A stretch of DNA of 58,230 nt from an uncultured Candidatus Melainabacteria bacterium (GTDB lineage: Bacteria > Cyanobacteriota > Vampirovibrionia > Gastranaerophilales > Gastranaerophilaceae), in assembly GCA_934747325.1 (NCBI GenBank), contig CAKVGW010000002.1, positions 1-58,230 of the forward strand. The letters run 5' to 3'. The notes below the pieces were generated by a model that had not been told where the DNA came from, made no database searches, and saw only the letters and a program-made list of their open reading frames with translations. Of the stretch, positions 1 through 58,230 are shown piece after piece. The translations under genes were made by a program, and so were the position numbers. Numbering within the stretch: the first letter of the stretch is position 1; the number at the start of each line of letters is the position of its first letter.

Positions 1-1074
1 GATAAACTTTGCAAAGCCGCTCTCGGTTTAACGCTTCAAGAAGCAGAAAGTGCATTTGCTCTTGCAATGGTAAATGATGGCAAAATCGACATGAAAGATT
101 TGCCTGTAATCTTGGAAGAAAAAGTTCAGGTAATCAAGAAAACAGGCATTCTAGAATTTATAAAATCAGAATATTCAATGAAGGATATTGGTGGCTTGGA
201 TAATTTGAAAAATTGGCTTCTAAAGCGTAACAACTCTTGGTCTGAACAAGCTAAAAAATATTGCATTCCTGCTCCAAAAGGAGTTTTAGTAACTGGTGTT
301 CCTGGTTGTGGTAAAAGTTTAACCGCAAAAGCAATGAGTACAATTTGGCAATTACCTTTATTAAAGCTTGATTTCGGTAAAGTTTTTTCAGGACTCGTTG
401 GAAGTTCAGAAGAAAATATGAGGAGAGCATTGGCAACAGCAGAAGCAGTTGCTCCATCAATACTTTGGATTGATGAAATTGAAAAAGGATTAAGCGGGCT
501 CGGTTCAAATGGAGATAGCGGTGTTTCTTCAAGAATCTTTGGTCAATTCCTTACTTGGATGCAAGAAAAAGAATCCCCTGTCTTTGTAATTGCAACCGCA
601 AACAACATAAGTTCACTACCACCAGAGCTATTAAGAAAAGGACGTTTTGACGAAATATTTTTCGTAGATTTACCAACTTTTGAAGAACGAAAAGAAATTT
701 TCAAATTACATCTTGAAAGACGTTTAAAAAGCAAAGAAGTCGCAAGTGAAGTTATTGGTATAAAAAACTTATGTTCAGAACTCGCAAAAATGACTGAAGG
801 ATTCATCGGTTCTGAAATTGAACAAGTTGTTATATCTTCTCTATGTGATGCGTTTTTTGAAAATAGAGCATTGAGTTTTGATGATTTAGCAAAAAATATC
901 TCTAACACAGTTCCATTATCTACAACACAAAGAGAGCAAATCTTATCACTTAGAGCATGGGCGAATGTTAGAGCAGTATCCGCTACAAAAACTTCTAACC
1001 TGAAGGAATACGCAAAAGATATTAACGAAAATAATATCTCTGCAAGTCGTGGCGGACGCACACTCGACTTCTAG
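1..1074 (+). CDS. Ycf46-like AAA+ ATPase (5' end outside window)
   Basis: The frame is open from base 1, so the gene starts upstream; the first internal Met is at 67. Counting from that Met, Walker A (GVPGCGKS) is at about 77-84, Walker B (WIDE) at 134-137, and an arginine-finger-like segment (LLRKGRFDE) follows. This layout, with an N-terminal region before a single AAA module, matches the Ycf46 family of cyanobacteria and plastids, whose biochemical role is not settled. The next two genes are DUF1257/Ycf35 and DUF2997, which commonly accompany Ycf46-type ATPases and support the call. An AAA motor acting with two small partners is the likely arrangement; the substrate is unknown. Confidence 0.88.
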   Translation, partial: DKLCKAALGLTLQEAESAFALAMVNDGKIDMKDLPVILEEKVQVIKKTGILEFIKSEYSMKDIGGLDNLKNWLLKRNNSWSEQAKKYCIPAPKGVLVTGVPGCGKSLTAKAMSTIWQLPLLKLDFGKVFSGLVGSSEENMRRALATAEAVAPSILWIDEIEKGLSGLGSNGDSGVSSRIFGQFLTWMQEKESPVFVIATANNISSLPPELLRKGRFDEIFFVDLPTFEERKEIFKLHLERRLKSKEVASEVIGIKNLCSELAKMTEGFIGSEIEQVVISSLCDAFFENRALSFDDLAKNISNTVPLSTTQREQILSLRAWANVRAVSATKTSNLKEYAKDINENNISASRGGRTLDF

Positions 1075-1082
1075 GTGCTACG

Positions 1083-1180
1083 GTGCTACGCACGTAGATA
1101 CTTGGTCGGCTGACAATTTAATACTACAAGTTTAAATTAAGACTACAAGTCAGCCTCGATGGTGAAACTACAAGTAAAAA
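1083..1180 (+). promoter_or_regulatory. Repeated structured intergenic element, copy 1
   Basis: Lies just after the Ycf46-like stop codon and before ycf35. A CTAC-GCAC-GTAG hairpin (1086-1097) is followed by GGCTGAC (1108-1114) pairing with GTCAGCC (1149-1155). Inside that stem, AATTTAA (1115-1121) pairs with TTAAATT (1132-1138). The motif ACTACAAG occurs three times (about 1123, 1142 and 1167). A second copy at 43534-43626 has the outer stem as GGTTGAC/GTCAACC, a compensatory change. It may be a structured RNA acting on the downstream gene or a small mobile repeat. I do not recognise it as a known riboswitch. Confidence 0.6.
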
Positions 1181-1200
1181 AGAATAAATAGGAGAAATAT

Positions 1201-1752
1201 ATGTCTTGTACAGTTTTTGCAGTACCTTATGCACTGGCATGGGTGGTTGGAGCAGTTATAACAGGTGCAATATCCATGCGTGATAATCAAAATAATTACA
1301 CCAGCACTTATGATACAGATAGAATTATAGAAGAATACGGACGTCTTAATAATAATTGTGACGATATTAACATTATAAATACTCAATCTTTAATTGAAAA
1401 AACATTTGAAACTCCATTTGTTGATAAAAACTTATTAATTAAAACTCTCGAAGAACACGGAGTAACTGATATTCAAGAAAATGATTTTGGTAAAATCAGC
1501 GGTAAAGTGGATAATTATAATTTAAGTTTTGAAAAACAAGAAACAGATAAACCTTATTCTCTTAAAATTTCTTGTTATGAATCTTATAACGCAGAAGAAA
1601 AAATTGGAGATTTAAGTTCTGAATACGCACTTAATGTTCAAGAAGATGCGTACTTGAATATTGTTGAAAAACTAAAAGCCAACAACATGGAAATTGAAGA
1701 TGAAGAAGTGATGGACGATAACACAATCGTGTTAACAGTGAATCTTGAGTAA
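1201..1752 (+). CDS. DUF1257 (Ycf35-like) protein with hydrophobic N-terminus
   Basis: A 183-aa protein starting at an ATG preceded by AGGAG. The C-terminal half, ending in the pattern EIEDEEVMDDNTIVLTV, resembles the end of DUF1257/Ycf35 proteins. Position confirms it: Ycf46-like ATPase upstream and DUF2997 only 9 nt downstream. Unlike plain Ycf35, residues 1-26 form a hydrophobic segment (start MSCTVFAVPYALAWVVG) that could anchor the protein to the membrane. The family's function is unknown; it is probably an accessory of the ATPase. The assignment rests on context as much as on sequence. Confidence 0.72.
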   Translation: MSCTVFAVPYALAWVVGAVITGAISMRDNQNNYTSTYDTDRIIEEYGRLNNNCDDINIINTQSLIEKTFETPFVDKNLLIKTLEEHGVTDIQENDFGKISGKVDNYNLSFEKQETDKPYSLKISCYESYNAEEKIGDLSSEYALNVQEDAYLNIVEKLKANNMEIEDEEVMDDNTIVLTVNLE

Positions 1753-1761
1753 GGAGTTTTT

Positions 1762-1974
1762 ATGAGCGGAAAGAAATTAAAAATAAAATTGTTACCAAAC
1801 GGTGAAATTCAAATGGAAACACAAGGTGTAAAAGGTAAAAAATGCTTGGATTATATTGATGTATTAAAGAAACTTGTTGATGTAAAAATTACCGATACTC
1901 AGCTTTCGCAAGAATATTATGAAACTGAAAGTGAAGTTACAAATTCAGATAATGCAGAAATCAGATTAGATTAA
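1762..1974 (+). CDS. DUF2997 small protein
   Basis: A 70-aa protein with the DUF2997 pattern: a short beta-strand start (KLKIKLLPNGEIQMET), then GVKGKKC and a helix with spaced leucines (DYIDVLKKLVD). Family members are about 60-80 aa and encoded beside DUF1257 and Ycf46-like genes, as here. The single Cys in GxKGxxC is a family hallmark. It is 9 nt from ycf35 with AAGGAG upstream, so it is probably the last gene of the operon, which ends at the terminator at 1983. Function unknown. Confidence 0.78.
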   Translation: MSGKKLKIKLLPNGEIQMETQGVKGKKCLDYIDVLKKLVDVKITDTQLSQEYYETESEVTNSDNAEIRLD

Positions 1975-1982
1975 TAAAAAAA

Positions 1983-2014
1983 TTCCCTATCTCAAAAGGT
2001 AGGGAGTTTTTTTA
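1983..2014 (+). terminator. Rho-independent terminator after DUF2997
   Basis: CCCTATC (1985-1991) pairs with GGTAGGG (1998-2004), with one T-G pair, and is followed by a run of seven T. It ends the Ycf46 operon. Confidence 0.85.
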
Positions 2015-2039
2015 TTTACAAATATTAATATTTGTAAAT
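2014..2039. repeat. 26-bp perfect AT palindrome
   Basis: ATTTACAAAT-ATTAAT-ATTTGTAAAT is a perfect inverted repeat directly behind the T-run of the terminator and about 58 nt before the EF-hand gene. It could be an operator-type dyad or an extra hairpin. There is no further support for either role. Confidence 0.4.
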
Positions 2040-2097
2040 AAAAGGCAATTTTTTATTTGTTGATGTTTTTATATAAATATAGTGTGGAGGTTATTCT

Positions 2098-2763
2098 ATG
2101 TTTGAAGTTAATAACGGTGTAGCAAAAATTGACGGTTCTAAAGGAAAATATGATAATAAAGTTACGGATCCATCGGTAAGATATGGAAGAAATGCCGTTG
2201 AAAACTATTATACATATTTAGAAAAACCGTTATTAGACGATAAAATGACAACAGCTCCTATTTTAGATTTTGGTTTAAATACAGATGCGGCAAAAAATAA
2301 TGAAGATAAATTAAACAAGTTCTTAAAAGAAAATGACGAATATTTAAATGCTTTACCTCCTCTACAATATGAATATCGTTACATGCCTCAAGGTTCTGTA
2401 AATACAAAAGCGGTGTTAGGTGCAGCTTATGAAGAAATGGGTGGAAACAAAGAACTATCGGTAAAAGAATTAGATAGCAGATTCGCGCCGGATGATAATT
2501 TTACATCTAAAGCATTGGACTTAAATAATGACGGGAAAGTCGATGTAGCAGAATATGGTTCAAGTATTTTAGCAGCTGATATGCTCAGCAAATCTGAAAC
2601 ACCAAATCCTGCCAATGTTGATGGTACAATAAATAAGAAAGGTTTTGATGCAGTTTTGTCTTATACACAAAAAAGTAATATAGCCGCTGCAACAAAATTG
2701 TATTCAAATATTTATAATACATACAATTTAGGAGAAGCTCAGAAAGATTTTAAAGCCGATTAG
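2098..2763 (+). CDS. Hypothetical EF-hand protein
   Basis: A 221-aa protein with start set by GGAGG seven bases before ATG. Residues 141-152 (DLNNDGKVDVAE) are a canonical EF-hand loop, with Asp/Asn at positions 1, 3 and 5, Gly at 6 and Glu at 12, so calcium binding is expected. No signal peptide or membrane segment is visible, and the rest of the chain is not recognised. Another protein with an EF-hand loop is at 42177. The gene is monocistronic or precedes the lipoprotein-like gene 50 nt downstream. The role is unknown; calcium-responsive binding is inference. Confidence 0.7.
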   Translation: MFEVNNGVAKIDGSKGKYDNKVTDPSVRYGRNAVENYYTYLEKPLLDDKMTTAPILDFGLNTDAAKNNEDKLNKFLKENDEYLNALPPLQYEYRYMPQGSVNTKAVLGAAYEEMGGNKELSVKELDSRFAPDDNFTSKALDLNNDGKVDVAEYGSSILAADMLSKSETPNPANVDGTINKKGFDAVLSYTQKSNIAAATKLYSNIYNTYNLGEAQKDFKAD

Positions 2764-2813
2764 CAAAAAATAATTTCACGAGTTTTGATGAGAAACAGTA
2801 TAAAGGAGAAAAC

Positions 2814-3353
2814 ATGAATATATCAAGAACCATAGAGCAGGGTATTGTCATGACTGCAGGTGTAGCAACCCTGGCTTGTGTTGCATTTAACAGTTGCTCA
2901 AAACAACAACAAGAAGATAAGCCAATTCAAGAACGTAAGGATAGTATAGATATAACCAAACCTAATCTTCCTGTTATGAATAAAGATTCTATTTATTATT
3001 TAGGTTTGGATGGAAAACTTAATAGTGCTATCAATTCAAGAGAGGTAGCAGCTGTATATAATGCTATTTCAAAAATGTCAACAAAGGAGAAGCCTGATAT
3101 CTCTGACACAGATGATTTTTATTTAGAAGTTCAAAAAAACATACAAGCTGATCGTGATGATAAAAATATGTGGGTTCAACCAAGAATAGAAAAAAATGTT
3201 TTTAAAACAAGATTATCTGATTATTTTGATAAGATTTTTCAACTATATACAAAATCAGGAAGTGACGGAGGTTCTATAATTACAGTTAAAGAGTATACCA
3301 AAATGATGGATGCTTTTTCTGTAATAAAACCTTGTGGAAAAGATACGCCATAA
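2814..3353 (+). CDS. Hypothetical lipoprotein
   Basis: A 179-aa protein starting at ATG with AAGGAG upstream. The N-terminus has a hydrophobic stretch (residues 11-25) ending in FNSC, so Cys28 could be lipidated, although this is a weak lipobox. The mature part is charged, with a Gln/Glu/Asp/Lys-rich linker, and shows no domain I recognise. It lies 50 nt after the EF-hand gene and before a bidirectional terminator, so the two may be co-transcribed. It probably faces the periplasm or an envelope membrane. Confidence 0.65.
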   Translation: MNISRTIEQGIVMTAGVATLACVAFNSCSKQQQEDKPIQERKDSIDITKPNLPVMNKDSIYYLGLDGKLNSAINSREVAAVYNAISKMSTKEKPDISDTDDFYLEVQKNIQADRDDKNMWVQPRIEKNVFKTRLSDYFDKIFQLYTKSGSDGGSIITVKEYTKMMDAFSVIKPCGKDTP

Positions 3354-3380
3354 ATAATTATAGATTATTTTATAGATTAA

Positions 3381-3408
3381 AAAAGGTAGGTTTTAAAACC
3401 TACCTTTT
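3381..3408. terminator. Bidirectional terminator
   Basis: A perfect 28-bp palindrome (AAAAGGTAGGTTTT and its complement) with A and T runs on both flanks lies between the convergent lipoprotein gene and ilvE. It can stop transcription from both sides. Confidence 0.85.
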
Positions 3409-3413
3409 GCTTT

Positions 3414-4439
3414 TTATTCTTGAATAACTTTTATCCAACCTCCCGGAGCTTCTATTTTCCCCATTTGAATTCCTGTTAAAGTGTCATAAAGTTTTTGAGT
3501 TATTTCACCCATTTTTTCCATGCCAGAAGGTAGTAAAATTTCTTTTCCGTGGTCAACAATTTTACCTACAGGAGAAAGAACCGCTGCTGTTCCGCATAAT
3601 GCACATTCCTTAAAATCTTTAACTTCCGTGAACGGAATTTCTCTTTCTTCTGCTTTTAAGCCTAAATAATGCTCTGCAACGTACATCAACGAACGTCTTG
3701 TAATTGATGGTAAAATTGTGCTTGATTTTGGTGTTACAACTTTATTATCTTTTGTTACAAATATAATATTAGCTCCACCGGTTTCTTCAACATTTGTTCT
3801 TGTTGCAGAGTCTAAATACATATTTTCGTTATAGCCTTGATTGTGCGCATCAACAATTGCATGAAGGCTCATAGCATAGTTTAGCCCTGCTTTTACGTGA
3901 CCTGTTCCGTGTGGAGCAGCTCTATCAAAATCAGGAACTCTTAATGTAATAGGTTTAGCTCCGCCTTTGAAGTAAGGTCCTACAGGTGAAACAAATATTC
4001 TGAATTGATATTCACTTGCCGGTTTAACGCCCATAACAGGATTTATACCAAACATATAAGGTCTGATATAGAGTGCTGCGCCTGAGCCAAACGGAGGAAC
4101 ATATTCAATATTCTTTTTAACAACTTCTACAACTGCTTCTACAAATTTGTCTTCCGGAAATACAGGCATTTCTAATCTTTTGCAAGTATCAGCCATTCTC
4201 TTAGCATTCAAGTCCGGTCTGAAGCAAACAACTTTTCCATCAGCTGTTCTATAAGCTTTCATTCCTTCAAAACAAGTTTGTGCATATTGTAAAACGCAAG
4301 CGCATTCATTCATTACAATATTTTCATCAGTTGTGATAGCGCCTTCATCCCATTTGCCGTCTTTATAATTTGCTACAAAACGGTAATCGGTTTTCATATA
4401 ACCAAATCCTAAATTAGCCCAATCAATATTTTTTGTCAT
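3414..4439 (-). CDS. ilvE: Branched-chain amino acid aminotransferase
   Basis: A 341-aa class IV PLP aminotransferase that interconverts Leu/Ile/Val and their 2-oxo acids using glutamate. The length and the segment QTCFEGMKAYR fit the larger BCAT form found in many bacteria and mitochondria. The PLP lysine is probably Lys183 in GTGHVKAGLNY. The C-terminal cofactor loop appears as ECALCGTAAVLSPVG. A strong AAGGAGGAG Shine-Dalgarno precedes ATG, and TATAAT lies near 4462-4467 in the short upstream gap. It is transcribed alone. Confidence 0.95.
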   Translation of the reverse strand: MTKNIDWANLGFGYMKTDYRFVANYKDGKWDEGAITTDENIVMNECACVLQYAQTCFEGMKAYRTADGKVVCFRPDLNAKRMADTCKRLEMPVFPEDKFVEAVVEVVKKNIEYVPPFGSGAALYIRPYMFGINPVMGVKPASEYQFRIFVSPVGPYFKGGAKPITLRVPDFDRAAPHGTGHVKAGLNYAMSLHAIVDAHNQGYNENMYLDSATRTNVEETGGANIIFVTKDNKVVTPKSSTILPSITRRSLMYVAEHYLGLKAEEREIPFTEVKDFKECALCGTAAVLSPVGKIVDHGKEILLPSGMEKMGEITQKLYDTLTGIQMGKIEAPGGWIKVIQE

Positions 4440-4475
4440 AGCTCCTCCTTAATCTACATAAATTATACAACAAAA

Positions 4476-4497
4476 AGGATAGAACTAAGTCTATCCT
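4476..4497 (-). terminator. Terminator of the TPR gene
   Basis: AGGATAGA and TCTATCCT form an 8-bp stem. On the minus strand it is followed by TTTTTG. It lies just after the TPR gene stop and before ilvE. Confidence 0.75.
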
Positions 4498-4505
4498 CTC
4501 TTATA

Positions 4506-6146
4506 TTATTCAAATAAGTCATATAATCTTTGTCTGATTTCTTTTTCCGACATTTCTTGAGTGATTTTATTTAAATCTAATGTCATTTGAAAATATTCTG
4601 CCGAGAGAGCTTTTTCACCGATTGACTGGTAAGCTCTGCCTAAATTGAAATAAGCCAATGTATAATTAGGATTAATATCAATTGCGTTTTTAAAGTACTG
4701 AACAGATTCTTTAGGGTCGCCAATTCCATCCAAATAAACTACGCCTAAATTGTTTTGAGCAATTTCAAAGTTAGGATTTAATTCAATTGATTTGTGGAAA
4801 GCTACAATTGATTCTTCCAAATAGTCTTTTTCCCACAAAGCCAAACCTGTTTTTGCGTAAGTTAAATAATTTTCAGGCTCAACAGCAATTGCATCGCAAT
4901 AGGTTTTGAGAGCTCTGTCTAAATCGTTTTGTGCCATGTACAAATCACCCAATGAAAGCTGAATATCAACATTATTTGGGTCAAGTACGATACCTGCATT
5001 GAATGTAGCTTCTGCCGCTTCAAAATTATTTTTGATTTCTGCATAAATTGCACCAAGCGCATGGCATACAATTGAAGTCCATTCTGCATCAGGATTTAAT
5101 TTGATAGCTAATTGATAATATTCAATTGCGTCGTCATAAAGTTCGGCTTTAATGTAAGCATAAGCCAATGAATTGTTATAGTATGGATTTTCAGGGTTTA
5201 ATTCTTGTGCTAACTTGAATGCTGTTACAGCATGAATTTTGTCAGATTTATTTAAATAAAGATGACCTAGTTCATAATAAATTTTGTCTAAATCTACGCC
5301 AAATTCAAGCAGCGAGTTGTAATAATCGATTGTGATATCAGTATTTTCAGGGTAATAAGTTTGATTAATTGTCGCAAGTTTAATCAAAACTTCTCTATCG
5401 TTAGGATTAAGTTCATAAGCTTTTTTGTAACATTCTAAGCTTGCTTCAATGTCATTGCATTCAAGCGATAAATCGCCCATTTTTTGATAAAAAAGGTTTC
5501 CTTGTGAAGTTTTTTCTAAACCTTTTGAATAAGCTTCTAAAGCAGAAGGGAAAAGTTTCATTTTTTCGAAAGTTTCACCCAATGCTTTATAAGAAAAAAC
5601 AGAAAAATCGTTTGCTAAAAACTTGCAAAACATTTTAATGGATGGACAATCCCACATAATCATCATGCTTCCTGATAAAAAGTAATACAAAAATTTCATG
5701 ACATCTTTAACGGAATGTTTATTACTTTTAAGGCGAGAGAATAAAACTTTTGATAAAAACAATCTTGGTCGAGCAGAATTCACACCAGCATTAGTAATAG
5801 CAAGATGGAATTCTTTTTCTGCTTCTTCAAAATTACCATTAAGACATTGAAAATATCCGGAGTAAATATGAGCATTAACATTATTAGGTTCTAAGCTAAT
5901 TGCAGTTTTGCATTGCTCTAATGCACCTTCTACAGAAATTTGACCTTTTATAAGCAATAGGCTTGCTAATCTATAATATGATTCAGATAAAGATGGATTC
6001 GCTTTAATTGCATCAATATAACATCCGATAGCTTTTTCCAAATCCGCATCCTGTTGTTTAATTAAAAACTTTTCGTGTGCTTCGCGAGCTTCTTTTAAAA
6101 GAATACCTGCATCGTTTGCCAGTGTTATTGTAGGGGTATTTGTCAT
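4506..6146 (-). CDS. Tetratricopeptide repeat protein
   Basis: A 546-aa protein built almost wholly of TPR units, with recurring patterns such as A...Y..AIxLNPxN and LGxxYxxxGxxxxAxxxF from about residue 20 to 530. The last repeats (NPNYTLAYFNLGRAYQSIGE) are the clearest. A stretch near 140-185 rich in Phe, Met and Trp interrupts the repeats and does not look like TPR. No signal peptide or catalytic domain is seen, so it is probably a cytoplasmic scaffold. GGAGAG precedes ATG. Partners cannot be inferred from the neighbours. Confidence 0.85.
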   Translation of the reverse strand: MTNTPTITLANDAGILLKEAREAHEKFLIKQQDADLEKAIGCYIDAIKANPSLSESYYRLASLLLIKGQISVEGALEQCKTAISLEPNNVNAHIYSGYFQCLNGNFEEAEKEFHLAITNAGVNSARPRLFLSKVLFSRLKSNKHSVKDVMKFLYYFLSGSMMIMWDCPSIKMFCKFLANDFSVFSYKALGETFEKMKLFPSALEAYSKGLEKTSQGNLFYQKMGDLSLECNDIEASLECYKKAYELNPNDREVLIKLATINQTYYPENTDITIDYYNSLLEFGVDLDKIYYELGHLYLNKSDKIHAVTAFKLAQELNPENPYYNNSLAYAYIKAELYDDAIEYYQLAIKLNPDAEWTSIVCHALGAIYAEIKNNFEAAEATFNAGIVLDPNNVDIQLSLGDLYMAQNDLDRALKTYCDAIAVEPENYLTYAKTGLALWEKDYLEESIVAFHKSIELNPNFEIAQNNLGVVYLDGIGDPKESVQYFKNAIDINPNYTLAYFNLGRAYQSIGEKALSAEYFQMTLDLNKITQEMSEKEIRQRLYDLFE

Positions 6147-6275
6147 TTTCTCTCCAAACCAAAATTGTCTATATTCATGTTCTCGGTAAAGAAAATTTTT
6201 TCTTTAACAATTTTTAAATTAAATCATCTATATGGGGTAAATATTAATTTGAATGTCAAAATGGCATGACATAAA

Positions 6276-6311
6276 AATAAGTTGTTTGATAATATTATCA
6301 AACAACTTATT
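6276..6311 (-). terminator. Terminator of prs
   Basis: A perfect 36-bp palindrome (AATAAGTTGTTTGATAAT and its complement) is followed on the minus strand by TTTTTAT. It lies between prs and the TPR gene. Confidence 0.8.
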
Positions 6312-6333
6312 TAAAATATTGTTTTATTTTTTA

Positions 6334-7344
6334 TTAAACTTTCATTTCCTTTTCAAATCCGAACAAAGAACTGATTGATTCGTCGTCATGAATTCTGGAA
6401 ATTGCTTGGCCAAGTAATGGTGCGATTGATAACTGTTTAACATTGCTTGGCAAATCTTCTGCTTTCCAAGGAATTGTATTTGTAACAATACATTCTTCAA
6501 TAGGTGCATTTTTAAGTCTTTCGATTGCAGGACCTGAAAATACCGGATGAGTTGCACCAACATAAACAGCTTTTGCACCTTTGCTCTTAAGTAATTTTGC
6601 AGCTTCGCAAATTGTACCGGCTGTATCAATAATGTCATCAAACATTAAACAAACCTTGCCCTCTACGTCGCCGATAATGTTTGCAGCAATAGCTTCATTG
6701 TGTTTATCTCTACGCTTATCAATCAATGCAATCGGGCAATCCAATTTTTTTGCAAAATGTCTTGTTCTGTTTGCGCCACCCATATCAGGACTTACTGCTA
6801 CCATTTCATCAGGATCAATGTTTAATGATTTAACATAGTCAACAAGAATTGGTGTTGCAAAAATGTGGTCAACTAAGATGTTGAAGAAACCTTGAATTTG
6901 ACCTGTATGTAAATCTACTGCTAAAACCCTGTCAGTGCCTGCTGTTGTTAATAAATCTGCTACAAGTTTAGCAGTGATAGCTTCTCTACCTGAAGTTTTT
7001 CTGTCTTGACGAGCATATCCATAATAAGGAATAACAGCCGTAATTGTTTTTGCACTAGCTCTTTTAAACGCATCAATGATGATTAAAAGTTCCATTAAAT
7101 TTTCATTAACAGGATTGCAGAGAGGTTGAATAATAAATACATCATCACCTCTGATGCTTTCTTTTACTTGTACATAAATTTCGCCGTCAGCAAAGTTTTT
7201 AATTACCATCGGTCCAACAGTTGTTCCAAGATAATCAGCAATTTCTTGTGCTAATTTCGGATTAGAACGACCTGCAAATAATTTAATGTCGTGAGTGGGG
7301 TTTACTGCTTTTTCCAACTGTGGATAAGTCATTTCAAGAACCAT
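6334..7344 (-). CDS. prs: Ribose-phosphate pyrophosphokinase
   Basis: A 336-aa enzyme that makes PRPP from ribose 5-phosphate and ATP for nucleotide, His, Trp and NAD synthesis. Family features in order are LFAGRSNPKLAQEIA near the N-terminus, GYARQDRK (catalytic flexible loop region), AVDLHTGQIQGFF, and the PRPP-binding loop FDDIIDTAGT. AAAGGA lies 8 nt before the chosen ATG; a second Met at codon 5 is possible. It is divergent from valS across 179 bp, which should hold both promoters. Confidence 0.96.
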   Translation of the reverse strand: MVLEMTYPQLEKAVNPTHDIKLFAGRSNPKLAQEIADYLGTTVGPMVIKNFADGEIYVQVKESIRGDDVFIIQPLCNPVNENLMELLIIIDAFKRASAKTITAVIPYYGYARQDRKTSGREAITAKLVADLLTTAGTDRVLAVDLHTGQIQGFFNILVDHIFATPILVDYVKSLNIDPDEMVAVSPDMGGANRTRHFAKKLDCPIALIDKRRDKHNEAIAANIIGDVEGKVCLMFDDIIDTAGTICEAAKLLKSKGAKAVYVGATHPVFSGPAIERLKNAPIEECIVTNTIPWKAEDLPSNVKQLSIAPLLGQAISRIHDDESISSLFGFEKEMKV

Positions 7345-7523
7345 TTGAAAAATCCTTTCATGTAAAAATTGTTATAGTTGAGCATGTTCATTCTACTACT
7401 AAAATGTTTTTTTCTAAAGTCTTTTTTACGAAATATTAAGCAAAAATAATAACTTATTTCCCCTTTATTTTTGTGCTATTCTAATATTATATTTTATTGT
7501 AAATACTAGCGAGGGATTTTTTT

Positions 7524-10196
7524 ATGACAGAGACAAAAATAAAAGTAGAAGATTTACCTACTGTTTATGATGCAAAATCGACAGAAGAAAAAATGTATAA
7601 ATTTTGGGAAGACGGCGAATATTTTAAAGCGGATGCTCATTCTAAGAAACCGCCTTTCACAATCGTTATTCCACCGCCAAACGTAACCGGTGTTTTACAC
7701 ATGGGACACGCATTAGATGGAACTTTACAAGATATTTTAACTCGTTATCACAGAATGAGCGGTTATGAAGCACTTTGGGTTCCGGGTACTGACCACGCAG
7801 GTATTGCTACTCAAGCCGTTGTAGAAAAACAATTGAGAAAAGAAGGTTTGACTCGTCATGATTTAGGACGTGAAGAATTCTTAAAAAGAACTTGGGCTTG
7901 GGCTAACGAACACAAATCTGCAATCTTAAACCAATTCAAACGCTTAGGCGCATCTTTTGACCGTTCAAGAGAAAGATTTACATTTGATGAAGGTTGTTCA
8001 GAAGCAGTTAAAGAAGTTTTCGTAACACTTTACAACAAAGGTTTGATTTACAAAGGCGCATATATTGTAAACTGGTGTCCTCGCTGTCAATCAGCTATTT
8101 CTGATATTGAAACAGAATACGAAACAGAACAAGGACATTTATGGGAAATTTCTTATCCGCTTGTAGGTGAATCAGGTGCAATCATTGTTGCAACTACTCG
8201 TCCTGAAACAATGTTCGGTGACGTTGCAATTGCTGTAAACCCTTCTGATAAAAAATACTCAGAATTAATCGGTAAAACTGTTATGATACCGCTTTCAGGT
8301 CGTCAAATTCCTATTATTGCTGATGAATATGTTGATAAATCATTTGGTACAGGTGCTGTAAAAATTACTCCTGCACACGACCCTAACGATTATGAAGTAG
8401 GCAAACGTCACAACTTCAAACCAATTTGGGTGATTGATGAAGAAGGTAAGATGAAATCTTGCGCGGAAGTTCCTCTTGATTATCAAGGTCTAGACAGATA
8501 TGAAGCTCGTAAGAAAGTTGTTGATATGCTAAGCTACAATAATTTCTTGTTAAGAGTAAAAGACCACGAACACAACGTTGGTAAATGTCAAAGATGTAAT
8601 ACAACCATTGAACCGCTTCTTTCTGAACAATGGTTTGTAAAAATGGGACCTTTGGCAAAAGAAGCTATTGCTGCAGTTAAAGACGGCAGAATAGAATTTA
8701 TCCCGGAACGTTGGGAAAAGAATTACTTAGGCTGGATGGAAAACATTCGCGATTGGTGTATTTCTCGTCAATTGTGGTGGGGACACCAAATTCCTGCTTA
8801 TTACCATAAACAAACAGGCGAAATGGTTGTAGCTAAGGAAAATCCTGATCCTGAAAATTACGTACAAGATACTGATTGTCTTGATACTTGGTTCTCATCA
8901 GGTTTGTGGCCATTCTCAACAATGGGCTTCCCAAATGCTGAAACGGATGACTATAAGAAATTCTATCCAACATCAGTTCTTGTAACAGGTTTTGATATTA
9001 TTTTCTTCTGGGTTGCAAGAATGATTACAATGGGCTTGGAATTCACAGGAAAAGCACCTTTCTCTAAAGTTTACATCCACGGTTTAATTAGAGATGAAAA
9101 AGGTCAAAAGATGTCAAAATCTAAGGGCAACACTATCGACCCTGTTCAAATTATCGACAAATACGGTTGCGATGCTTTAAGATTTACAATGACTTCTCTT
9201 TGTACTTATGGCGGACAAGATATCAAGGTTTCTGATGAAAGATTTGAATACGGTAGAAATTTTGCAAACAAAATTTGGAACGCATCAAGATTTGTTATGA
9301 TGAACCTTGAAGGTGTTGATAATAAAGCAATTGATAAATCTAAATTGACTCTTGTAGACAAATGGATTTTGAACCAATTGAACGAAACTGCTAAAATTGT
9401 AAACGAAAATATGAAGGAATACCGAATTGGTGAAATTGCTCACACATTATATGATTTCTTCCGCAGTGAATATTGCGATTGGTACGTTGAAATTGCTAAA
9501 ATTCAACTTCAAGACCCTGAATTAAAAGCTAATACTCAAAGAGTTTTAAGATACGTTCTTGATATGTCATTAAGAATGCTTCATCCGATTATGCCACATA
9601 TTACAGAAGAAATTTGGCAAGATATTAAGGCAATCAGTGGATTTGGTGCTGATGAAGATGTTCCAAGCGCATTAATAATTGCTAACTTCCCTAAATATGA
9701 TGAAGAATGGGCATTCCCTAAGGAAGCAGAAGAAATGAATTTGGTATTTGAAACCATTAAGTCTTTGAGAAACGTAAGACAAAGTTTCAACATTCCAACT
9801 TCAGCGACTGTTGATGTGGAAATTAGAGCTGAAGGCAAAGAAAAAGAAATATTTGGTGAAATCGAAGCTTATATTCACAGACTTGCAAAAGTTAACAATA
9901 TTACTTACGCAAATCTTGATACCCCGGTTCCTCCAAAATCAGCAACAGCAGTTGTTTCAACTTCTAAGTTAATTGTTCCTCTTGCAGATTTGATTGATTT
10001 AGAAGCAGAAGTAAAACGTCAAGAAAAGAAATTGGAAAAATTGACAAACGAAAAGAATTCTTTGATGGGCAGAATGAAAAACGAAAAATTTGTTGCAAAC
10101 GCTCCTAAAGAACTTGTTGAACAAACAAATGCCAGAATTGAAGAAATTACTGCTCAAGAGGGCGTTATCAAAGATTTAATCGAATCTTTGAAATAG
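7524..10196 (+). CDS. valS: Valyl-tRNA synthetase
   Basis: An 890-aa class I aminoacyl-tRNA synthetase that charges tRNA-Val. The HIGH-type motif is HMGH at residues 59-62 and KMSKS starts at Lys529. Between them lies the CP1 editing domain (TTRPETMFGDVAIAV, a ValRS/IleRS/LeuRS editing motif). The C-terminal roughly 65 residues form the coiled coil typical of ValRS (LEAEVKRQEKKLEKL). GAGGGA precedes ATG. The gene is complete, monocistronic and followed by a strong terminator. Confidence 0.98.
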   Translation: MTETKIKVEDLPTVYDAKSTEEKMYKFWEDGEYFKADAHSKKPPFTIVIPPPNVTGVLHMGHALDGTLQDILTRYHRMSGYEALWVPGTDHAGIATQAVVEKQLRKEGLTRHDLGREEFLKRTWAWANEHKSAILNQFKRLGASFDRSRERFTFDEGCSEAVKEVFVTLYNKGLIYKGAYIVNWCPRCQSAISDIETEYETEQGHLWEISYPLVGESGAIIVATTRPETMFGDVAIAVNPSDKKYSELIGKTVMIPLSGRQIPIIADEYVDKSFGTGAVKITPAHDPNDYEVGKRHNFKPIWVIDEEGKMKSCAEVPLDYQGLDRYEARKKVVDMLSYNNFLLRVKDHEHNVGKCQRCNTTIEPLLSEQWFVKMGPLAKEAIAAVKDGRIEFIPERWEKNYLGWMENIRDWCISRQLWWGHQIPAYYHKQTGEMVVAKENPDPENYVQDTDCLDTWFSSGLWPFSTMGFPNAETDDYKKFYPTSVLVTGFDIIFFWVARMITMGLEFTGKAPFSKVYIHGLIRDEKGQKMSKSKGNTIDPVQIIDKYGCDALRFTMTSLCTYGGQDIKVSDERFEYGRNFANKIWNASRFVMMNLEGVDNKAIDKSKLTLVDKWILNQLNETAKIVNENMKEYRIGEIAHTLYDFFRSEYCDWYVEIAKIQLQDPELKANTQRVLRYVLDMSLRMLHPIMPHITEEIWQDIKAISGFGADEDVPSALIIANFPKYDEEWAFPKEAEEMNLVFETIKSLRNVRQSFNIPTSATVDVEIRAEGKEKEIFGEIEAYIHRLAKVNNITYANLDTPVPPKSATAVVSTSKLIVPLADLIDLEAEVKRQEKKLEKLTNEKNSLMGRMKNEKFVANAPKELVEQTNARIEEITAQEGVIKDLIESLK

Positions 10197-10215
10197 ATAT
10201 TACAAAAAAATAATT

Positions 10216-10248
10216 AAAAAATGTGCGCCGATGTGACGCACATTTTTT
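10216..10248. terminator. Terminator between valS and anmK
   Basis: AAAATGTGCG and CGCACATTTT pair across a short loop, with A and T runs on both sides. It overlaps the anmK stop codon by two bases and can serve both convergent genes. Confidence 0.85.
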
Positions 10249-11356
10249 AATAAGTAACTTTTCCTAAAACTACACGCTTTTCTGCGCCTGTGCAGGATGG
10301 TAAATTATTTGGAATATTATAATAATTACAATAACCAAGCAGAGCAAATGCCATGACTTCTTTATAATTATTGGAAATTCCATAATCTTCATGCGTTTTT
10401 AAGGCTATATGTTTTGGCAAATAACTTCTTAAAAATTTCATCATTGTTTTATTGTAAGCGCCGCCACCGCCTATAACAACGGTGTCATATCTATGATGAA
10501 CAAATCTTTCATAAGATTGTGCAATAGCTTTGGCTGTTAGTGCTGTGAGTGTTGCAATGATATCTTTTGGATCGGAAGGTGCTATTTTTAAAATGTTTTC
10601 GATATATTTATTTGAAAAATATTCGCGTCCCGTTGTTTTTGGTGGATCTATAAAATAGTATTCATCCTGTAAAAGGCAATCAAGCCAACTTTCACAAACA
10701 TTACCTTCTGATGCAATTCTTCCATCTTCATCATACTTTTTATTGAAGAATTTTTGCATGCAATAATCAATCATAATATTTCCGCAACCGTTATCAAAAC
10801 CATAGGTTTCACAATCGTCTGAAATAACTGTTACATTGGAAATTCCGCCAATATTTTGAACCAGTGCATTTTTAAACCACTTATCATCTGCAAAACATAC
10901 TAACGGCGCGCCTTGGCCACCGTATGCGATGTCTTTTTCGCGAAAATTTGATATTACCATACAGCCTGTTTCTTTTGCTATAACAGAACTTTCACCAATT
11001 TGTAATGTGCTTTTTAAAGAAACTCCGTCTAAAGTTTCATCAAAAGGATAGTGAAAAACTGTTTGACCATGACTTGCAATGAAATCAGGCTTCCCAAATT
11101 GTTTAATAAGAATGTTAGAAGCGTCCGCAAAGCATTTTCCGACTGCGAAATTAAGCTGACACAATTCTTTTATTGAAATTTCACCTCTAAATGCAGAAAA
11201 TATTTTTTCTCTAATATGCTCCGGATATGGAAAATTAATTCCTTTTAGAAGTGAAACAGACATGTCTGGATAAACTTCACAGAGTCCTGCGTCAATAGAA
11301 TCGCAGGATGTTCCAGACATTAAACCGATTATTTTTTTAGGCTCTTTTTCTTCCAT
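10247..11356 (-). CDS. anmK: Anhydro-N-acetylmuramic acid kinase
   Basis: A 369-aa kinase that converts 1,6-anhydro-MurNAc to MurNAc-6-phosphate in peptidoglycan recycling. The N-terminal GLMSGTSCDSIDAG motif is diagnostic. Further family segments are DFIASHGQTVFHYP, NIGGISNVT and VVIGGGGAYN. The length is standard. The start is unusual: no Shine-Dalgarno is visible, and TATAAT (11364-11369) ends 7 nt before ATG, suggesting leaderless mRNA. Other recycling genes are not in the window. Confidence 0.93.
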   Translation of the reverse strand: MEEKEPKKIIGLMSGTSCDSIDAGLCEVYPDMSVSLLKGINFPYPEHIREKIFSAFRGEISIKELCQLNFAVGKCFADASNILIKQFGKPDFIASHGQTVFHYPFDETLDGVSLKSTLQIGESSVIAKETGCMVISNFREKDIAYGGQGAPLVCFADDKWFKNALVQNIGGISNVTVISDDCETYGFDNGCGNIMIDYCMQKFFNKKYDEDGRIASEGNVCESWLDCLLQDEYYFIDPPKTTGREYFSNKYIENILKIAPSDPKDIIATLTALTAKAIAQSYERFVHHRYDTVVIGGGGAYNKTMMKFLRSYLPKHIALKTHEDYGISNNYKEVMAFALLGYCNYYNIPNNLPSCTGAEKRVVLGKVTY

Positions 11357-11363
11357 AGTTTAA

Positions 11364-11369
11364 ATTATA
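11364..11369 (-). promoter_or_regulatory. -10 box of anmK, predicting leaderless mRNA
   Basis: Minus-strand TATAAT is separated from the anmK ATG by only 7 nt, so transcription would start at or next to the start codon. No convincing -35 box at 17-bp spacing was found. Confidence 0.5.
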
Positions 11370-11445
11370 ACATGAGGGATTTGTTTCAATCTATAATTTG
11401 GCATAAATGCCAATGCATAACTGTCCATAACAATTTTCATCAAAT

Positions 11446-11894
11446 GAACGACATTCGCGCCGCGAACGTGCAGCGTTTAGCTGCGATAGCGAGCGCTAGA
11501 GTGCAAGCTCTGCTTGCTACATCCATTTTAATCAACGCTCGTAAGAGCGTAGAAGCGGTAGCGTGTTTTCTCTTTCTTTTCGTTCTTTTCTGGGGTAAAT
11601 ACTTTCGGCTTGTAGGAACACTTACTAGCTTGGAAGTGAAGTGAAAAATCTTTTTATTCGCAACAAAAGAGAAAGAAAAGGACATTTCAAAAAACTTTTT
11701 TATTTCAAAATAGTTTTTACTTTTTTCTTTTTTTTGTTGCGAAATAAAAAGAAAAAAGTAAGCAAAAAAGAAAAATAACGCACTATTTCCTACGCTCTTA
11801 CGAGCGTTGACAAAATGAATGTAGCGGGTGAACCCGCTCTTTGACGCTCACTATCGCAGCTAATCGCTGCACGTTCGCGGCGCGAATGTCGTTC
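11446..11894. mobile_element. Fold-back element, copy 1 (449 bp, long imperfect palindrome)
   Basis: The ends GAACGACATTCGCGCCGCGA and its complement are the tips of arms of about 110 bp that pair almost throughout. The arms are GC-rich in an AT-rich genome and contain sub-hairpins: GCAGCGTTTAGCTGC-type, GCAAGC/GCTTGC in the left arm replaced by GCGGGT/ACCCGC in the right arm, and CGCTCGTAAGAGCG. The centre holds two further A/T-rich hairpins. There is no transposase gene. A second copy lies inverted at 25371-25762. Compared with it, this copy has about 60 bp of extra central sequence near 11590-11655. It is probably a non-autonomous mobile element. Confidence 0.75.
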
Positions 11895-11939
11895 AAAATT
11901 GTATTCTGTTTAGAAATTTCTCTAAAAGTTTCTAAATTT

Positions 11940-12192
11940 TTTTAAATAAAAAAAGGTTTCTTAAAGCATAAAGAAACCTTCTTAACCCAATAATCTCCTA
12001 CCCCAAATTTAATACTTTCCTCAAATCTCTCCTCAAAGATTTGTCAATAAAATGATTTGTGATTAATAAAAAATTTTGTTTTTTTTTGATTTGTGATTAA
12101 TTCTTTTTTGGTAAATGTTTTCTAAAAATTTTAAATCTTTTTTTTATCTTTGACTCCCCCCGAGCCTTGTAGCCATCACTCCTTTCAGGTAT
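11940..12192 (-). ncRNA. Candidate small RNA with promoter and terminator
   Basis: On the minus strand, TTGATT (12222-12227) and TACTAT (12199-12204) are spaced 17 bp, and a terminator hairpin (AAGGTTTCTT/AAGAAACCTT, 11953-11980) followed by seven T lies about 240 nt downstream. No plausible protein fits between them: the only start codon with a nearby ribosome site, near 12175, opens just 10 codons. The transcript would contain a G-rich 5' part, a 15-bp direct repeat (12053-12067 and 12087-12101) and an AAATCT/AGATTT hairpin. It matches no RNA family that I recognise. Confidence 0.35.
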
Positions 12193-12466
12193 GTATATAT
12201 AGTATAATTTTCCTATCTTTTAATCAAGTAAATTATTTAAATAAAAGTTTTACAATAGACCATGCTCCCTAAGTTTATTAGAGAAAATCCAAGTTTACAA
12301 AACTTAATATTTACAAAAGCATGAAAACTTATTGACATTGCATTTTTAGTGGCAAATGCAGTATGTAGCATAGATTAAATATTCTTGTTATTTTATTTTT
12401 AATAAAATAACTAACAATCAAAGCTTTGTATAAAGACCGTTTTCAGTTTATTATAGTAAATTGATT

Positions 12467-12494
12467 TTGCCTTTTTATAAAATATGACTATAAT
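12467..12494 (+). promoter_or_regulatory. Promoter of the secreted protein gene at 12501
   Basis: TTGCCT (12467-12472), 16-bp spacer, TATAAT (12489-12494). The -10 box ends 6 nt before ATG and no Shine-Dalgarno is present, so the mRNA should be leaderless. The rest of 12195-12466 shows AT-rich sequence with no clear feature. Confidence 0.6.
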
Positions 12495-12500
12495 ATAAAT

Positions 12501-13148
12501 ATGAAAAAGTTTTTAATTTGTCTTTTACTGTTATTAATTACATTACCTTCCAACGCTGCTTTTTGGAATAAAAAGAATAAAGCTTTAGAGCAAGAACTTC
12601 AAGGGAAAGGATATGCGGGTAATCTACCTGATATAGGTGAAAAGATAGAACGTTCAAAGACAAAAGTAACAACTCCTGTCTTTGAGGCGCAAGAAGGTTT
12701 TGATAATCCTGCAGAGCTTAAACCTGTTCCAAAAGATAATCCTGCATTTATTAATATTATTCAGAAAAAAGACAAAACTTCACAATTTGTGCATGACGCA
12801 AATGAAGTTATTCCAATGCTTGAAAAACTTGTGGATTGTATTGAAGATAATGAAAGTTTGCAACTATTTATAACAAAAGCTAACTTATTAACTTTGAATA
12901 TTGATAATATGGCGGAAAAGTACAGTGGTAAGCCCGAAAGTTATTATGAATCTTTTAGAAAATTGCAAGAAGTGAATCGATATGTTAAATCAATTTCATT
13001 ATTAAGAAAAGAAGCTGTAACTTATCAACGTTATTTGGCTTATTCAGAAAGTGGCTCTATTTATAATCCGGAAAACATTAATCAGCAATTACAATATCTT
13101 TTAGAGGAACTAAATACTGCAATATTGTTATTGCGTGAAGAAGGTTAA
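12501..13148 (+). CDS. Hypothetical secreted protein
   Basis: A 215-aa protein with a clear signal peptide: MKK, a Leu/Ile core, and SNAA before the cleavage site at about residue 20. The mature chain is charged and mostly helical, with no recognised domain. It has no ribosome site and a TATAAT 6 nt upstream. It lies 39 nt before ruvB in the same direction, but ruvB has its own possible -10 box, so linkage is uncertain. Probably periplasmic; function unknown. Confidence 0.7.
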   Translation: MKKFLICLLLLLITLPSNAAFWNKKNKALEQELQGKGYAGNLPDIGEKIERSKTKVTTPVFEAQEGFDNPAELKPVPKDNPAFINIIQKKDKTSQFVHDANEVIPMLEKLVDCIEDNESLQLFITKANLLTLNIDNMAEKYSGKPESYYESFRKLQEVNRYVKSISLLRKEAVTYQRYLAYSESGSIYNPENINQQLQYLLEELNTAILLLREEG

Positions 13149-13187
13149 TTACATGCTTTAAGTTAAATTTTATGATAAAATTTAATT

Positions 13188-14252
13188 ATGGCTATTATAT
13201 CAGACGATGAGGAATTGGGAAAAAGGGTTAAAAAGAACCCTATTATTAAGCCCGAAACAATTGAATACGATAATACTTTCGAAAATTCAATCAGACCAAA
13301 AGATTTTGACAGTTATATAGGTCAAGGAGCTTTAAAAGAAACTTTAAAGATTACTCTTGAGGCAGCTAAAAAACGTGGTAAACCACTTGACCACTTGCTT
13401 TTTTATGGACCTCCAGGGTTAGGTAAAACCACAATTGCCGGTGTTATAGCTTCTCAAATGGGAGTCGAAATTCGAATTACATCTGCTCCTGCTCTTGAGC
13501 GTCCGCGTGATATTATCGGTATTCTGATGTCTTTAAAAGGCGGAGAAATTTTGTTTATTGATGAAATTCACAGACTTAATAAAGTTGCGGAAGAAATTCT
13601 TTATCCCGCAATGGAAGATTTCACGCTAGATATGACGACAGGTAAAAGTCAAACGGCAAAAACTTTAAGAGTACCTTTGCCTAAATTCACATTAATTGGT
13701 GCAACAACAAAAGCTGGAGAACTTTCCAGTCCGCTTCGTGATAGATTTGGCATGATTCATAGATTGGAATTTTATACAGTAGAAGAACTTGCTCAAGTAG
13801 TTATGAGAACGGCAAAAATTCTTGAAACAGAAGTAACGGAAGAAGGTGCAAAGGCTATTGCAATGCGCTCTCGTGGTACGCCAAGAATTGCAAACAGACT
13901 TGTAAAAAGAGTTTCTGATTTTGCACTTGTAAAATACGATGGTGTTATTGATGAAAAAGTTGCGAACGAATCTTTGGATATATTAAAAATTGATGAATTT
14001 GGTTTGGATAATACTGATAGAAATTTATTGAATCTGATTATTGAAAAATATGATGGCGGGCCTGTCGGCATTGAAACTATTGCTGCAGCTTTAAGCGAAG
14101 ATGTTAGAACAATTGAAGATGTTTGCGAGCCTTATCTTCTGCAAGCGGGCTTGTTGCAGAGAACACCAAGAGGACGTAAAGTTTCTCCTGAAGGGTATAG
14201 ACACTTGGGAATAAAAATGCCGTCAGAACAAAGAAGATTGTTTGAGGATTAG
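13188..14252 (+). CDS. ruvB: Holliday junction branch migration helicase RuvB
   Basis: A 354-aa AAA+ motor that, with RuvA, drives branch migration of Holliday junctions. Walker A is GPPGLGKT at 74-81 and Walker B is LFIDEIHRL. GATTKAGELSSPLRDRFG contains sensor 1 and the arginine finger. The C-terminal winged helix ends in QRTPRGRKVS. No Shine-Dalgarno is visible; TATGAT at 13171-13176 lies 11 nt before ATG, so the leader may be very short. The next gene starts 1 nt after the stop. Confidence 0.97.
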   Translation: MAIISDDEELGKRVKKNPIIKPETIEYDNTFENSIRPKDFDSYIGQGALKETLKITLEAAKKRGKPLDHLLFYGPPGLGKTTIAGVIASQMGVEIRITSAPALERPRDIIGILMSLKGGEILFIDEIHRLNKVAEEILYPAMEDFTLDMTTGKSQTAKTLRVPLPKFTLIGATTKAGELSSPLRDRFGMIHRLEFYTVEELAQVVMRTAKILETEVTEEGAKAIAMRSRGTPRIANRLVKRVSDFALVKYDGVIDEKVANESLDILKIDEFGLDNTDRNLLNLIIEKYDGGPVGIETIAAALSEDVRTIEDVCEPYLLQAGLLQRTPRGRKVSPEGYRHLGIKMPSEQRRLFED

Positions 14253-14253
14253 G

Positions 14254-15351
14254 ATGAAAAAACTTGTTATATTTTTTATAATGATATTATCAATTATCCC
14301 TTGTTTTGCTGACGAGGGAAAAATTTTGCCTTCTGAACTCGGTTTGGTACAAAAAGTTGAGTATGTTGATTTAACTGACACTAATGTTACTCAGACAAAA
14401 CAGGCAATTGAGGTAAAACTTTTAACGGGACAATTTAAAGGCGAAACTGTTGAACTTGACAACATGCTTACGGGAAATCCGTATTATGATATAAAATTGC
14501 AAAAAAATACAAAAGTAATTTTGCATGCAGAAGATAATGGCAACGGAGTTGAGTTCTCTATTGAAGATATCAAACGCTCAGGTACTTTAACATGGCTTGC
14601 TCTACTGTTTTGCGGTTTATTAGTTTATGTCGGAAGAAAAAAAGGATTATACAGCCTTATCTCAATCGGTGTAACTGTAATTTTAATTACGCATTTGCTT
14701 TCGCCTATGACATTACATGGTATTAATCCTGTGTTTGCGTCAATATTGGTTTGCTTGCTCTCTACCGCCGTAACTATGTATTCGGTTGGCGGATTTAATG
14801 CAAAAAGTACATCTGCTGTTGTAGGCGCAGTTTTGAGTTTGGCATTTGCAGGGCTTTTGTCTTTTATAACAATGATGACAGCGCATTTAACAGGTTTTAC
14901 GGATGAAACTTCAATGTTTTTATATACAGCGCATCCTGAACTGGATTTTATCGGCATAACGATTGCAACAATGATTTTAGCAACGTTGGGAGCTGTAATG
15001 GATGTTGCAATGTCAATTTCAAGTACTATTAATGAGATTTATGAAATAGATAAGACCAAAGGGGCTAAAGAGTTGTTTGTTTCAGGCATGAATGTAGGTA
15101 AAGATATTATCGGAACAATGGCGAATACTCTTATTTTGGTTTATATGGGCGGTTCTTTGCCGTTGCTTTTACTTGCGGAAAATATAGATATACAAAAATT
15201 TATAAATTTAAATCAAGTTGTTACAGAAATAGCATCAGCGTTAATTGGTAGTATCGCGATTGTTATTTGTGTACCGATTACAGCTCTAGTAGCTTCGCAG
15301 ATGATTAAGTGTGCAAAAACGAAGGGCGAAGATATAGATTTGAGTTTGTAG
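14254..15351 (+). CDS. YibE/F-like multispanning membrane protein
   Basis: About 365 aa. The ATG at 14254 is chosen over an upstream TTG because it directly opens a signal peptide (MKKLVIFFIMILSIIPCFA); GAGGATTAGG just before it overlaps the ruvB end, so translation may be coupled. An extracytoplasmic domain of about 90 residues is followed by roughly seven or eight membrane spans. The architecture and segments such as LGAVMDVAMSISS match the YibE/F family of unknown function. There is no clear terminator before the repeat at 15361. Confidence 0.82.
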   Translation: MKKLVIFFIMILSIIPCFADEGKILPSELGLVQKVEYVDLTDTNVTQTKQAIEVKLLTGQFKGETVELDNMLTGNPYYDIKLQKNTKVILHAEDNGNGVEFSIEDIKRSGTLTWLALLFCGLLVYVGRKKGLYSLISIGVTVILITHLLSPMTLHGINPVFASILVCLLSTAVTMYSVGGFNAKSTSAVVGAVLSLAFAGLLSFITMMTAHLTGFTDETSMFLYTAHPELDFIGITIATMILATLGAVMDVAMSISSTINEIYEIDKTKGAKELFVSGMNVGKDIIGTMANTLILVYMGGSLPLLLLAENIDIQKFINLNQVVTEIASALIGSIAIVICVPITALVASQMIKCAKTKGEDIDLSL

Positions 15352-15360
15352 CACGCATTC

Positions 15361-15430
15361 TATCCTCTCCAAGAGAGAGGATAGAAAATCAAGTTGGCTG
15401 CGCGAAACTTAGATTTACGGGAGAGGGTTC
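15361..15430 (+). repeat. Dispersed palindromic repeat, solo copy A
   Basis: Hairpin TATCCTCTC/GAGAGGATA (15361-15383), then a second hairpin of about 12 bp beginning GAAAATCAAGTT and closing AACTTAGATTT, then GAGAGGGTT. Near-identical units lie at about 34880-35011 and 35409-35554, on both sides of the DUF559 gene. Confidence 0.75.
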
Positions 15431-15455
15431 AAGTCGTAGACGATATTAAAATAAA

Positions 15456-15484
15456 TTGATTTTCGCTAAATCATGTGTTATAAT
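15456..15484 (+). promoter_or_regulatory. Sigma-70-type promoter for 15549
   Basis: TTGATT (15456-15461), exactly 17 bp, TATAAT (15479-15484). The predicted leader is about 58 nt and ends in GGAGGAG before ATG. Confidence 0.75.
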
Positions 15485-15548
15485 TTCTCTCTGAAAACGC
15501 ACTCGGAGTATTCTCGGCGAGGATGGAGCAATTACGGAGGAGAGAAGC

Positions 15549-16226
15549 ATGAAAAAATTATTAGCTATATTAATCGCAATGTTTTTAGTTTCAAATACAG
15601 CATTTGCAGGCGCATTTAAAGCGGACGCTCGAACAAAACGTATTCCTGCAGGAACAGTTTTTAAACTTGAATTTTTGCAACCGGTAAGCACTTTTTCAGG
15701 TTGTGAAGGAGATTCTTTTGTTGCAACAATGAAAAACGAACTTTCAACAGGCACAAATATTATTTTACCTTCAGGTTCTGTTGTTAGAGGCAGCGTTTCA
15801 CAAGTAAACACTGCTAAGAGATTTTCTCGTGGAGCAAAACTATATCTTGATTTTGACCATATAGTAACACCAAATGGAAGACAAATACCTTTAGATTTAG
15901 CAGTTTGTCAATTTGAAAACATTTACTATGATGGGTCTTTATATAAAAACTTAGGCTACGGCGAAGCTGTTCAAAAAAATTATGAAAGAGCTGTTGAGAT
16001 TACTAAAAATTCTACAAACTATGGTTTAAAAGCTGGTGAATCAGCTCCTGGTATTCAATATTTAACAACTCCATTTTGTGCTGTTGGCGGTTTTATTGGC
16101 GGAGTAGGTTATTGGGTTGGCGACAGCGTAGCTGATATGTTCAGAAAAGGACAAGACGTATACATCAACAAGGGCGATGTATTAACTGTAAAACTTTTGA
16201 ATCCGATTGATGTGCCTGTATATTAA
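15549..16226 (+). CDS. Hypothetical exported beta-rich protein
   Basis: A 225-aa protein with a clear signal peptide (MKK, hydrophobic core, AFAG at about 20). The mature part looks beta-rich: IPAGTVFKLEFLQPVSTFSG, then LPSGSVVRGSVSQV, and near the end INKGDVLTVKLLNPIDVP. These segments resemble the beta-barrel of TrbI/VirB10-type proteins, but no secretion genes are nearby, so this is only a fold-level hint. A Gly-rich hydrophobic stretch (about 178-192) could touch a membrane. Strong GGAGGAG ribosome site and its own promoter. Confidence 0.7.
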   Translation: MKKLLAILIAMFLVSNTAFAGAFKADARTKRIPAGTVFKLEFLQPVSTFSGCEGDSFVATMKNELSTGTNIILPSGSVVRGSVSQVNTAKRFSRGAKLYLDFDHIVTPNGRQIPLDLAVCQFENIYYDGSLYKNLGYGEAVQKNYERAVEITKNSTNYGLKAGESAPGIQYLTTPFCAVGGFIGGVGYWVGDSVADMFRKGQDVYINKGDVLTVKLLNPIDVPVY

Positions 16227-16271
16227 TTAATTTGTTTGTGGTATTATTGCTTTACCTAGAGGAGGGTTTAA

Positions 16272-17021
16272 ATGGTTAATGTAGCAGTATGTGGCGCTAA
16301 CGGTAAAATGGGGCAGGAAGTTATTAAGGCTGTTGAGGCTGATAAAAATATGTCACTTGTTGCGAGAATTGATATTAAAGACGGTGAATTTGCAACAATA
16401 AAAGATGCAAAAAATTCTGTAAAAATTGATGTTTTGGTAGATTTTACGCAACCAAAATCAATCTATGAAAATGCACTATACTGTTTGAATAATGGTATCA
16501 ATATAGTAATTGGTACGACAGGTTTATCTGATGAAGAAATTAATGAATTAAAGAACCTATCTCAAAAAAATGGTTTAGGCTGTTTAATTGCACCTAATTT
16601 TTCAACAGGTGCAGTTTTGATGATGAAATTTGCTCAAATGGCATCAAAATATTTTGATAATGCAGAAATTATTGAACTTCATCATAATCAGAAAAAGGAC
16701 GCACCTTCCGGTACTGCTGTTAAAACAGCTTTAATGATGGCAGGTGAAAATACTAATTTTACAACTGGAAATTGCCAAGAAGTTGAAACCATAAAAGGTG
16801 CAAGAGGCGCTAATTCTTATAATAATATTCATATTCATTCTGTTAGAATGCCGGGATATATAGCTTCACAAGAAGTTTTATTCGGTGCAAGCGGTCAAAT
16901 TTTAACTATAAGGCACGATTCGATGAACAGAGAGTGTTACATGGATGGCGTTTTGAGAGCAGTTAGATTTGTGAATGAAAACAAAGAATTTATTTATGGT
17001 TTAGAAAATATTTTAGATTAA
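16272..17021 (+). CDS. dapB: 4-hydroxy-tetrahydrodipicolinate reductase
   Basis: A 249-aa NAD(P)H enzyme of the diaminopimelate/lysine pathway. The Rossmann motif GANGKMG is at 8-14, and IGTTGLSDEEI and PNFSTGAVLMM are conserved. The catalytic and substrate region ELHHNQKKDAPSGTA is intact. GAGGAGGG precedes ATG. It is followed after 19 nt by asd, the enzyme supplying aspartate semialdehyde to the same pathway, and starts the long operon running to fabZ. Confidence 0.96.
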   Translation: MVNVAVCGANGKMGQEVIKAVEADKNMSLVARIDIKDGEFATIKDAKNSVKIDVLVDFTQPKSIYENALYCLNNGINIVIGTTGLSDEEINELKNLSQKNGLGCLIAPNFSTGAVLMMKFAQMASKYFDNAEIIELHHNQKKDAPSGTAVKTALMMAGENTNFTTGNCQEVETIKGARGANSYNNIHIHSVRMPGYIASQEVLFGASGQILTIRHDSMNRECYMDGVLRAVRFVNENKEFIYGLENILD

Positions 17022-17040
17022 GCTTAAGGGAGCATGTTTA

Positions 17041-18054
17041 ATGAAAAAAGCAAGAATAGCTATTTTGGGCGCAACAGGTGTTGTTGGTAGAGAAATTACA
17101 AAAATTACAGAAGAATTAAATGTTGATTTTGAAAGCATTAAATTCTTATCAAGTGCTAAAAGTGCAGGTTCAAAAGTTACGTTTAAAGGGCAGGAATACA
17201 CCGTAATTGAAGCTACACCAGAAGTCTTTGATGATGTAGATATTGTTATGGCATCTGCAGGCGGTTCTACAAGCCAAAAGTTTGCACCTGAAATCGTTAA
17301 ACGTGGTGGCGTAATTATTGATAATTCATCTGCTTTTAGAATGGAAAAAGATGTTCCACTTGTTATTGCCGGTGTTAACGATGAAGATTTAAGAAAACAT
17401 AAAGGCATTATTGCAAATCCAAATTGTTCAACATCTCAATTAATGTTAGTACTTGAACCTTTAAAACAATTTGGACTAAAAAGACTAATTGTATCAACTT
17501 ATCAGGCTGTTTCAGGCGCAGGATTAGCTGCAATTAATGAATTAAAAGAAGATACAATTGCAAATTTAGAAGGTAAACCTTTTGAAAATAAATGTTTCAA
17601 AAAGCCAATTTCTTTTAATGTGATTCCACAAATTGATGTATTTTGTGAAAACGGTTATACAAAAGAAGAAATGAAGGTTGTTAATGAAACAAGAAAAATT
17701 TTACACTTGGATGAAAGTACAATGATTTCATGTACAGCGGCTCGAGTTCCTGTGTTTAACGGTCACTCCGAAGCTGTTGATATTGAATTTAATGAAGAAG
17801 TTTCTCCTGAAAAAGTTAGAGAAATTTTATCAAACGCATATGGCGTAAAGGTTATAGACAAACCTGCAGACTTTGAATACCCAACAACAAGGGATGCAAG
17901 CGGTGTTGATCCGGTTTTTGTTGGAAGAATAAGAAAGAATTTAGCGTTCAATAACGGTATTTCATTGTGGTGTGTAGCTGATAATTTAAGAATCGGGGCT
18001 GCATTGAATACTGTTAGAATATGCAAAAGAGTAATAGAAATGGGGTTATTTTAG
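17041..18054 (+). CDS. asd: Aspartate-semialdehyde dehydrogenase
   Basis: A 337-aa enzyme that reduces aspartyl phosphate to aspartate semialdehyde, the branch point for lysine/DAP, threonine and methionine. GATGVVGREI at the N-terminus binds NADP. Cys129 in ANPNCSTSQ is the active-site thiol, and the conserved region STYQAVSGAG follows. Second gene of the dapB operon; its stop codon abuts the ATG of the next small ORF. Confidence 0.97.
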   Translation: MKKARIAILGATGVVGREITKITEELNVDFESIKFLSSAKSAGSKVTFKGQEYTVIEATPEVFDDVDIVMASAGGSTSQKFAPEIVKRGGVIIDNSSAFRMEKDVPLVIAGVNDEDLRKHKGIIANPNCSTSQLMLVLEPLKQFGLKRLIVSTYQAVSGAGLAAINELKEDTIANLEGKPFENKCFKKPISFNVIPQIDVFCENGYTKEEMKVVNETRKILHLDESTMISCTAARVPVFNGHSEAVDIEFNEEVSPEKVREILSNAYGVKVIDKPADFEYPTTRDASGVDPVFVGRIRKNLAFNNGISLWCVADNLRIGAALNTVRICKRVIEMGLF

Positions 18055-18252
18055 ATGAATGTACAAAAAATAGCAAATTTAAACATTAGACCGACTGATA
18101 AAAAGATGAGAAAAGCAAAGGAATTGGTTGATAATATTTTGCCTAAAGAATTACCATTAGAAAAAACTTTTAGATATGTGTCAGAAGCTGATAGATTTGA
18201 AAGAATTAAGGACTCTATTCAAATTTCAATAGATAATATGACTAGAGGTTAA
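18055..18252 (+). CDS. Small hypothetical protein in the dapB-fabZ operon
   Basis: A 65-aa lysine-rich, mostly helical protein. Its ATG starts on the base after the asd stop, and the next gene begins two bases after its own stop, so it is tightly packed and probably translated by coupling. No signal peptide, membrane span or known motif is seen. The packing makes a chance ORF unlikely. Function unknown. Confidence 0.6.
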   Translation: MNVQKIANLNIRPTDKKMRKAKELVDNILPKELPLEKTFRYVSEADRFERIKDSIQISIDNMTRG

Positions 18253-18254
18253 AC

Positions 18255-18722
18255 GTGGGAAGATTAGTTTCACAAAAAGAAATAATTGAAATCGTAAGAA
18301 AAGGGCAGGCAGAAGGTACAACTTTTGTAGCAACAAATGGATGTTTTGATATTTTACATGTAGGTCATGTAAGATATTTGCAAAAAACAAAAGCACTAGC
18401 AGACTATTCAATAGTCATGCTTAATTCTGATAAATCAGTTAAAATGATTAAAGGTAATGACAGACCAATTAATAATGAACAAGATAGAGCAGAATTATTA
18501 AGCGCTTTGTCATGCGTTGATTATGTGGTATTATTTGAAGAGAAGTCGCCTGCAGCTTTATTAGAGGCGATTAAACCTGATATTTATACAAAAGGTGCTG
18601 ATTATACACTGGAAACTCTTCCGGAGAGAGAAATTGTAATCAAAAATAATATAAAAGTTGAATTTATCGACTTTGTAGCCGGAAAATCAACTACAAACGT
18701 AATTAAAAAGTGTTTAGGATAA
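18255..18722 (+). CDS. rfaE2: D-glycero-beta-D-manno-heptose 1-phosphate adenylyltransferase
   Basis: A 155-aa nucleotidyltransferase corresponding to the C-terminal domain of HldE/RfaE. It makes ADP-heptose for the LPS core. TNGCFDILHVGHVRYL holds the HxGH nucleotide-binding motif, and YTKGADYTLETLPE matches RfaE2. It starts at GTG with AGAGG upstream. The separate kinase (RfaE1) is not in the window. Position just before lpxD fits an LPS role, though the final envelope glycolipid is not known here. Confidence 0.9.
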   Translation: MGRLVSQKEIIEIVRKGQAEGTTFVATNGCFDILHVGHVRYLQKTKALADYSIVMLNSDKSVKMIKGNDRPINNEQDRAELLSALSCVDYVVLFEEKSPAALLEAIKPDIYTKGADYTLETLPEREIVIKNNIKVEFIDFVAGKSTTNVIKKCLG

Positions 18723-18737
18723 TAAAAGGAGTGTATT

Positions 18738-19841
18738 ATGAAAACTTTTACATTGGAACAAATTGCACAAATTACAGGCGGTATGCTTTCTAAAGCAAAA
18801 GATGTTGCTATTACAAATATAGCACCACCTCTCTTGGCAGATGAAAATACATTGGCTTTAGCTTTAGGTGAAGACGAAATCAATAATCTTTCTAAAACAA
18901 AAGCTCAAGCAGCTCTTGTTCCTTTGGGTGTAAATATAGATGGTTATTCAACAATCGAAGTAGAAAGACCAAGATTGGCAATGATGAAATTAATTACAAT
19001 GTTCTACGAAGAACCACATGTTAATTCAGGTATTCACCCAACTGCAGTTGTTCATCCTTCTGCAAAAATCGGTCAAAACGTATCTTTAGGCGCAAATGTT
19101 GTTGTAGCAGAAAATGCTGTAATTGGTGACAATACAAAAATTTTAGCTAACGGTTATATCGGAAACGGGGCTCAAATCGGCGCTGATTGCTTCTTCCACC
19201 CTGCAGTTTGTATTGGTGATAGAGTAAAAGTTGGTAATAAAGTAATTTTACATCACGGAGTTTCTCTTGGTGCTGACGGTTTCAGTTTCGTTACAGAAAA
19301 TCCAAACAACATAGAACAAGCTCGTAAAGATGGTGAAATTAAAGAAAACGACGTTCAACAGGTTATTTTCAAAATTCCTTCAATCGGTTCTGTTGTAATT
19401 GGCAACAATGTAGAAATTGGTGCTAATACAGCAATTGATAGAGGTACTATTGAAAATACGGTAGTTGGTGATAACACAAAAATTGATGACTTAGTAATGA
19501 TTGGTCATAATTGCCGTATTGGTAAAGGTTGTATGATAGTTTCTCAAGTTGGTATTGCAGGCAGTTGCGTAATCGGCGATAGAGTAGTTATTGCAGGTCA
19601 AGCAGGTTTGGCTGATCATATTTCAATTGGTGATGATACGATTATTGCAGCTCAAGCAGGTGTTACAAAGAGTTTCCCTGCAAAATCAATTGTAGTTGGT
19701 GCTCCAGCAGTTCCAAGAAAAGAGTTTATCAAGCAGTTGAAAATTATGAAAGATGCAGGCGATTTAATTGCTAAATTCAAAAAATACGAACCACTTCTTA
19801 AATCTTTTGAAGAAAGTGTAAACGAAGGCGAAGGTAAGTAA
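18738..19841 (+). CDS. lpxD: UDP-3-O-acylglucosamine N-acyltransferase
   Basis: A 367-aa enzyme that adds the amide-linked acyl chain in lipid A synthesis. The N-terminal uridine-binding domain (about 1-100) is followed by a left-handed beta-helix of hexapeptide repeats from about residue 100 to 330 (for example [13 protein letters not shown]). [15 protein letters not shown] contains the expected catalytic His region. The C-terminal helix is typical of LpxD. AAAGGAG precedes ATG. It sits beside lpxC, fabZ and rfaE2. Confidence 0.95.
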
Positions 19842-19847
19842 TTATTG

Positions 19848-19949
19848 TTGGGCTGAAAGCCCAACCTACAACTTACAATAAAGAAAACAAATCTTGTATT
19901 CCCTCTCCTCAGGGGAGGGAAAGGGTGGGGGCTTATTCCCCTAAGGAAT
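19848..19949 (+). repeat. Hairpin-rich intergenic repeats between lpxD and lpxC
   Basis: Three hairpins lie in a row: TTGGGCT/AGCCCAA (19848-19864), CCCTCTCC/GGGGAGGG-type (about 19900-19920) and ATTCC/GGAAT (19935-19949). The CCCTCTCC type resembles the repeats around DUF559. This is the only long gap within the dapB-fabZ operon; the hairpins lack long T-runs, so they may stabilise or attenuate rather than terminate. Confidence 0.5.
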
Positions 19950-19956
19950 AATTGGT

Positions 19957-20793
19957 ATGGGAACAATAAAATCAGAAATAAAAACATCAGGTAAAGGATT
20001 AATGAAAAATCGCGAATGTGAGGTTTTAATAAAACCTTCACGTGGCGGTCAAATTCGAATATTTTCAAAAGGCGCAGATGTTCCGTTTAATGTTTGCATA
20101 GAAAATTTATATTCTACAGATCATTGTGTAACTCTGTGCAGTAAAGAACACAGAACTTTGTTGGGTGACTATAAATACAAAGTAATGCTTTGTGAACACT
20201 TTATTGCAGCTTGCGCTATATGTGGAATTGATTCAATTGATGTTTATTTGTCTGAAACTGAAATGCCGATTTTTGACGGTAGTTCAAAGGTTTGGGTGGA
20301 ATTATTTAAAAAAGCCGGTATAGAAGATGTAAATAAAGACGCTTATACAGTGTCAGAACCTGTTTATTATTTGAATGGAAAAACAAGCCTTGTTATTGTT
20401 CCGGATAAAGAACTTAGAATAACTTATTCTGTAAACTATGACCACCCTGATTTGCGCGGACGTTGGGTAACAATGGACAATAAAAATTTGGAAGAAATTA
20501 TAGAAGCAAGAACGTTTGGTTTTTATAAAGACTTAAAAAAATATCAAATGTTAGGTTTTGCAAAAGGTGTTACTATTGATAATACAGTTGGTTTGAAGGA
20601 TGAAGGTTTTACAACTGAATTGCGTTCAGAAAACGAACCTATTAAACACAAAATTTTAGATTTGATTGGTGATTTGTATTTAACTGGTGTTTCACCATTA
20701 AACCTGAAGGCGCAAATTTTGGTAAAAGAAGCAGGACATGCTGTTCATACAAAAGTTGCTCAAGTATTAAAAAACAAATTAGTAAAAATATAA
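19957..20793 (+). CDS. lpxC: UDP-3-O-acyl-N-acetylglucosamine deacetylase
   Basis: A 278-aa zinc amidase that catalyses the committed step of lipid A synthesis. Zinc ligands by comparison with E. coli LpxC are His81 (motif CEH; E. coli has VEH) and His231/Asp235 in KHKILDLIGDL. The substrate region PIFDGSS and the TFGFYKDL segment are also present. The usual start TVxxxVxxxGxGLH is replaced by IKTSGKGLMKN. AAGGA lies 10 nt before ATG. It is a separate protein from FabZ, unlike fused LpxC-FabZ forms. Confidence 0.93.
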   Translation: MGTIKSEIKTSGKGLMKNRECEVLIKPSRGGQIRIFSKGADVPFNVCIENLYSTDHCVTLCSKEHRTLLGDYKYKVMLCEHFIAACAICGIDSIDVYLSETEMPIFDGSSKVWVELFKKAGIEDVNKDAYTVSEPVYYLNGKTSLVIVPDKELRITYSVNYDHPDLRGRWVTMDNKNLEEIIEARTFGFYKDLKKYQMLGFAKGVTIDNTVGLKDEGFTTELRSENEPIKHKILDLIGDLYLTGVSPLNLKAQILVKEAGHAVHTKVAQVLKNKLVKI

Positions 20794-20804
20794 GGAGAAA
20801 TTAA

Positions 20805-21284
20805 ATGACAGAAGAATTAGGAGTAAAAATTGGCGAAACAGAAGCTGGTGAAGATATTTTATCATTTGACGTAATGCAAATTATGGATATGATTCCTCAC
20901 AGATATCCTTTTTTACTTGTAGACAAAATTACAGAATGTGTTCCAGGGAAATATGCAAAGGGTTATAAAAATTTAACAATGAACGAAGCATTTTTCCAAG
21001 GTCACTTCCCTGGTAATCCTGTAATGCCTGGGGTATTACAATTAGAAGCTTTGGCGCAATGCTCAGCACCTGTTTTGATGTGCTTGCCTCAATACAAAGG
21101 TAAATTAACTTTGTATGCAGGAGTTGACAATGTTAGATTCAAAAATATTGTAAGACCTGGTGACAGATTTGAAATGCACATTGAATTAATCAAGGCAAAA
21201 GGCCCTATTTGCAAGAGCCATGGTGTAGGTTATGTAGACGGCAAAGTTTGTATCGAAGCTGATATGACAGTTGCTTTAAAATAA
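20805..21284 (+). CDS. fabZ: 3-hydroxyacyl-ACP dehydratase FabZ
   Basis: A 159-aa hot-dog dehydratase of fatty acid synthesis that competes with lipid A synthesis for 3-hydroxyacyl-ACP. PHRYPFLLVDKI and GHFPGNPVMPGVLQLEALAQ are diagnostic; catalytic residues should be His67 and Glu81. It is 11 nt after lpxC with AAGGAG upstream. The following terminator closes the operon. lpxA, which often comes next, is absent here. Confidence 0.95.
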   Translation: MTEELGVKIGETEAGEDILSFDVMQIMDMIPHRYPFLLVDKITECVPGKYAKGYKNLTMNEAFFQGHFPGNPVMPGVLQLEALAQCSAPVLMCLPQYKGKLTLYAGVDNVRFKNIVRPGDRFEMHIELIKAKGPICKSHGVGYVDGKVCIEADMTVALK

Positions 21285-21301
21285 GCTTTTGTATTTGTTT
21301 T

Positions 21302-21337
21302 AAAAATGGCGGTGTGAAAAACACCGCCATTTTTTTG
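21302..21337. terminator. Bidirectional terminator after fabZ
   Basis: AATGGCGGTGT and ACACCGCCATT form an 11-bp stem with A and T runs, lying between convergent fabZ and the MFS gene. Confidence 0.9.
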
Positions 21338-21338
21338 A

Positions 21339-22493
21339 CTATATTTGTTTATATCTTTTGTAAAAATAAAAAAGCAGTAGAAAACCAATAAAAGCAAAAC
21401 AAGCTCCAGGGATTGCTGTATAGTTATAATTATATCCATTTTCGATTGGGATTCCACCTATGAACGCACCTAGAGCATTACCAAGATTAAAAGATATTTG
21501 TGAAAATGATGCTCCAAGCATTTCTCCACCTTTTGCGTTGTTAATTAATAATACTTGTTGCGGTGCTGATACAGCAAATAAGCAACCGGTGCATATAATC
21601 ATACAAATTATAGATAAGATTGGATTGTGTGAATAGAAAAATATAAAAATTAACGAAACACAGGCTAATAATTGTGTCAAACTTGCAACAATGGAAGGTG
21701 AATATTTATCAGACAATTTCCCTCCTAAGAAATTACCAATACACATTCCGGCACCTGCTAATACCATAATAAGCGATACAAACTGTGGTAATATCCCAGA
21801 AACTTTAACAAGTAGCGGATTAATATAACTATACCAACAGAATATACCTCCATTACCCATTATTACAGCTAAAATCAATAACCAAGGTGCAATATGTTTC
21901 ATAAAGCGGAATTGCCCCCTAAAACCTGTATCAGGAAGTGGTTTTAAATTCGGAATAAGCTTTTTAATAGAATATAATATAAGAAGCCCGAATAAGCCAA
22001 TGAATAGGAATATAAGACGCCAAGACAAACTATGGCTTATCATTGTCCCAAGTGGTATTCCAAGAAGGTTTGCAAATGTCATGCCTGAACACATAGTAGC
22101 GACAGCTTGATTTTCTTTGCCTTTTTCACAAAGTTTTCCTGCTGAAATTGCGCCAATGCTAAAGAAACAACCGTGCGGTAGTCCTGCAATAAATCTTATT
22201 AAGCAAAATATATAATAGTTTGTTACAAATGCTGTTAGAAAATTGGCAATTGTAAATATTGTCATAAGCCACAATAATATTGTTTTTAAAGGTTTGGTTC
22301 TTGCTACAATAACGAGCATTATTGCACCAAAAACAACTCCAAGAGCATAAAATGAAATGAAATTTCCTGCTTCAGGTATAGAGCAGTGCATAGATAATGC
22401 TGTATCGGGTAGAATTCCCATCATTACATATTCTGTTAAACCAAGCCCGAGTGTTCCAAGAGCCAGTGGTAATAAACAATAACTCTTTCTCAT
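21339..22493 (-). CDS. MFS transporter, AraJ/sugar-efflux type
   Basis: A 384-aa membrane protein with about 12 predicted spans. The N-terminus (LALGTLGLGLTEYVMMGILP) is typical of the DHA1 drug/arabinose-efflux MFS branch (AraJ, YdhP). GMTFANLLGIPLGTMI corresponds to the conserved motif in span 5. It probably exports small molecules by proton antiport. The substrate cannot be read from sequence, and the neighbours do not suggest one. Confidence 0.85.
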   Translation of the reverse strand: MRKSYCLLPLALGTLGLGLTEYVMMGILPDTALSMHCSIPEAGNFISFYALGVVFGAIMLVIVARTKPLKTILLWLMTIFTIANFLTAFVTNYYIFCLIRFIAGLPHGCFFSIGAISAGKLCEKGKENQAVATMCSGMTFANLLGIPLGTMISHSLSWRLIFLFIGLFGLLILYSIKKLIPNLKPLPDTGFRGQFRFMKHIAPWLLILAVIMGNGGIFCWYSYINPLLVKVSGILPQFVSLIMVLAGAGMCIGNFLGGKLSDKYSPSIVASLTQLLACVSLIFIFFYSHNPILSIICMIICTGCLFAVSAPQQVLLINNAKGGEMLGASFSQISFNLGNALGAFIGGIPIENGYNYNYTAIPGACFAFIGFLLLFYFYKRYKQI

Positions 22494-22634
22494 AACATTC
22501 CTTTTGCTATTTATATTTGTTCAAAAAAAGTATAACATAAATTAACTTTACATTTCGACATAAAAAAGCAATTTTTTTACAAAAGAAAACTTTATTAATA
22601 TATAAGGTTAGAAAAAAGGTTGTAGAAATTTAAA

Positions 22635-22653
22635 AGCCGGCAAATGTCCGGCT
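22635..22653 (-). terminator. Terminator of lpxI-lpxB
   Basis: AGCCGG/CCGGCT stem with a 7-nt loop, followed on the minus strand by TTTTAAATTT. It lies directly after lpxB. Confidence 0.7.
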
Positions 22654-22660
22654 CTTTCTT

Positions 22661-23785
22661 TTATTTATTCAACTCTTCTTTTATACAATTCGCAACTTCT
22701 TCTGCAGAATATTTACCAGAAAGTCTTTCTTTAACTTTAGCAAGTTCATTAATCATCCACTCTCGATGCTTTTTGTCATACAGATTTTTTTCTGTTTCGT
22801 AGCAAATATTTTCAACACTAAATTTATGCTGAACTAATTCAGGTACGATATCTTCATCCATAATAATATTTGGTAAAGAAACTCTTTTGATACATCTTAC
22901 TAACAAATAAATCAAGTAAAGCAACCACGGTCCGCGATATGCAATAAGCATTGGAACTTGATATAAACTTGCTTCTAAAGCAACTGTTCCGGATGCTAAA
23001 ATTAATGAATCTGAAACGCTCAACAAAGCTTGGTTTTCGCCTTTAATAACTTTAAAATCAGTATTTTTAATGTACTTATCAAAAATATCATCCTTCAAGT
23101 TTGGTGCATGCGAAATGCAAACTTGCAATTCAGGATGGCGTTTTTGTAAAACTTTTGCAGCTTCGATAAAGCGTTCTCCGAAGAGTTTTAGCTCCAATGG
23201 TCTTGAGCCAGGAAATACTGACACTAAAGGTCTTGATATGTCCAATTCATGCTGTTTAAAGAATTCTTCTTTATCAGCTCTTGGTGGTAATTGCTTAACA
23301 AGAGGATGCCCGCAGTAATGTACATCAATGTTTTCTGCTTGGTAGATTTCAGGTTCAAATGGAAAAATACAAAGAACTTTGTCTACATATTTTTTTATAC
23401 CTTTAATTCTCCATTTGCGACTCGCCCAAATTTGTGGAGGAATGTAATGGAATACTTTAATTCCGCTTCCTTTAAGTCTTTTTGCAACTCTTAAATTAAA
23501 TGTGCCATAATCAATTAACAAAACTAAATCAGGTTTAAATTCGTTTAAAATATAATCAGCAACTTTTTTTTCTAAAGATAAGTGATCAACAATCATCTTA
23601 AAATTTAAACCAAAACCTGACATTTTTGAATGGTCACAAAAAATTTTTGCACCGGCTGATTTTAAATTTTCTCCACCAATACCTTCAGCCACTATATCAG
23701 GCATAGAGAGTTTTAACATCTCTAAAACCTTGCCGGCATGGATATCCCCGGAGTATTCGCCTGTAATAATAAATATCTTTTTCAT
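22661..23785 (-). CDS. lpxB: Lipid-A-disaccharide synthase
   Basis: A 374-aa GT19 glycosyltransferase that joins lipid X and UDP-diacylglucosamine into the lipid A disaccharide. The N-terminal ITGEYSGDIHAGKVL (usually GExSGDxxG), VFHYIPPQIWASR and FPGSRPLELK are family signatures. It lies 4 nt after lpxI with no clear ribosome site, so translation is probably coupled. The neighbour supplies one of its substrates. Confidence 0.95.
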   Translation of the reverse strand: MKKIFIITGEYSGDIHAGKVLEMLKLSMPDIVAEGIGGENLKSAGAKIFCDHSKMSGFGLNFKMIVDHLSLEKKVADYILNEFKPDLVLLIDYGTFNLRVAKRLKGSGIKVFHYIPPQIWASRKWRIKGIKKYVDKVLCIFPFEPEIYQAENIDVHYCGHPLVKQLPPRADKEEFFKQHELDISRPLVSVFPGSRPLELKLFGERFIEAAKVLQKRHPELQVCISHAPNLKDDIFDKYIKNTDFKVIKGENQALLSVSDSLILASGTVALEASLYQVPMLIAYRGPWLLYLIYLLVRCIKRVSLPNIIMDEDIVPELVQHKFSVENICYETEKNLYDKKHREWMINELAKVKERLSGKYSAEEVANCIKEELNK

Positions 23786-23789
23786 AAAA

Positions 23790-24605
23790 TTATACAGCCA
23801 TTACAACAATATTATGCTTATTTGCGTATTTAATAACTTCTTCTCTATCTACAATAATTGTTTCACCTGCTTCAACGGCGATTAGGTCGGCTTTATATTT
23901 GTGCATTGTTTTTAATGTTCTTAAACCGATTGCAGGAATGTCAAATCTTTTATCTTGAGATGGTTTTGCAACTTTAATAACTCTAGAATTTCTTTTTGCA
24001 ATTTTGCAACCGCGTTTAATACAGTTGTCTGTGCCTTCGATTGCTTCAACTGCCATAACCATTTTATCTTTTATGATTACTGATTGACCGACATCTAATT
24101 TCCCTGTTTCTTTTGCTAACCAGTAACCGTAGTTTACGTCTTCAATTTGTTCCGGAGTTGGTTGAACAGTTCCCAAAACTCCTGATGGAATCATTAAATT
24201 TTTGATAAACAAAGTTTGGTCTAAAATTGTTACACCAATTTTTTCCAATTCTTCTATAATCATTAGCATTACTTTATCATCGTTTAATCTTATAGCCTTT
24301 TTGATAAAGTCTAAAGCTCTTGCATCAAATTTAGGACGTTTAATCAAAATCGTTTTGCTAACTTTGCCCAAAAAAGTAATTTGCTTAATACCTTCTGCTT
24401 TAAGAGTATCTTCAATCTTTTGAACTTCTCCCGGACAGAATGAGTAAACTTTTGAACAATATTTTTTTAGTTGTGCATAATTATCGTTTGATAAAGAAAT
24501 TGCAACAACGTCAAAACCGTTTTCTTTAGCATATTGAGCCATTTTTACAGGCAATAGACCATCACCTGCGATTAAACCTTGTTTTTGTTCCAATGCTACT
24601 GACAT
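23790..24605 (-). CDS. lpxI: UDP-2,3-diacylglucosamine pyrophosphatase LpxI
   Basis: A 271-aa LpxI (formerly DUF1009) protein that hydrolyses UDP-2,3-diacylglucosamine to lipid X, replacing LpxH. Family features are GLIAGDGLLPVKMAQYAKENG at the N-terminus (a short Gly-rich motif), FLGKVSKTIL, and the C-terminal TLKTMHKYKADLIAVEAGE. GGAGGGA lies upstream of ATG, at a rather long spacing. First gene of the lpxI-lpxB pair. Confidence 0.94.
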   Translation of the reverse strand: MSVALEQKQGLIAGDGLLPVKMAQYAKENGFDVVAISLSNDNYAQLKKYCSKVYSFCPGEVQKIEDTLKAEGIKQITFLGKVSKTILIKRPKFDARALDFIKKAIRLNDDKVMLMIIEELEKIGVTILDQTLFIKNLMIPSGVLGTVQPTPEQIEDVNYGYWLAKETGKLDVGQSVIIKDKMVMAVEAIEGTDNCIKRGCKIAKRNSRVIKVAKPSQDKRFDIPAIGLRTLKTMHKYKADLIAVEAGETIIVDREEVIKYANKHNIVVMAV

Positions 24606-24687
24606 TATAAAATAATCCCTCCAACTTTTTCTTTATAATACTATAAACATGCCAAAGTTTGAAGAAAAGTATTAAGTTTGTAAAAAA

Positions 24688-24722
24688 AATAAGGTTATCA
24701 AATTCTTTTTGATAACCTTATT
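24688..24722 (-). terminator. Terminator of speD
   Basis: AATAAGGTTATCAAA pairs with TTTGATAACCTTATT; on the minus strand a T-run follows. It lies between speD and lpxI. Confidence 0.85.
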
Positions 24723-24741
24723 TATTCTATATTTTAAATAT

Positions 24742-25200
24742 TTATTCTTCAAACTGTTCTGCAATTTCAAAAGGCTGTTCAGAAAGTTTAAGAGTTTCTC
24801 TATCTATAATGCCTCTTTTTAATTCAGTAAAAGAAGCCTTTTTAGAGTTAAATTTCTTTTTCAAAAATTCGTAAGCAACTTTTGGGTCGCACTTTGTACC
24901 ACAAGTGAATAAATCAACCGCAGCATAACCTAATTCAGGCCATGTGTGAATAGCTAAATGGCTTTCTGAAATAATTACAACACCGCTCACGCCGTATGGG
25001 TTGAACATGTGGAAACACTTTTGTACAATTGTAGCACCGCATTCTAGAGCCGCATCTATCATGTACTTTTCTACTTTATCATTACTGTTAAGAATGTTTG
25101 GATCACACTCAAAAAATTCTGCAAGGACGTGTTGTCCTAAGTTTACTTTGTCCAAGTTTTGCTTTTCAAGCTCTTCGATTGATGATGATACAATTGTCAA
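24742..25200 (-). CDS. speD: S-adenosylmethionine decarboxylase proenzyme
   Basis: About 152 aa from the TTG at 25200. The enzyme makes the aminopropyl donor for spermidine. It should self-cleave before Ser80 in ISESHLAIHTWPE, giving the pyruvoyl group; Cys and His of the AdoMetDC-1b/SpeH form are present. TTG is preferred because AAAGGAGG sits 8 nt upstream. A longer frame opens at GTG 25236 without a ribosome site and crosses an AGTGC/GCACT hairpin. An ATG-AAT-TGA mini-ORF (25205-25197) overlaps the start. Confidence 0.92.
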   Translation of the reverse strand: MTIVSSSIEELEKQNLDKVNLGQHVLAEFFECDPNILNSNDKVEKYMIDAALECGATIVQKCFHMFNPYGVSGVVIISESHLAIHTWPELGYAAVDLFTCGTKCDPKVAYEFLKKKFNSKKASFTELKRGIIDRETLKLSEQPFEIAEQFEE

Positions 25201-25370
25201 TTCATGTGCCTCCTTTACTACCAGTGCTTTTTGCACTAATCAAAATTTTACTAACGATAATATAATACTATAAAAACAAAAAACATGTAAATTTTACACT
25301 TTTTATTTTATGTATTAAGAAATTGTTACAAAAATTGTAAAAAACTTCTCTCCTTGAATATATATATAAC

Positions 25371-25762
25371 GAACGACAATCGCGCCGCGAGCGTGCAGCG
25401 TTTAGCTGCGATAGCGAGCGAGAGAGTGCAAGCTCTGCTTGCTACATCCATTTGAACCACGCTCGTAAGAGCGTAGAAAACAGTGCGTTATTTCTTCTTT
25501 TTGCTTACTTTTTCTTCTTTTATCGTAATAAAGAAGAAAAAGTAAGAGAATTTTTTGAAATAAAAAGTTTTTTGAAATGTCCTTTTCTTTCTCTTTAGTT
25601 GCGAAGAAAAAGAGAAAGAAAAGAACGAAAAGAAAGAGAAAACACGCTACCGCTTCCTACGCTCTTACGAGCGTTTAATCAAATGGATGTAGCAAGCAGA
25701 GCTTGCACTCTCACGCTCGCTATCGCAGCTAAACGCTGCACACTCGCGGCGCGAATGTCGTT
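25371..25762. mobile_element. Fold-back element, copy 2 (392 bp, inverted relative to copy 1)
   Basis: The same end sequence (GAACGAC, then CGCGCCGCGA) and arms as 11446-11894, but the asymmetric centre runs in the opposite direction. Sub-hairpins in the arms (GCAGCGTTTAGCTGC, GCAAGC/GCTTGC, CGCTCGTAAGAGCG) are kept. Central hairpins are formed by CTTACTTTTTCTTC and its complement, and by TTTTCTTTCTCTTT and its complement. No transposase is present. It lies in the 690-bp gap between speD and the HEAT-like gene; the remainder of the gap is featureless AT-rich sequence. Confidence 0.75.
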
Positions 25763-25893
25763 TGTTTTTTATATATTTTTATATAAAATTAAAAATCTTT
25801 ACATTGATATTAAGATTATGTAAGGAAATCAGGTTTTTCAAAAAATTTAGTCTATAATAAAAATGCTAAAAGAAAAATATGAAGGAGAAAGAT

Positions 25894-26175
25894 ATGCAAT
25901 CAGTAGAAGAAATGCTTGGCAAATTAGAAACAGCAGATAATACAACTAAAAACAAAATTGAAAACATTTTAGTAGACAAGGGTACAGCTGTTGTTCCTGA
26001 ACTTGTTAACCAATTACAAACTGTAAGAGGTGTAAAGCGTGGTGTTGCTGCTATGTCATTAATCAGAATTGGCGAAGCTTCTGTTGAATATCTTAGAAAA
26101 GCTGCACATGACAATAAAGACTTTGAATGGATTGCAAAATACCTTATTTCTGAAATTAAAGGTGTTGCTGCATAG
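25894..26175 (+). CDS. Small HEAT-repeat-like protein
   Basis: A 93-aa helical protein. The ATG at 25894 is chosen because AAGGAG lies 6 nt upstream; an in-frame ATG at 25879 has none. The middle (VPELVNQLQTVRGVKRGVAAMSLIRIG) resembles one or two HEAT/PBS-lyase-type helical repeats, which usually bind proteins. There is no signal peptide. It is 19 nt before rnhA in the same direction. Function unknown. Confidence 0.65.
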   Translation: MQSVEEMLGKLETADNTTKNKIENILVDKGTAVVPELVNQLQTVRGVKRGVAAMSLIRIGEASVEYLRKAAHDNKDFEWIAKYLISEIKGVAA

Positions 26176-26194
26176 TCGTTTCTGAGAATTTAAT

Positions 26195-26674
26195 GTGGAA
26201 GAGAAAGTTAAAGTAAACATTTATACCGACGGAGCATGCAGTGGAAATCCGGGCCCTGGAGGATATGGTGCGGTTCTTGTTCATGTTGACTCAAATGGGG
26301 TTAAGCATGAAAAAGAATTTTCAGCAGGCTATAAACATGTAACTAATAACCAAATGGAACTTTTAGCAGTTATTGTTGCCATAGAAGCTTTAAAAAAGCC
26401 TTGTAGTATTGTTCTTACGTCAGATAGCAAATATGTAGTAGAAGCTTTTTCTAAGAACTGGATTGACGGTTGGATTAAAAGAGGTTGGAAAACTGCTGAT
26501 AAAAAGCCTGTTAAAAATGTCGAATTGTGGCAAAGACTTTTAAAAGCATTAAAACCTCATGATATAGATTTTGTATGGGTAAAAGGCCATGCCGGACATC
26601 CCTATAATGAACGTTGTGATCAGTTGGCTGTTACAGCCTATAAGCAAGATAATTTAAAAGAAGAATTGTTATAA
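26195..26674 (+). CDS. rnhA: Ribonuclease HI
   Basis: A 159-aa nuclease that cuts the RNA strand of RNA-DNA hybrids. The start is GTG at 26195, preceded by a stop-to-start gap of 19 nt without a strong ribosome site. Catalytic residues are Asp12 ([16 protein letters not shown]), Glu55 (MELLAV), Asp77 (TSDSKYV) and Asp142, with His132 in [14 protein letters not shown]. The basic handle helix ([16 protein letters not shown]) is retained. Complete and of normal length. Confidence 0.96.
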
Positions 26675-26718
26675 TGTAAAAAAAGATGAGCCATTTGACT
26701 CATCTTTTTTTACATTAT
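26672..26718. terminator. Bidirectional terminator after rnhA
   Basis: TAATGTAAAAAAAGATGAG pairs with CTCATCTTTTTTTACATTA; it includes the rnhA stop codon and faces the convergent AsmA-like gene. Confidence 0.88.
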
Positions 26719-26732
26719 TTTTTTCTAAATTC

Positions 26733-29700
26733 TTAATAAGGCAAGCTTTCAATAAATTCAGGTACTTTGACATCCGTCATCGGTACATCTTTTTGTCTGT
26801 AAGATTTTTGTGTGTATGATATCCAGTTGAACAACAATACAGAACTTGGTTTGTCCACTATACCATTAATCACACTTCTAAATTCTTTTGTGTTCTTTGT
26901 AGGAAGCGGAGGAAGTTTTTCAAAATCTTCCGGCAATAAATTGTACTTAGTATCCTCGCCTGTTAGCATTACCATTAATTTATTGAAAGAAAAATCACCG
27001 AACGCGCCAAGCCCTGACACCACTTCATCAGACAATCTTCCAAGAACAACAAGTTTTGCGTAATCTGTAACAGGATTATATTGACCTTTGATAAACAATG
27101 TCATTAAAGGACCTTGAGATTGAAGCATTTTAATATTAGCAATGCCGTTTTTCATTGTGATATCGCCTCTTAAATACTTGAACAAGCCTGTATCTTTAAG
27201 AGTTATAGCCTTTGTTACAACGCTCAAAGAAGTTCTTAGCATGTTATCAGCGATAACGTTTTGAGCATATAACAAGTGTTCTAATTTACCTAAAGTTCCC
27301 ATTCTGCCGTTATGGATAATGAACTTCAAATCACCATCTAGCGATTGTTTAGAGCTTAAATTACCCCGCATATTAGCATCAAAATCCATAACGCCGCTTA
27401 TTGTGTCTTTTCTGGTTGAAACAATATCAAAAATTGGCGCTGCGCTCACTCCTCTTGCTTGAATTCTTGAATTAAAGTTTTCATCCTTTAAATTAAAATC
27501 AATGTTACCTGCTAATTTACCATTAAATATTTCAGAAGAAATATTTTTCAATTCCAATTTATTATTCTTCAATTTAAAATCCGCATTCAAAGCTGATAAA
27601 TAAAGCGGAGAATTATAAATAGTAGCAAGTGCTTTTTCCGAATAGAATTTGCCTTCATTAACGTTAAGTGGCAAAGCTTTTGCAATAGGACTGTCTTTGT
27701 ACATTAAAAGCGTATCAGTATTCATATACTTTGATTTAACACTTATATTTTTTACATACAATTCTTTCGACATATCAGTTGAAATCGTTGAATTAATTCC
27801 CATTGAAGAATCGCCGATTTTAACAGTTGGTGCATTTACAACCGCAATATTTTTGTTAAAATCAACAGTCATATTTGTTGCGCCAAGCTGTAAGAACTGA
27901 TTAATAAAGTTCTGCACCGTAATTTGACCCACAATTTCAGGCTTATTGAATTTGCCGTTTATAAAAACATCACCCTTCAATTGAGCAACGTTATCCATAA
28001 AAGTTACATTCAATTGTTGCGGTATAAATACTCTTACATTCTTGAATACAGCATTTTGCAAGTTTTCAACATTACCTGTTACGATAACTTTCTTTTGACC
28101 TTTCAAGTTTGCCTTGAAATCATTCGAAAGCTTGCCATTAAATGATGAAACTGACAAATCTTCAATCTTCAAAGTATTGTTTTCTAATTTTGAAACAAGA
28201 TTGATTAAAGACGGTTCATCTAAGATAAGCGCTTTATCCATCAAAACTTGCGCCATAATATTCTGTGTATCACGATTGCCGTTTACTGCAAATTTAACCG
28301 GATAAACAGCTGCATATTGAACAGGAACTTTTAAATCTCGTGAATTTAGAAATCCGTTTACAACAGCACTGAATGTCAAATCATTGGTACTATAATTCGT
28401 AATCTCAGCTTTTGCTGTCATTTTTGAATTTGGCATGAAAATGTTAGTTTCAGGAACTTTAATAGAATCTCTTTCTATATAAAGTTTTAAAAGAGGAAGT
28501 TTAATTGCTTCTGTAGCTTTTGGTTTCAATGTCAAATTATTTATATATGCTATATTATTTTTATTAGTATCAATTTTTAAAGTTGCAAAAGACAAATTTC
28601 CATCTTTATTCTGTGCGCTAAAATTTTCTATCTGTAAATTTTCTTTATGAATAGGATTATCTAAAGTGCCTGTCAAATTAGCTACAAGTGATGCGATACC
28701 GTTTTTTACACCAAATTCAGAAGGGCAAAGATGTTTTAGTTCAACTTTATTCATCAAAAGTTCAATATCAAGATTTTTGTCAATCTTACCTTTTGCCATG
28801 ATTGGTGCGTTGTTCACATAACCAATTGCATTGACTATATTTATCACGTTGTTTGAGAAATCCACATCAGCATTGATTTTATTAATGTCCAATCCGTTTG
28901 CTTTAACTGCAGCATTATTAACCTTTAAGTAACCTGCAGATTTAATTTTGTTCAAATCACCCTTAATACTAAAATCAGCTTTCAAAGTACCATCAAGCGA
29001 ATTGATTTCTTTGAATTTTGAAAAATCCGCAAGCAATTTAACTTTTTGATGTAAATCAGCAAGCTTAATTTCATCCGTTTTAACTTTCAAATCAACCGAA
29101 GGTTTTTTAGAATTATTTACAACACCGTCTATATAAACTTTTTTGTCAACAGACGCGTAAATATTAGATAAAACTCCAATCTTATCGCCAAGGAAAGTTA
29201 AATAAATAAAACTCTTTGGCGTTTTCTTTTTCGGATCAAGTACCGAAATATTATCGATATTAACCAAGCCTGAAATTTGAGTTTCTCCGGTCAAATTTTT
29301 ATAAAGTTTCAAATCAGCAATTATATCAGAATGAAAATCAAGAGCTTCCATTTGTTCTACAAACTCATTTATATTGAAATCTTTCTTTTCAGTAATTTCA
29401 ATATTTGGAATGATTGAAACATCATAAGAAATATATTTTTTATCATTAATAAAGAATTCACCAATTGTTTTAACGCTTAAATTCTTATAATTAACAAGTT
29501 TTGTAAGATTTAAGCCTGAACCGACAACCTTGAAATGCTTTTCTAAATCTTTATCATAATAACAAATGCTATATGATTTTAGGGTTACATCAGGTGTTTC
29601 GTTAAAATCTTTTGCGTTAAGTTTTTCTATAAAAGCAGGTAAATATTTATCATTAGATTTAACTTTTACAATTAATTTATCTGCATAAAGTCGTTTTACA

Positions 29701-29993
29701 ATAACATCGTTTTTAAACAACGATGACCAAGGTATAAAGAATTTTACATTATCAAACTGACCGAATTTCTGCCCATCTTCATACATCATGTGCATTACGG
29801 GTGCTTTAACCTTTAAAGACGGTCCAAAGCGCAAAATTAATTTTTCAATATGAATTTTTATTCCCAAATCTTTCGTCACCTGAGATTCTATTGCAGGAAT
29901 AAATCTGGTCGCATCAATCGGCACAAAACAAATTGATACACAAAACGCTATAACGGCAAGCGCTATAATTATATAATTCTTATACTTTTTCAT
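26733..29993 (-). CDS. AsmA-like envelope protein
   Basis: A 1086-aa protein with an N-terminal membrane anchor (residues 7-25), followed by a long extracytoplasmic beta-rich chain. The start IPAIESQVTKDLGIKIHIEKL and the C-terminal DGDLKFIIHNGRMGTLGKLEHLL are typical of the AsmA/TamB/YhdP superfamily. These proteins form hydrophobic grooves thought to carry phospholipids between membranes of diderm bacteria. It starts 1 nt after the ABC ATPase gene ends, so they form one transcript. Which subfamily it belongs to was not resolved. Confidence 0.85.
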   Translation of the reverse strand: MKKYKNYIIIALAVIAFCVSICFVPIDATRFIPAIESQVTKDLGIKIHIEKLILRFGPSLKVKAPVMHMMYEDGQKFGQFDNVKFFIPWSSLFKNDVIVKRLYADKLIVKVKSNDKYLPAFIEKLNAKDFNETPDVTLKSYSICYYDKDLEKHFKVVGSGLNLTKLVNYKNLSVKTIGEFFINDKKYISYDVSIIPNIEITEKKDFNINEFVEQMEALDFHSDIIADLKLYKNLTGETQISGLVNIDNISVLDPKKKTPKSFIYLTFLGDKIGVLSNIYASVDKKVYIDGVVNNSKKPSVDLKVKTDEIKLADLHQKVKLLADFSKFKEINSLDGTLKADFSIKGDLNKIKSAGYLKVNNAAVKANGLDINKINADVDFSNNVINIVNAIGYVNNAPIMAKGKIDKNLDIELLMNKVELKHLCPSEFGVKNGIASLVANLTGTLDNPIHKENLQIENFSAQNKDGNLSFATLKIDTNKNNIAYINNLTLKPKATEAIKLPLLKLYIERDSIKVPETNIFMPNSKMTAKAEITNYSTNDLTFSAVVNGFLNSRDLKVPVQYAAVYPVKFAVNGNRDTQNIMAQVLMDKALILDEPSLINLVSKLENNTLKIEDLSVSSFNGKLSNDFKANLKGQKKVIVTGNVENLQNAVFKNVRVFIPQQLNVTFMDNVAQLKGDVFINGKFNKPEIVGQITVQNFINQFLQLGATNMTVDFNKNIAVVNAPTVKIGDSSMGINSTISTDMSKELYVKNISVKSKYMNTDTLLMYKDSPIAKALPLNVNEGKFYSEKALATIYNSPLYLSALNADFKLKNNKLELKNISSEIFNGKLAGNIDFNLKDENFNSRIQARGVSAAPIFDIVSTRKDTISGVMDFDANMRGNLSSKQSLDGDLKFIIHNGRMGTLGKLEHLLYAQNVIADNMLRTSLSVVTKAITLKDTGLFKYLRGDITMKNGIANIKMLQSQGPLMTLFIKGQYNPVTDYAKLVVLGRLSDEVVSGLGAFGDFSFNKLMVMLTGEDTKYNLLPEDFEKLPPLPTKNTKEFRSVINGIVDKPSSVLLFNWISYTQKSYRQKDVPMTDVKVPEFIESLPY

Positions 29994-29994
29994 C

Positions 29995-31023
29995 TTATAT
30001 TACGTCTCCGCTTTCTTTGTCAAAGAAATACATATCATTAACTGAAATCTTTAATTCTATATTTTCACCTATCGGATAATCCAATGGAACTTTTGCTGAG
30101 CATTTACTTCCATTAAGATTAAAATAAACAATTCTTTCACCGCCTGTCATTTCAATAATTTCTGGCTTAACCTTTATTGAAACATCGCCTGCAGTCATCT
30201 TTTCTGCGCGAATTGCAACCGTCACTTCGCCTTGAATATTTTTATTAGTCTTAAATCCATGACCTTCAATTTCAAAATAGCCGTTTTGAACAATAGTATT
30301 TATAAAATTCATTTGTCCTATAAACCCTGCAACAAACTTATTTTTAGGCTGATTATAAATAACTTCCGGAGTATCTGCTTGTTGGATTTTTCCCTTATCT
30401 AAAACAACAATTCTGTCCCCCATTGTTAATGCCTCTGTTTGGTCATGGGTTACATAAATAAATGTTGTTTTTAATTTTTGGTGCAAACGCTTAATTTCAG
30501 AGCGCATGTGAACTCTTAAATTGGCATCCAAGTTTGATAAAGGCTCATCCATCAAAAATACTTTAGGATTTCTAACAATCGCACGACCCAATGCTACACG
30601 CTGTCTTTGCCCTCCTGAAAGCTGTTTTGGTTTACGATTTAAAAGTTCTGTTAAATTAAGAGATTCAGCAACTTCTCTAACCTTTGCATCAATCGTTTTC
30701 TTATCGTATTTGCGCATTTTTAAACCAAATGCAATGTTATCATACACGCTCATGTGCGGATACAAGGCGTAGCTTTGGAAAACAAAAGCAATATCCCTAT
30801 CTTTTGGATGAACATTATTTACAACCTTATCATCAATAAGAATTTCGCCCGATGTAATATCTTCCAAACCTGAAATCAAACGCAAAATCGTAGACTTTCC
30901 ACAACCTGAAGAACCTACAAGCACGATAAATTCTTTATCTTTTATTTCAAGATTAATATTATCTATTATATTTTTCTTGCCATCATAACTTTTGACAAGA
31001 TTTTTTAAAATAACGCTGCTCAT
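29995..31023 (-). CDS. ABC transporter ATP-binding protein, UgpC/MsmK type
   Basis: A 342-aa ATPase. Walker A is GSSGCGKST at 37-45, the ABC signature is LSGGQRQRVALGRA, Walker B is VFLMDEPLSNLDA and the H-loop is VTHDQTEALTM. The C-terminal roughly 110 residues form the TOBE/OB-fold region of carbohydrate-importer (CUT1) ATPases. Permease and binding-protein genes are not nearby, so this is probably a shared ATPase serving importers encoded elsewhere. It lies between the kinase-like gene (18 nt) and the AsmA-like gene (1 nt). Confidence 0.92.
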   Translation of the reverse strand: MSSVILKNLVKSYDGKKNIIDNINLEIKDKEFIVLVGSSGCGKSTILRLISGLEDITSGEILIDDKVVNNVHPKDRDIAFVFQSYALYPHMSVYDNIAFGLKMRKYDKKTIDAKVREVAESLNLTELLNRKPKQLSGGQRQRVALGRAIVRNPKVFLMDEPLSNLDANLRVHMRSEIKRLHQKLKTTFIYVTHDQTEALTMGDRIVVLDKGKIQQADTPEVIYNQPKNKFVAGFIGQMNFINTIVQNGYFEIEGHGFKTNKNIQGEVTVAIRAEKMTAGDVSIKVKPEIIEMTGGERIVYFNLNGSKCSAKVPLDYPIGENIELKISVNDMYFFDKESGDVI

Positions 31024-31041
31024 CCCTACTCCGTAAACTCC

Positions 31042-32121
31042 TTAGTTAGAAGGAATTATAATATTAAAACTTGTATTTTTCAATATTTGAGATTCAACCC
31101 AAACAATACCGTTTAATGATTGAACAAGATTTTTTACACTTGCTAAAACCATTGCTCTTAATACATTCTTTCTATTCGTAGAATCTAAAATTGTGTACGG
31201 GTCAAACATACATTCCAAGTCGTTTTCTGAAAGCAACAATGCGCTTGTAGAAAGCGAAATCATGGTATATTGAGCGGGCGCTAAGTTCTTAGAAGAAATA
31301 AATTCATCATTCGGATTTGATAACGTAATCGCAACCTCGCCCATATCAACTGATTTTAGAATTATTTCCAAAACATCTTGCAATATATTTTTCAAAATTT
31401 CTTCATCAGTAGAAATTGTCTTTTTAAAATCTTCTTCCGGCTTAATTGAAATTTTAACTTCTTTACCTTTATAAAGCTGTTCATTAAATCTTACAACCGA
31501 GTTTACTAAAGCCAAAACGTCTAAAGTTTTTTTATCAGGTTCTTTTAACGCTGATTCAGTTTGAGAAAGTTCTAAAAGTTTACCAACAAAATACATTAAT
31601 TCAGATGAATTTTTATTAATAATTCTGATATATTTCTCTTGTTGTTCGCTCATTTCTCCGCCCAAACCATCTGCCATTGCTTGAGAAAAACCAACAATGG
31701 ATTGAATTGGCGATTTTAAATCATTAGCAAGTTTGAGCAAGAAATTATTTTTTTCTCTATTAATTTCTTCAGTTTTATCATCTTGAGCAATTGCAGAATT
31801 TTGAACCGCATCTCGAAAATCAAGCACATAGCCTTCTGCAATTTCTTTTACTGTCATGTCAAAATATATTTCTTTATCTACAAACTTAGTGATAACAGGT
31901 TTGTGCATAATAACAGAACTTGAAATTAAGTTCATCGGATTTTCTATAAAATCGCTTATATTAGATGTAAGAAGGTGCATTTTTGAAGTTTCAAAAATCT
32001 CTGCAGCAACATCATTAACCCATTGAATTTTACCGTCTTTTCCGCATAAAACAAGCGCATCCGGTAAAGCTTTTTCAACATCAATAGAATTTGTTCTAAA
32101 TAATATTTTCTTTATATCCAT
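31042..32121 (-). CDS. PAS-histidine-kinase-like protein lacking catalytic residues
   Basis: A 359-aa protein with no membrane span. Residues about 17-105 form a PAS domain (LVLCGKDGKIQWVNDVAAEIFE). A HisKA-like dimerisation helix follows, but the phospho-acceptor His is Asn133 (LANDLKSPIQSI in place of SHELRTPL). The C-terminal ATPase-like domain has no DxG box (STSALLLSEN at the expected site), no Gly-rich lid and a degraded N-box. It therefore looks like a pseudokinase that senses or scaffolds. First gene of the kinase-like/ABC/AsmA run; no response regulator is adjacent. Confidence 0.82.
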   Translation of the reverse strand: MDIKKILFRTNSIDVEKALPDALVLCGKDGKIQWVNDVAAEIFETSKMHLLTSNISDFIENPMNLISSSVIMHKPVITKFVDKEIYFDMTVKEIAEGYVLDFRDAVQNSAIAQDDKTEEINREKNNFLLKLANDLKSPIQSIVGFSQAMADGLGGEMSEQQEKYIRIINKNSSELMYFVGKLLELSQTESALKEPDKKTLDVLALVNSVVRFNEQLYKGKEVKISIKPEEDFKKTISTDEEILKNILQDVLEIILKSVDMGEVAITLSNPNDEFISSKNLAPAQYTMISLSTSALLLSENDLECMFDPYTILDSTNRKNVLRAMVLASVKNLVQSLNGIVWVESQILKNTSFNIIIPSN

Positions 32122-32210
32122 AATATTATACTTCCTTTATTCAAATTTTATCACAAAAGCGTACTTAAAAAAATTTTCAATTGTAAATTTTTGTAATTGG
32201 AAAATATATG

Positions 32211-32232
32211 AACGACAAATTTTATTGTCGTT
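32211..32232. other. Hairpin upstream of the 32290 gene
   Basis: AACGACAA and TTGTCGTT form a perfect 8-bp stem with a 6-nt loop, about 60 nt before the start of the small gene at 32290. The tip resembles the fold-back element ends (GAACGAC). It has no T-run; role unknown. Confidence 0.35.
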
Positions 32233-32289
32233 TTATACTGGATGTATAAAGGAATTAAGAAGAATTGTAAAGTAGTACAGGGGTATGAT

Positions 32290-32610
32290 ATGTGCAAAAA
32301 ACATGGTAATAAATTATTATCATTTCATCAAGAAACATTTAATGAGTTATACAAAATGGATTCGCTAGTTCAGATAACGAGAAGAACATGCGAAAGTATT
32401 GAATTTAGCGGTCAATATTACGGAGTCCCAAAAGAAACGATTGCTCTTTTGAGCGCAGAAAGGAATAATCTAATCAACATGTTGGAAATTTTGTCTGACC
32501 AAATTTCTAATATTATAAATATCGGGCTTCTCATGGAAGACGAGATTTTGACTACAATAGAACACCAACGATTGCAGCTGACAGATAACAGCTCAAAGTT
32601 CCGCATATAA
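32290..32610 (+). CDS. Small hypothetical helical protein
   Basis: A 106-aa protein. The ATG at 32290 is preferred because AGGGG lies about 6 nt upstream; an in-frame ATG at 32242 lacks a site. The chain is helical, with segments such as DSLVQITRRTCESIEF and ETIALLSAERNNLINMLEILSDQI, and no membrane span. Its 3' end overlaps the convergent transporter gene by 59 nt, which lowers confidence, but codon use and composition look coding. Function unknown. Confidence 0.5.
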   Translation: MCKKHGNKLLSFHQETFNELYKMDSLVQITRRTCESIEFSGQYYGVPKETIALLSAERNNLINMLEILSDQISNIINIGLLMEDEILTTIEHQRLQLTDNSSKFRI

Positions 32611-33820
32611 GTGCTCTTAAGCCCAGCCTTGCTAAATTTTTCTTTTGATTAGGTGCAAGTTCTCCAATACCACCAATTTGGATTGCGATAGAACCGAAGT
32701 TCCCGAAACTGCATAACGCAAAACTTGCAATCATGAAGCTCTTTGGATCAAGAGAATGAGCAACGTGAGTTAATCCAACATAAGCAACCATTTCGTTAAG
32801 TACAAGTTTTGTACCCATTAATGCGCCGACAGTTGAAGCATCGTGAAGCGGAACGCCAATTATAATCGCAAATATTGCAAATATCTTTCCTAAAATTAAT
32901 TTTAATGACAAGTGTGACAAGAACGCTAAATGTGAGCATCCCGGAATGTATTTGTAGCAGAACATTCCGCCTAATCCTAAAAACCAGTCGATGAATGCAA
33001 CAAGTGCAACAAGTGCTAAAATCATAGCTGTAACATTAATTGCAACTTTCATACCGTCAGATGCACCATTTGAAATAGCTTCAAATACGTTTGCAAAAGT
33101 TTTTCTTTTAGAAATTCTTATATTATCTCTTGTTTCAGGCTCACCCGTTTCAGGATAAACGATTTTTGTTAAAATCATTGCCCCCGGAGCCGCCATAACA
33201 GAAGATGCTAAAATATAATGCGCTGGAATTCCCATGCCAATGTAAATTGGCATTATAGCACCTGAAATACAAGCCATGCTGCCTGCCATAGAAGCTAAAA
33301 GTTCTGAACGCGTGAGTTTTTCTAAATATGGTTTAATCATAATTTGAGCTGTAATTTGACCAACAAAAGAACTAGCTACGTTAGAAAGAGCTTCTGCGCC
33401 TGATATGTGCATGATTTTGTTCATTGCTTTGCCTAAAATTGCAACAACTCTTTGCATAATTCCGTAATAATAAAGAATATTAACTAAAACCATCATAAAG
33501 ATGTTTGTACATATAAGCTGAACCGCAAAAATAGTTCCGCTTTTGCCGAATAATTCGATTAAGCGGTCATTTTGTAAAAGTGCGCCAAACACGAATAAAC
33601 CGCCTTCAGTCGCAAATTCAAGGATTTTTTGAATAAAAAGACCTATCATAAGGAACATTTTTTGACCGATTGGAACTTTAAAAATAAATACTGCTAAAAG
33701 GATTTGTAATAAAAAACCGGTTCCGATAGTTTTATAATTAATAGCTTTTCTGTTGTTTGACATCATAAAAACAATTAAAAATATAACTACTATCCCGATA
33801 AGTCCGATAAATCTTTCCAT
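32552..33820 (-). CDS. Concentrative nucleoside transporter (CNT/NupC family)
   Basis: A 422-aa membrane protein with about 8-10 spans and the usual CNT length. GALLQNDRLIELFGKSGTIFAVQ, GAEALSNVASSFVGQITA and SGAIMPIYIGMGIPAHYILASSVMAAPGA match the CNT N-terminal, Gate and core regions (short pieces quoted). It imports nucleosides with protons or sodium. AAGGAG precedes ATG. The 3' end overlaps a small gene on the other strand. Substrate preference cannot be read. Confidence 0.92.
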   Translation of the reverse strand: MERFIGLIGIVVIFLIVFMMSNNRKAINYKTIGTGFLLQILLAVFIFKVPIGQKMFLMIGLFIQKILEFATEGGLFVFGALLQNDRLIELFGKSGTIFAVQLICTNIFMMVLVNILYYYGIMQRVVAILGKAMNKIMHISGAEALSNVASSFVGQITAQIMIKPYLEKLTRSELLASMAGSMACISGAIMPIYIGMGIPAHYILASSVMAAPGAMILTKIVYPETGEPETRDNIRISKRKTFANVFEAISNGASDGMKVAINVTAMILALVALVAFIDWFLGLGGMFCYKYIPGCSHLAFLSHLSLKLILGKIFAIFAIIIGVPLHDASTVGALMGTKLVLNEMVAYVGLTHVAHSLDPKSFMIASFALCSFGNFGSIAIQIGGIGELAPNQKKNLARLGLRALICGTLSCYLSAAIVGVLL

Positions 33821-33889
33821 TTAAACTCCTTGAATTTTCTATGGAAACAATTCTAGCATAAATAAGTTGCAGGTGCAAAAAATTGCTTT

Positions 33890-34795
33890 TTATTGATAAG
33901 AATTGTATTCTTGTTTGCGTTTGATGATTAAAATAACGCCTGAAATAACGGTGATAATTCCCAAAATTATTCTTGGAGTTAATTGTTCATGGAAAAATAC
34001 AACACCGAAAAATAAAGCTGTTAGAGGTTCAAGTGAACCTAAAATTGCAGTTGTAGTTGAGCCAATCAGTTTTATAGCGATATTTATGGTTTCAATAGAA
34101 ATAATAGTAGGGAAAAGTGCTAAACCTATTGCATAAAGCCATAATATTGGTGATGCCAGCGGTTGCAGTTCAGTACAAAAATTTAAGTTTGTAATGTATA
34201 CGAAAAGCCCGAAAAGCATTACATAAAATGTCATTTTGGCACTGTTCATGTGACGGACTATTTTTATGTTTTTCACTCCTACTATGTATAAAGAATATAA
34301 AAGTGCAGAAAGTAATACAATTAATACGCCGTATAAATTTAGCGTAGCACCTTCTTTTCCGTGATAAAGTAATGTAATTCCAATTGTTATTAAAGATATT
34401 GATGTTATTACTGTCTTAGTAATTTTTTCTTTAAAAAATATTGCCATAATTACGGCAACTAAAACAGGATATATAAATAATATTGTACATGCAATGCCGA
34501 CTTCAATATATTTGAACGCTTCAAAAAGAGTAAAAGATGATAGTGAGAAGAAAAGTCCTAATATAAAAAGAATTATAGTTTCTTTAAATGAAATTTTGAA
34601 AGAAATTTTTTTGACAAATTTTAACCAAAGTCCGTATAAAACAAGAGCAATTGCGTATCTATAAAATAAAACAGAATTTACACCAATTCCAGCTGAATAT
34701 AAAGGTAGCGCGAATAATGGATTTGTGCCATAGCTTGCGGCTGCAAATGCTCCATAAGTTAATCCAATTTTATGTTTTCGCTCTCTTGATATCAA
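33890..34795 (-). CDS. EamA-family (DMT) transporter
   Basis: About 301 aa with ten predicted spans in two EamA repeats. The second repeat is marked by STTAAILGSLEPLTALFFGVVFFHEQL, quoted in part as LGSLEPLTALFFGV. The start is set at TTG 34795, four bases after GGAGAG; a longer frame to 34810 exists. Members export metabolites or amino acids; the substrate is unknown. It is monocistronic, about 70 nt upstream of the nucleoside transporter gene in the same direction. Confidence 0.87.
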   Translation of the reverse strand: MISRERKHKIGLTYGAFAAASYGTNPLFALPLYSAGIGVNSVLFYRYAIALVLYGLWLKFVKKISFKISFKETIILFILGLFFSLSSFTLFEAFKYIEVGIACTILFIYPVLVAVIMAIFFKEKITKTVITSISLITIGITLLYHGKEGATLNLYGVLIVLLSALLYSLYIVGVKNIKIVRHMNSAKMTFYVMLFGLFVYITNLNFCTELQPLASPILWLYAIGLALFPTIISIETINIAIKLIGSTTTAILGSLEPLTALFFGVVFFHEQLTPRIILGIITVISGVILIIKRKQEYNSYQ

Positions 34796-34879
34796 ATTTC
34801 TCTCCAACAAGTCTTTTGCATAATTGTATACTTAAAAATTTTTGTTTACAAGAAAATAGTGTGAAGGTGAAATTGACAG

Positions 34880-35011
34880 TCCTCTCACTTGGAGAGGGAA
34901 ATACCTAAAGTCGTTCGGTGTTAGCGCTAGCCCCTCTTTTTGGGAGAGGGCAGAAAATCAAGTTGAGCTGTGCGAAACTTAGATTTTCGGGAGAGGGTTT
35001 GAGCCAGAGGC
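34880..35011 (+). repeat. Dispersed palindromic repeat, copy B (left of DUF559)
   Basis: Units in order are CCTCTC/GAGAGG hairpin (about 34881-34897), ACCTAAAGTCGTTCGG, a second CCCTCT/AGAGGG hairpin, the GAAAATCAAGTT...AACTTAGATTTTC hairpin, GAGAGGGTT and GAGCCAGAGGC. The same order recurs at 35409-35554, and the second half at 15361. Confidence 0.8.
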
Positions 35012-35030
35012 AAAAATTACAAAACAATGT

Positions 35031-35036
35031 TATAAT
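35031..35036 (+). promoter_or_regulatory. -10 box of the DUF559 gene
   Basis: TATAAT ends 6 nt before the ATG at 35043 and no ribosome site is present, predicting leaderless mRNA. No good -35 box was found. Confidence 0.45.
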
Positions 35037-35042
35037 ATCAAT

Positions 35043-35384
35043 ATGAATAATAATACTCAATTAGCACGAAACTTGAGAAAAAATTCAACCAAACAAGAAC
35101 TTATATTATGGAAATTACTTCGTAATCATGGAATAAATAATCTTAAGTTTAAACGTCAATATCCCATTGGAAATTATATTGTTGATTTTGTTTGCAAAGA
35201 AAAATGGTTGATTATAGAACTTGATGGCGGTCAGCATAATGAGCCTAATAATATTTCGTATGACGAAGAAAGAACAAAATATTTGAATAATAGAGGATAT
35301 AGAGTTTTAAGATTTTGGAACACGGATATTGATAAAAATTTAAAAGGTGTTTATGAAATGATTTTACAAGCGGTGGAAAATTGA
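35043..35384 (+). CDS. DUF559 domain protein (Vsr-like nuclease fold)
   Basis: A 113-aa protein that is entirely a DUF559 domain: LARNLRKNSTKQELILWKLL, KFKRQYPIGNYIVDFVC, then IIELDGGQH and YRVLRFWN (each quoted in part). The family has a PD-(D/E)xK fold related to very-short-patch repair endonucleases. Asp48, Glu59 and Asp61 with Gln64-His65 are the likely active-site set. The gene is flanked on both sides by the same palindromic repeat, which suggests a link between enzyme and repeat. Biochemical activity of this family is largely untested. Confidence 0.85.
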   Translation: MNNNTQLARNLRKNSTKQELILWKLLRNHGINNLKFKRQYPIGNYIVDFVCKEKWLIIELDGGQHNEPNNISYDEERTKYLNNRGYRVLRFWNTDIDKNLKGVYEMILQAVEN

Positions 35385-35408
35385 TTTGTTTGTTTGACGT
35401 ATTATAGT

Positions 35409-35554
35409 TCCCTCTCCCTAGCCCTCTCCCTATGGAGAGGGAATAACCTAAAATCGTTCGCTTTTTCAGCCCTCTCTTTGGGGAGAGGGCTGAAAATCAA
35501 GTTGAGCTGTGCGAAACTTAGATTTTCGTGAGAGGGTTCGTGCCAGAGGCGAAA
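35409..35554 (+). repeat. Dispersed palindromic repeat, copy C (right of DUF559)
   Basis: Same order of units as copy B in the same direction: CCCTCTCC/GGAGAGGG hairpin, ACCTAAAATCGTTCG, CCCTCTC/GAGAGGG hairpin, the GAAAATCAAGTT...AACTTAGATTTTC hairpin, GAGAGGGTT and GTGCCAGAGGC. With copy B it frames the DUF559 gene as direct repeats. Confidence 0.8.
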
Positions 35555-35565
35555 ATTAAAATGTT

Positions 35566-35601
35566 AAAAAGAACGACTAACGGAAGTTAGTCGTTCTTTT
35601 T
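35566..35601. terminator. Bidirectional terminator
   Basis: AAAAAGAACGACTAAC and its complement form a 16-bp stem with a 4-nt loop and flanking A and T runs. It serves the 35638-37341 gene and may stop read-through from DUF559. Confidence 0.88.
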
Positions 35602-35637
35602 GTTTGTAAAATAATAGTTGTTATTAGTTATTTTGTA

Positions 35638-37341
35638 TTATGCAATGTCATCTTTATGTTTAGGTGCAATCATATATCCCAAAGTTGCTAAGATAGCTGC
35701 ACCACCACCGATGTAAGCTGCTAATTTTTTGTTAGGGATTTTCTTTTCTAACAAAGCTTTAACATCTTCGCCAAATGCTTTCTTCATAGCATCAGCTTTT
35801 TCGCCGTTCTTTTCAACAAATTCTTTCAAGATTTGTTCTTCTGTTTTTGCTTCAACTTTTGGCAAAGCATTTCTAGCATCAGTGATTTTCGTTTCTACAT
35901 CTGATAACTTAGCTTTAGCTTCATTTAATGCCTTAGTATCAACACCAGATGCTTTTACTTCATAACTTACTTCCTTAGGAAGAACTTTTGAAGCTTCTTT
36001 GTCTAATTTTGGTAATGCTGGTGCAGCTGGAGCTTTTTCTACTGGTTTACCTTTTACACAGATTTCGCCGTTTTCGTTGAAGTAAGCGCCTTTACCATAT
36101 TTACGTCTTGCATTAGTTAATTCATTGTTAGTAATTTTAGTATAAGCTACGTTATCAGCTTGTGCCTTAATTGCTTTACCAGCAGCTTCATTTAATTTAT
36201 TCAATCTGCCTTCTGAATCCTTGATAAGTTGTTCTAAGTTTTCTTTAGTAACATTTTTACCGTTTAACACTTTCTTTTCAGCATCAGTTAGATTTTTGAT
36301 AAATTCTTGAATTTCTTTATCTTTATTCTTAGGTTCTATTGTGCCACCAGAAAGTACTTTAAGAGCATTTTCTAATCTTTCTAGGAATGTACCACCTGTT
36401 GTAGTGTCAGCAATTTTAGAATAATTGTCTAATACTTTTTTCAATGTATCATTTTTTCTAATTTCAATATTCTTCAAAGTCTGAACTTCTTTTGCGAATT
36501 TAGCACAATCTTTGGCTGGTGATGTTTTTACTTTATATCCAGTAGCTTCTTTAATATCAGCTAAAGCTTTATCAATTACTTGATTATTATCAGCAATTTT
36601 AGTCTTTGCTTCAATATAGTTTCTGTTAGGTTTGATAGATGCATATTTATCATAGTTTGCCATATATTCTTGCGTATAGCCTTCTAATTTTGCCTTCAAA
36701 TCTTTTTGAGCAGCTTTAATTTCAGCCTCAGTGCCTTTGAAACCAGCACTTTCTAAGATTGAATTATAAATACCTTCTTGTCTTGTTTGCAAAGCTTTAA
36801 TTCTATTATTAACGCCTTCCATTGCTTCTTTTGTTGCACCTTCAGCTTTTAATGTTCTAAGTTCATCAGCGGCTTTGTTCAAATCTTTAACGTTTTGACG
36901 AAGAGCTGCTAAAGGTTCTTTTGTAACAGTTTTTGTAGTAGCTTTTGCTGATTCAATAGTTTTGATTTCGTCTTGAATAGCAGCTTTTTGTTTCATTAGT
37001 TCATTGTCAGCAGCTAATTCTGGTGTTGCACCTTCCTTGTTCGCTTCTTTGAATGCTTTTAACTCATCTTCCCATTTAGCACCTGCATCAATAGCAGCTT
37101 GTCTTGCATTGATTGCTTTTGTTTGTTCTGCTTCTTCGGAAATAACTTCTTTAGCAGCTTTTTCAAAATTGTCTTTTGAATCCTTGATAATGTCTTCATG
37201 AGATGCATACTTTGGTTTTGTTGTATAGTACGCAGTAGCACCACCTACTAAACCACCTCCAATAGCACCGCCTACCACATAAGGCATTGGTGAGGATTGC
37301 TTTTGTTGAACTTGTGGTTGAATTGATAATTCATCTGACAT
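35638..37341 (-). CDS. Hypothetical coiled-coil protein with terminal membrane segments
   Basis: A 567-aa protein rich in Ala, Lys and Glu. A Gly-rich hydrophobic segment lies near residues 20-40 (YVVGGAIGGGLVGGATAYY) and another near the C-terminus (AAYIGGGAAILATLGYMIA). Between them is a long, mostly helical region with heptad-like stretches. It may span the membrane at both ends with a large coiled domain between. No catalytic motif or known domain is seen. AGGAG precedes ATG. Own promoter at 37522 with a 5' leader of about 170 nt. Probably lineage-specific. Confidence 0.7.
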   Translation of the reverse strand: MSDELSIQPQVQQKQSSPMPYVVGGAIGGGLVGGATAYYTTKPKYASHEDIIKDSKDNFEKAAKEVISEEAEQTKAINARQAAIDAGAKWEDELKAFKEANKEGATPELAADNELMKQKAAIQDEIKTIESAKATTKTVTKEPLAALRQNVKDLNKAADELRTLKAEGATKEAMEGVNNRIKALQTRQEGIYNSILESAGFKGTEAEIKAAQKDLKAKLEGYTQEYMANYDKYASIKPNRNYIEAKTKIADNNQVIDKALADIKEATGYKVKTSPAKDCAKFAKEVQTLKNIEIRKNDTLKKVLDNYSKIADTTTGGTFLERLENALKVLSGGTIEPKNKDKEIQEFIKNLTDAEKKVLNGKNVTKENLEQLIKDSEGRLNKLNEAAGKAIKAQADNVAYTKITNNELTNARRKYGKGAYFNENGEICVKGKPVEKAPAAPALPKLDKEASKVLPKEVSYEVKASGVDTKALNEAKAKLSDVETKITDARNALPKVEAKTEEQILKEFVEKNGEKADAMKKAFGEDVKALLEKKIPNKKLAAYIGGGAAILATLGYMIAPKHKDDIA

Positions 37342-37521
37342 AACTAATTACTCCTATATTTTACAACTATTATTTAATTTCCGTTTTGTTTTGTCTTACT
37401 TTTAATCCCATTAAAATTCTACAATCTTTAGGTCTTATATATCTAAACACACGAACAGTTTAAAAATTGCTATTTTAACGGCATGTTTTTTTGATATTTT
37501 TTGTGTTAATTGTCTAAAACT

Positions 37522-37549
37522 ATTATACCAACTGAATTGTAGCTTGCAA
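37522..37549 (-). promoter_or_regulatory. Promoter of the coiled-coil gene
   Basis: On the minus strand, TTGCAA (37544-37549), 16 bp, TATAAT (37522-37527). Transcription should start near 37515, leaving a leader of about 170 nt in which I see no clear structure. Confidence 0.55.
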
Positions 37550-37613
37550 ATTTGTCTTTACAAAAGTTAACATATTTTGTCATTTTACCTTCTTCTTGTA
37601 GTAAAGAAATAAA

Positions 37614-37835
37614 CTAACGTTCCATTCTTTCAATTTCGTTCTTTTCACGTTCAAGTTTATATTCTTCATTATTTAATTTATGTTGTTCTCTATTCAAGAA
37701 GTCCATTTGCTTTTTGATTTCATCTTCCTCTTTGTGCAATTCGTCTTCTTGTCTTTTTATTTGTTCTTCTGCCTTATTTGAACTTTTGAAATTTGTTCTT
37801 TGTATTGGTGTGCAAAAAATTGGTTGAATTCTCAT
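37614..37835 (-). CDS. Small coiled-coil protein with N-terminal NFKS motif
   Basis: A 73-aa protein. Residues 1-20 (start MRIQPIFCTPIQR) include NFKS at 15-18. The rest is a highly charged Glu/Lys helix with heptad spacing, expected to form a coiled coil. The first residues resemble the start of the 89-aa protein at 51549 (MRVSPVGFTTP). AAGGAG precedes ATG. It is probably real despite its size; function unknown. Confidence 0.6.
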   Translation of the reverse strand: MRIQPIFCTPIQRTNFKSSNKAEEQIKRQEDELHKEEDEIKKQMDFLNREQHKLNNEEYKLEREKNEIERMER

Positions 37836-37921
37836 ATTAACTCCTTAAATTTAAGTATTATAATACAACAAAAACTCGTAAAAATTTTTTTTGCTATTTA
37901 TATGCTAAAATACAATAAAAA

Positions 37922-37995
37922 CTCCTCGTAGCTCAGTCGGATAGAGTGTAAGTTTCCGAAACTTAAGGTCATGGGTTCGATTCCCATCGAGGAGG
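37922..37995 (+). tRNA. tRNA-Arg (anticodon CCG)
   Basis: Acceptor CTCCTCG (37922-37928) pairs with CGAGGAG (37988-37994). The D-arm is GCTC/GAGT, the anticodon stem TAAGT/ACTTA encloses loop TTCCGAA, giving CCG, and the T-arm ATGGG-TTCGATT-CCCAT is standard. CCA is not encoded. Confidence 0.95.
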
Positions 37996-38059
37996 TTTAA
38001 TTTTTAGAATAATATGTTATACTTATTATGTACGAATAGAGGATTTATAGGATAGCACA

Positions 38060-39946
38060 GTGAACTTTTTCGAAAGTTTCAAAAATTTTAAAAATAAATT
38101 AGATAAGGTGGAATCAACCGTTTATTCAGGTTCGGACTCTTTGCTTGAAGTTTACGAAAAGAATGCGAAACTGGAAGCTGAAATAGTTGCTCGTACTAAA
38201 GAACTCGATAGAGCCAACCGTCAGATGTTGACGTTACAGCATATTTGGGAAATGATGAATTCTTCAAAACCTCTATCAAGCGTTCTAAATGCTATAGTAA
38301 ACAGTTTGCAAGGCGAATTAGGTTATCTGTACAGTTTTATTGTAAAAGAACGCAATGATAATAATGGCAAATATTTGCAAATAGTTGCATCTTCGAGAGA
38401 TGATATGGGAACTAAGTTCAGCGAATATTTTAATTGTGATTTAAGCGAATATAGAATGCATTTTCCGGAGTTTGATGAAGTTAAAAATGCTATCAAAAAC
38501 AATCAAATTTATCAGTCAAAAGAACTTGTGAAATTAATTTCAGGCTTTATTCCTGAAATTGATAATAATAAAGTAGCAGGTTTTCTAAAAGAAGCTAAAA
38601 TGAAATCTTATATTTTGGTTCCGCTTCTTTCCAAGCATACACATTTTGGTTCGCTTATAGTGTTTTCTTCAAGAGAAAATATCAGTAATAGCGAATTAAA
38701 CTTTTTAGGACTTTTTGCAAAGCAAATTGAATTAGCTATTACGATTGCAGATTTGTTCCAAGCCGTAAAAGAACAGGCTATAACCGATGGCATGACAGGA
38801 CTGTATAACAGGCGTTACTTTGAAGAATACATAAAAAAAGAAGCTATTCGTGCAATGCGTCAAAATCAAAAATTTACGGTTATAGGCTTAGATTTAGATC
38901 ACTTGAAGCAAATTAACGATACTTATGGCCATAACTACGGCGATATCGCAATTAAAGCTATTGCAGAAGTTTTAAAAAACAATGCTCGCTCAATTGATAT
39001 TGCAGCAAGAATGGGCGGAGAAGAGTTTAACTTAATCCTACCGGCTGTCGATATAGAAGGCGGATGTATAGCTGCGGAACGTATTCGAAAAGCCATTGAG
39101 TCTATAGAACTTGAAAAAATCGGTCATATAACCGCAAGTTTAGGCGTTGCGACATATCCTGACCAGTCAGATGACTTGGAAGAACTTTTAGAACTTACAG
39201 ACCAAGCGATGTATGAATCAAAACGCAATGGCAGAAACCGTGTAACAATTGCAAAACCATCTTATGAAACGTCTTGGCAAGAAGTTGCGGTTAATACTTT
39301 TGTTGATATTTTATCAAAACATAGAATTCCAATGGACGCCGTAACCTCAAGATTATTGACTGAAAAATTGATGGATATGAATAATGACAGGCTTTACCAA
39401 GTGGCAGACACTCTTGTTCAGTCATATAATCCTCAACATCAATTCGGCGGAATGAAGCAGAAGGTTGAGCTTGCGACTATGCTCGCAAAACGCTTTGATT
39501 TATCTAAAGAAGCAATCGACAAATTAAAAATTGCCATATTGCTTTATGATATCGGGAATACAATGTTACCAAAAGAACTTCTTAATAAACGCGAACCTTT
39601 GAGTGAAGAAGATAAAAGTTCTATTAAGCAACATCCTGTTATTGCTGCAAGAGAAATCCTAAAACCGATTTCTAATATTGTAGACATTATTCCGATAATT
39701 GAAAAGCACCATGAAAATTGGAATGGAACAGGCTACCCCGGAAAAATTTCAGGCGATGAAATCCCAATAGAATCACAAATTATATTGATTATTGATTCAT
39801 ATTTTGCATTGATTGAAAAACGTCCATACAGAGAAGCGTTGAGTTCCGATGATGCAATAAAAACTATTCAAGCCGAAATAAATAAGAAGTGGAATGCTAA
39901 ACTGGCAGAAGAATTTATTTCTTTAGTAAAAACGGATTTTGAATAA
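38060..39946 (+). CDS. GAF-GGDEF diguanylate cyclase with degenerate HD-GYP domain
   Basis: A 628-aa cytoplasmic protein starting at GTG. A short coiled coil (about 25-60) is followed by a GAF-like domain (about 65-235) and a GGDEF domain (about 240-395) with active site GGEEF at 319-323 and inhibitory-site RxxD at 310-313, so it should make c-di-GMP. The C-terminal domain resembles HD-GYP: HH at 550-551 and GTGYPG remain. But the HD pair is Tyr496-Asp497, the following Lys is Asn500, and the first His of the motif is missing. Phosphodiesterase activity is therefore doubtful. Stands alone after the tRNA. Confidence 0.9.
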   Translation: MNFFESFKNFKNKLDKVESTVYSGSDSLLEVYEKNAKLEAEIVARTKELDRANRQMLTLQHIWEMMNSSKPLSSVLNAIVNSLQGELGYLYSFIVKERNDNNGKYLQIVASSRDDMGTKFSEYFNCDLSEYRMHFPEFDEVKNAIKNNQIYQSKELVKLISGFIPEIDNNKVAGFLKEAKMKSYILVPLLSKHTHFGSLIVFSSRENISNSELNFLGLFAKQIELAITIADLFQAVKEQAITDGMTGLYNRRYFEEYIKKEAIRAMRQNQKFTVIGLDLDHLKQINDTYGHNYGDIAIKAIAEVLKNNARSIDIAARMGGEEFNLILPAVDIEGGCIAAERIRKAIESIELEKIGHITASLGVATYPDQSDDLEELLELTDQAMYESKRNGRNRVTIAKPSYETSWQEVAVNTFVDILSKHRIPMDAVTSRLLTEKLMDMNNDRLYQVADTLVQSYNPQHQFGGMKQKVELATMLAKRFDLSKEAIDKLKIAILLYDIGNTMLPKELLNKREPLSEEDKSSIKQHPVIAAREILKPISNIVDIIPIIEKHHENWNGTGYPGKISGDEIPIESQIILIIDSYFALIEKRPYREALSSDDAIKTIQAEINKKWNAKLAEEFISLVKTDFE

Positions 39947-40037
39947 AATAGAATAGCTTCTATAATATTCATACTTTACAATTTGCCTGAAAAATAGTAA
40001 AATAGTTGAGTTATATAAGTATATGAGAGGATTTTAA

Positions 40038-41363
40038 ATGAAATTTCACATGCAGGTGCTGATTGCACTTGGACTCGGACTTAAACGTAACTGGCATATT
40101 TTTGCCGGACTTGTACTTGGTGTTTTAGTTGGAATTTGGCTTCATAGAGAACCTAGCCCTGTTTTAATGACAACGCTTACTTTTATAGGACAGGTGTTTA
40201 TCAGATTGATTCAAATGGTTGTTATTCCGCTTGTAATTTCTGCAATTGTAATTGGTATTACAAGTGTTGGTGACAGCAAACAAATCGGTAAACTTGGCTC
40301 TAAAATGATACTGTATTATGGTATTATTACTGTCGCAGCTGTTACAATCGGTGGTGCTTTAGCATTATTGTTAAAACCGGGATTAGGAGCTGCTCATTAT
40401 ATAAATATTGACACGGCTGCTGATATTCAAGCTCAAGTGGCTGCTACAATAGAAGCTCAAAAAGGCAACTTGTTAAATATCATCTTAGGCTTTGTTCCTA
40501 AAAACCCTCTAGCATCTATTGCAAGCGGTGACATGGTTCCAATCATTGTGTTTGCGCTAATGTTTTCAATCGCCTTGGCTAAAGTTGGTGAAATTAACAG
40601 ACCGTTCGTTGGTTTCTTTGAATCTATTTTTGCTGCGACTATGAAAATTACAGATTGGATAATGTGTTTTGCAGCACCCGGTGTATTTGCTCTTACAGCT
40701 GTTGCAGTTTCATCATTTGGTGTTGATATATTTATGAGTATTTCAAAATACTTAGGTGTATTAGCTTTAGGTTTTGCAATCCAGTTCTTTATAGTATATC
40801 CTGTATTTTTGAAAATATTCTCAAAAGTTCCTGTAACAATGTTGTATGCAGCAATGGCTGAGGCAATGATGGTTGCTTTTGGTACTGCAAGCTCTTCAGC
40901 AACACTTCCATTAACAATTGCTTGTTGTGAAAAAAGAGGTATTTCTCATAAAATTGCAAGCTTTGTCTTACCTTTAGGTGCAACACTTAACATGGATGGT
41001 ACAGCTATGTTGCAAACAATTGCTGTAATTTTCTTAACTCAAGCTTACGGAGTTGCTTTGACTCCATTCTTGGTTATTCAAATTGCATTGTTAGCAATAA
41101 TTGCATCATCTACTTGCGCAGGTATTCCGGGGGCAGGTTTGATTACGATAGCTTTGGTTCTTAACGGCATGGGACTAAGTCCTGAACAATTAGTTGCCGG
41201 TTTTGCGTTCTTATTCACTATAGAAAGAATTACAGATATGATGAGAACTTTATTGAACGTAACTTCTGATGCTGTCGTTGCAGCTGCAATTGCTGATAAT
41301 GAAAATGAAATTAATTATGATTTGTTGAATAATCCTGAAGAATATGGAGATATAATTAATTAA
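40038..41363 (+). CDS. Dicarboxylate/amino acid:cation symporter (SDF family)
   Basis: A 441-aa membrane protein of the GltP/DctA family (DAACS). The serine-rich re-entrant loop FGTASSSATLPLT, the GATLNMDGTA motif and ASSTCAGIPGAGL are intact. It takes up glutamate, aspartate or C4-dicarboxylates with sodium or protons; residues alone do not settle which. GAGAGGA precedes ATG. Monocistronic with a strong terminator. Confidence 0.94.
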   Translation: MKFHMQVLIALGLGLKRNWHIFAGLVLGVLVGIWLHREPSPVLMTTLTFIGQVFIRLIQMVVIPLVISAIVIGITSVGDSKQIGKLGSKMILYYGIITVAAVTIGGALALLLKPGLGAAHYINIDTAADIQAQVAATIEAQKGNLLNIILGFVPKNPLASIASGDMVPIIVFALMFSIALAKVGEINRPFVGFFESIFAATMKITDWIMCFAAPGVFALTAVAVSSFGVDIFMSISKYLGVLALGFAIQFFIVYPVFLKIFSKVPVTMLYAAMAEAMMVAFGTASSSATLPLTIACCEKRGISHKIASFVLPLGATLNMDGTAMLQTIAVIFLTQAYGVALTPFLVIQIALLAIIASSTCAGIPGAGLITIALVLNGMGLSPEQLVAGFAFLFTIERITDMMRTLLNVTSDAVVAAAIADNENEINYDLLNNPEEYGDIIN

Positions 41364-41379
41364 GTTGATAAAACGTTAA

Positions 41380-41421
41380 AAAAAGAGTCGGATTACAAAT
41401 ATTGTAATCCGACTCTTTTTT
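41380..41421. terminator. Bidirectional terminator
   Basis: AAAAAGAGTCGGATTACAA and its complement form a 19-bp stem with a tiny loop and flanking A and T runs, between the symporter gene and the secreted-protein gene. Confidence 0.9.
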
Positions 41422-41431
41422 TATTGTTAAA

Positions 41432-42079
41432 TTATCTCAAAAGCAAAATAAACCAAGGAGTTGCTTGAGTGTTTTCACCAAAGTGTGAGAATTGTATCAT
41501 TCCTTTTTTGGTAATATTTACAAAGCCTGTTAATTCATAAGTGTTAAATTTTGCATTGCCTGATGTAAAAGTGTAATTTTCAAAAGTTCTTTCGGTGTCA
41601 TTTAAAATAATTATTTTTTCATTGCGAGCATGTTTTTTGATTTTTAGTGAATTTGTGTTAGGACTGAATTCAGAAATTTTAATTATTTTAAAGTCAGGAA
41701 AAAGTTTTTGAACTTCTTCTTCAGTTAATTCTCTTTTGGTAAATTCTCCGTTTAAAAAGGCAAAATCATAAAATTTTAAATCTGAATTTGAATATCCGAT
41801 TAAATCGTTGCCTTTTAAAAATTCGTAATTACAATGCGTTAAAAAAGCCAAAGTTTCATCAAAATATAAATATTCAGAGGTGTTATCTTCTGCTATATTT
41901 TTGATAAAAAAGTCAGGTGAGTGTCTGTCTTTTTTTGTAGACCAACTATCTAATTCCGCATTATAAGTTATTTTAGCATTTTGTTTTAAATTCTTATATG
42001 GAATGCTTTGAGTACTGTTTGCAAAAACACTTAATGATAGTGAACCTACCAGTATTAAACTTAATAAAATCTTTTTCAT
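41432..42079 (-). CDS. Hypothetical secreted protein
   Basis: A 215-aa protein with a clear signal peptide (MKKILLSLILVGSLSLSVFA, cleavage near 20). The mature chain is beta-leaning, with many Asn, Lys and Phe residues, and ends in a hydrophobic TPWFILLLR. No known domain is recognised. GGGAG precedes ATG. It is monocistronic and probably periplasmic or surface-located. Confidence 0.68.
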   Translation of the reverse strand: MKKILLSLILVGSLSLSVFANSTQSIPYKNLKQNAKITYNAELDSWSTKKDRHSPDFFIKNIAEDNTSEYLYFDETLAFLTHCNYEFLKGNDLIGYSNSDLKFYDFAFLNGEFTKRELTEEEVQKLFPDFKIIKISEFSPNTNSLKIKKHARNEKIIILNDTERTFENYTFTSGNAKFNTYELTGFVNITKKGMIQFSHFGENTQATPWFILLLR

Positions 42080-42164
42080 ATAAAATCTCCCAATTGAAAA
42101 TATTATATCGTAATATTTGCTTTAGTTCAACTATTTGCAGGAGTTTAAAAATAGAAGAAATATA

Positions 42165-42170
42165 TATAAT
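42165..42170 (+). promoter_or_regulatory. -10 box of the EF-hand gene at 42177
   Basis: TATAAT ends 6 nt before the ATG, with no ribosome site in between, predicting a leaderless transcript. A GGAG near 42139 is too far upstream to serve this start. Confidence 0.5.
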
Positions 42171-42176
42171 AGAATT

Positions 42177-42668
42177 ATGAGTTTAGTATCGAATTTTATA
42201 GGTGGAATATCTTCAGTAGGTGTTGGTGGGTTAAATCCTTCGCAGAATTTGGATTTGAATGACACCACGTTTTCTGATTTGCTTGAAAAACAAATGGAAG
42301 TTAAACCTAAAGAAGAGAGTAATAATATTTTCGCATCTCTTGGAATGCCGGCAGGCATGCAAATTGAAAATATAGATTTTTCTGAAAAAGTGCAGGATCA
42401 AATGGAAAGTTTGGGAGAAAAAATGACTCCTGAAAAAGTCAATGAATCTAACAAATTGGATTTAAACGGTGATGGAAATGTTACAACATCAGAAGCCGTT
42501 ACGTTTTTTACATCACTTTTAGACAATTCTAATCTAGGTCAGCAAAATGATTCAGGACTTTTTGATTTTGCCAAAAAACAAGCATTTAATTTTTATAACA
42601 AATATTCTAGAAGTGTTGTAACCGATGTGCAGGAATTTGTTGAAGATATTCAGGGGCTGGTAAGTTAG
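42177..42668 (+). CDS. Hypothetical EF-hand protein
   Basis: A 163-aa protein. ATG 42177 is chosen over an in-frame TTG at 42135, which has no ribosome site. Residues 95-106 (DLNGDGNVTTSE) are a canonical EF-hand loop. The N-terminus is Gly-rich (FIGGISSVGVGGL), and no signal peptide is seen. It shares the DLNxDG loop with the 2098 protein but little else. Calcium binding is likely; role unknown. Confidence 0.65.
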   Translation: MSLVSNFIGGISSVGVGGLNPSQNLDLNDTTFSDLLEKQMEVKPKEESNNIFASLGMPAGMQIENIDFSEKVQDQMESLGEKMTPEKVNESNKLDLNGDGNVTTSEAVTFFTSLLDNSNLGQQNDSGLFDFAKKQAFNFYNKYSRSVVTDVQEFVEDIQGLVS

Positions 42669-42831
42669 TTAATGCCTTGGCTTAATATTTATAACCCGAT
42701 TATTTATTATTCCCTATTTTTTGTAACAAAATGAAAATTTTTTCTTCTTAATTAAAAAAGCTTTTTGTTTGTAATATAATAATTGTATTGGAAATTAAAA
42801 TAGCTTTATTTTTGATTAATAAGGAGGTCAA

Positions 42832-43533
42832 ATGGGCAAAATTGAAATTACACACGAAATCGAAGAAAAGTGTTGTGTACATCGTGGTATAAAAGGAACT
42901 CCGGCTCCTATTCCACAAGAAGGTGAATGGACAAAATGTAAAGAAATTACTGATATTTCAGGTCTTACTCACGGTTGCGGATGCTGTGCACCTCAACAAG
43001 GTACTTGTAAGCTTACTTTAAACGTTAAAAACGGTATCATTCAAGAAGCTTTAGTTGAAACTATCGGTTGTTCAGGTATGACTCACTCAGCAGCTATGGC
43101 AGGTGAAATTCTTCCTGGAAAAACTCTTCTTGAAGCATTAAACACAGACCTTGTTTGTGACGCAATCAACGTTGCTATGAGAGAATTGTTCTTACAAATC
43201 GTTTACGGTAGAACTCAATCTGCTTTCTCTGAAAACGGACTTCCTGTAGGTGCAGGTCTTGAAGATTTAGGTAAAGGACTTTGTTCTATGTGTGGTACAA
43301 TCCACTCAACAGCTCAAAAAGGTGTTAGATACTTGTCATTAACTGAAGGTTACATCTTGAAAATGGGTCTTGATAAAAATGATGAAGTTATCGGTTATCA
43401 ATTCGTAAATCTTGGTAAAGTTATGGATGCTATCAAGAAAGGCGTTGACCCTAAAGAAGCTTACGAAAAGAATATCGGTACTTACGGCAGATTTGCTGAT
43501 GCGGTTAAGTATATCGATCCTAGAGAAGAATAG
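42832..43533 (+). CDS. Iron-sulfur scaffold-like (NifU/IscU-related) protein
   Basis: A 233-aa cysteine-rich protein with Cys at 14, 15, 36, 49, 51, 52, 59, 80, 109, 151 and 154. The middle (TLNVKNGIIQEALVETIGCSG) matches the IscU/NifU N-terminal fold, in which the Cys of GCSG is a cluster ligand. HGCGCC and CSMC are extra clusters of Cys. This type is regularly encoded beside GGGtGRT proteins, as here. It may assemble or carry an Fe-S cluster for that partner. AAGGAGG precedes ATG. Confidence 0.82.
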   Translation: MGKIEITHEIEEKCCVHRGIKGTPAPIPQEGEWTKCKEITDISGLTHGCGCCAPQQGTCKLTLNVKNGIIQEALVETIGCSGMTHSAAMAGEILPGKTLLEALNTDLVCDAINVAMRELFLQIVYGRTQSAFSENGLPVGAGLEDLGKGLCSMCGTIHSTAQKGVRYLSLTEGYILKMGLDKNDEVIGYQFVNLGKVMDAIKKGVDPKEAYEKNIGTYGRFADAVKYIDPREE

Positions 43534-43626
43534 TGCTACGCACGTAGATATTGGGTCGGTTGACATTAGTAAGACTACAAGTCTGTTTTTAAATCTAACA
43601 GGTCAACCTCAAATTGTAAACTACTA
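43534..43626 (+). promoter_or_regulatory. Repeated structured intergenic element, copy 2
   Basis: Begins on the base after the Fe-S scaffold gene stop. CTAC-GCAC-GTAG (43536-43547), GGTTGAC (43558-43564) pairing with GTCAACC (43602-43608), and an inner AGACT-ACA-AGTCT hairpin. About 30 nt at the 5' end are nearly identical to copy 1 (1083-1180), while the interior differs. ACTACAAG occurs once and ACTACTAG once. It lies before the GGGtGRT gene. Confidence 0.6.
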
Positions 43627-43647
43627 GAAAAATAAGGAAATAAAAAT

Positions 43648-44652
43648 ATGACAGTAAAATTTGAAGGACAAGATAGACGTGAAGCTACTCTAGCTAAAGT
43701 TTTACCTGAATACGGTTTCAAATCTTTAGAAGAAGCTCGTGATCTATGCTTATCAAAAGGCATCGACGTAGATGCTATTGTTAAAGGTATTCAGCCTATC
43801 GCTTTCGATAACGCTTCTTGGGCTTATACTCTTGGTTGTGCTATTGCAATCAAAAAAGGTATTACAAATGCTGCTGATGCTGCAGAAGCTATCGGCTTAG
43901 GCTTGCAAGCATTTGCAGTTCCTGGTTCAGTTGGTGACAGAAGACAAGTTGGTATCGGTCACGGTAACTTAGCAGCTATGTTATTAAGAGAAGAAACAAA
44001 CTGCTTCTGTTTCTTAGCTGGTCATGAATCATTCGCAGCAGCTGAAGGTGCGATTGGTATTGCAAGAAACGCTAACAAAGTTAGAAAAAATCCTTTAAGA
44101 GTTATCTTAAATGGTCTTGGTAAAGATGCTGCTCACATTATCGCTAGAATCAACGGTTTTACTTCTGTTGAAACTGAATACGATTACAAAACTGGCGAAT
44201 TAAAAATCGTTAAAGAAACTCCATATTCAGATGGCGAAAGAGCAAAAGTTAGATGCTATGGTGCTGATGATGTTAACGAAGGCGTTGCAATTATGGTTAA
44301 AGAAGGCGTTGATGTTTCTATTACAGGTAACTCAACTAACCCAACAAGATTCCAACACCCTGTAGCAGGTACTTACAAAAAATGGTGCTGGGAAAATGGT
44401 AGAAAATACTTCTCAGTAGCATCAGGTGGTGGTACTGGTAGAACTCTTCACCCGGATAACGTTGCAGCTGGTCCTGCTTCTTATGGTATGACTGATACTA
44501 TGGGTAGAATGCACGGTGATGCTCAATTCGCAGGTTCATCTTCAGTTCCTGCTCACGTAGAAATGATGGGTGTAATCGGTATGGGTAACAACCCAATGGT
44601 AGGTGCTACTGTTGCAGTTGCTGTTGCTGTTGAAAACGCTATGAAAGCGTAA
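43648..44652 (+). CDS. GGGtGRT protein
   Basis: A 334-aa protein of the GGGtGRT family, named for the motif found here at residues 260-266 (GGGTGRT). Other conserved pieces are VPGSVGDRRQVGIGHGN and TDTMGRMHGDAQFAGSSSVPAH. The family is of unknown function and is typically paired with an NifU-like scaffold protein, as in this operon. AAGGAA lies before ATG. The 114-nt gap between the two genes holds the repeated structured element. Confidence 0.9.
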   Translation: MTVKFEGQDRREATLAKVLPEYGFKSLEEARDLCLSKGIDVDAIVKGIQPIAFDNASWAYTLGCAIAIKKGITNAADAAEAIGLGLQAFAVPGSVGDRRQVGIGHGNLAAMLLREETNCFCFLAGHESFAAAEGAIGIARNANKVRKNPLRVILNGLGKDAAHIIARINGFTSVETEYDYKTGELKIVKETPYSDGERAKVRCYGADDVNEGVAIMVKEGVDVSITGNSTNPTRFQHPVAGTYKKWCWENGRKYFSVASGGGTGRTLHPDNVAAGPASYGMTDTMGRMHGDAQFAGSSSVPAHVEMMGVIGMGNNPMVGATVAVAVAVENAMKA

Positions 44653-44667
44653 GTAAATATTTGACAC

Positions 44668-44706
44668 AAAAAAGAGAATGACATTAGTCATTCTCTTTTT
44701 TTTTTT
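44668..44706. terminator. Bidirectional terminator
   Basis: AAAAAAGAGAATGAC and its complement pair around ATTA, with a long T-run. It ends both the GGGtGRT operon and the opposing cysS-gcvPB operon. Confidence 0.92.
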
Positions 44707-44722
44707 ATTAAATAAATAATGT

Positions 44723-46147
44723 TTACTCTTTGAATGTTAAATCCGGATGACGAGCAGCAAGTGTTTCGTCAACTTTTTTAATTGGAGTTTTTTGAGGTGA
44801 TTTTAGCACTTCATCAGGATTTTCTTCAATTTCACGTGCAATTCTTAACATTGTATCTACAAACTCATCCAGAACTTGTTTTGATTCCGATTCAGTAGGT
44901 TCAATCATGATTGCTTCATGTACAATCAATGGAAAATAAACAGTTGGTGGGTGACAATTAGAGTCCATCAAACGTTTTGCAATTCCTAAAGTTGAAACCC
45001 CTTGTTGATGTTGTTTTTCACCTGATAAAACAAATTCGTGCATACAAGGTTCATCATACGGTAAATCGTAAGTGCCTTTCAATTTTTCTTTTAAATAATT
45101 TGCATTCAATACAGCATCTGCACTTGCTTGTTTTAAGTTATTGCCCATCATTAAAATATAAGCATAAGCTCTTACAAGAACGCCAAAATTACCATAAAAA
45201 CTTCTAACCTTGCCGATAGAATTCTTTATATTGTAGTTTCTGACATATTTGCCATTTACGCACTCAACAATCGGGCTTGGCAAAAACTCTTTCAATTTTT
45301 CAACAACCCCAACCGGGCCGGCTCCTGGACCTCCGCCACCGTGAGGAGTTGCAAATGTTTTATGCAGATTCAAGTGGACAACATCAAATCCCATTAATGC
45401 AGGGTTTGTCCATCCCATAATTGCATTAAAGTTTGCACCATCATAATAAAGAAGTGAACCGTTATCGTGCATAAGTTTAGAAATCTCTAAAACATTTTCT
45501 TCAAAAATTCCCAAAGTATTAGGATTGGTCATCATAATTGCTGCAACATCAGCATCTAAAAGTTCTTTCAAATTTTCAATGTCGACTTGACCTTTTTCAT
45601 TTGATTTAACTTGGACTATATCAAATCCGCACATTTTTGCGCTTGCAGGATTTGTACCATGAGCGGAATCCGGAACAAGAACCTTTTTCCTATTCAATTC
45701 TCCTTTTGTTTCAAAATACTTTTTAACAATCATCATACCGGTCAATTCACCATGCGCGCCAGCTGCCGGTTGTAAAGTTATAGCATCCATTCCGGTAATT
45801 TTTTTCAAAGCTTCTTGGAGTTTATACATCAACTCTAAAGCACCTTGAGAATCTTCATCGCTTTGCAATGGGTGTAAATTTGTAAATTCTTCTAATGAAG
45901 CTAGAAACTCATTAACTTTCGGATTGTATTTCATTGTACAAGAACCAAGCGGATAGAAACCTTTTTCAATGCAAAAATTACGGTCGCTTAATTCCTTATA
46001 ATGGCGCATTACTTCCAGTTCACTAAGCTGTGGAAGTCCGATTGTGCCTTCTCTTAAAATTTCTTGTGGCAGGTAATCTCCTAAAACTGCATTGCTGCCA
46101 AATCCGATACCTTCTACCCCATTAGATTTTTCAAATATTGTTTTCAT
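44723..46147 (-). CDS. gcvPB: Glycine dehydrogenase (decarboxylating) subunit 2
   Basis: A 474-aa PLP enzyme, the C-terminal half of the P-protein of the glycine cleavage system in split form. Lys263 in HLNLHKTFATPHGGGGPG is the cofactor lysine, and YPLGSCTMKYNP and AHGTNPASA are conserved. It needs gcvPA, gcvT and gcvH, none of which is in the window. Its start overlaps the sigma-factor gene by 17 nt, so the two are translationally linked. Confidence 0.95.
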   Translation of the reverse strand: MKTIFEKSNGVEGIGFGSNAVLGDYLPQEILREGTIGLPQLSELEVMRHYKELSDRNFCIEKGFYPLGSCTMKYNPKVNEFLASLEEFTNLHPLQSDEDSQGALELMYKLQEALKKITGMDAITLQPAAGAHGELTGMMIVKKYFETKGELNRKKVLVPDSAHGTNPASAKMCGFDIVQVKSNEKGQVDIENLKELLDADVAAIMMTNPNTLGIFEENVLEISKLMHDNGSLLYYDGANFNAIMGWTNPALMGFDVVHLNLHKTFATPHGGGGPGAGPVGVVEKLKEFLPSPIVECVNGKYVRNYNIKNSIGKVRSFYGNFGVLVRAYAYILMMGNNLKQASADAVLNANYLKEKLKGTYDLPYDEPCMHEFVLSGEKQHQQGVSTLGIAKRLMDSNCHPPTVYFPLIVHEAIMIEPTESESKQVLDEFVDTMLRIAREIEENPDEVLKSPQKTPIKKVDETLAARHPDLTFKE

Positions 46148-46772
46148 TACTCAAATCTTCCTGTTTTAATAAATCTTTCTTAATTTTTTCTAACGCATTT
46201 TGGATAATTCTCGAGATTCTTGATTGAGAGATGTTAAACTCAACGGATATATCTTTAAGTTTTTTATCGTAAAAATACTTAGCTTCAATCAAATCTTGTT
46301 CTCTTTGTGAAAGCTTTTTCATAGCTTCGCAAATCCTATGTTTAAGTTCAACAATTTCGGCTTTTTCTTCAGGGGTTCTATGATTGTCTTTAATTATTGT
46401 AGGATTTTCCGCGTCAGCCATTTCGTCAATAGAAAGAATTGTCTTGTAGACAGCATCTTTAATTTTTTCGTGCTCGGAAGATTCTTGGTTTTTCATGACA
46501 TACCACTTATAGCGACGGCGCATTTCGTTTCTTATTGCCCATTTAATTGCTTTTGTAAGGTATGCGGTGTTGTAAAGTTCTTTGTTTTTAGTATTTGTAA
46601 TCAAATAATAAACAGTGTAATTAGCAAGACTTATTACTTCAGAAAGCTCAATAAGACCAAGGTTAGAAAATTTCTTAAATTCAACCTTAGATATTGTTTC
46701 GACTAATTCCTTATATTGGGATAGATTAGCGCGCTCTTCTCGATTTCTGTTTATAGATTCCAAATCTTTCAT
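46131..46772 (-). CDS. RNA polymerase sigma-70-family factor
   Basis: A 213-aa protein. A region-2-like part (AYLTKAIKWAIRNEMRRRYKW) and a clear region 4 helix-turn-helix (about 150-205: LSQREQDLIEAKYFYDKKL, then ISVEFNISQSRISRI) identify an alternative sigma factor. The size and presence of a linker (region 3) suggest the FliA/SigF-like group rather than ECF, but this is not certain. No anti-sigma gene is adjacent. It overlaps gcvPB and follows murJ by 50 nt. Confidence 0.85.
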   Translation of the reverse strand: MKDLESINRNREERANLSQYKELVETISKVEFKKFSNLGLIELSEVISLANYTVYYLITNTKNKELYNTAYLTKAIKWAIRNEMRRRYKWYVMKNQESSEHEKIKDAVYKTILSIDEMADAENPTIIKDNHRTPEEKAEIVELKHRICEAMKKLSQREQDLIEAKYFYDKKLKDISVEFNISQSRISRIIQNALEKIKKDLLKQEDLSNENNI

Positions 46773-46822
46773 ACTTTATATGATATCAGAAAATAAGGTA
46801 TAAATGCAATAGCACCCAACGT

Positions 46823-48415
46823 TTATCTTTTTAAAATTCTACTCGCTAATTCTTTTGCATAATCCATTTTGAATAAAAGATTTAAGCCTGTATAAAGTCC
46901 TAAGCATGCAATCATTACAACTACGATTTTTGAAAACTCAAATACATATTTTGGTAGTTGAATTTTATCATACGCTACACATAAAATGTAACATGCAACA
47001 AATGTTATAATTCCGGCTAACGCCATCTTTGCAAAATTTACAAACAAAGTTTTATAATCAAGTCGAACTTTTTTATAAATAAATAATCCCAAGAAAGTTG
47101 CATTAAACAAAGTTATAAACGAAGTTGAAAGCGTGATGCCGGCAATTCCCATATTAAACTTCAAGATTAAAAGCCAGTTTAAAACAGCCTTTAAACCGAT
47201 TGAAGAAATTGCAATAATGAATGGAGTTTTAGAATCATTAAATGCGTAATAAACTCTTGTTATGGAATCTCTAAATACGTAAGGTAATATTGAGAAAGAC
47301 AAGAAACATAAAGCTTCTGAAACCATATAAACAGCATTTGCGTTAAATGCACCACGTTCAAAAATCAAAGAAATTCCGTCTTTTGCTAAAAGTAAAATCA
47401 GAATTATCATTGGCATTGCTGCAAAAAATAGCACTCCAACACCTTTGTTGAAATATTTTTTTACAGACTCTAAATCGCCTTCGCCTGCCAGTCTTGAAAA
47501 AATCGGGAACAATGGTACTAAAAACGCAGTTACCAAAATTCCAACTGGGAATTGGAATATTCTGTTTGCAAATACAACAGAAGTCCACGCCCCTTCTACA
47601 AGAGTCGATGCGAAAAACATATCAATATAAATACTTATTTGCCCTATTGTTGAACTCAAAATTGCTGGGAATAGTAACTCACAAATATTTTTAAATTGCG
47701 GATTGTTTTTGATATTTAAATTAGGTTTAATTCGGTATCCAATTTGTCTTAATTTAGGAAACTGAACTAACAATTGACATACAGCCCCCAAAGTCGTTGC
47801 AAAAGCTAGTGCCATGCCGGATTTATCATTATGAACAACAGAAATTACGCCAATAACAACAAGGCTCAAAATCATAGGCGATAAATTCGGTAAAATATAT
47901 TGTTTATGACAAATTAAAAGTCCGTAGTAAATCCCAATAATACCGCCGATTAAAATTATCGGTGACATGATTTTAAAATGAGCAGAGGCTAATGCGACTA
48001 ATTCCGGAGAACCTGCCGAAATAATTATCCCCATTATTTTGTCGGCAAAGAAGAAGCCTAATATTGAACATATAGCGAAAAACAAGAATGACACGGTTAA
48101 AAACGTGTTATAAAGCTTATTCACAAATTCATCGGGCTTAGAATCAAAATCAGGAATCAGTTTTGAAAATACTGCAACCGCAGCACTATGAAAGGGTCCA
48201 CCGACTCCGCCTAAAATAATTATTGCTAATGATGGAATTTGTAATGCGTAAAAATAAGCGTCTGAAACAAGTGTTGCACCATAAAAATTGGCAACAACCA
48301 TGTCTCGCACAAACCCCATAAATTTACTTGCAATAGTAACAAGAGCAATAAGCCATGCTGCTTTCAGCACGCTTGGGGTTTCATCTTTAACCATCTTAAC
48401 TTCTTTATGTTCCAT
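46823..48415 (-). CDS. murJ: Lipid II flippase MurJ
   Basis: About 530 aa with some 14 membrane spans. The segment SKFMGFVRDMVVANFYGATLVSDAY (part: GFVRDMVVANFYG) and RVYYAFNDSKTPF are typical of MurJ/MviN. It flips lipid II across the inner membrane for peptidoglycan synthesis. ATG 48415 is preferred; TTG 48424 in frame is also possible. Its start overlaps the spoIID-like gene end, indicating one operon with cell-wall genes. Confidence 0.95.
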   Translation of the reverse strand: MEHKEVKMVKDETPSVLKAAWLIALVTIASKFMGFVRDMVVANFYGATLVSDAYFYALQIPSLAIIILGGVGGPFHSAAVAVFSKLIPDFDSKPDEFVNKLYNTFLTVSFLFFAICSILGFFFADKIMGIIISAGSPELVALASAHFKIMSPIILIGGIIGIYYGLLICHKQYILPNLSPMILSLVVIGVISVVHNDKSGMALAFATTLGAVCQLLVQFPKLRQIGYRIKPNLNIKNNPQFKNICELLFPAILSSTIGQISIYIDMFFASTLVEGAWTSVVFANRIFQFPVGILVTAFLVPLFPIFSRLAGEGDLESVKKYFNKGVGVLFFAAMPMIILILLLAKDGISLIFERGAFNANAVYMVSEALCFLSFSILPYVFRDSITRVYYAFNDSKTPFIIAISSIGLKAVLNWLLILKFNMGIAGITLSTSFITLFNATFLGLFIYKKVRLDYKTLFVNFAKMALAGIITFVACYILCVAYDKIQLPKYVFEFSKIVVVMIACLGLYTGLNLLFKMDYAKELASRILKR

Positions 48416-50039
48416 ACTTTTCAACCAATTCTACGTATAAAGTTACTGCTCTACCGAGTGTAGGAGGGTAGTAAACAATTGTATTTTCTCCATCCTCAAT
48501 ATATCTTGAAATATCTATTCTATAATCTTTTTGGAAAATCGTCTTTGTTACAGGAAATTCTAAAGTTCTACCGTTAATTTTAACAGCAATTTTTGCTGCG
48601 GTAGAATTTGTAATAACCAACTGCGCTCTTCCAATCGGTGCCCAAAAAGTTTCTTTAACTTCTTCTCCGCAAATAGTTTTCGGCATAGTTCCAAGATTTA
48701 TACCTGTATAATAATGTCTTAAAATATTATAATAAGGTTGATTCAATTTTGTTGCCATATAACCAGCACCATATTGGCTCATTCCTACACCATGCCCGAA
48801 GCCTCCGCCAAAAATTGTAATATCAGTTACATTGCCGTAATTATCAAGTTTTTTTTCAAAAACTATATTTGCGCTAGGTAGTGACACTCCATCTTTTTGG
48901 AAAACTCTTCTGATTACAAGTTCTTTAGCGATTCTATAACAACCTTTTGTCGTCATAAGTTCAACTTCAACGGCCTTACCCGAAGCTCCGCGCTTCATAA
49001 CCTTGATGTCTTTAATTTTGCCTAAATCATCCCCTTGTTTAAATGCAGGATGTATAAATCCTGTTTTAGATTGAGCAATCATTGTTGATTTTAAGACATT
49101 TTCAAGTTCACCAACCGCCCATTGTTTTCGCCACCTGTAATACGGTGATTCAATATCAAAAGACGGTACTTTGCTTTCATAAAACTCTTTAGCATCATTT
49201 TCATCTTCCAAACTCTTAAATTCGGATTTATCAGGAACTGCCGTCAAATAAGGTTTGTTTATTGATGGAAACATTTTAGTGAGTGGGTCTGAAAACGCAT
49301 GCGAATAGCTTTCAGTGTATCCACCTGCTGTAGAACTGTATAAAGCCAAAATAGGCTCATTATTATATAAAGCGACAATGCCGTCAGTTTCCATAACCGC
49401 GCGTGTTGCCAAATCAGCTTCCGTATTAACTCCGTAATATACTTGGCTTGCGACGCTGTCAACAACATTGAATTCTTTATATGCCTGCGTTCTTGGAGTT
49501 AAAACATAATTTCTCGCTGCAACGGCTTGTGCTTTCAAAGCTTCAAGACCAAACCTAACCGGCATTTCATTTGGAACAACACCTTTTAAGTATTCTTGAG
49601 TTTCGACAAGGTTTACAAGATAAAAGCCTTTTCTATCTTCTTTTTGGATGACTTCAAACGCGCCGTGATAAAGTGCAGGTTTACCTTTTCTTGTCAAATC
49701 TTTAACGCCCAAAACTCCTTGTGGGCAAATTACTACAAAATTTCTTAAAGTTGCACTGCGTCCGTTTATTGTAACATCAATCCCCGTAACACCGTTTCTG
49801 ATTACAATATCTGTATTTGCAGAAATTCTTGAAACGATTTTTTTTGTTTCTCTATCGCAAATATCACAATCTGCGGTACCATAAACAGTTACGGTTTGTT
49901 TCAATACGTTTTGAAACTTATTATCCGTAAGTCCTACTCTTACTACATCAGTATTTGCAGCAAAAACTGTATTCACTCCCCCAACTAAACTTGCAAACAG
50001 CAATAAAGCTATTGCAAGTGTTCTTATTTTACTTCCCAA
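48405..50039 (-). CDS. SpoIID/LytB-domain protein
   Basis: A 544-aa exported protein with a signal peptide (hydrophobic core at 8-24, AFAAN-like cleavage FAANT near 29). The SpoIID/LytB domain is shown by YLKGVVPNEMP, EALKAQAVAARNYVL and the diagnostic GFGHGVGMSQYGA. SpoIID-type enzymes trim peptidoglycan stripped of stem peptides. The start is TTG, with GGAAGG about 6 nt upstream inside cysS. It overlaps cysS by 16 nt and murJ at the other end. Confidence 0.9.
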   Translation of the reverse strand: MGSKIRTLAIALLLFASLVGGVNTVFAANTDVVRVGLTDNKFQNVLKQTVTVYGTADCDICDRETKKIVSRISANTDIVIRNGVTGIDVTINGRSATLRNFVVICPQGVLGVKDLTRKGKPALYHGAFEVIQKEDRKGFYLVNLVETQEYLKGVVPNEMPVRFGLEALKAQAVAARNYVLTPRTQAYKEFNVVDSVASQVYYGVNTEADLATRAVMETDGIVALYNNEPILALYSSTAGGYTESYSHAFSDPLTKMFPSINKPYLTAVPDKSEFKSLEDENDAKEFYESKVPSFDIESPYYRWRKQWAVGELENVLKSTMIAQSKTGFIHPAFKQGDDLGKIKDIKVMKRGASGKAVEVELMTTKGCYRIAKELVIRRVFQKDGVSLPSANIVFEKKLDNYGNVTDITIFGGGFGHGVGMSQYGAGYMATKLNQPYYNILRHYYTGINLGTMPKTICGEEVKETFWAPIGRAQLVITNSTAAKIAVKINGRTLEFPVTKTIFQKDYRIDISRYIEDGENTIVYYPPTLGRAVTLYVELVEKYGT

Positions 50040-51397
50040 GTTGTACCTTCCTTAGAATCTTTTAGCACAATACCGACTTTATCAAGAGCAACACGGATTT
50101 TATCAGCTAAATCCCAATTCTTATCAGCTCTTGCTTGTTTTCTTGTTTCAATTACAGCTTCCATTGAGTCGTAATTTTCGCCCAATTCTTTGCTTATTTC
50201 TTCTAATTTAGCTTTTAATTCATCTTCTGATAAAGTAGCTTTAGCAAACGTAAAACCGAGAGTTTCAGCAAGTTTATGCAACAAAGTAAACGCATAAGGA
50301 ACATCTTTATTTGCTTTATTTGTCAAATCAAATAATACAGCTAAAGCTTTTGACGTGTTCAAATCATCATCCATTGCGTCTACAAATTCTTTGTATTCAT
50401 CAAATTGAGTCAAATCTAAAGTTTCATCAATCGGAGTCCTTTTTGCGTTTAGCATTCTCTTAACTCCGTTTGAAGCTGCTTGAAGCGCTTCGTCTGAGAA
50501 TTCAACCGGCATGCGGTAATGATTTGTTAAAATAAAAAATCTGATTGTATTTGCATCATAATTTTTAAGTAAATCATCAATAGTCAAGAAATTACCTAAA
50601 GATTTTGACATTTTTTCTTTGTTAATCGTAACAAACCCGTTATGCAACCAATAGTTTACGAATTTACATCCATTAGCACACTCTGATTGAGCAATTTCAT
50701 TTTCGTGGTGTGGGAATATTAAATCTGCACCACCTGCGTGTATATCAATAGTTTTGCCCAAATGTTTTCTGCTCATAGCAGAACATTCGATGTGCCACCC
50801 AGGACGTCCTACACCCCAAGGTGATTTGTATCCGAATTTTTCGTCTTTTTTCCATAATGCAAAATCAAGCGGATCTTCTTTTTGTTCGCCAACTTCAATT
50901 CTTGCACCGCTTTCTAATTGATCAATCGGTTGTTTTGATAGATAACCATATTTAGGGAATTTTTTTACTCTAAAATAAACATCACCATTTGATTCGTAAG
51001 CAAAACCTTTGTTAATCAAATCTTTATTTATCGCAATCATTTCACCTAATGTTTTTGTTGCAAAAGGTTCAATATCAGGTTTTAAGTTATTTAAAGCCTT
51101 CATGCTATCGCTAAACTTTTTATACCAATATTGAGAAACTTCTTCAGGTGTCTTACCTTCTTTTTCAGCTTTTTTAAGAATTTTATCATCAACATCCGTA
51201 ACGTTTCTACAATAGGTAACATCATATCCTTTAAATTTAAGATATCTATATAAAACATCCCATGTAATATAACATCTTGCATGACCTAAATGAGCGTTAT
51301 CATAAACTGTTGGTCCACAAACATACATTTTTACTTTGTTTTCTTCAATCGGTTTAAATTCTTCAACTTGATTTGTGTAAGAGTTATGTAATTTCAT
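50024..51397 (-). CDS. cysS: Cysteinyl-tRNA synthetase
   Basis: A 457-aa class I synthetase. The start at 51397 (MKLHNSYTNQ) is set by GGGAG upstream; the frame stays open 19 codons further without support. The HIGH motif is HLGH at 36-39, zinc-ligand Cys27 lies in VCGPTVYD, GWHIECSAM holds further ligands, and KMSKSLGN is intact. First gene of the minus-strand operon that runs to gcvPB. Confidence 0.97.
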   Translation of the reverse strand: MKLHNSYTNQVEEFKPIEENKVKMYVCGPTVYDNAHLGHARCYITWDVLYRYLKFKGYDVTYCRNVTDVDDKILKKAEKEGKTPEEVSQYWYKKFSDSMKALNNLKPDIEPFATKTLGEMIAINKDLINKGFAYESNGDVYFRVKKFPKYGYLSKQPIDQLESGARIEVGEQKEDPLDFALWKKDEKFGYKSPWGVGRPGWHIECSAMSRKHLGKTIDIHAGGADLIFPHHENEIAQSECANGCKFVNYWLHNGFVTINKEKMSKSLGNFLTIDDLLKNYDANTIRFFILTNHYRMPVEFSDEALQAASNGVKRMLNAKRTPIDETLDLTQFDEYKEFVDAMDDDLNTSKALAVLFDLTNKANKDVPYAFTLLHKLAETLGFTFAKATLSEDELKAKLEEISKELGENYDSMEAVIETRKQARADKNWDLADKIRVALDKVGIVLKDSKEGTTWEVK

Positions 51398-51548
51398 AAA
51401 TTTCTCCCTAAAAAATAGCCTCGGCAAGTCAATTTTATTACAAACAAAAATCACTGTCTATGTAAAATTTATTCTTTTTAACGATTGACAAACAAATGCT
51501 GATACTATAACATGCAGATGTAGTGTTTATTAAGAAATAGAGGTTTTT

Positions 51549-51818
51549 ATGAGAGTTAGTCCTGTCGGATTTACAACTCCTGTTGTGCATTCAAAAAACA
51601 GGAGAGTAGTTTCTCAGCCGATTGAGAAACCTGAAAATGTAAATTTTAAAGGTGGTGCATCTTTAAAATTTGGAGATTATGTAGTTGGTGCGATTTGCGG
51701 AACAGCAATGGCAGCGGTTGGCTTTGCCGTTGCAGGGCCAATAGGAGCGGTAGCTTTAGGCGCAATAGGAGCAAAGGCAACCGCTGAAGCCAATAATGAA
51801 ACCAGAAGTGACGATTAA
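51549..51818 (+). CDS. Small Gly/Ala-rich protein with N-terminal NFKGG motif
   Basis: An 89-aa protein. Residues 1-36 include MRVSPVGFTTP and NFKGG at 32-36. A hydrophobic Gly/Ala segment follows (about 45-75, VGAICGTAMAAVGFAVAGPIG) that could cross or insert in a membrane like glycine-zipper proteins. AGAGG precedes ATG. Its last 4 nt overlap the end of the convergent gene. Function unknown. Confidence 0.65.
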   Translation: MRVSPVGFTTPVVHSKNRRVVSQPIEKPENVNFKGGASLKFGDYVVGAICGTAMAAVGFAVAGPIGAVALGAIGAKATAEANNETRSDD

Positions 51819-53650
51819 TTCTGCATTTGTTGAAGCTTTTTAGCATTAGCTTTTCTAGTATTATGGTATGTTAGCATAGGAATCAATGCGCCAAGTAAGA
51901 TTGGTGAAATTACTACTGTTGAAATAAATCCAGGTAGCGAGTTCAAGCCTCTGGCCATTTTTGCAATCTTATTATGCTTAATTTCTCCTGAACCTTTCAT
52001 TACTTTTGTAATTGTTTCATCAGAAAGGTTGTTAAATAACTCAGCAATTTTTTTATTTTTATCTTTGCGTGAAAGATTTTTTATAGATTCTAAACTAAAG
52101 CTTTTTTCATTAAATGCTAAATTTGCGTTGTCTGATTTAGAAATAATCTTTTCTAAGTCTCCGCCTTTCTTATCTACAAATTCTGCAAAGTTTTTAAATT
52201 TCTTTTGAGAATCAATATTGCCATAGATAGAATCCAAATCTGCAACCGATAGAACTTCTAAATTACTGTATGGGTTAATTATATCTAAGAATTTTTTGAA
52301 ATCGTTTTTGCCATCAGAGGCTCTATTTGTAAGTATAAATCCTAATTTGTCTTCATAAGATTTTACAATCATTTTAGTTAGCATAGGTACAGCAAATACA
52401 ACTGATAGCGAAGAAACTGTGTCACGTAAAAGAATTTCGTTAATTTCTGTCATGTCACGTTTACCGTTTTCATCAATTTTCGCTCTATCCCAAGCTCGCT
52501 TCCCTCTAGGTAAAAGTAGCCCCAAAGTTGATAAAAGTGCAAAAGTTGTTTTTGTGAAATTATATCCGGAATATTCTAATAGTTCTTGAGCCTTTTCCGG
52601 TGTATGTTTTGTGATAAATTTACCTAATTTAGCAAAGATACCGTCAGAATTTATCCCTTTTCCTTTAAATGTCACATCTTTTTGTGTATCTTGTTGAGCA
52701 TTTTGTTGTTTTTTTGCATGTTCTAATGCAGCTGCTCCCGGTGATACATCACTTTTTGCATATAATTTAGGTAAATATGACAAACCCGCTAATGTAATTG
52801 CTATATTTGCAATGTTAACTCCAAGTCTTTTTGTTGCAAAATTGTTTTTAATATTTTCTGCAGCTTTTTCATCTAAAGATTCAGAATTCGGGTTATTTTT
52901 TATAGCGTCATTTGCAAAGTTTTTCAATGCCGTTAATGTTTCATGCGTACCGAATGCATGTTTAGTATCACCTTCTCCAACATACAATTTGTTTATATTA
53001 TATAAATCAGAAGATGTTTCCTGAATTTTAGAATTAATCATTTCTACCATATTATTTAAGGCAGATTCTTTAGACTTTTTGTCGCCGTTATCAAATTTAT
53101 CAAACTCTTTAAGTAACAGTTTTATTGTTTCGTCTGCATTCTTGTCATTTGGAACGGAATTTTTATATATAGATTCCAAATTTAGTTTGTAGAACGCTTG
53201 TTTAAATTTATCTTTGTCCTTTTTTACAGCACTGTCAAAACTCGGATTTTTAACCAAGTTTTTCATGCTTTCGCCAAATCTTTTGATTAAGCGAGTATTT
53301 GTATTTGTGGATTTGCAAAATTTTCCGGAAAGAGCCAATACAGCAGGAGCAACACCAACTATGTAAGGTCCGGTCAAACCTTCTCTTCCAAGAACTTCGA
53401 ATCCTTCTTGTTTGTTATATTTTCCGGTTATTTCTTTATCTCGGTGAAAACCTGTCCATACTCTGGGAGCAGTCATTCCGAGTCCGTCCTGAATTAAGAA
53501 AGATATAAAATAACCTTTGCTCTCAATCCATTGCATAATAGAGCCTGTAGCACCTAAAACAGGCATTATAGACTTAAATGAAGGATTTTTTTTGTTTCTT
53601 TTTGATATTTCGCCAGTAGTAAAATTATTGCTTATAGTGTTAACCTTCAA
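51815..53650 (-). CDS. Large hypothetical membrane protein with N-terminal PSFKS motif
   Basis: About 611 aa. TTG 53650 is preferred as start because GGAGG lies 6 nt upstream; the frame extends to ATG 53665, whose ribosome site would be too close. Residues 22-27 read NPSFKS. Hydrophobic segments occur near 70-110 (YIVGVAPAVLALSG), near 280-300, around 370-390 and at the C-terminus (ISTVVISPILLGALIPML). Long polar helical regions lie between. No known domain is recognised; probably a lineage-specific membrane protein. Confidence 0.72.
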   Translation of the reverse strand: MKVNTISNNFTTGEISKRNKKNPSFKSIMPVLGATGSIMQWIESKGYFISFLIQDGLGMTAPRVWTGFHRDKEITGKYNKQEGFEVLGREGLTGPYIVGVAPAVLALSGKFCKSTNTNTRLIKRFGESMKNLVKNPSFDSAVKKDKDKFKQAFYKLNLESIYKNSVPNDKNADETIKLLLKEFDKFDNGDKKSKESALNNMVEMINSKIQETSSDLYNINKLYVGEGDTKHAFGTHETLTALKNFANDAIKNNPNSESLDEKAAENIKNNFATKRLGVNIANIAITLAGLSYLPKLYAKSDVSPGAAALEHAKKQQNAQQDTQKDVTFKGKGINSDGIFAKLGKFITKHTPEKAQELLEYSGYNFTKTTFALLSTLGLLLPRGKRAWDRAKIDENGKRDMTEINEILLRDTVSSLSVVFAVPMLTKMIVKSYEDKLGFILTNRASDGKNDFKKFLDIINPYSNLEVLSVADLDSIYGNIDSQKKFKNFAEFVDKKGGDLEKIISKSDNANLAFNEKSFSLESIKNLSRKDKNKKIAELFNNLSDETITKVMKGSGEIKHNKIAKMARGLNSLPGFISTVVISPILLGALIPMLTYHNTRKANAKKLQQMQN

Positions 53651-53812
53651 TAGAATCCTCCACATCCCTTTAAAAGTGTAACCGTTACACTATTATACAA
53701 ATTTGTTTAAAAGTTAACAAGCAAAGTATATACGATTTTAAGAAAAGTTTACAATTCAAAAGATAATTTAAACATGAATTTATGTTACAATGTAGCAAAT
53801 AGGGAGTATTTT

Positions 53813-56485
53813 ATGTCAAAAACTTTAATTTTAATAGACGGCCACGCTTTGGCTTACCGCCAGTTTTTTGCGCTTGAAAGAACCGGAATGAAGAATTCAG
53901 AAAACCAACCGACGTGGGCGGTTTACGGTTTTTTTAAAGCTATTTTTGATTTATTGGCTAAAATACATCCTGATTACATTGCAGTTGCATTTGATGTAGG
54001 CAGAAGAACATTTCGTACTGAAAAATTTGAAGAATATAAGGCTAATCGTGAAGCCATGCCTGATACGATGCGAAGCCAGTTAGGAATAATATGCGAAGGT
54101 TTAAAAGCCTTTGATATTCCTATTATTACAAAAGAAGGTTTTGAAGCAGATGACGTTATCGGAACTATTTCGAAAAACGCCTCAGATAAAGGGCACAATA
54201 CGCTAATTCTGACTGGTGATCAAGACAGTTTCCAACTTATTGACAAAGAAGGGACTGTAAAAGTTCTTATTCCTTCTAAAGGCGAATTAATTGAGTATGA
54301 CTGGAATAAGGTTTATGAAAAGCTTGGTGTTTATCCTGATCAAGTAATTGACTATAAAGGTTTGCGCGGTGATACCTCCGATAATATTCCGGGAATTCGT
54401 GGTATTGGCGAAAAAACAGCACAAAAACTTTTAAACAGATATAAGCACCTTGAAGATGTTTTGGCAGATTGTGATAATATTCCGGAAAAAGCTGTTCAGA
54501 AAAAGATTTGCGAGCAAAAAGACATTGCAATTTTGTCAAAAGATTTAGCTACAATCGTTAGAAACGTAGAGCTTGATTTTAATATTGATACAGCAACGGT
54601 TACTTTGCCAAAAATAGAAGATGTTTCTGCGTTTTTAAGAAAAATGCAGTTCTACACTTTTATTAAAAATATTGATAAAATTTTGACTTCATTTAATCCA
54701 AATGCAGAAGTTGAAGTAAACGAGAATTTGAATTTGTTTACTCAAGCGCCGAAGCAAGATAATGTTCAGCAGAGTCTTTTCGCACAAGCTATAAAAGAAA
54801 CAGTGGAAGAAACAAGTATCGAATTTAAAATTGTTGACGCAAATAATATTGAAGGAATTTTGGCTCAACTTGAAAAAGCTAATAGAATCGCAATGAAGTT
54901 TTATTCTAATGAAGGAAAAATTGTTTCTGCTACTGTTTCTGACGGTGAAAATTTCTTCTTTGACACAAGTGAAGTTGAAAAACTTAAACCAATTATTGAA
55001 AATCCTAATATTAAGAAAATCGGATTTGATGCAAAATCTGATTATCATTTGCTTTTAAATAATGGTTATACTTTAAAGGGTTTAGAATATGATGTACTTT
55101 TAGCAAGTTATGTTAAAGACCCGAATAGAAAACATACGCTTGAAGCTCAAGCTTTGGATTTTCTAAACCATATTATTATGTCAAATGAAAATGAGATGGG
55201 CAAATGTGATGAAGCTTATACAATTTTTAGGCTTTATGAATATTGGCAAAAGAATTTGGACGAGAGGGAACAAAAAATTGTAAACGAAATTGAAATTCCA
55301 TTAACTTTGGTTCTTGCAAAAATGGAACACACCGGCGTTGCAATTGATTGTGAATATTTAAAAGAGCTTTCTTCTTATATGACTGAAAAACTTGCAGAGT
55401 TAGAAGATTTAATATATCAGCTAGCAGGCGAACCGTTTAATATCAATTCGCCAAAACAAGTTGCAGAAGTTCTTTTTGACAAATTAGAATTAAAAACTAA
55501 AAAGAAAAAATCACGCTCAACAAGCGCAGAAGTGTTAGAAGAGTTAGCACAAGAGTATGAAATTTGTGAATACATTTTGCAGCATAGAAAATTTGCAAAA
55601 CTAAAATCTACTTATACTGACGCTTTACCAACTCTTATCAGCAAAAAAGACGGTAGAATTCATACAACTTATAATCAAGCATTGACGGTAACCGGACGTC
55701 TTTCTTCTTCAAATCCGAATTTACAAAATATTCCGATAAGAAGTGAGGAAGGAAATAAAATCCGTTCGGCTTTTTGCGCTATGGATAAAGAAAACTCATT
55801 GATTTTATCAGCCGATTATTCGCAAATAGAGTTGAGATTGTTAGCACACGTTTCAGGTGATGAACATTTAATTCATGCGTTCACTAGCGGTGAAGATGTT
55901 CACGCAATGACTGCCGCAAAAGTTTTTGGAGTAGAACTAAAAGACGTTACAAAAGAAATGAGAAGACGCGCTAAGGCTGTTAATTTCGGTATTGTATACG
56001 GTCAATCTAAATATGGTTTAGCAAAAAGTTTAGGAATTACAAATGCAGAAGCACAAGAGTTTATCGACAAGTATTTTGAAACTTATCCGAAAGTTAAAGA
56101 GTATATGAATAATGAAGTTGAGTTTGTAACACAAAATGGTTATGTCGAAACTGCCTTTGGACGTAAAAGATACTTAGCTTCTGAACTTCAAAGTTCGAAT
56201 TATCAAATTAGAGAATTCGCGCAACGTGCAGCCATTAACCAACCTTTACAAGGAACTGCCGCTGATTTAATAAAAATGGCGATGATTCGTGTTGACAAAG
56301 CAATCGCCGGCATGAAAACTAAAATGATTATGCAAGTACATGACGAACTTGTTTTTGAAGTTCCAAAAGAAGAATTAGAACAATTAAAATCTATTGTTTT
56401 AGACTGTATGGCACTCAAAGACCAAAATCTAAAAATTCCGCTTGATGTTGACATAAATTATGGTACAAGTTGGAAAGAGGGGTAA
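53813..56485 (+). CDS. polA: DNA polymerase I with inactive-looking proofreading domain
   Basis: 890 aa from the ATG at 53813, which has AGGGAG upstream (the frame opens earlier at 53774). The 5' nuclease is intact: LIDGHALAYRQFF, EADDVIGT and LTGDQDSFQLID. Polymerase motifs A (DYSQIELRLLAH), B (RRRAKAVNFGIVYG) and C (QVHDELVFEV) are intact. In the 3'-5' exonuclease region the DxE motif is replaced by IAMKFYSNEG and the YxxxD motif is lost, so proofreading is probably absent, as in Bacillus and Thermus Pol I. Confidence 0.96.
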   Translation: MSKTLILIDGHALAYRQFFALERTGMKNSENQPTWAVYGFFKAIFDLLAKIHPDYIAVAFDVGRRTFRTEKFEEYKANREAMPDTMRSQLGIICEGLKAFDIPIITKEGFEADDVIGTISKNASDKGHNTLILTGDQDSFQLIDKEGTVKVLIPSKGELIEYDWNKVYEKLGVYPDQVIDYKGLRGDTSDNIPGIRGIGEKTAQKLLNRYKHLEDVLADCDNIPEKAVQKKICEQKDIAILSKDLATIVRNVELDFNIDTATVTLPKIEDVSAFLRKMQFYTFIKNIDKILTSFNPNAEVEVNENLNLFTQAPKQDNVQQSLFAQAIKETVEETSIEFKIVDANNIEGILAQLEKANRIAMKFYSNEGKIVSATVSDGENFFFDTSEVEKLKPIIENPNIKKIGFDAKSDYHLLLNNGYTLKGLEYDVLLASYVKDPNRKHTLEAQALDFLNHIIMSNENEMGKCDEAYTIFRLYEYWQKNLDEREQKIVNEIEIPLTLVLAKMEHTGVAIDCEYLKELSSYMTEKLAELEDLIYQLAGEPFNINSPKQVAEVLFDKLELKTKKKKSRSTSAEVLEELAQEYEICEYILQHRKFAKLKSTYTDALPTLISKKDGRIHTTYNQALTVTGRLSSSNPNLQNIPIRSEEGNKIRSAFCAMDKENSLILSADYSQIELRLLAHVSGDEHLIHAFTSGEDVHAMTAAKVFGVELKDVTKEMRRRAKAVNFGIVYGQSKYGLAKSLGITNAEAQEFIDKYFETYPKVKEYMNNEVEFVTQNGYVETAFGRKRYLASELQSSNYQIREFAQRAAINQPLQGTAADLIKMAMIRVDKAIAGMKTKMIMQVHDELVFEVPKEELEQLKSIVLDCMALKDQNLKIPLDVDINYGTSWKEG

Positions 56486-56496
56486 TTGAAAACGTC

Positions 56497-56521
56497 GGGT
56501 TCAATGAAAATTGTTGAACCC
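56497..56521. terminator. Hairpin between polA and the metallopeptidase gene
   Basis: GGGTTCAA and TTGAACCC form an 8-bp stem with a 9-nt loop between convergent genes. There is no T-run, so termination is uncertain. Confidence 0.45.
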
Positions 56522-56529
56522 AATCTACT

Positions 56530-57975
56530 TTAACCGCCTAATTTAGGTCCGTTGTATTTTTCATAAAGCTTCATAACATCATCTGAAATTTTATCACCAC
56601 GTACCATTTTTGCATAAGTTTCGGCTATAAATTCGCCGATGCTTGTTTGAGCGTAAGCAGAAACTTTTCCTGCAGATTGTTGGTACTCTTGGTTTGTTAA
56701 GAATTCATATAAATCCGGATAACTTTTTTTGAATTTTGCAGGGTCTTTTTCGAATAATTCTTTGTATCCACTGTAAGTTAAACCACCCCAACGGTTGTTA
56801 ACATGTTCTACATCAGAAGTGTCAACTTTAGAGCTGAAACTTGGTAATTTCCAACGCTTCAAATCTAATTCTTTTAAATTTTTCGCGAAATCCTGTAAAT
56901 GTCCCATTTCGTGATAAATAGTTTTATTAGGAGAGTACAAGTTTAATTTTACATTAAATGCTGTTTTGTTATTTTTACTTAAATCTTCAGTCCATTTTGT
57001 TAATATTTCTTCTTGTTCTTTAGTTGTTTTTTGAGTTAGGTCAGCAATGTTAATATTAATATTTAACTCTTTTTCAAATCTTTTTTGATATTGTTTAATT
57101 GTATCTAATGGATAACGCTCAAATTTGGCATAAAGCTCATCAAAGCCGTTTTTTAAGCTCCAAGATAATAAACGTTTTTCTTCTATGTTCATTTCATTAG
57201 GATTTTTATAATATTTTTGTATTAATTTTTGAACATCTTTAGAAGGAACAATAGGTATGCCTTTATGAAAACAAGTCGTTATTGTATCATCACTATGAAA
57301 TTTAAATATTTTCGTTTTATCATCATAAAAGAGATTTTTATCAATACTTTCACAGATTTTTTGATTATCAAAAAATTTCTTATTAATAGCAAATTCACCA
57401 AATCTATTAGATTCTACATCTTTAATCACATGTGCTAATGCATTGTCTTTTAAATCTGAATATAACATTTTTTTAGGTGCAAACCAATGTCCTTTATTAG
57501 CGTTACTTATATCAACCAGACCTTTATTTGCATAATTAATAGCTTCTAGTGTAAAATTACTGTCAACTTCACCGATTTTTAAAACATCTTTTGCGAATTT
57601 TATACCTTCTTCAACTGTTTTAGCTTCTTTAAAATCTATGTGTTCTGCAAGATTAACAAGTTGCATCTTTTCGTTATACAACTTTGTAAGTTTATTTGTT
57701 TGATGTTTTAAACCACAAATGCCAATAGCTGTAAAGCCTCCAATAAGACCTAAAGCTGCAATCCCGATTTTTGCAGCGGTAGACATTTTTTCTTTGGGTT
57801 TTTGGCTTTTATTATTCTCTGAAATTTCTACCGTATCAACAGGATTTGATAATTTCGGTTGAGTTTGTTGATTTGAAACAGCCGAATCAGCACCAAATGT
57901 CGGAACAGTTTGTGTTCTCTGAATTTGATAATAATTCTGCGGAATTTTAGAATAATAATTACTTATTGTTGACAT
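56530..57975 (-). CDS. Predicted membrane-anchored zinc metallopeptidase
   Basis: A 481-aa protein. A Gln/Thr-rich N-terminus contains PTFGAD at 25-30, then a membrane segment at about 66-88. The soluble part carries HEMGH at 355-359, a zincin HExxH site, and GEFIAETYA about 90 residues later, where Glu448 or Glu452 could be the third ligand (gluzincin pattern, also seen in anthrax lethal-factor-like peptidases). Whether it is active, and on what substrate, is unknown. AGGTTAGG lies upstream of ATG. Confidence 0.7.
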   Translation of the reverse strand: MSTISNYYSKIPQNYYQIQRTQTVPTFGADSAVSNQQTQPKLSNPVDTVEISENNKSQKPKEKMSTAAKIGIAALGLIGGFTAIGICGLKHQTNKLTKLYNEKMQLVNLAEHIDFKEAKTVEEGIKFAKDVLKIGEVDSNFTLEAINYANKGLVDISNANKGHWFAPKKMLYSDLKDNALAHVIKDVESNRFGEFAINKKFFDNQKICESIDKNLFYDDKTKIFKFHSDDTITTCFHKGIPIVPSKDVQKLIQKYYKNPNEMNIEEKRLLSWSLKNGFDELYAKFERYPLDTIKQYQKRFEKELNININIADLTQKTTKEQEEILTKWTEDLSKNNKTAFNVKLNLYSPNKTIYHEMGHLQDFAKNLKELDLKRWKLPSFSSKVDTSDVEHVNNRWGGLTYSGYKELFEKDPAKFKKSYPDLYEFLTNQEYQQSAGKVSAYAQTSIGEFIAETYAKMVRGDKISDDVMKLYEKYNGPKLGG

Positions 57976-58010
57976 AAACCAACCTAACCTTATATATTAA
58001 TAAAAACAAG

Positions 58011-58033
58011 AAACAGGCTAGAATTGCCTGTTT
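58011..58033 (-). terminator. Terminator-like hairpin after the glycosyltransferase
   Basis: AAACAGGC and GCCTGTTT form an 8-bp stem with a 7-nt loop; on the minus strand CTTGTTTTTATT follows. It lies just after the partial glycosyltransferase gene. Confidence 0.65.
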
Positions 58034-58053
58034 GTAAATTAATATTAAGTATA

Positions 58054-58230
58054 TTATTTGAATCTATATTTTAAAAGTGTAAAAATAGCTTGTACTCCGT
58101 CTTTCCAAGTGATTTTTTTACCTTCGCTTTCTTGGCGCGCGTTATAAGAAATTGGAATTTCTTTAAAACGTGCATTCTTTTTCAAAATCTTAGCTGTTAT
58201 TTCAGGCTCAAAATCAAAACGATTTGATTC
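58054..58230 (-). CDS. Glycosyltransferase family 2, C-terminal end (cut by window)
   Basis: The last 58 codons and the stop of a gene that begins outside the window. The peptide includes FDFEPEITAKILKK, EIPISYNAR, EGKKITWKDGVQA and ends in LKYRFK. This matches the C-terminus of dolichol-phosphate-mannose-synthase-like GT2 enzymes, which use nucleotide sugars and usually a lipid phosphate acceptor. The catalytic part is not visible. Confidence 0.8.
   Translation of the reverse strand, partial: ESNRFDFEPEITAKILKKNARFKEIPISYNARQESEGKKITWKDGVQAIFTLLKYRFK

Follow-up and report, generated by a model that had tools for sequence, protein, structure and literature searches.

The fold of integron attC sites is kept while their letters vary, and these sites lie behind stop codons and in arrays. 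GTAG REPs are units of 20–40 bp with stems of 6–9 bp, for which RNA roles are given and whose termini often supply the TAG stop of the flanking ORFs (PMC3733652), and REPs are located very close to, or directly behind, the stop codons of rayt genes (PMC2817692). Since GTAG REP termini often provide the TAG of flanking ORFs, stop adjacency as such is not new. Furthermore, in-frame insertions in proteins are known for the Rickettsia palindromic elements (RPE) (PMC2229807, PMC10969869). Here, we describe a structured element of gut Gastranaerophilales whose features suggest a mobile DNA repeat more than a regulatory switch of specific genes.

The window, i.e., the whole stretch of DNA that was analysed (58,230 nucleotides), holds two copies of this element. 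The unit is made up of a 5' head ((G)GTGCTACGCACGTAG), a 7-bp self-complementary stem of variable letters (P2), a loop of about 36 nt and a terminal ACTACAAG. A covariance model built from 40 copies (R1) matches only these two copies strongly in the window, the next best match reaching 15 bits. The features are as follows.

1075..1082, forward strand: partial head duplication GTGCTACG, separating copy 1 from the TAG stop (1072-1074), from the sequence and ORF 67-1074
1083..1177, forward strand: element copy 1, one unit (R1 94.2 bits, E 1.5e-25)
1083..1097, forward strand: copy 1 head GTGCTACGCACGTAG, with P0 hairpin GTGC (1083-1086)/GCAC (1090-1093), then GTAG (1094-1097)
1094-1097, forward strand: GTAG of the copy 1 head, 5' side of the possible helix P1, from RNA folds
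1108..1114, forward strand: 5' arm of the P2 stem of copy 1, GGCTGAC, from sequence, pairing test and column couplings
1149..1155, forward strand: 3' arm of the P2 stem of copy 1, GTCAGCC, closing a loop of 34 nt, from sequence, pairing test and couplings
1167..1174, forward strand: last ACTACAAG of copy 1, with CTAC (1168-1171) as possible 3' side of P1
43533..43630, forward strand: element copy 2, one unit (R1 88.6 bits, E 7e-24)
43558..43564, forward strand: 5' arm of the P2 stem of copy 2, GGTTGAC, from sequence and pairing test
43602..43608, forward strand: 3' arm of the P2 stem of copy 2, GTCAACC, closing a loop of 37 nt, from sequence and pairing test
43620..43627, forward strand: ACTACTAG, variant of the terminal ACTACAAG, copy 2, from the sequence

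The original prediction of two recurrent copies with a common 5' part is well founded: the 18-nt head GTGCTACGCACGTAGATA is exact at 1083-1100 and 43533-43550, where shuffles give an expectation of 0.02, and the common block covers the first 33 nt at 91% identity. ACTACAAGT occurs three times in copy 1, as had been noticed (1123, 1142 and 1167), and once in copy 2 (43574), against an expectation of 0.38 for the four occurrences in the window. A position directly after the stop had been proposed for copy 1, but GTGCTACG (1075-1082) intervenes there between the TAG and the element. Copy 2 adjoins its stop exactly, beginning with the final G of the TAG at 43531-43533 (ORF 42832-43533). The names Ycf46 and Ycf35 given to the neighbours of copy 1 were not borne out, the upstream protein matching AAA (PF00004) and the downstream one matching neither Pfam nor NCBIfam. 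Near copy 2, the GGGtGRT protein was identified by a PF14057 match, while the Fe-S scaffold proposed as its partner depends on a weak NifU match (24.9 bits against a cut-off of 187.9). The window probably belongs to the genus in which the element is mainly found, because several genomes of that genus encode a GGGtGRT protein with 97% identity to the one in the window. The window also contains other repeats: two palindrome-rich repeats of several hundred bp (11418-11895 and 25357-25791), alike in both orientations and with arms up to 94% complementary, and a dispersed repeat with GCTGTGCGAAACTTAGATTTTCGGGAGAGGG-like sequence (34929-35022, 35468-35561 and 15397-15454; 74-88% alike).

The P2 stem is established. 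The two window stems, GGCTGAC/GTCAGCC and GGTTGAC/GTCAACC, carry the paired change originally reported, and the argument that such changes favour structure over chance holds at sites that were not selected for pairing. These were taken from 99 distinct sites of the 18-mer followed by at least 80 nt, 38 of which, among them both copies of the window, show GTCGG where it is expected. At 29 of these 38 sites, the five bases after GTCGG pair fully with five bases 30-44 nt further on, and at 27 of these 29 the loop measures 35-37 nt. Swapping the pentamers between sites left a mean of 5.1 fully pairing sites and a maximum of 13 in 500 trials. Furthermore, the four strongest of all column-pair couplings, calculated on the 246 of 350 units with enough letters, are the stem pairs 28-73, 29-72, 30-71 and 31-70. 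Swap test and coupling analysis are both unselected for pairing, the coupling profile itself being derived from alignment A1; A1 comprises 40 of 53 candidates preselected for at least six of seven stem pairs, and the covariation and RNAalifold results based on it are biased. A plain repeat devoid of structure is ruled out by the pentamer swaps and the column couplings.

Stems vary widely in sequence, with 32 distinct perfect versions. The variable pair positions of 290 of the 350 distinct units provide 1450 cells, namely 1368 Watson-Crick, 16 G-U and 66 unpaired, many of the last coming from a subclass with another stem (e.g., GGCTTC...GTCCGCC), and at stem position 3 all four pair types are common (122, 78, 65 and 42 cells). 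G-U makes up 1.2% of the canonical stem pairs, against 34 of 457 (7.4%) in 21 tRNAs of the same loci (p 8e-11). This low share suggests, as far as sequences can tell, pairing at the level of DNA rather than RNA, and it could also arise from arm-to-arm correction. Compensatory changes alone are no proof of a functional RNA.

Two additional helices were modelled: P0, formed by GTGC-TAC-GCAC within the head, and P1, in which GTAG of the head would pair with CTAC of the last ACTACAAG around P2. Both appear in three of four RNA folds, the copy at locus L008 folding differently from the other three; the repeated ACTACAAG had been placed partly in loops, and the third one of copy 1 may rather be paired in this way. 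GTAG is common at head positions 12-15, preceded by P0 and 10 nt before the stem, and may be paired. Folding z-scores against shuffles were –2.39 for copy 1, –1.05 for copy 2, and –1.38 and –3.52 for the other two, so that predicted single-copy energies are moderate for copy 1 and unremarkable for copy 2. P0 is likely on these models: the search for further covarying pairs that had been recommended yielded column pair 3-9, where 16 of 235 units of the large set have A-T in place of G-C, although alignment A1 contains no double change in P0. P1 is a possible helix, predicted to be paired, position by position, in 206 to 221 of 228 to 237 units, including 51 G-U cells; an A at position 15 leaves it unpaired there in 12 of 14 units, and no double change supporting it was found in the family columns or in A1. 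Because of the covariation of pair 3-9 in the large set, P0 was preferred over the head hairpin CTAC-GCAC-GTAG proposed by RNAalifold. The head often changes at every third base, and a translated mini-ORF at the stop (GTG CTA CGC ACG TAG) was considered and set aside, as AT-biased change together with P0 pairing may explain the pattern.

The exact 18-mer was found in 97 stretches of a species-representative genome set (one genome per species), nearly all from Gastranaerophilales-type MAGs, with titles naming Gastranaerophilales, Melainabacteria, cyanobacterium or bacterium, plus one Acinetobacter and one Heliobacteriaceae MAG. A viral origin found no support, with zero exact 18-mer stretches in viral_contigs. 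R1 gave 2 to 38 matches in each of eight genomes (E<=0.01), those in G003 and G004 being short and weak (best E 4e-5 and 1.2e-6), and across the order it matched 13 of 192 genomes (E<=1e-6). The covariance-model search of relatives suggested at the outset thus proved productive: within one genus, 40 of the 58 genomes sampled carry the element, with 1-31 matches each; all genomes are draft MAGs, which makes absences soft. Of 429 profile matches, 298 were kept and form 127 distinct clusters (86 single, 28 double, 10 triple, two of four units and one of five), and the unit of tandem arrays is about 104-113 nt. No Rfam family passed the threshold in the window or in three further loci other than a tRNA, and at E up to 5 the surroundings of copy 1 gave only matches far below gathering scores; a described Rfam RNA was therefore rejected, in line with the expectation that the element is undescribed there. 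A literature search with most subscription journals outside its range found no published description of the element in Gastranaerophilales.

The head is found in three contexts: with the hairpin body of the window type, next to intergenic sequence of other kinds, and within the reading frame of type IV pilin leaders, where it reads, as translated from DNA, FTLAEGATHVD...FTLAEVLITLGIIG. In these leaders, GATHVD stands between two FTLAE copies (L013, L047, L049, L051, L061, L062, L073 and others); the head is in tandem in L031, L048, L072 and L086, and one genome has 60-bp tandem repeats. In L198, the loop of a common hairpin repeat (CCCTGAA…GTTTCAGGG) contains a GGGGTAAATATT module; GGGGTAAAT, the same as in L198, is an alternative element head in L182 and L168.

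The position of the element relative to genes was examined with ORFs called mechanically (at least 70 aa). Of the 127 clusters, seven fall within ORFs, and for 13 no upstream ORF could be called; among the remaining 107, the upstream ORF is on the same strand in 74 and on the opposite strand in 33 (p 9e-5). The start falls exactly at the stop codon in 47 of the 74 same-strand clusters, in 31 with the G of the element as third base of TAG and in 16 directly after the stop; the constant position after stop codons that had been suggested as a check holds for these clusters and is accompanied by other types of junction. As the element begins with G, the 31 TA^G junctions are TAG by construction, and for this reason only the other 16, several of them orthologous, test the stop itself: 12 are TAG and four TAA, against 28% TAG in 625 ORF ends (p 1e-4). 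A p of 8e-20 that disregards this construction was left out of account. The G, sometimes GG, probably belongs to the element, because nearly all matches listed in a head scan of the 58 genomes, which required only A/T three bases before, have a G before TGCTACGCACGTAG.

Grouping the sites gave 119 groups with unrelated upstream sequences. Junction classes, assigned by letters and not by ORFs on the first member of each group, are TA^G, TAG^ or TAA^ in 38, a T-tract in 28, a palindrome in six and something else in 37, the remaining 10 being without the standard head. One copy begins at the discriminator base of a tRNA-Arg gene; the window's own tRNA-Arg with that anticodon has no element behind it. 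Copies also occur between rpsH, rplF and rplR. The stops are native in the genes where the sequences allow the check: in rplF, and likewise in the gene that precedes GGGtGRT, element-free relatives have their stop at the identical codon.

At orthologous sites the element is patchy. Behind rplF and before GGGtGRT, relatives have the element, other modules, different numbers of units, or little. In the rpsH-rplF spacer, genomes G001 and G237 share 153 identical bases ending at GGTCGG of a second element, after which the bodies differ (GGTTGAC vs. GGAACAC); G237 has some 57 bases absent from G001, and then 98 of the next 100 shared bases are identical, while a whole extra element stands directly behind the rpsH TAG in G001 only. 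Because the bodies are swapped whole, some stem change at a locus is replacement and not base-by-base compensation. At other sites the stem persists, GGGTGAC being kept as first stem in six of nine sites of one group and GGGGAAC in four of six at the GGGtGRT site. In the MITE test, the single occupied/empty pair has no target duplication, and only GTAG/CTAC lie near the ends. The reading as a cis-regulatory RNA of the two window operons is not supported by these data: the element follows many unrelated genes, terminators, palindromes and one tRNA, so that its 119 unrelated site groups tie it to no single pathway or gene set, it is patchy at orthologous sites, and its body is swapped whole. The other proposal, a small stop-adjacent repeat, came nearer, but the repeat is structured rather than plain.

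A second long, apparently structured module family (…AAGCCGGTGTGAAGTCCGAATTTGGCGG…GCAATCTTTGATTGCACAGGCGG) also starts at or next to stops, behind rplF in L152, L154, L155, L160, L161 and L170 and behind rpsH in L081, L152 and L155; in L152 and L155 it has the head start GTGCTACGC in common with the element. A subclass with stem GGCTT/AAGUCC has near-identical copies behind the palindrome ATGTAACACAATACATATTGTGTTACAT (L208-L217 and L219-L222 in G131; L225 and L226 in G163), except that the copy at L216 follows another palindrome. Those at L208 and L211 are antisense upstream of type IV pilin genes. A transposition burst was considered for the similar copies of G131; because the ones inspected (L208 and L211) are antisense upstream of type IV pilin paralogues, these copies were not used as evidence of insertion.

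Candidate partner enzymes had no significant association with the element among the 58 draft genomes. The Y1 transposase (Y1_Tnp) was found in 23 of 40 carriers and 10 of 18 non-carriers (p 1.0), reverse transcriptase in 11 of 40 and two of 18, respectively (p 0.31), and an integron integrase over the curated cut-off in none of the 58. A group II intron end, suggested by GTGC and the terminator junctions, is not favoured, as reverse transcriptases showed no pattern among carriers.

The explanation to which we incline, by a modest degree, is that of a non-autonomous, hairpin-dependent interspersed DNA repeat of about 95 nt, REP/REPIN-like and found mainly in one genus of gut Gastranaerophilales. 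Copying or binding would act on one folded DNA strand, a step that would keep the stem almost purely Watson-Crick, and copies would then recombine via the common head and 3' end, by which stem subfamilies could move between sites. Copies that lie within an operon, between its genes, would be transcribed, and their hairpins might punctuate or shield the mRNA behind the stop, which would explain why the element is tolerated there. The same stem across species at some sites is what would be expected of a selected RNA and counts against this explanation, as does the predicted folding of P0 and P1 in RNA models. Such a selected mRNA 3'-end or intercistronic RNA, in which P0, P1 and P2 would form once the ribosome moves off the stop and would either stabilise the mRNA or offer ACTACAAG to a binding protein, is considerably less probable. 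The exact placement at stops, the same-strand bias (74 vs. 33, p 9e-5), the copies among rpsH, rplF and rplR, the stems shared at some orthologous sites and the tolerance of P1 for G-U (51 cells) all agree with it. It is at odds with the 33 of 107 clusters opposite in strand to the upstream ORF, the absence of the element from many orthologous sites, the whole-body swaps, the rarity of stem G-U and the loss of P1 pairing in 12 of the 14 units whose position 15 is A.

The junctions also invite the idea of insertion directed to 3' ends, with copying that uses the ends of RNAs or genes (mRNAs cleaved at UA^G within the A site of the ribosome, terminator U-tracts, tRNA ends). The 31 junctions between the second and third base of TAG, the T-tracts in 28 of 119 site groups and the junction at a tRNA discriminator base speak for it, and by analogy the TA^G position might correspond to cleavage by RelE-type toxins, which occurs behind the second base of codons in the A site, stops among them (PMC5224514, PMC7180214). 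This link is an analogy alone, however, and 29 of 40 carriers are without a reverse transcriptase, the G may be the element's own so that TA^G need not be a cut, and 37 of 119 site groups fit none of the junction types; we consider directed insertion improbable. We are equally doubtful about the broader proposal of a 3'-end marker, i.e., a fixed-head module placed base-exactly behind gene or RNA 3' ends whose spread would be coupled to them; to our knowledge, no small bacterial repeat has been shown to insert in a manner coupled to such ends. Little credence is likewise given to an origin of the paired changes in mutation rather than function, with one arm rewritten from the other by template switching in the hairpin: it fits the almost pure Watson-Crick stems and the four common pair types at stem position 3 (122, 78, 65 and 42 cells), but at the single locus compared closely the whole body, not an arm, was replaced, and placement and spread are left unexplained, making it at most an addition. 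An attC-like recombination site used by an integron integrase would account for a fold kept despite letter changes, behind stops and in arrays; with the integrase over the cut-off in 0 of 58 genomes and ribosomal protein genes among the flanking genes, it is very unlikely indeed. If the interspersed DNA repeat is the right reading, gut Gastranaerophilales carry a fast-moving repeat that needs its fold more than its sequence and has a precise gene-end address. The question of how REP-like repeats reach gene ends and choose among them then becomes accessible to tests, thanks to dozens of stem variants whose sites are known across many related species.

Compared with known systems, the element resembles attC sites in its fold, kept despite letter variation, in its location behind stops and in its arrays, and is unlike them in the lack of an integron integrase over the cut-off (0/58) and in having housekeeping neighbours rather than cassettes. 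With RPE and MITE-like repeats it shares a length of around 100 nt, an intergenic location and, as predicted, hairpin transcripts (PMC2229807, PMC10969869), and its head, in frame in pilin leaders, parallels the in-frame insertions of RPE; it differs from them in that no long terminal inverted repeats were seen in the element, its stem being internal, short and variable, and in abutting stops exactly, with body swapping. Like GTAG REPs (PMC3733652, PMC2817692) and REPINs, it is interspersed, hairpin-forming, located behind genes and clustered, and with GTAG REPs it also shares a stem in the range of 6–9 bp with alternative sequences, a terminus that often contributes to the TAG stop of the neighbouring ORF and, less clearly, a GTAG near the hairpin. 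Unlike them, it has a unit of about 95 nt instead of 20–40 bp, a loop of about 36 nt and, in front of GTAG, a hairpin of the head's own; its stop G comes from GTGC of the head and not from GTAG, it has no association with a Y1 transposase (RAYT) in the 58 draft genomes of the genus, and its bodies are swapped. Because unit size and transposase association were both tested and both differ, the element is not filed as a classical GTAG REP. Its GTAG...CTAC recalls the layout of a REPIN.
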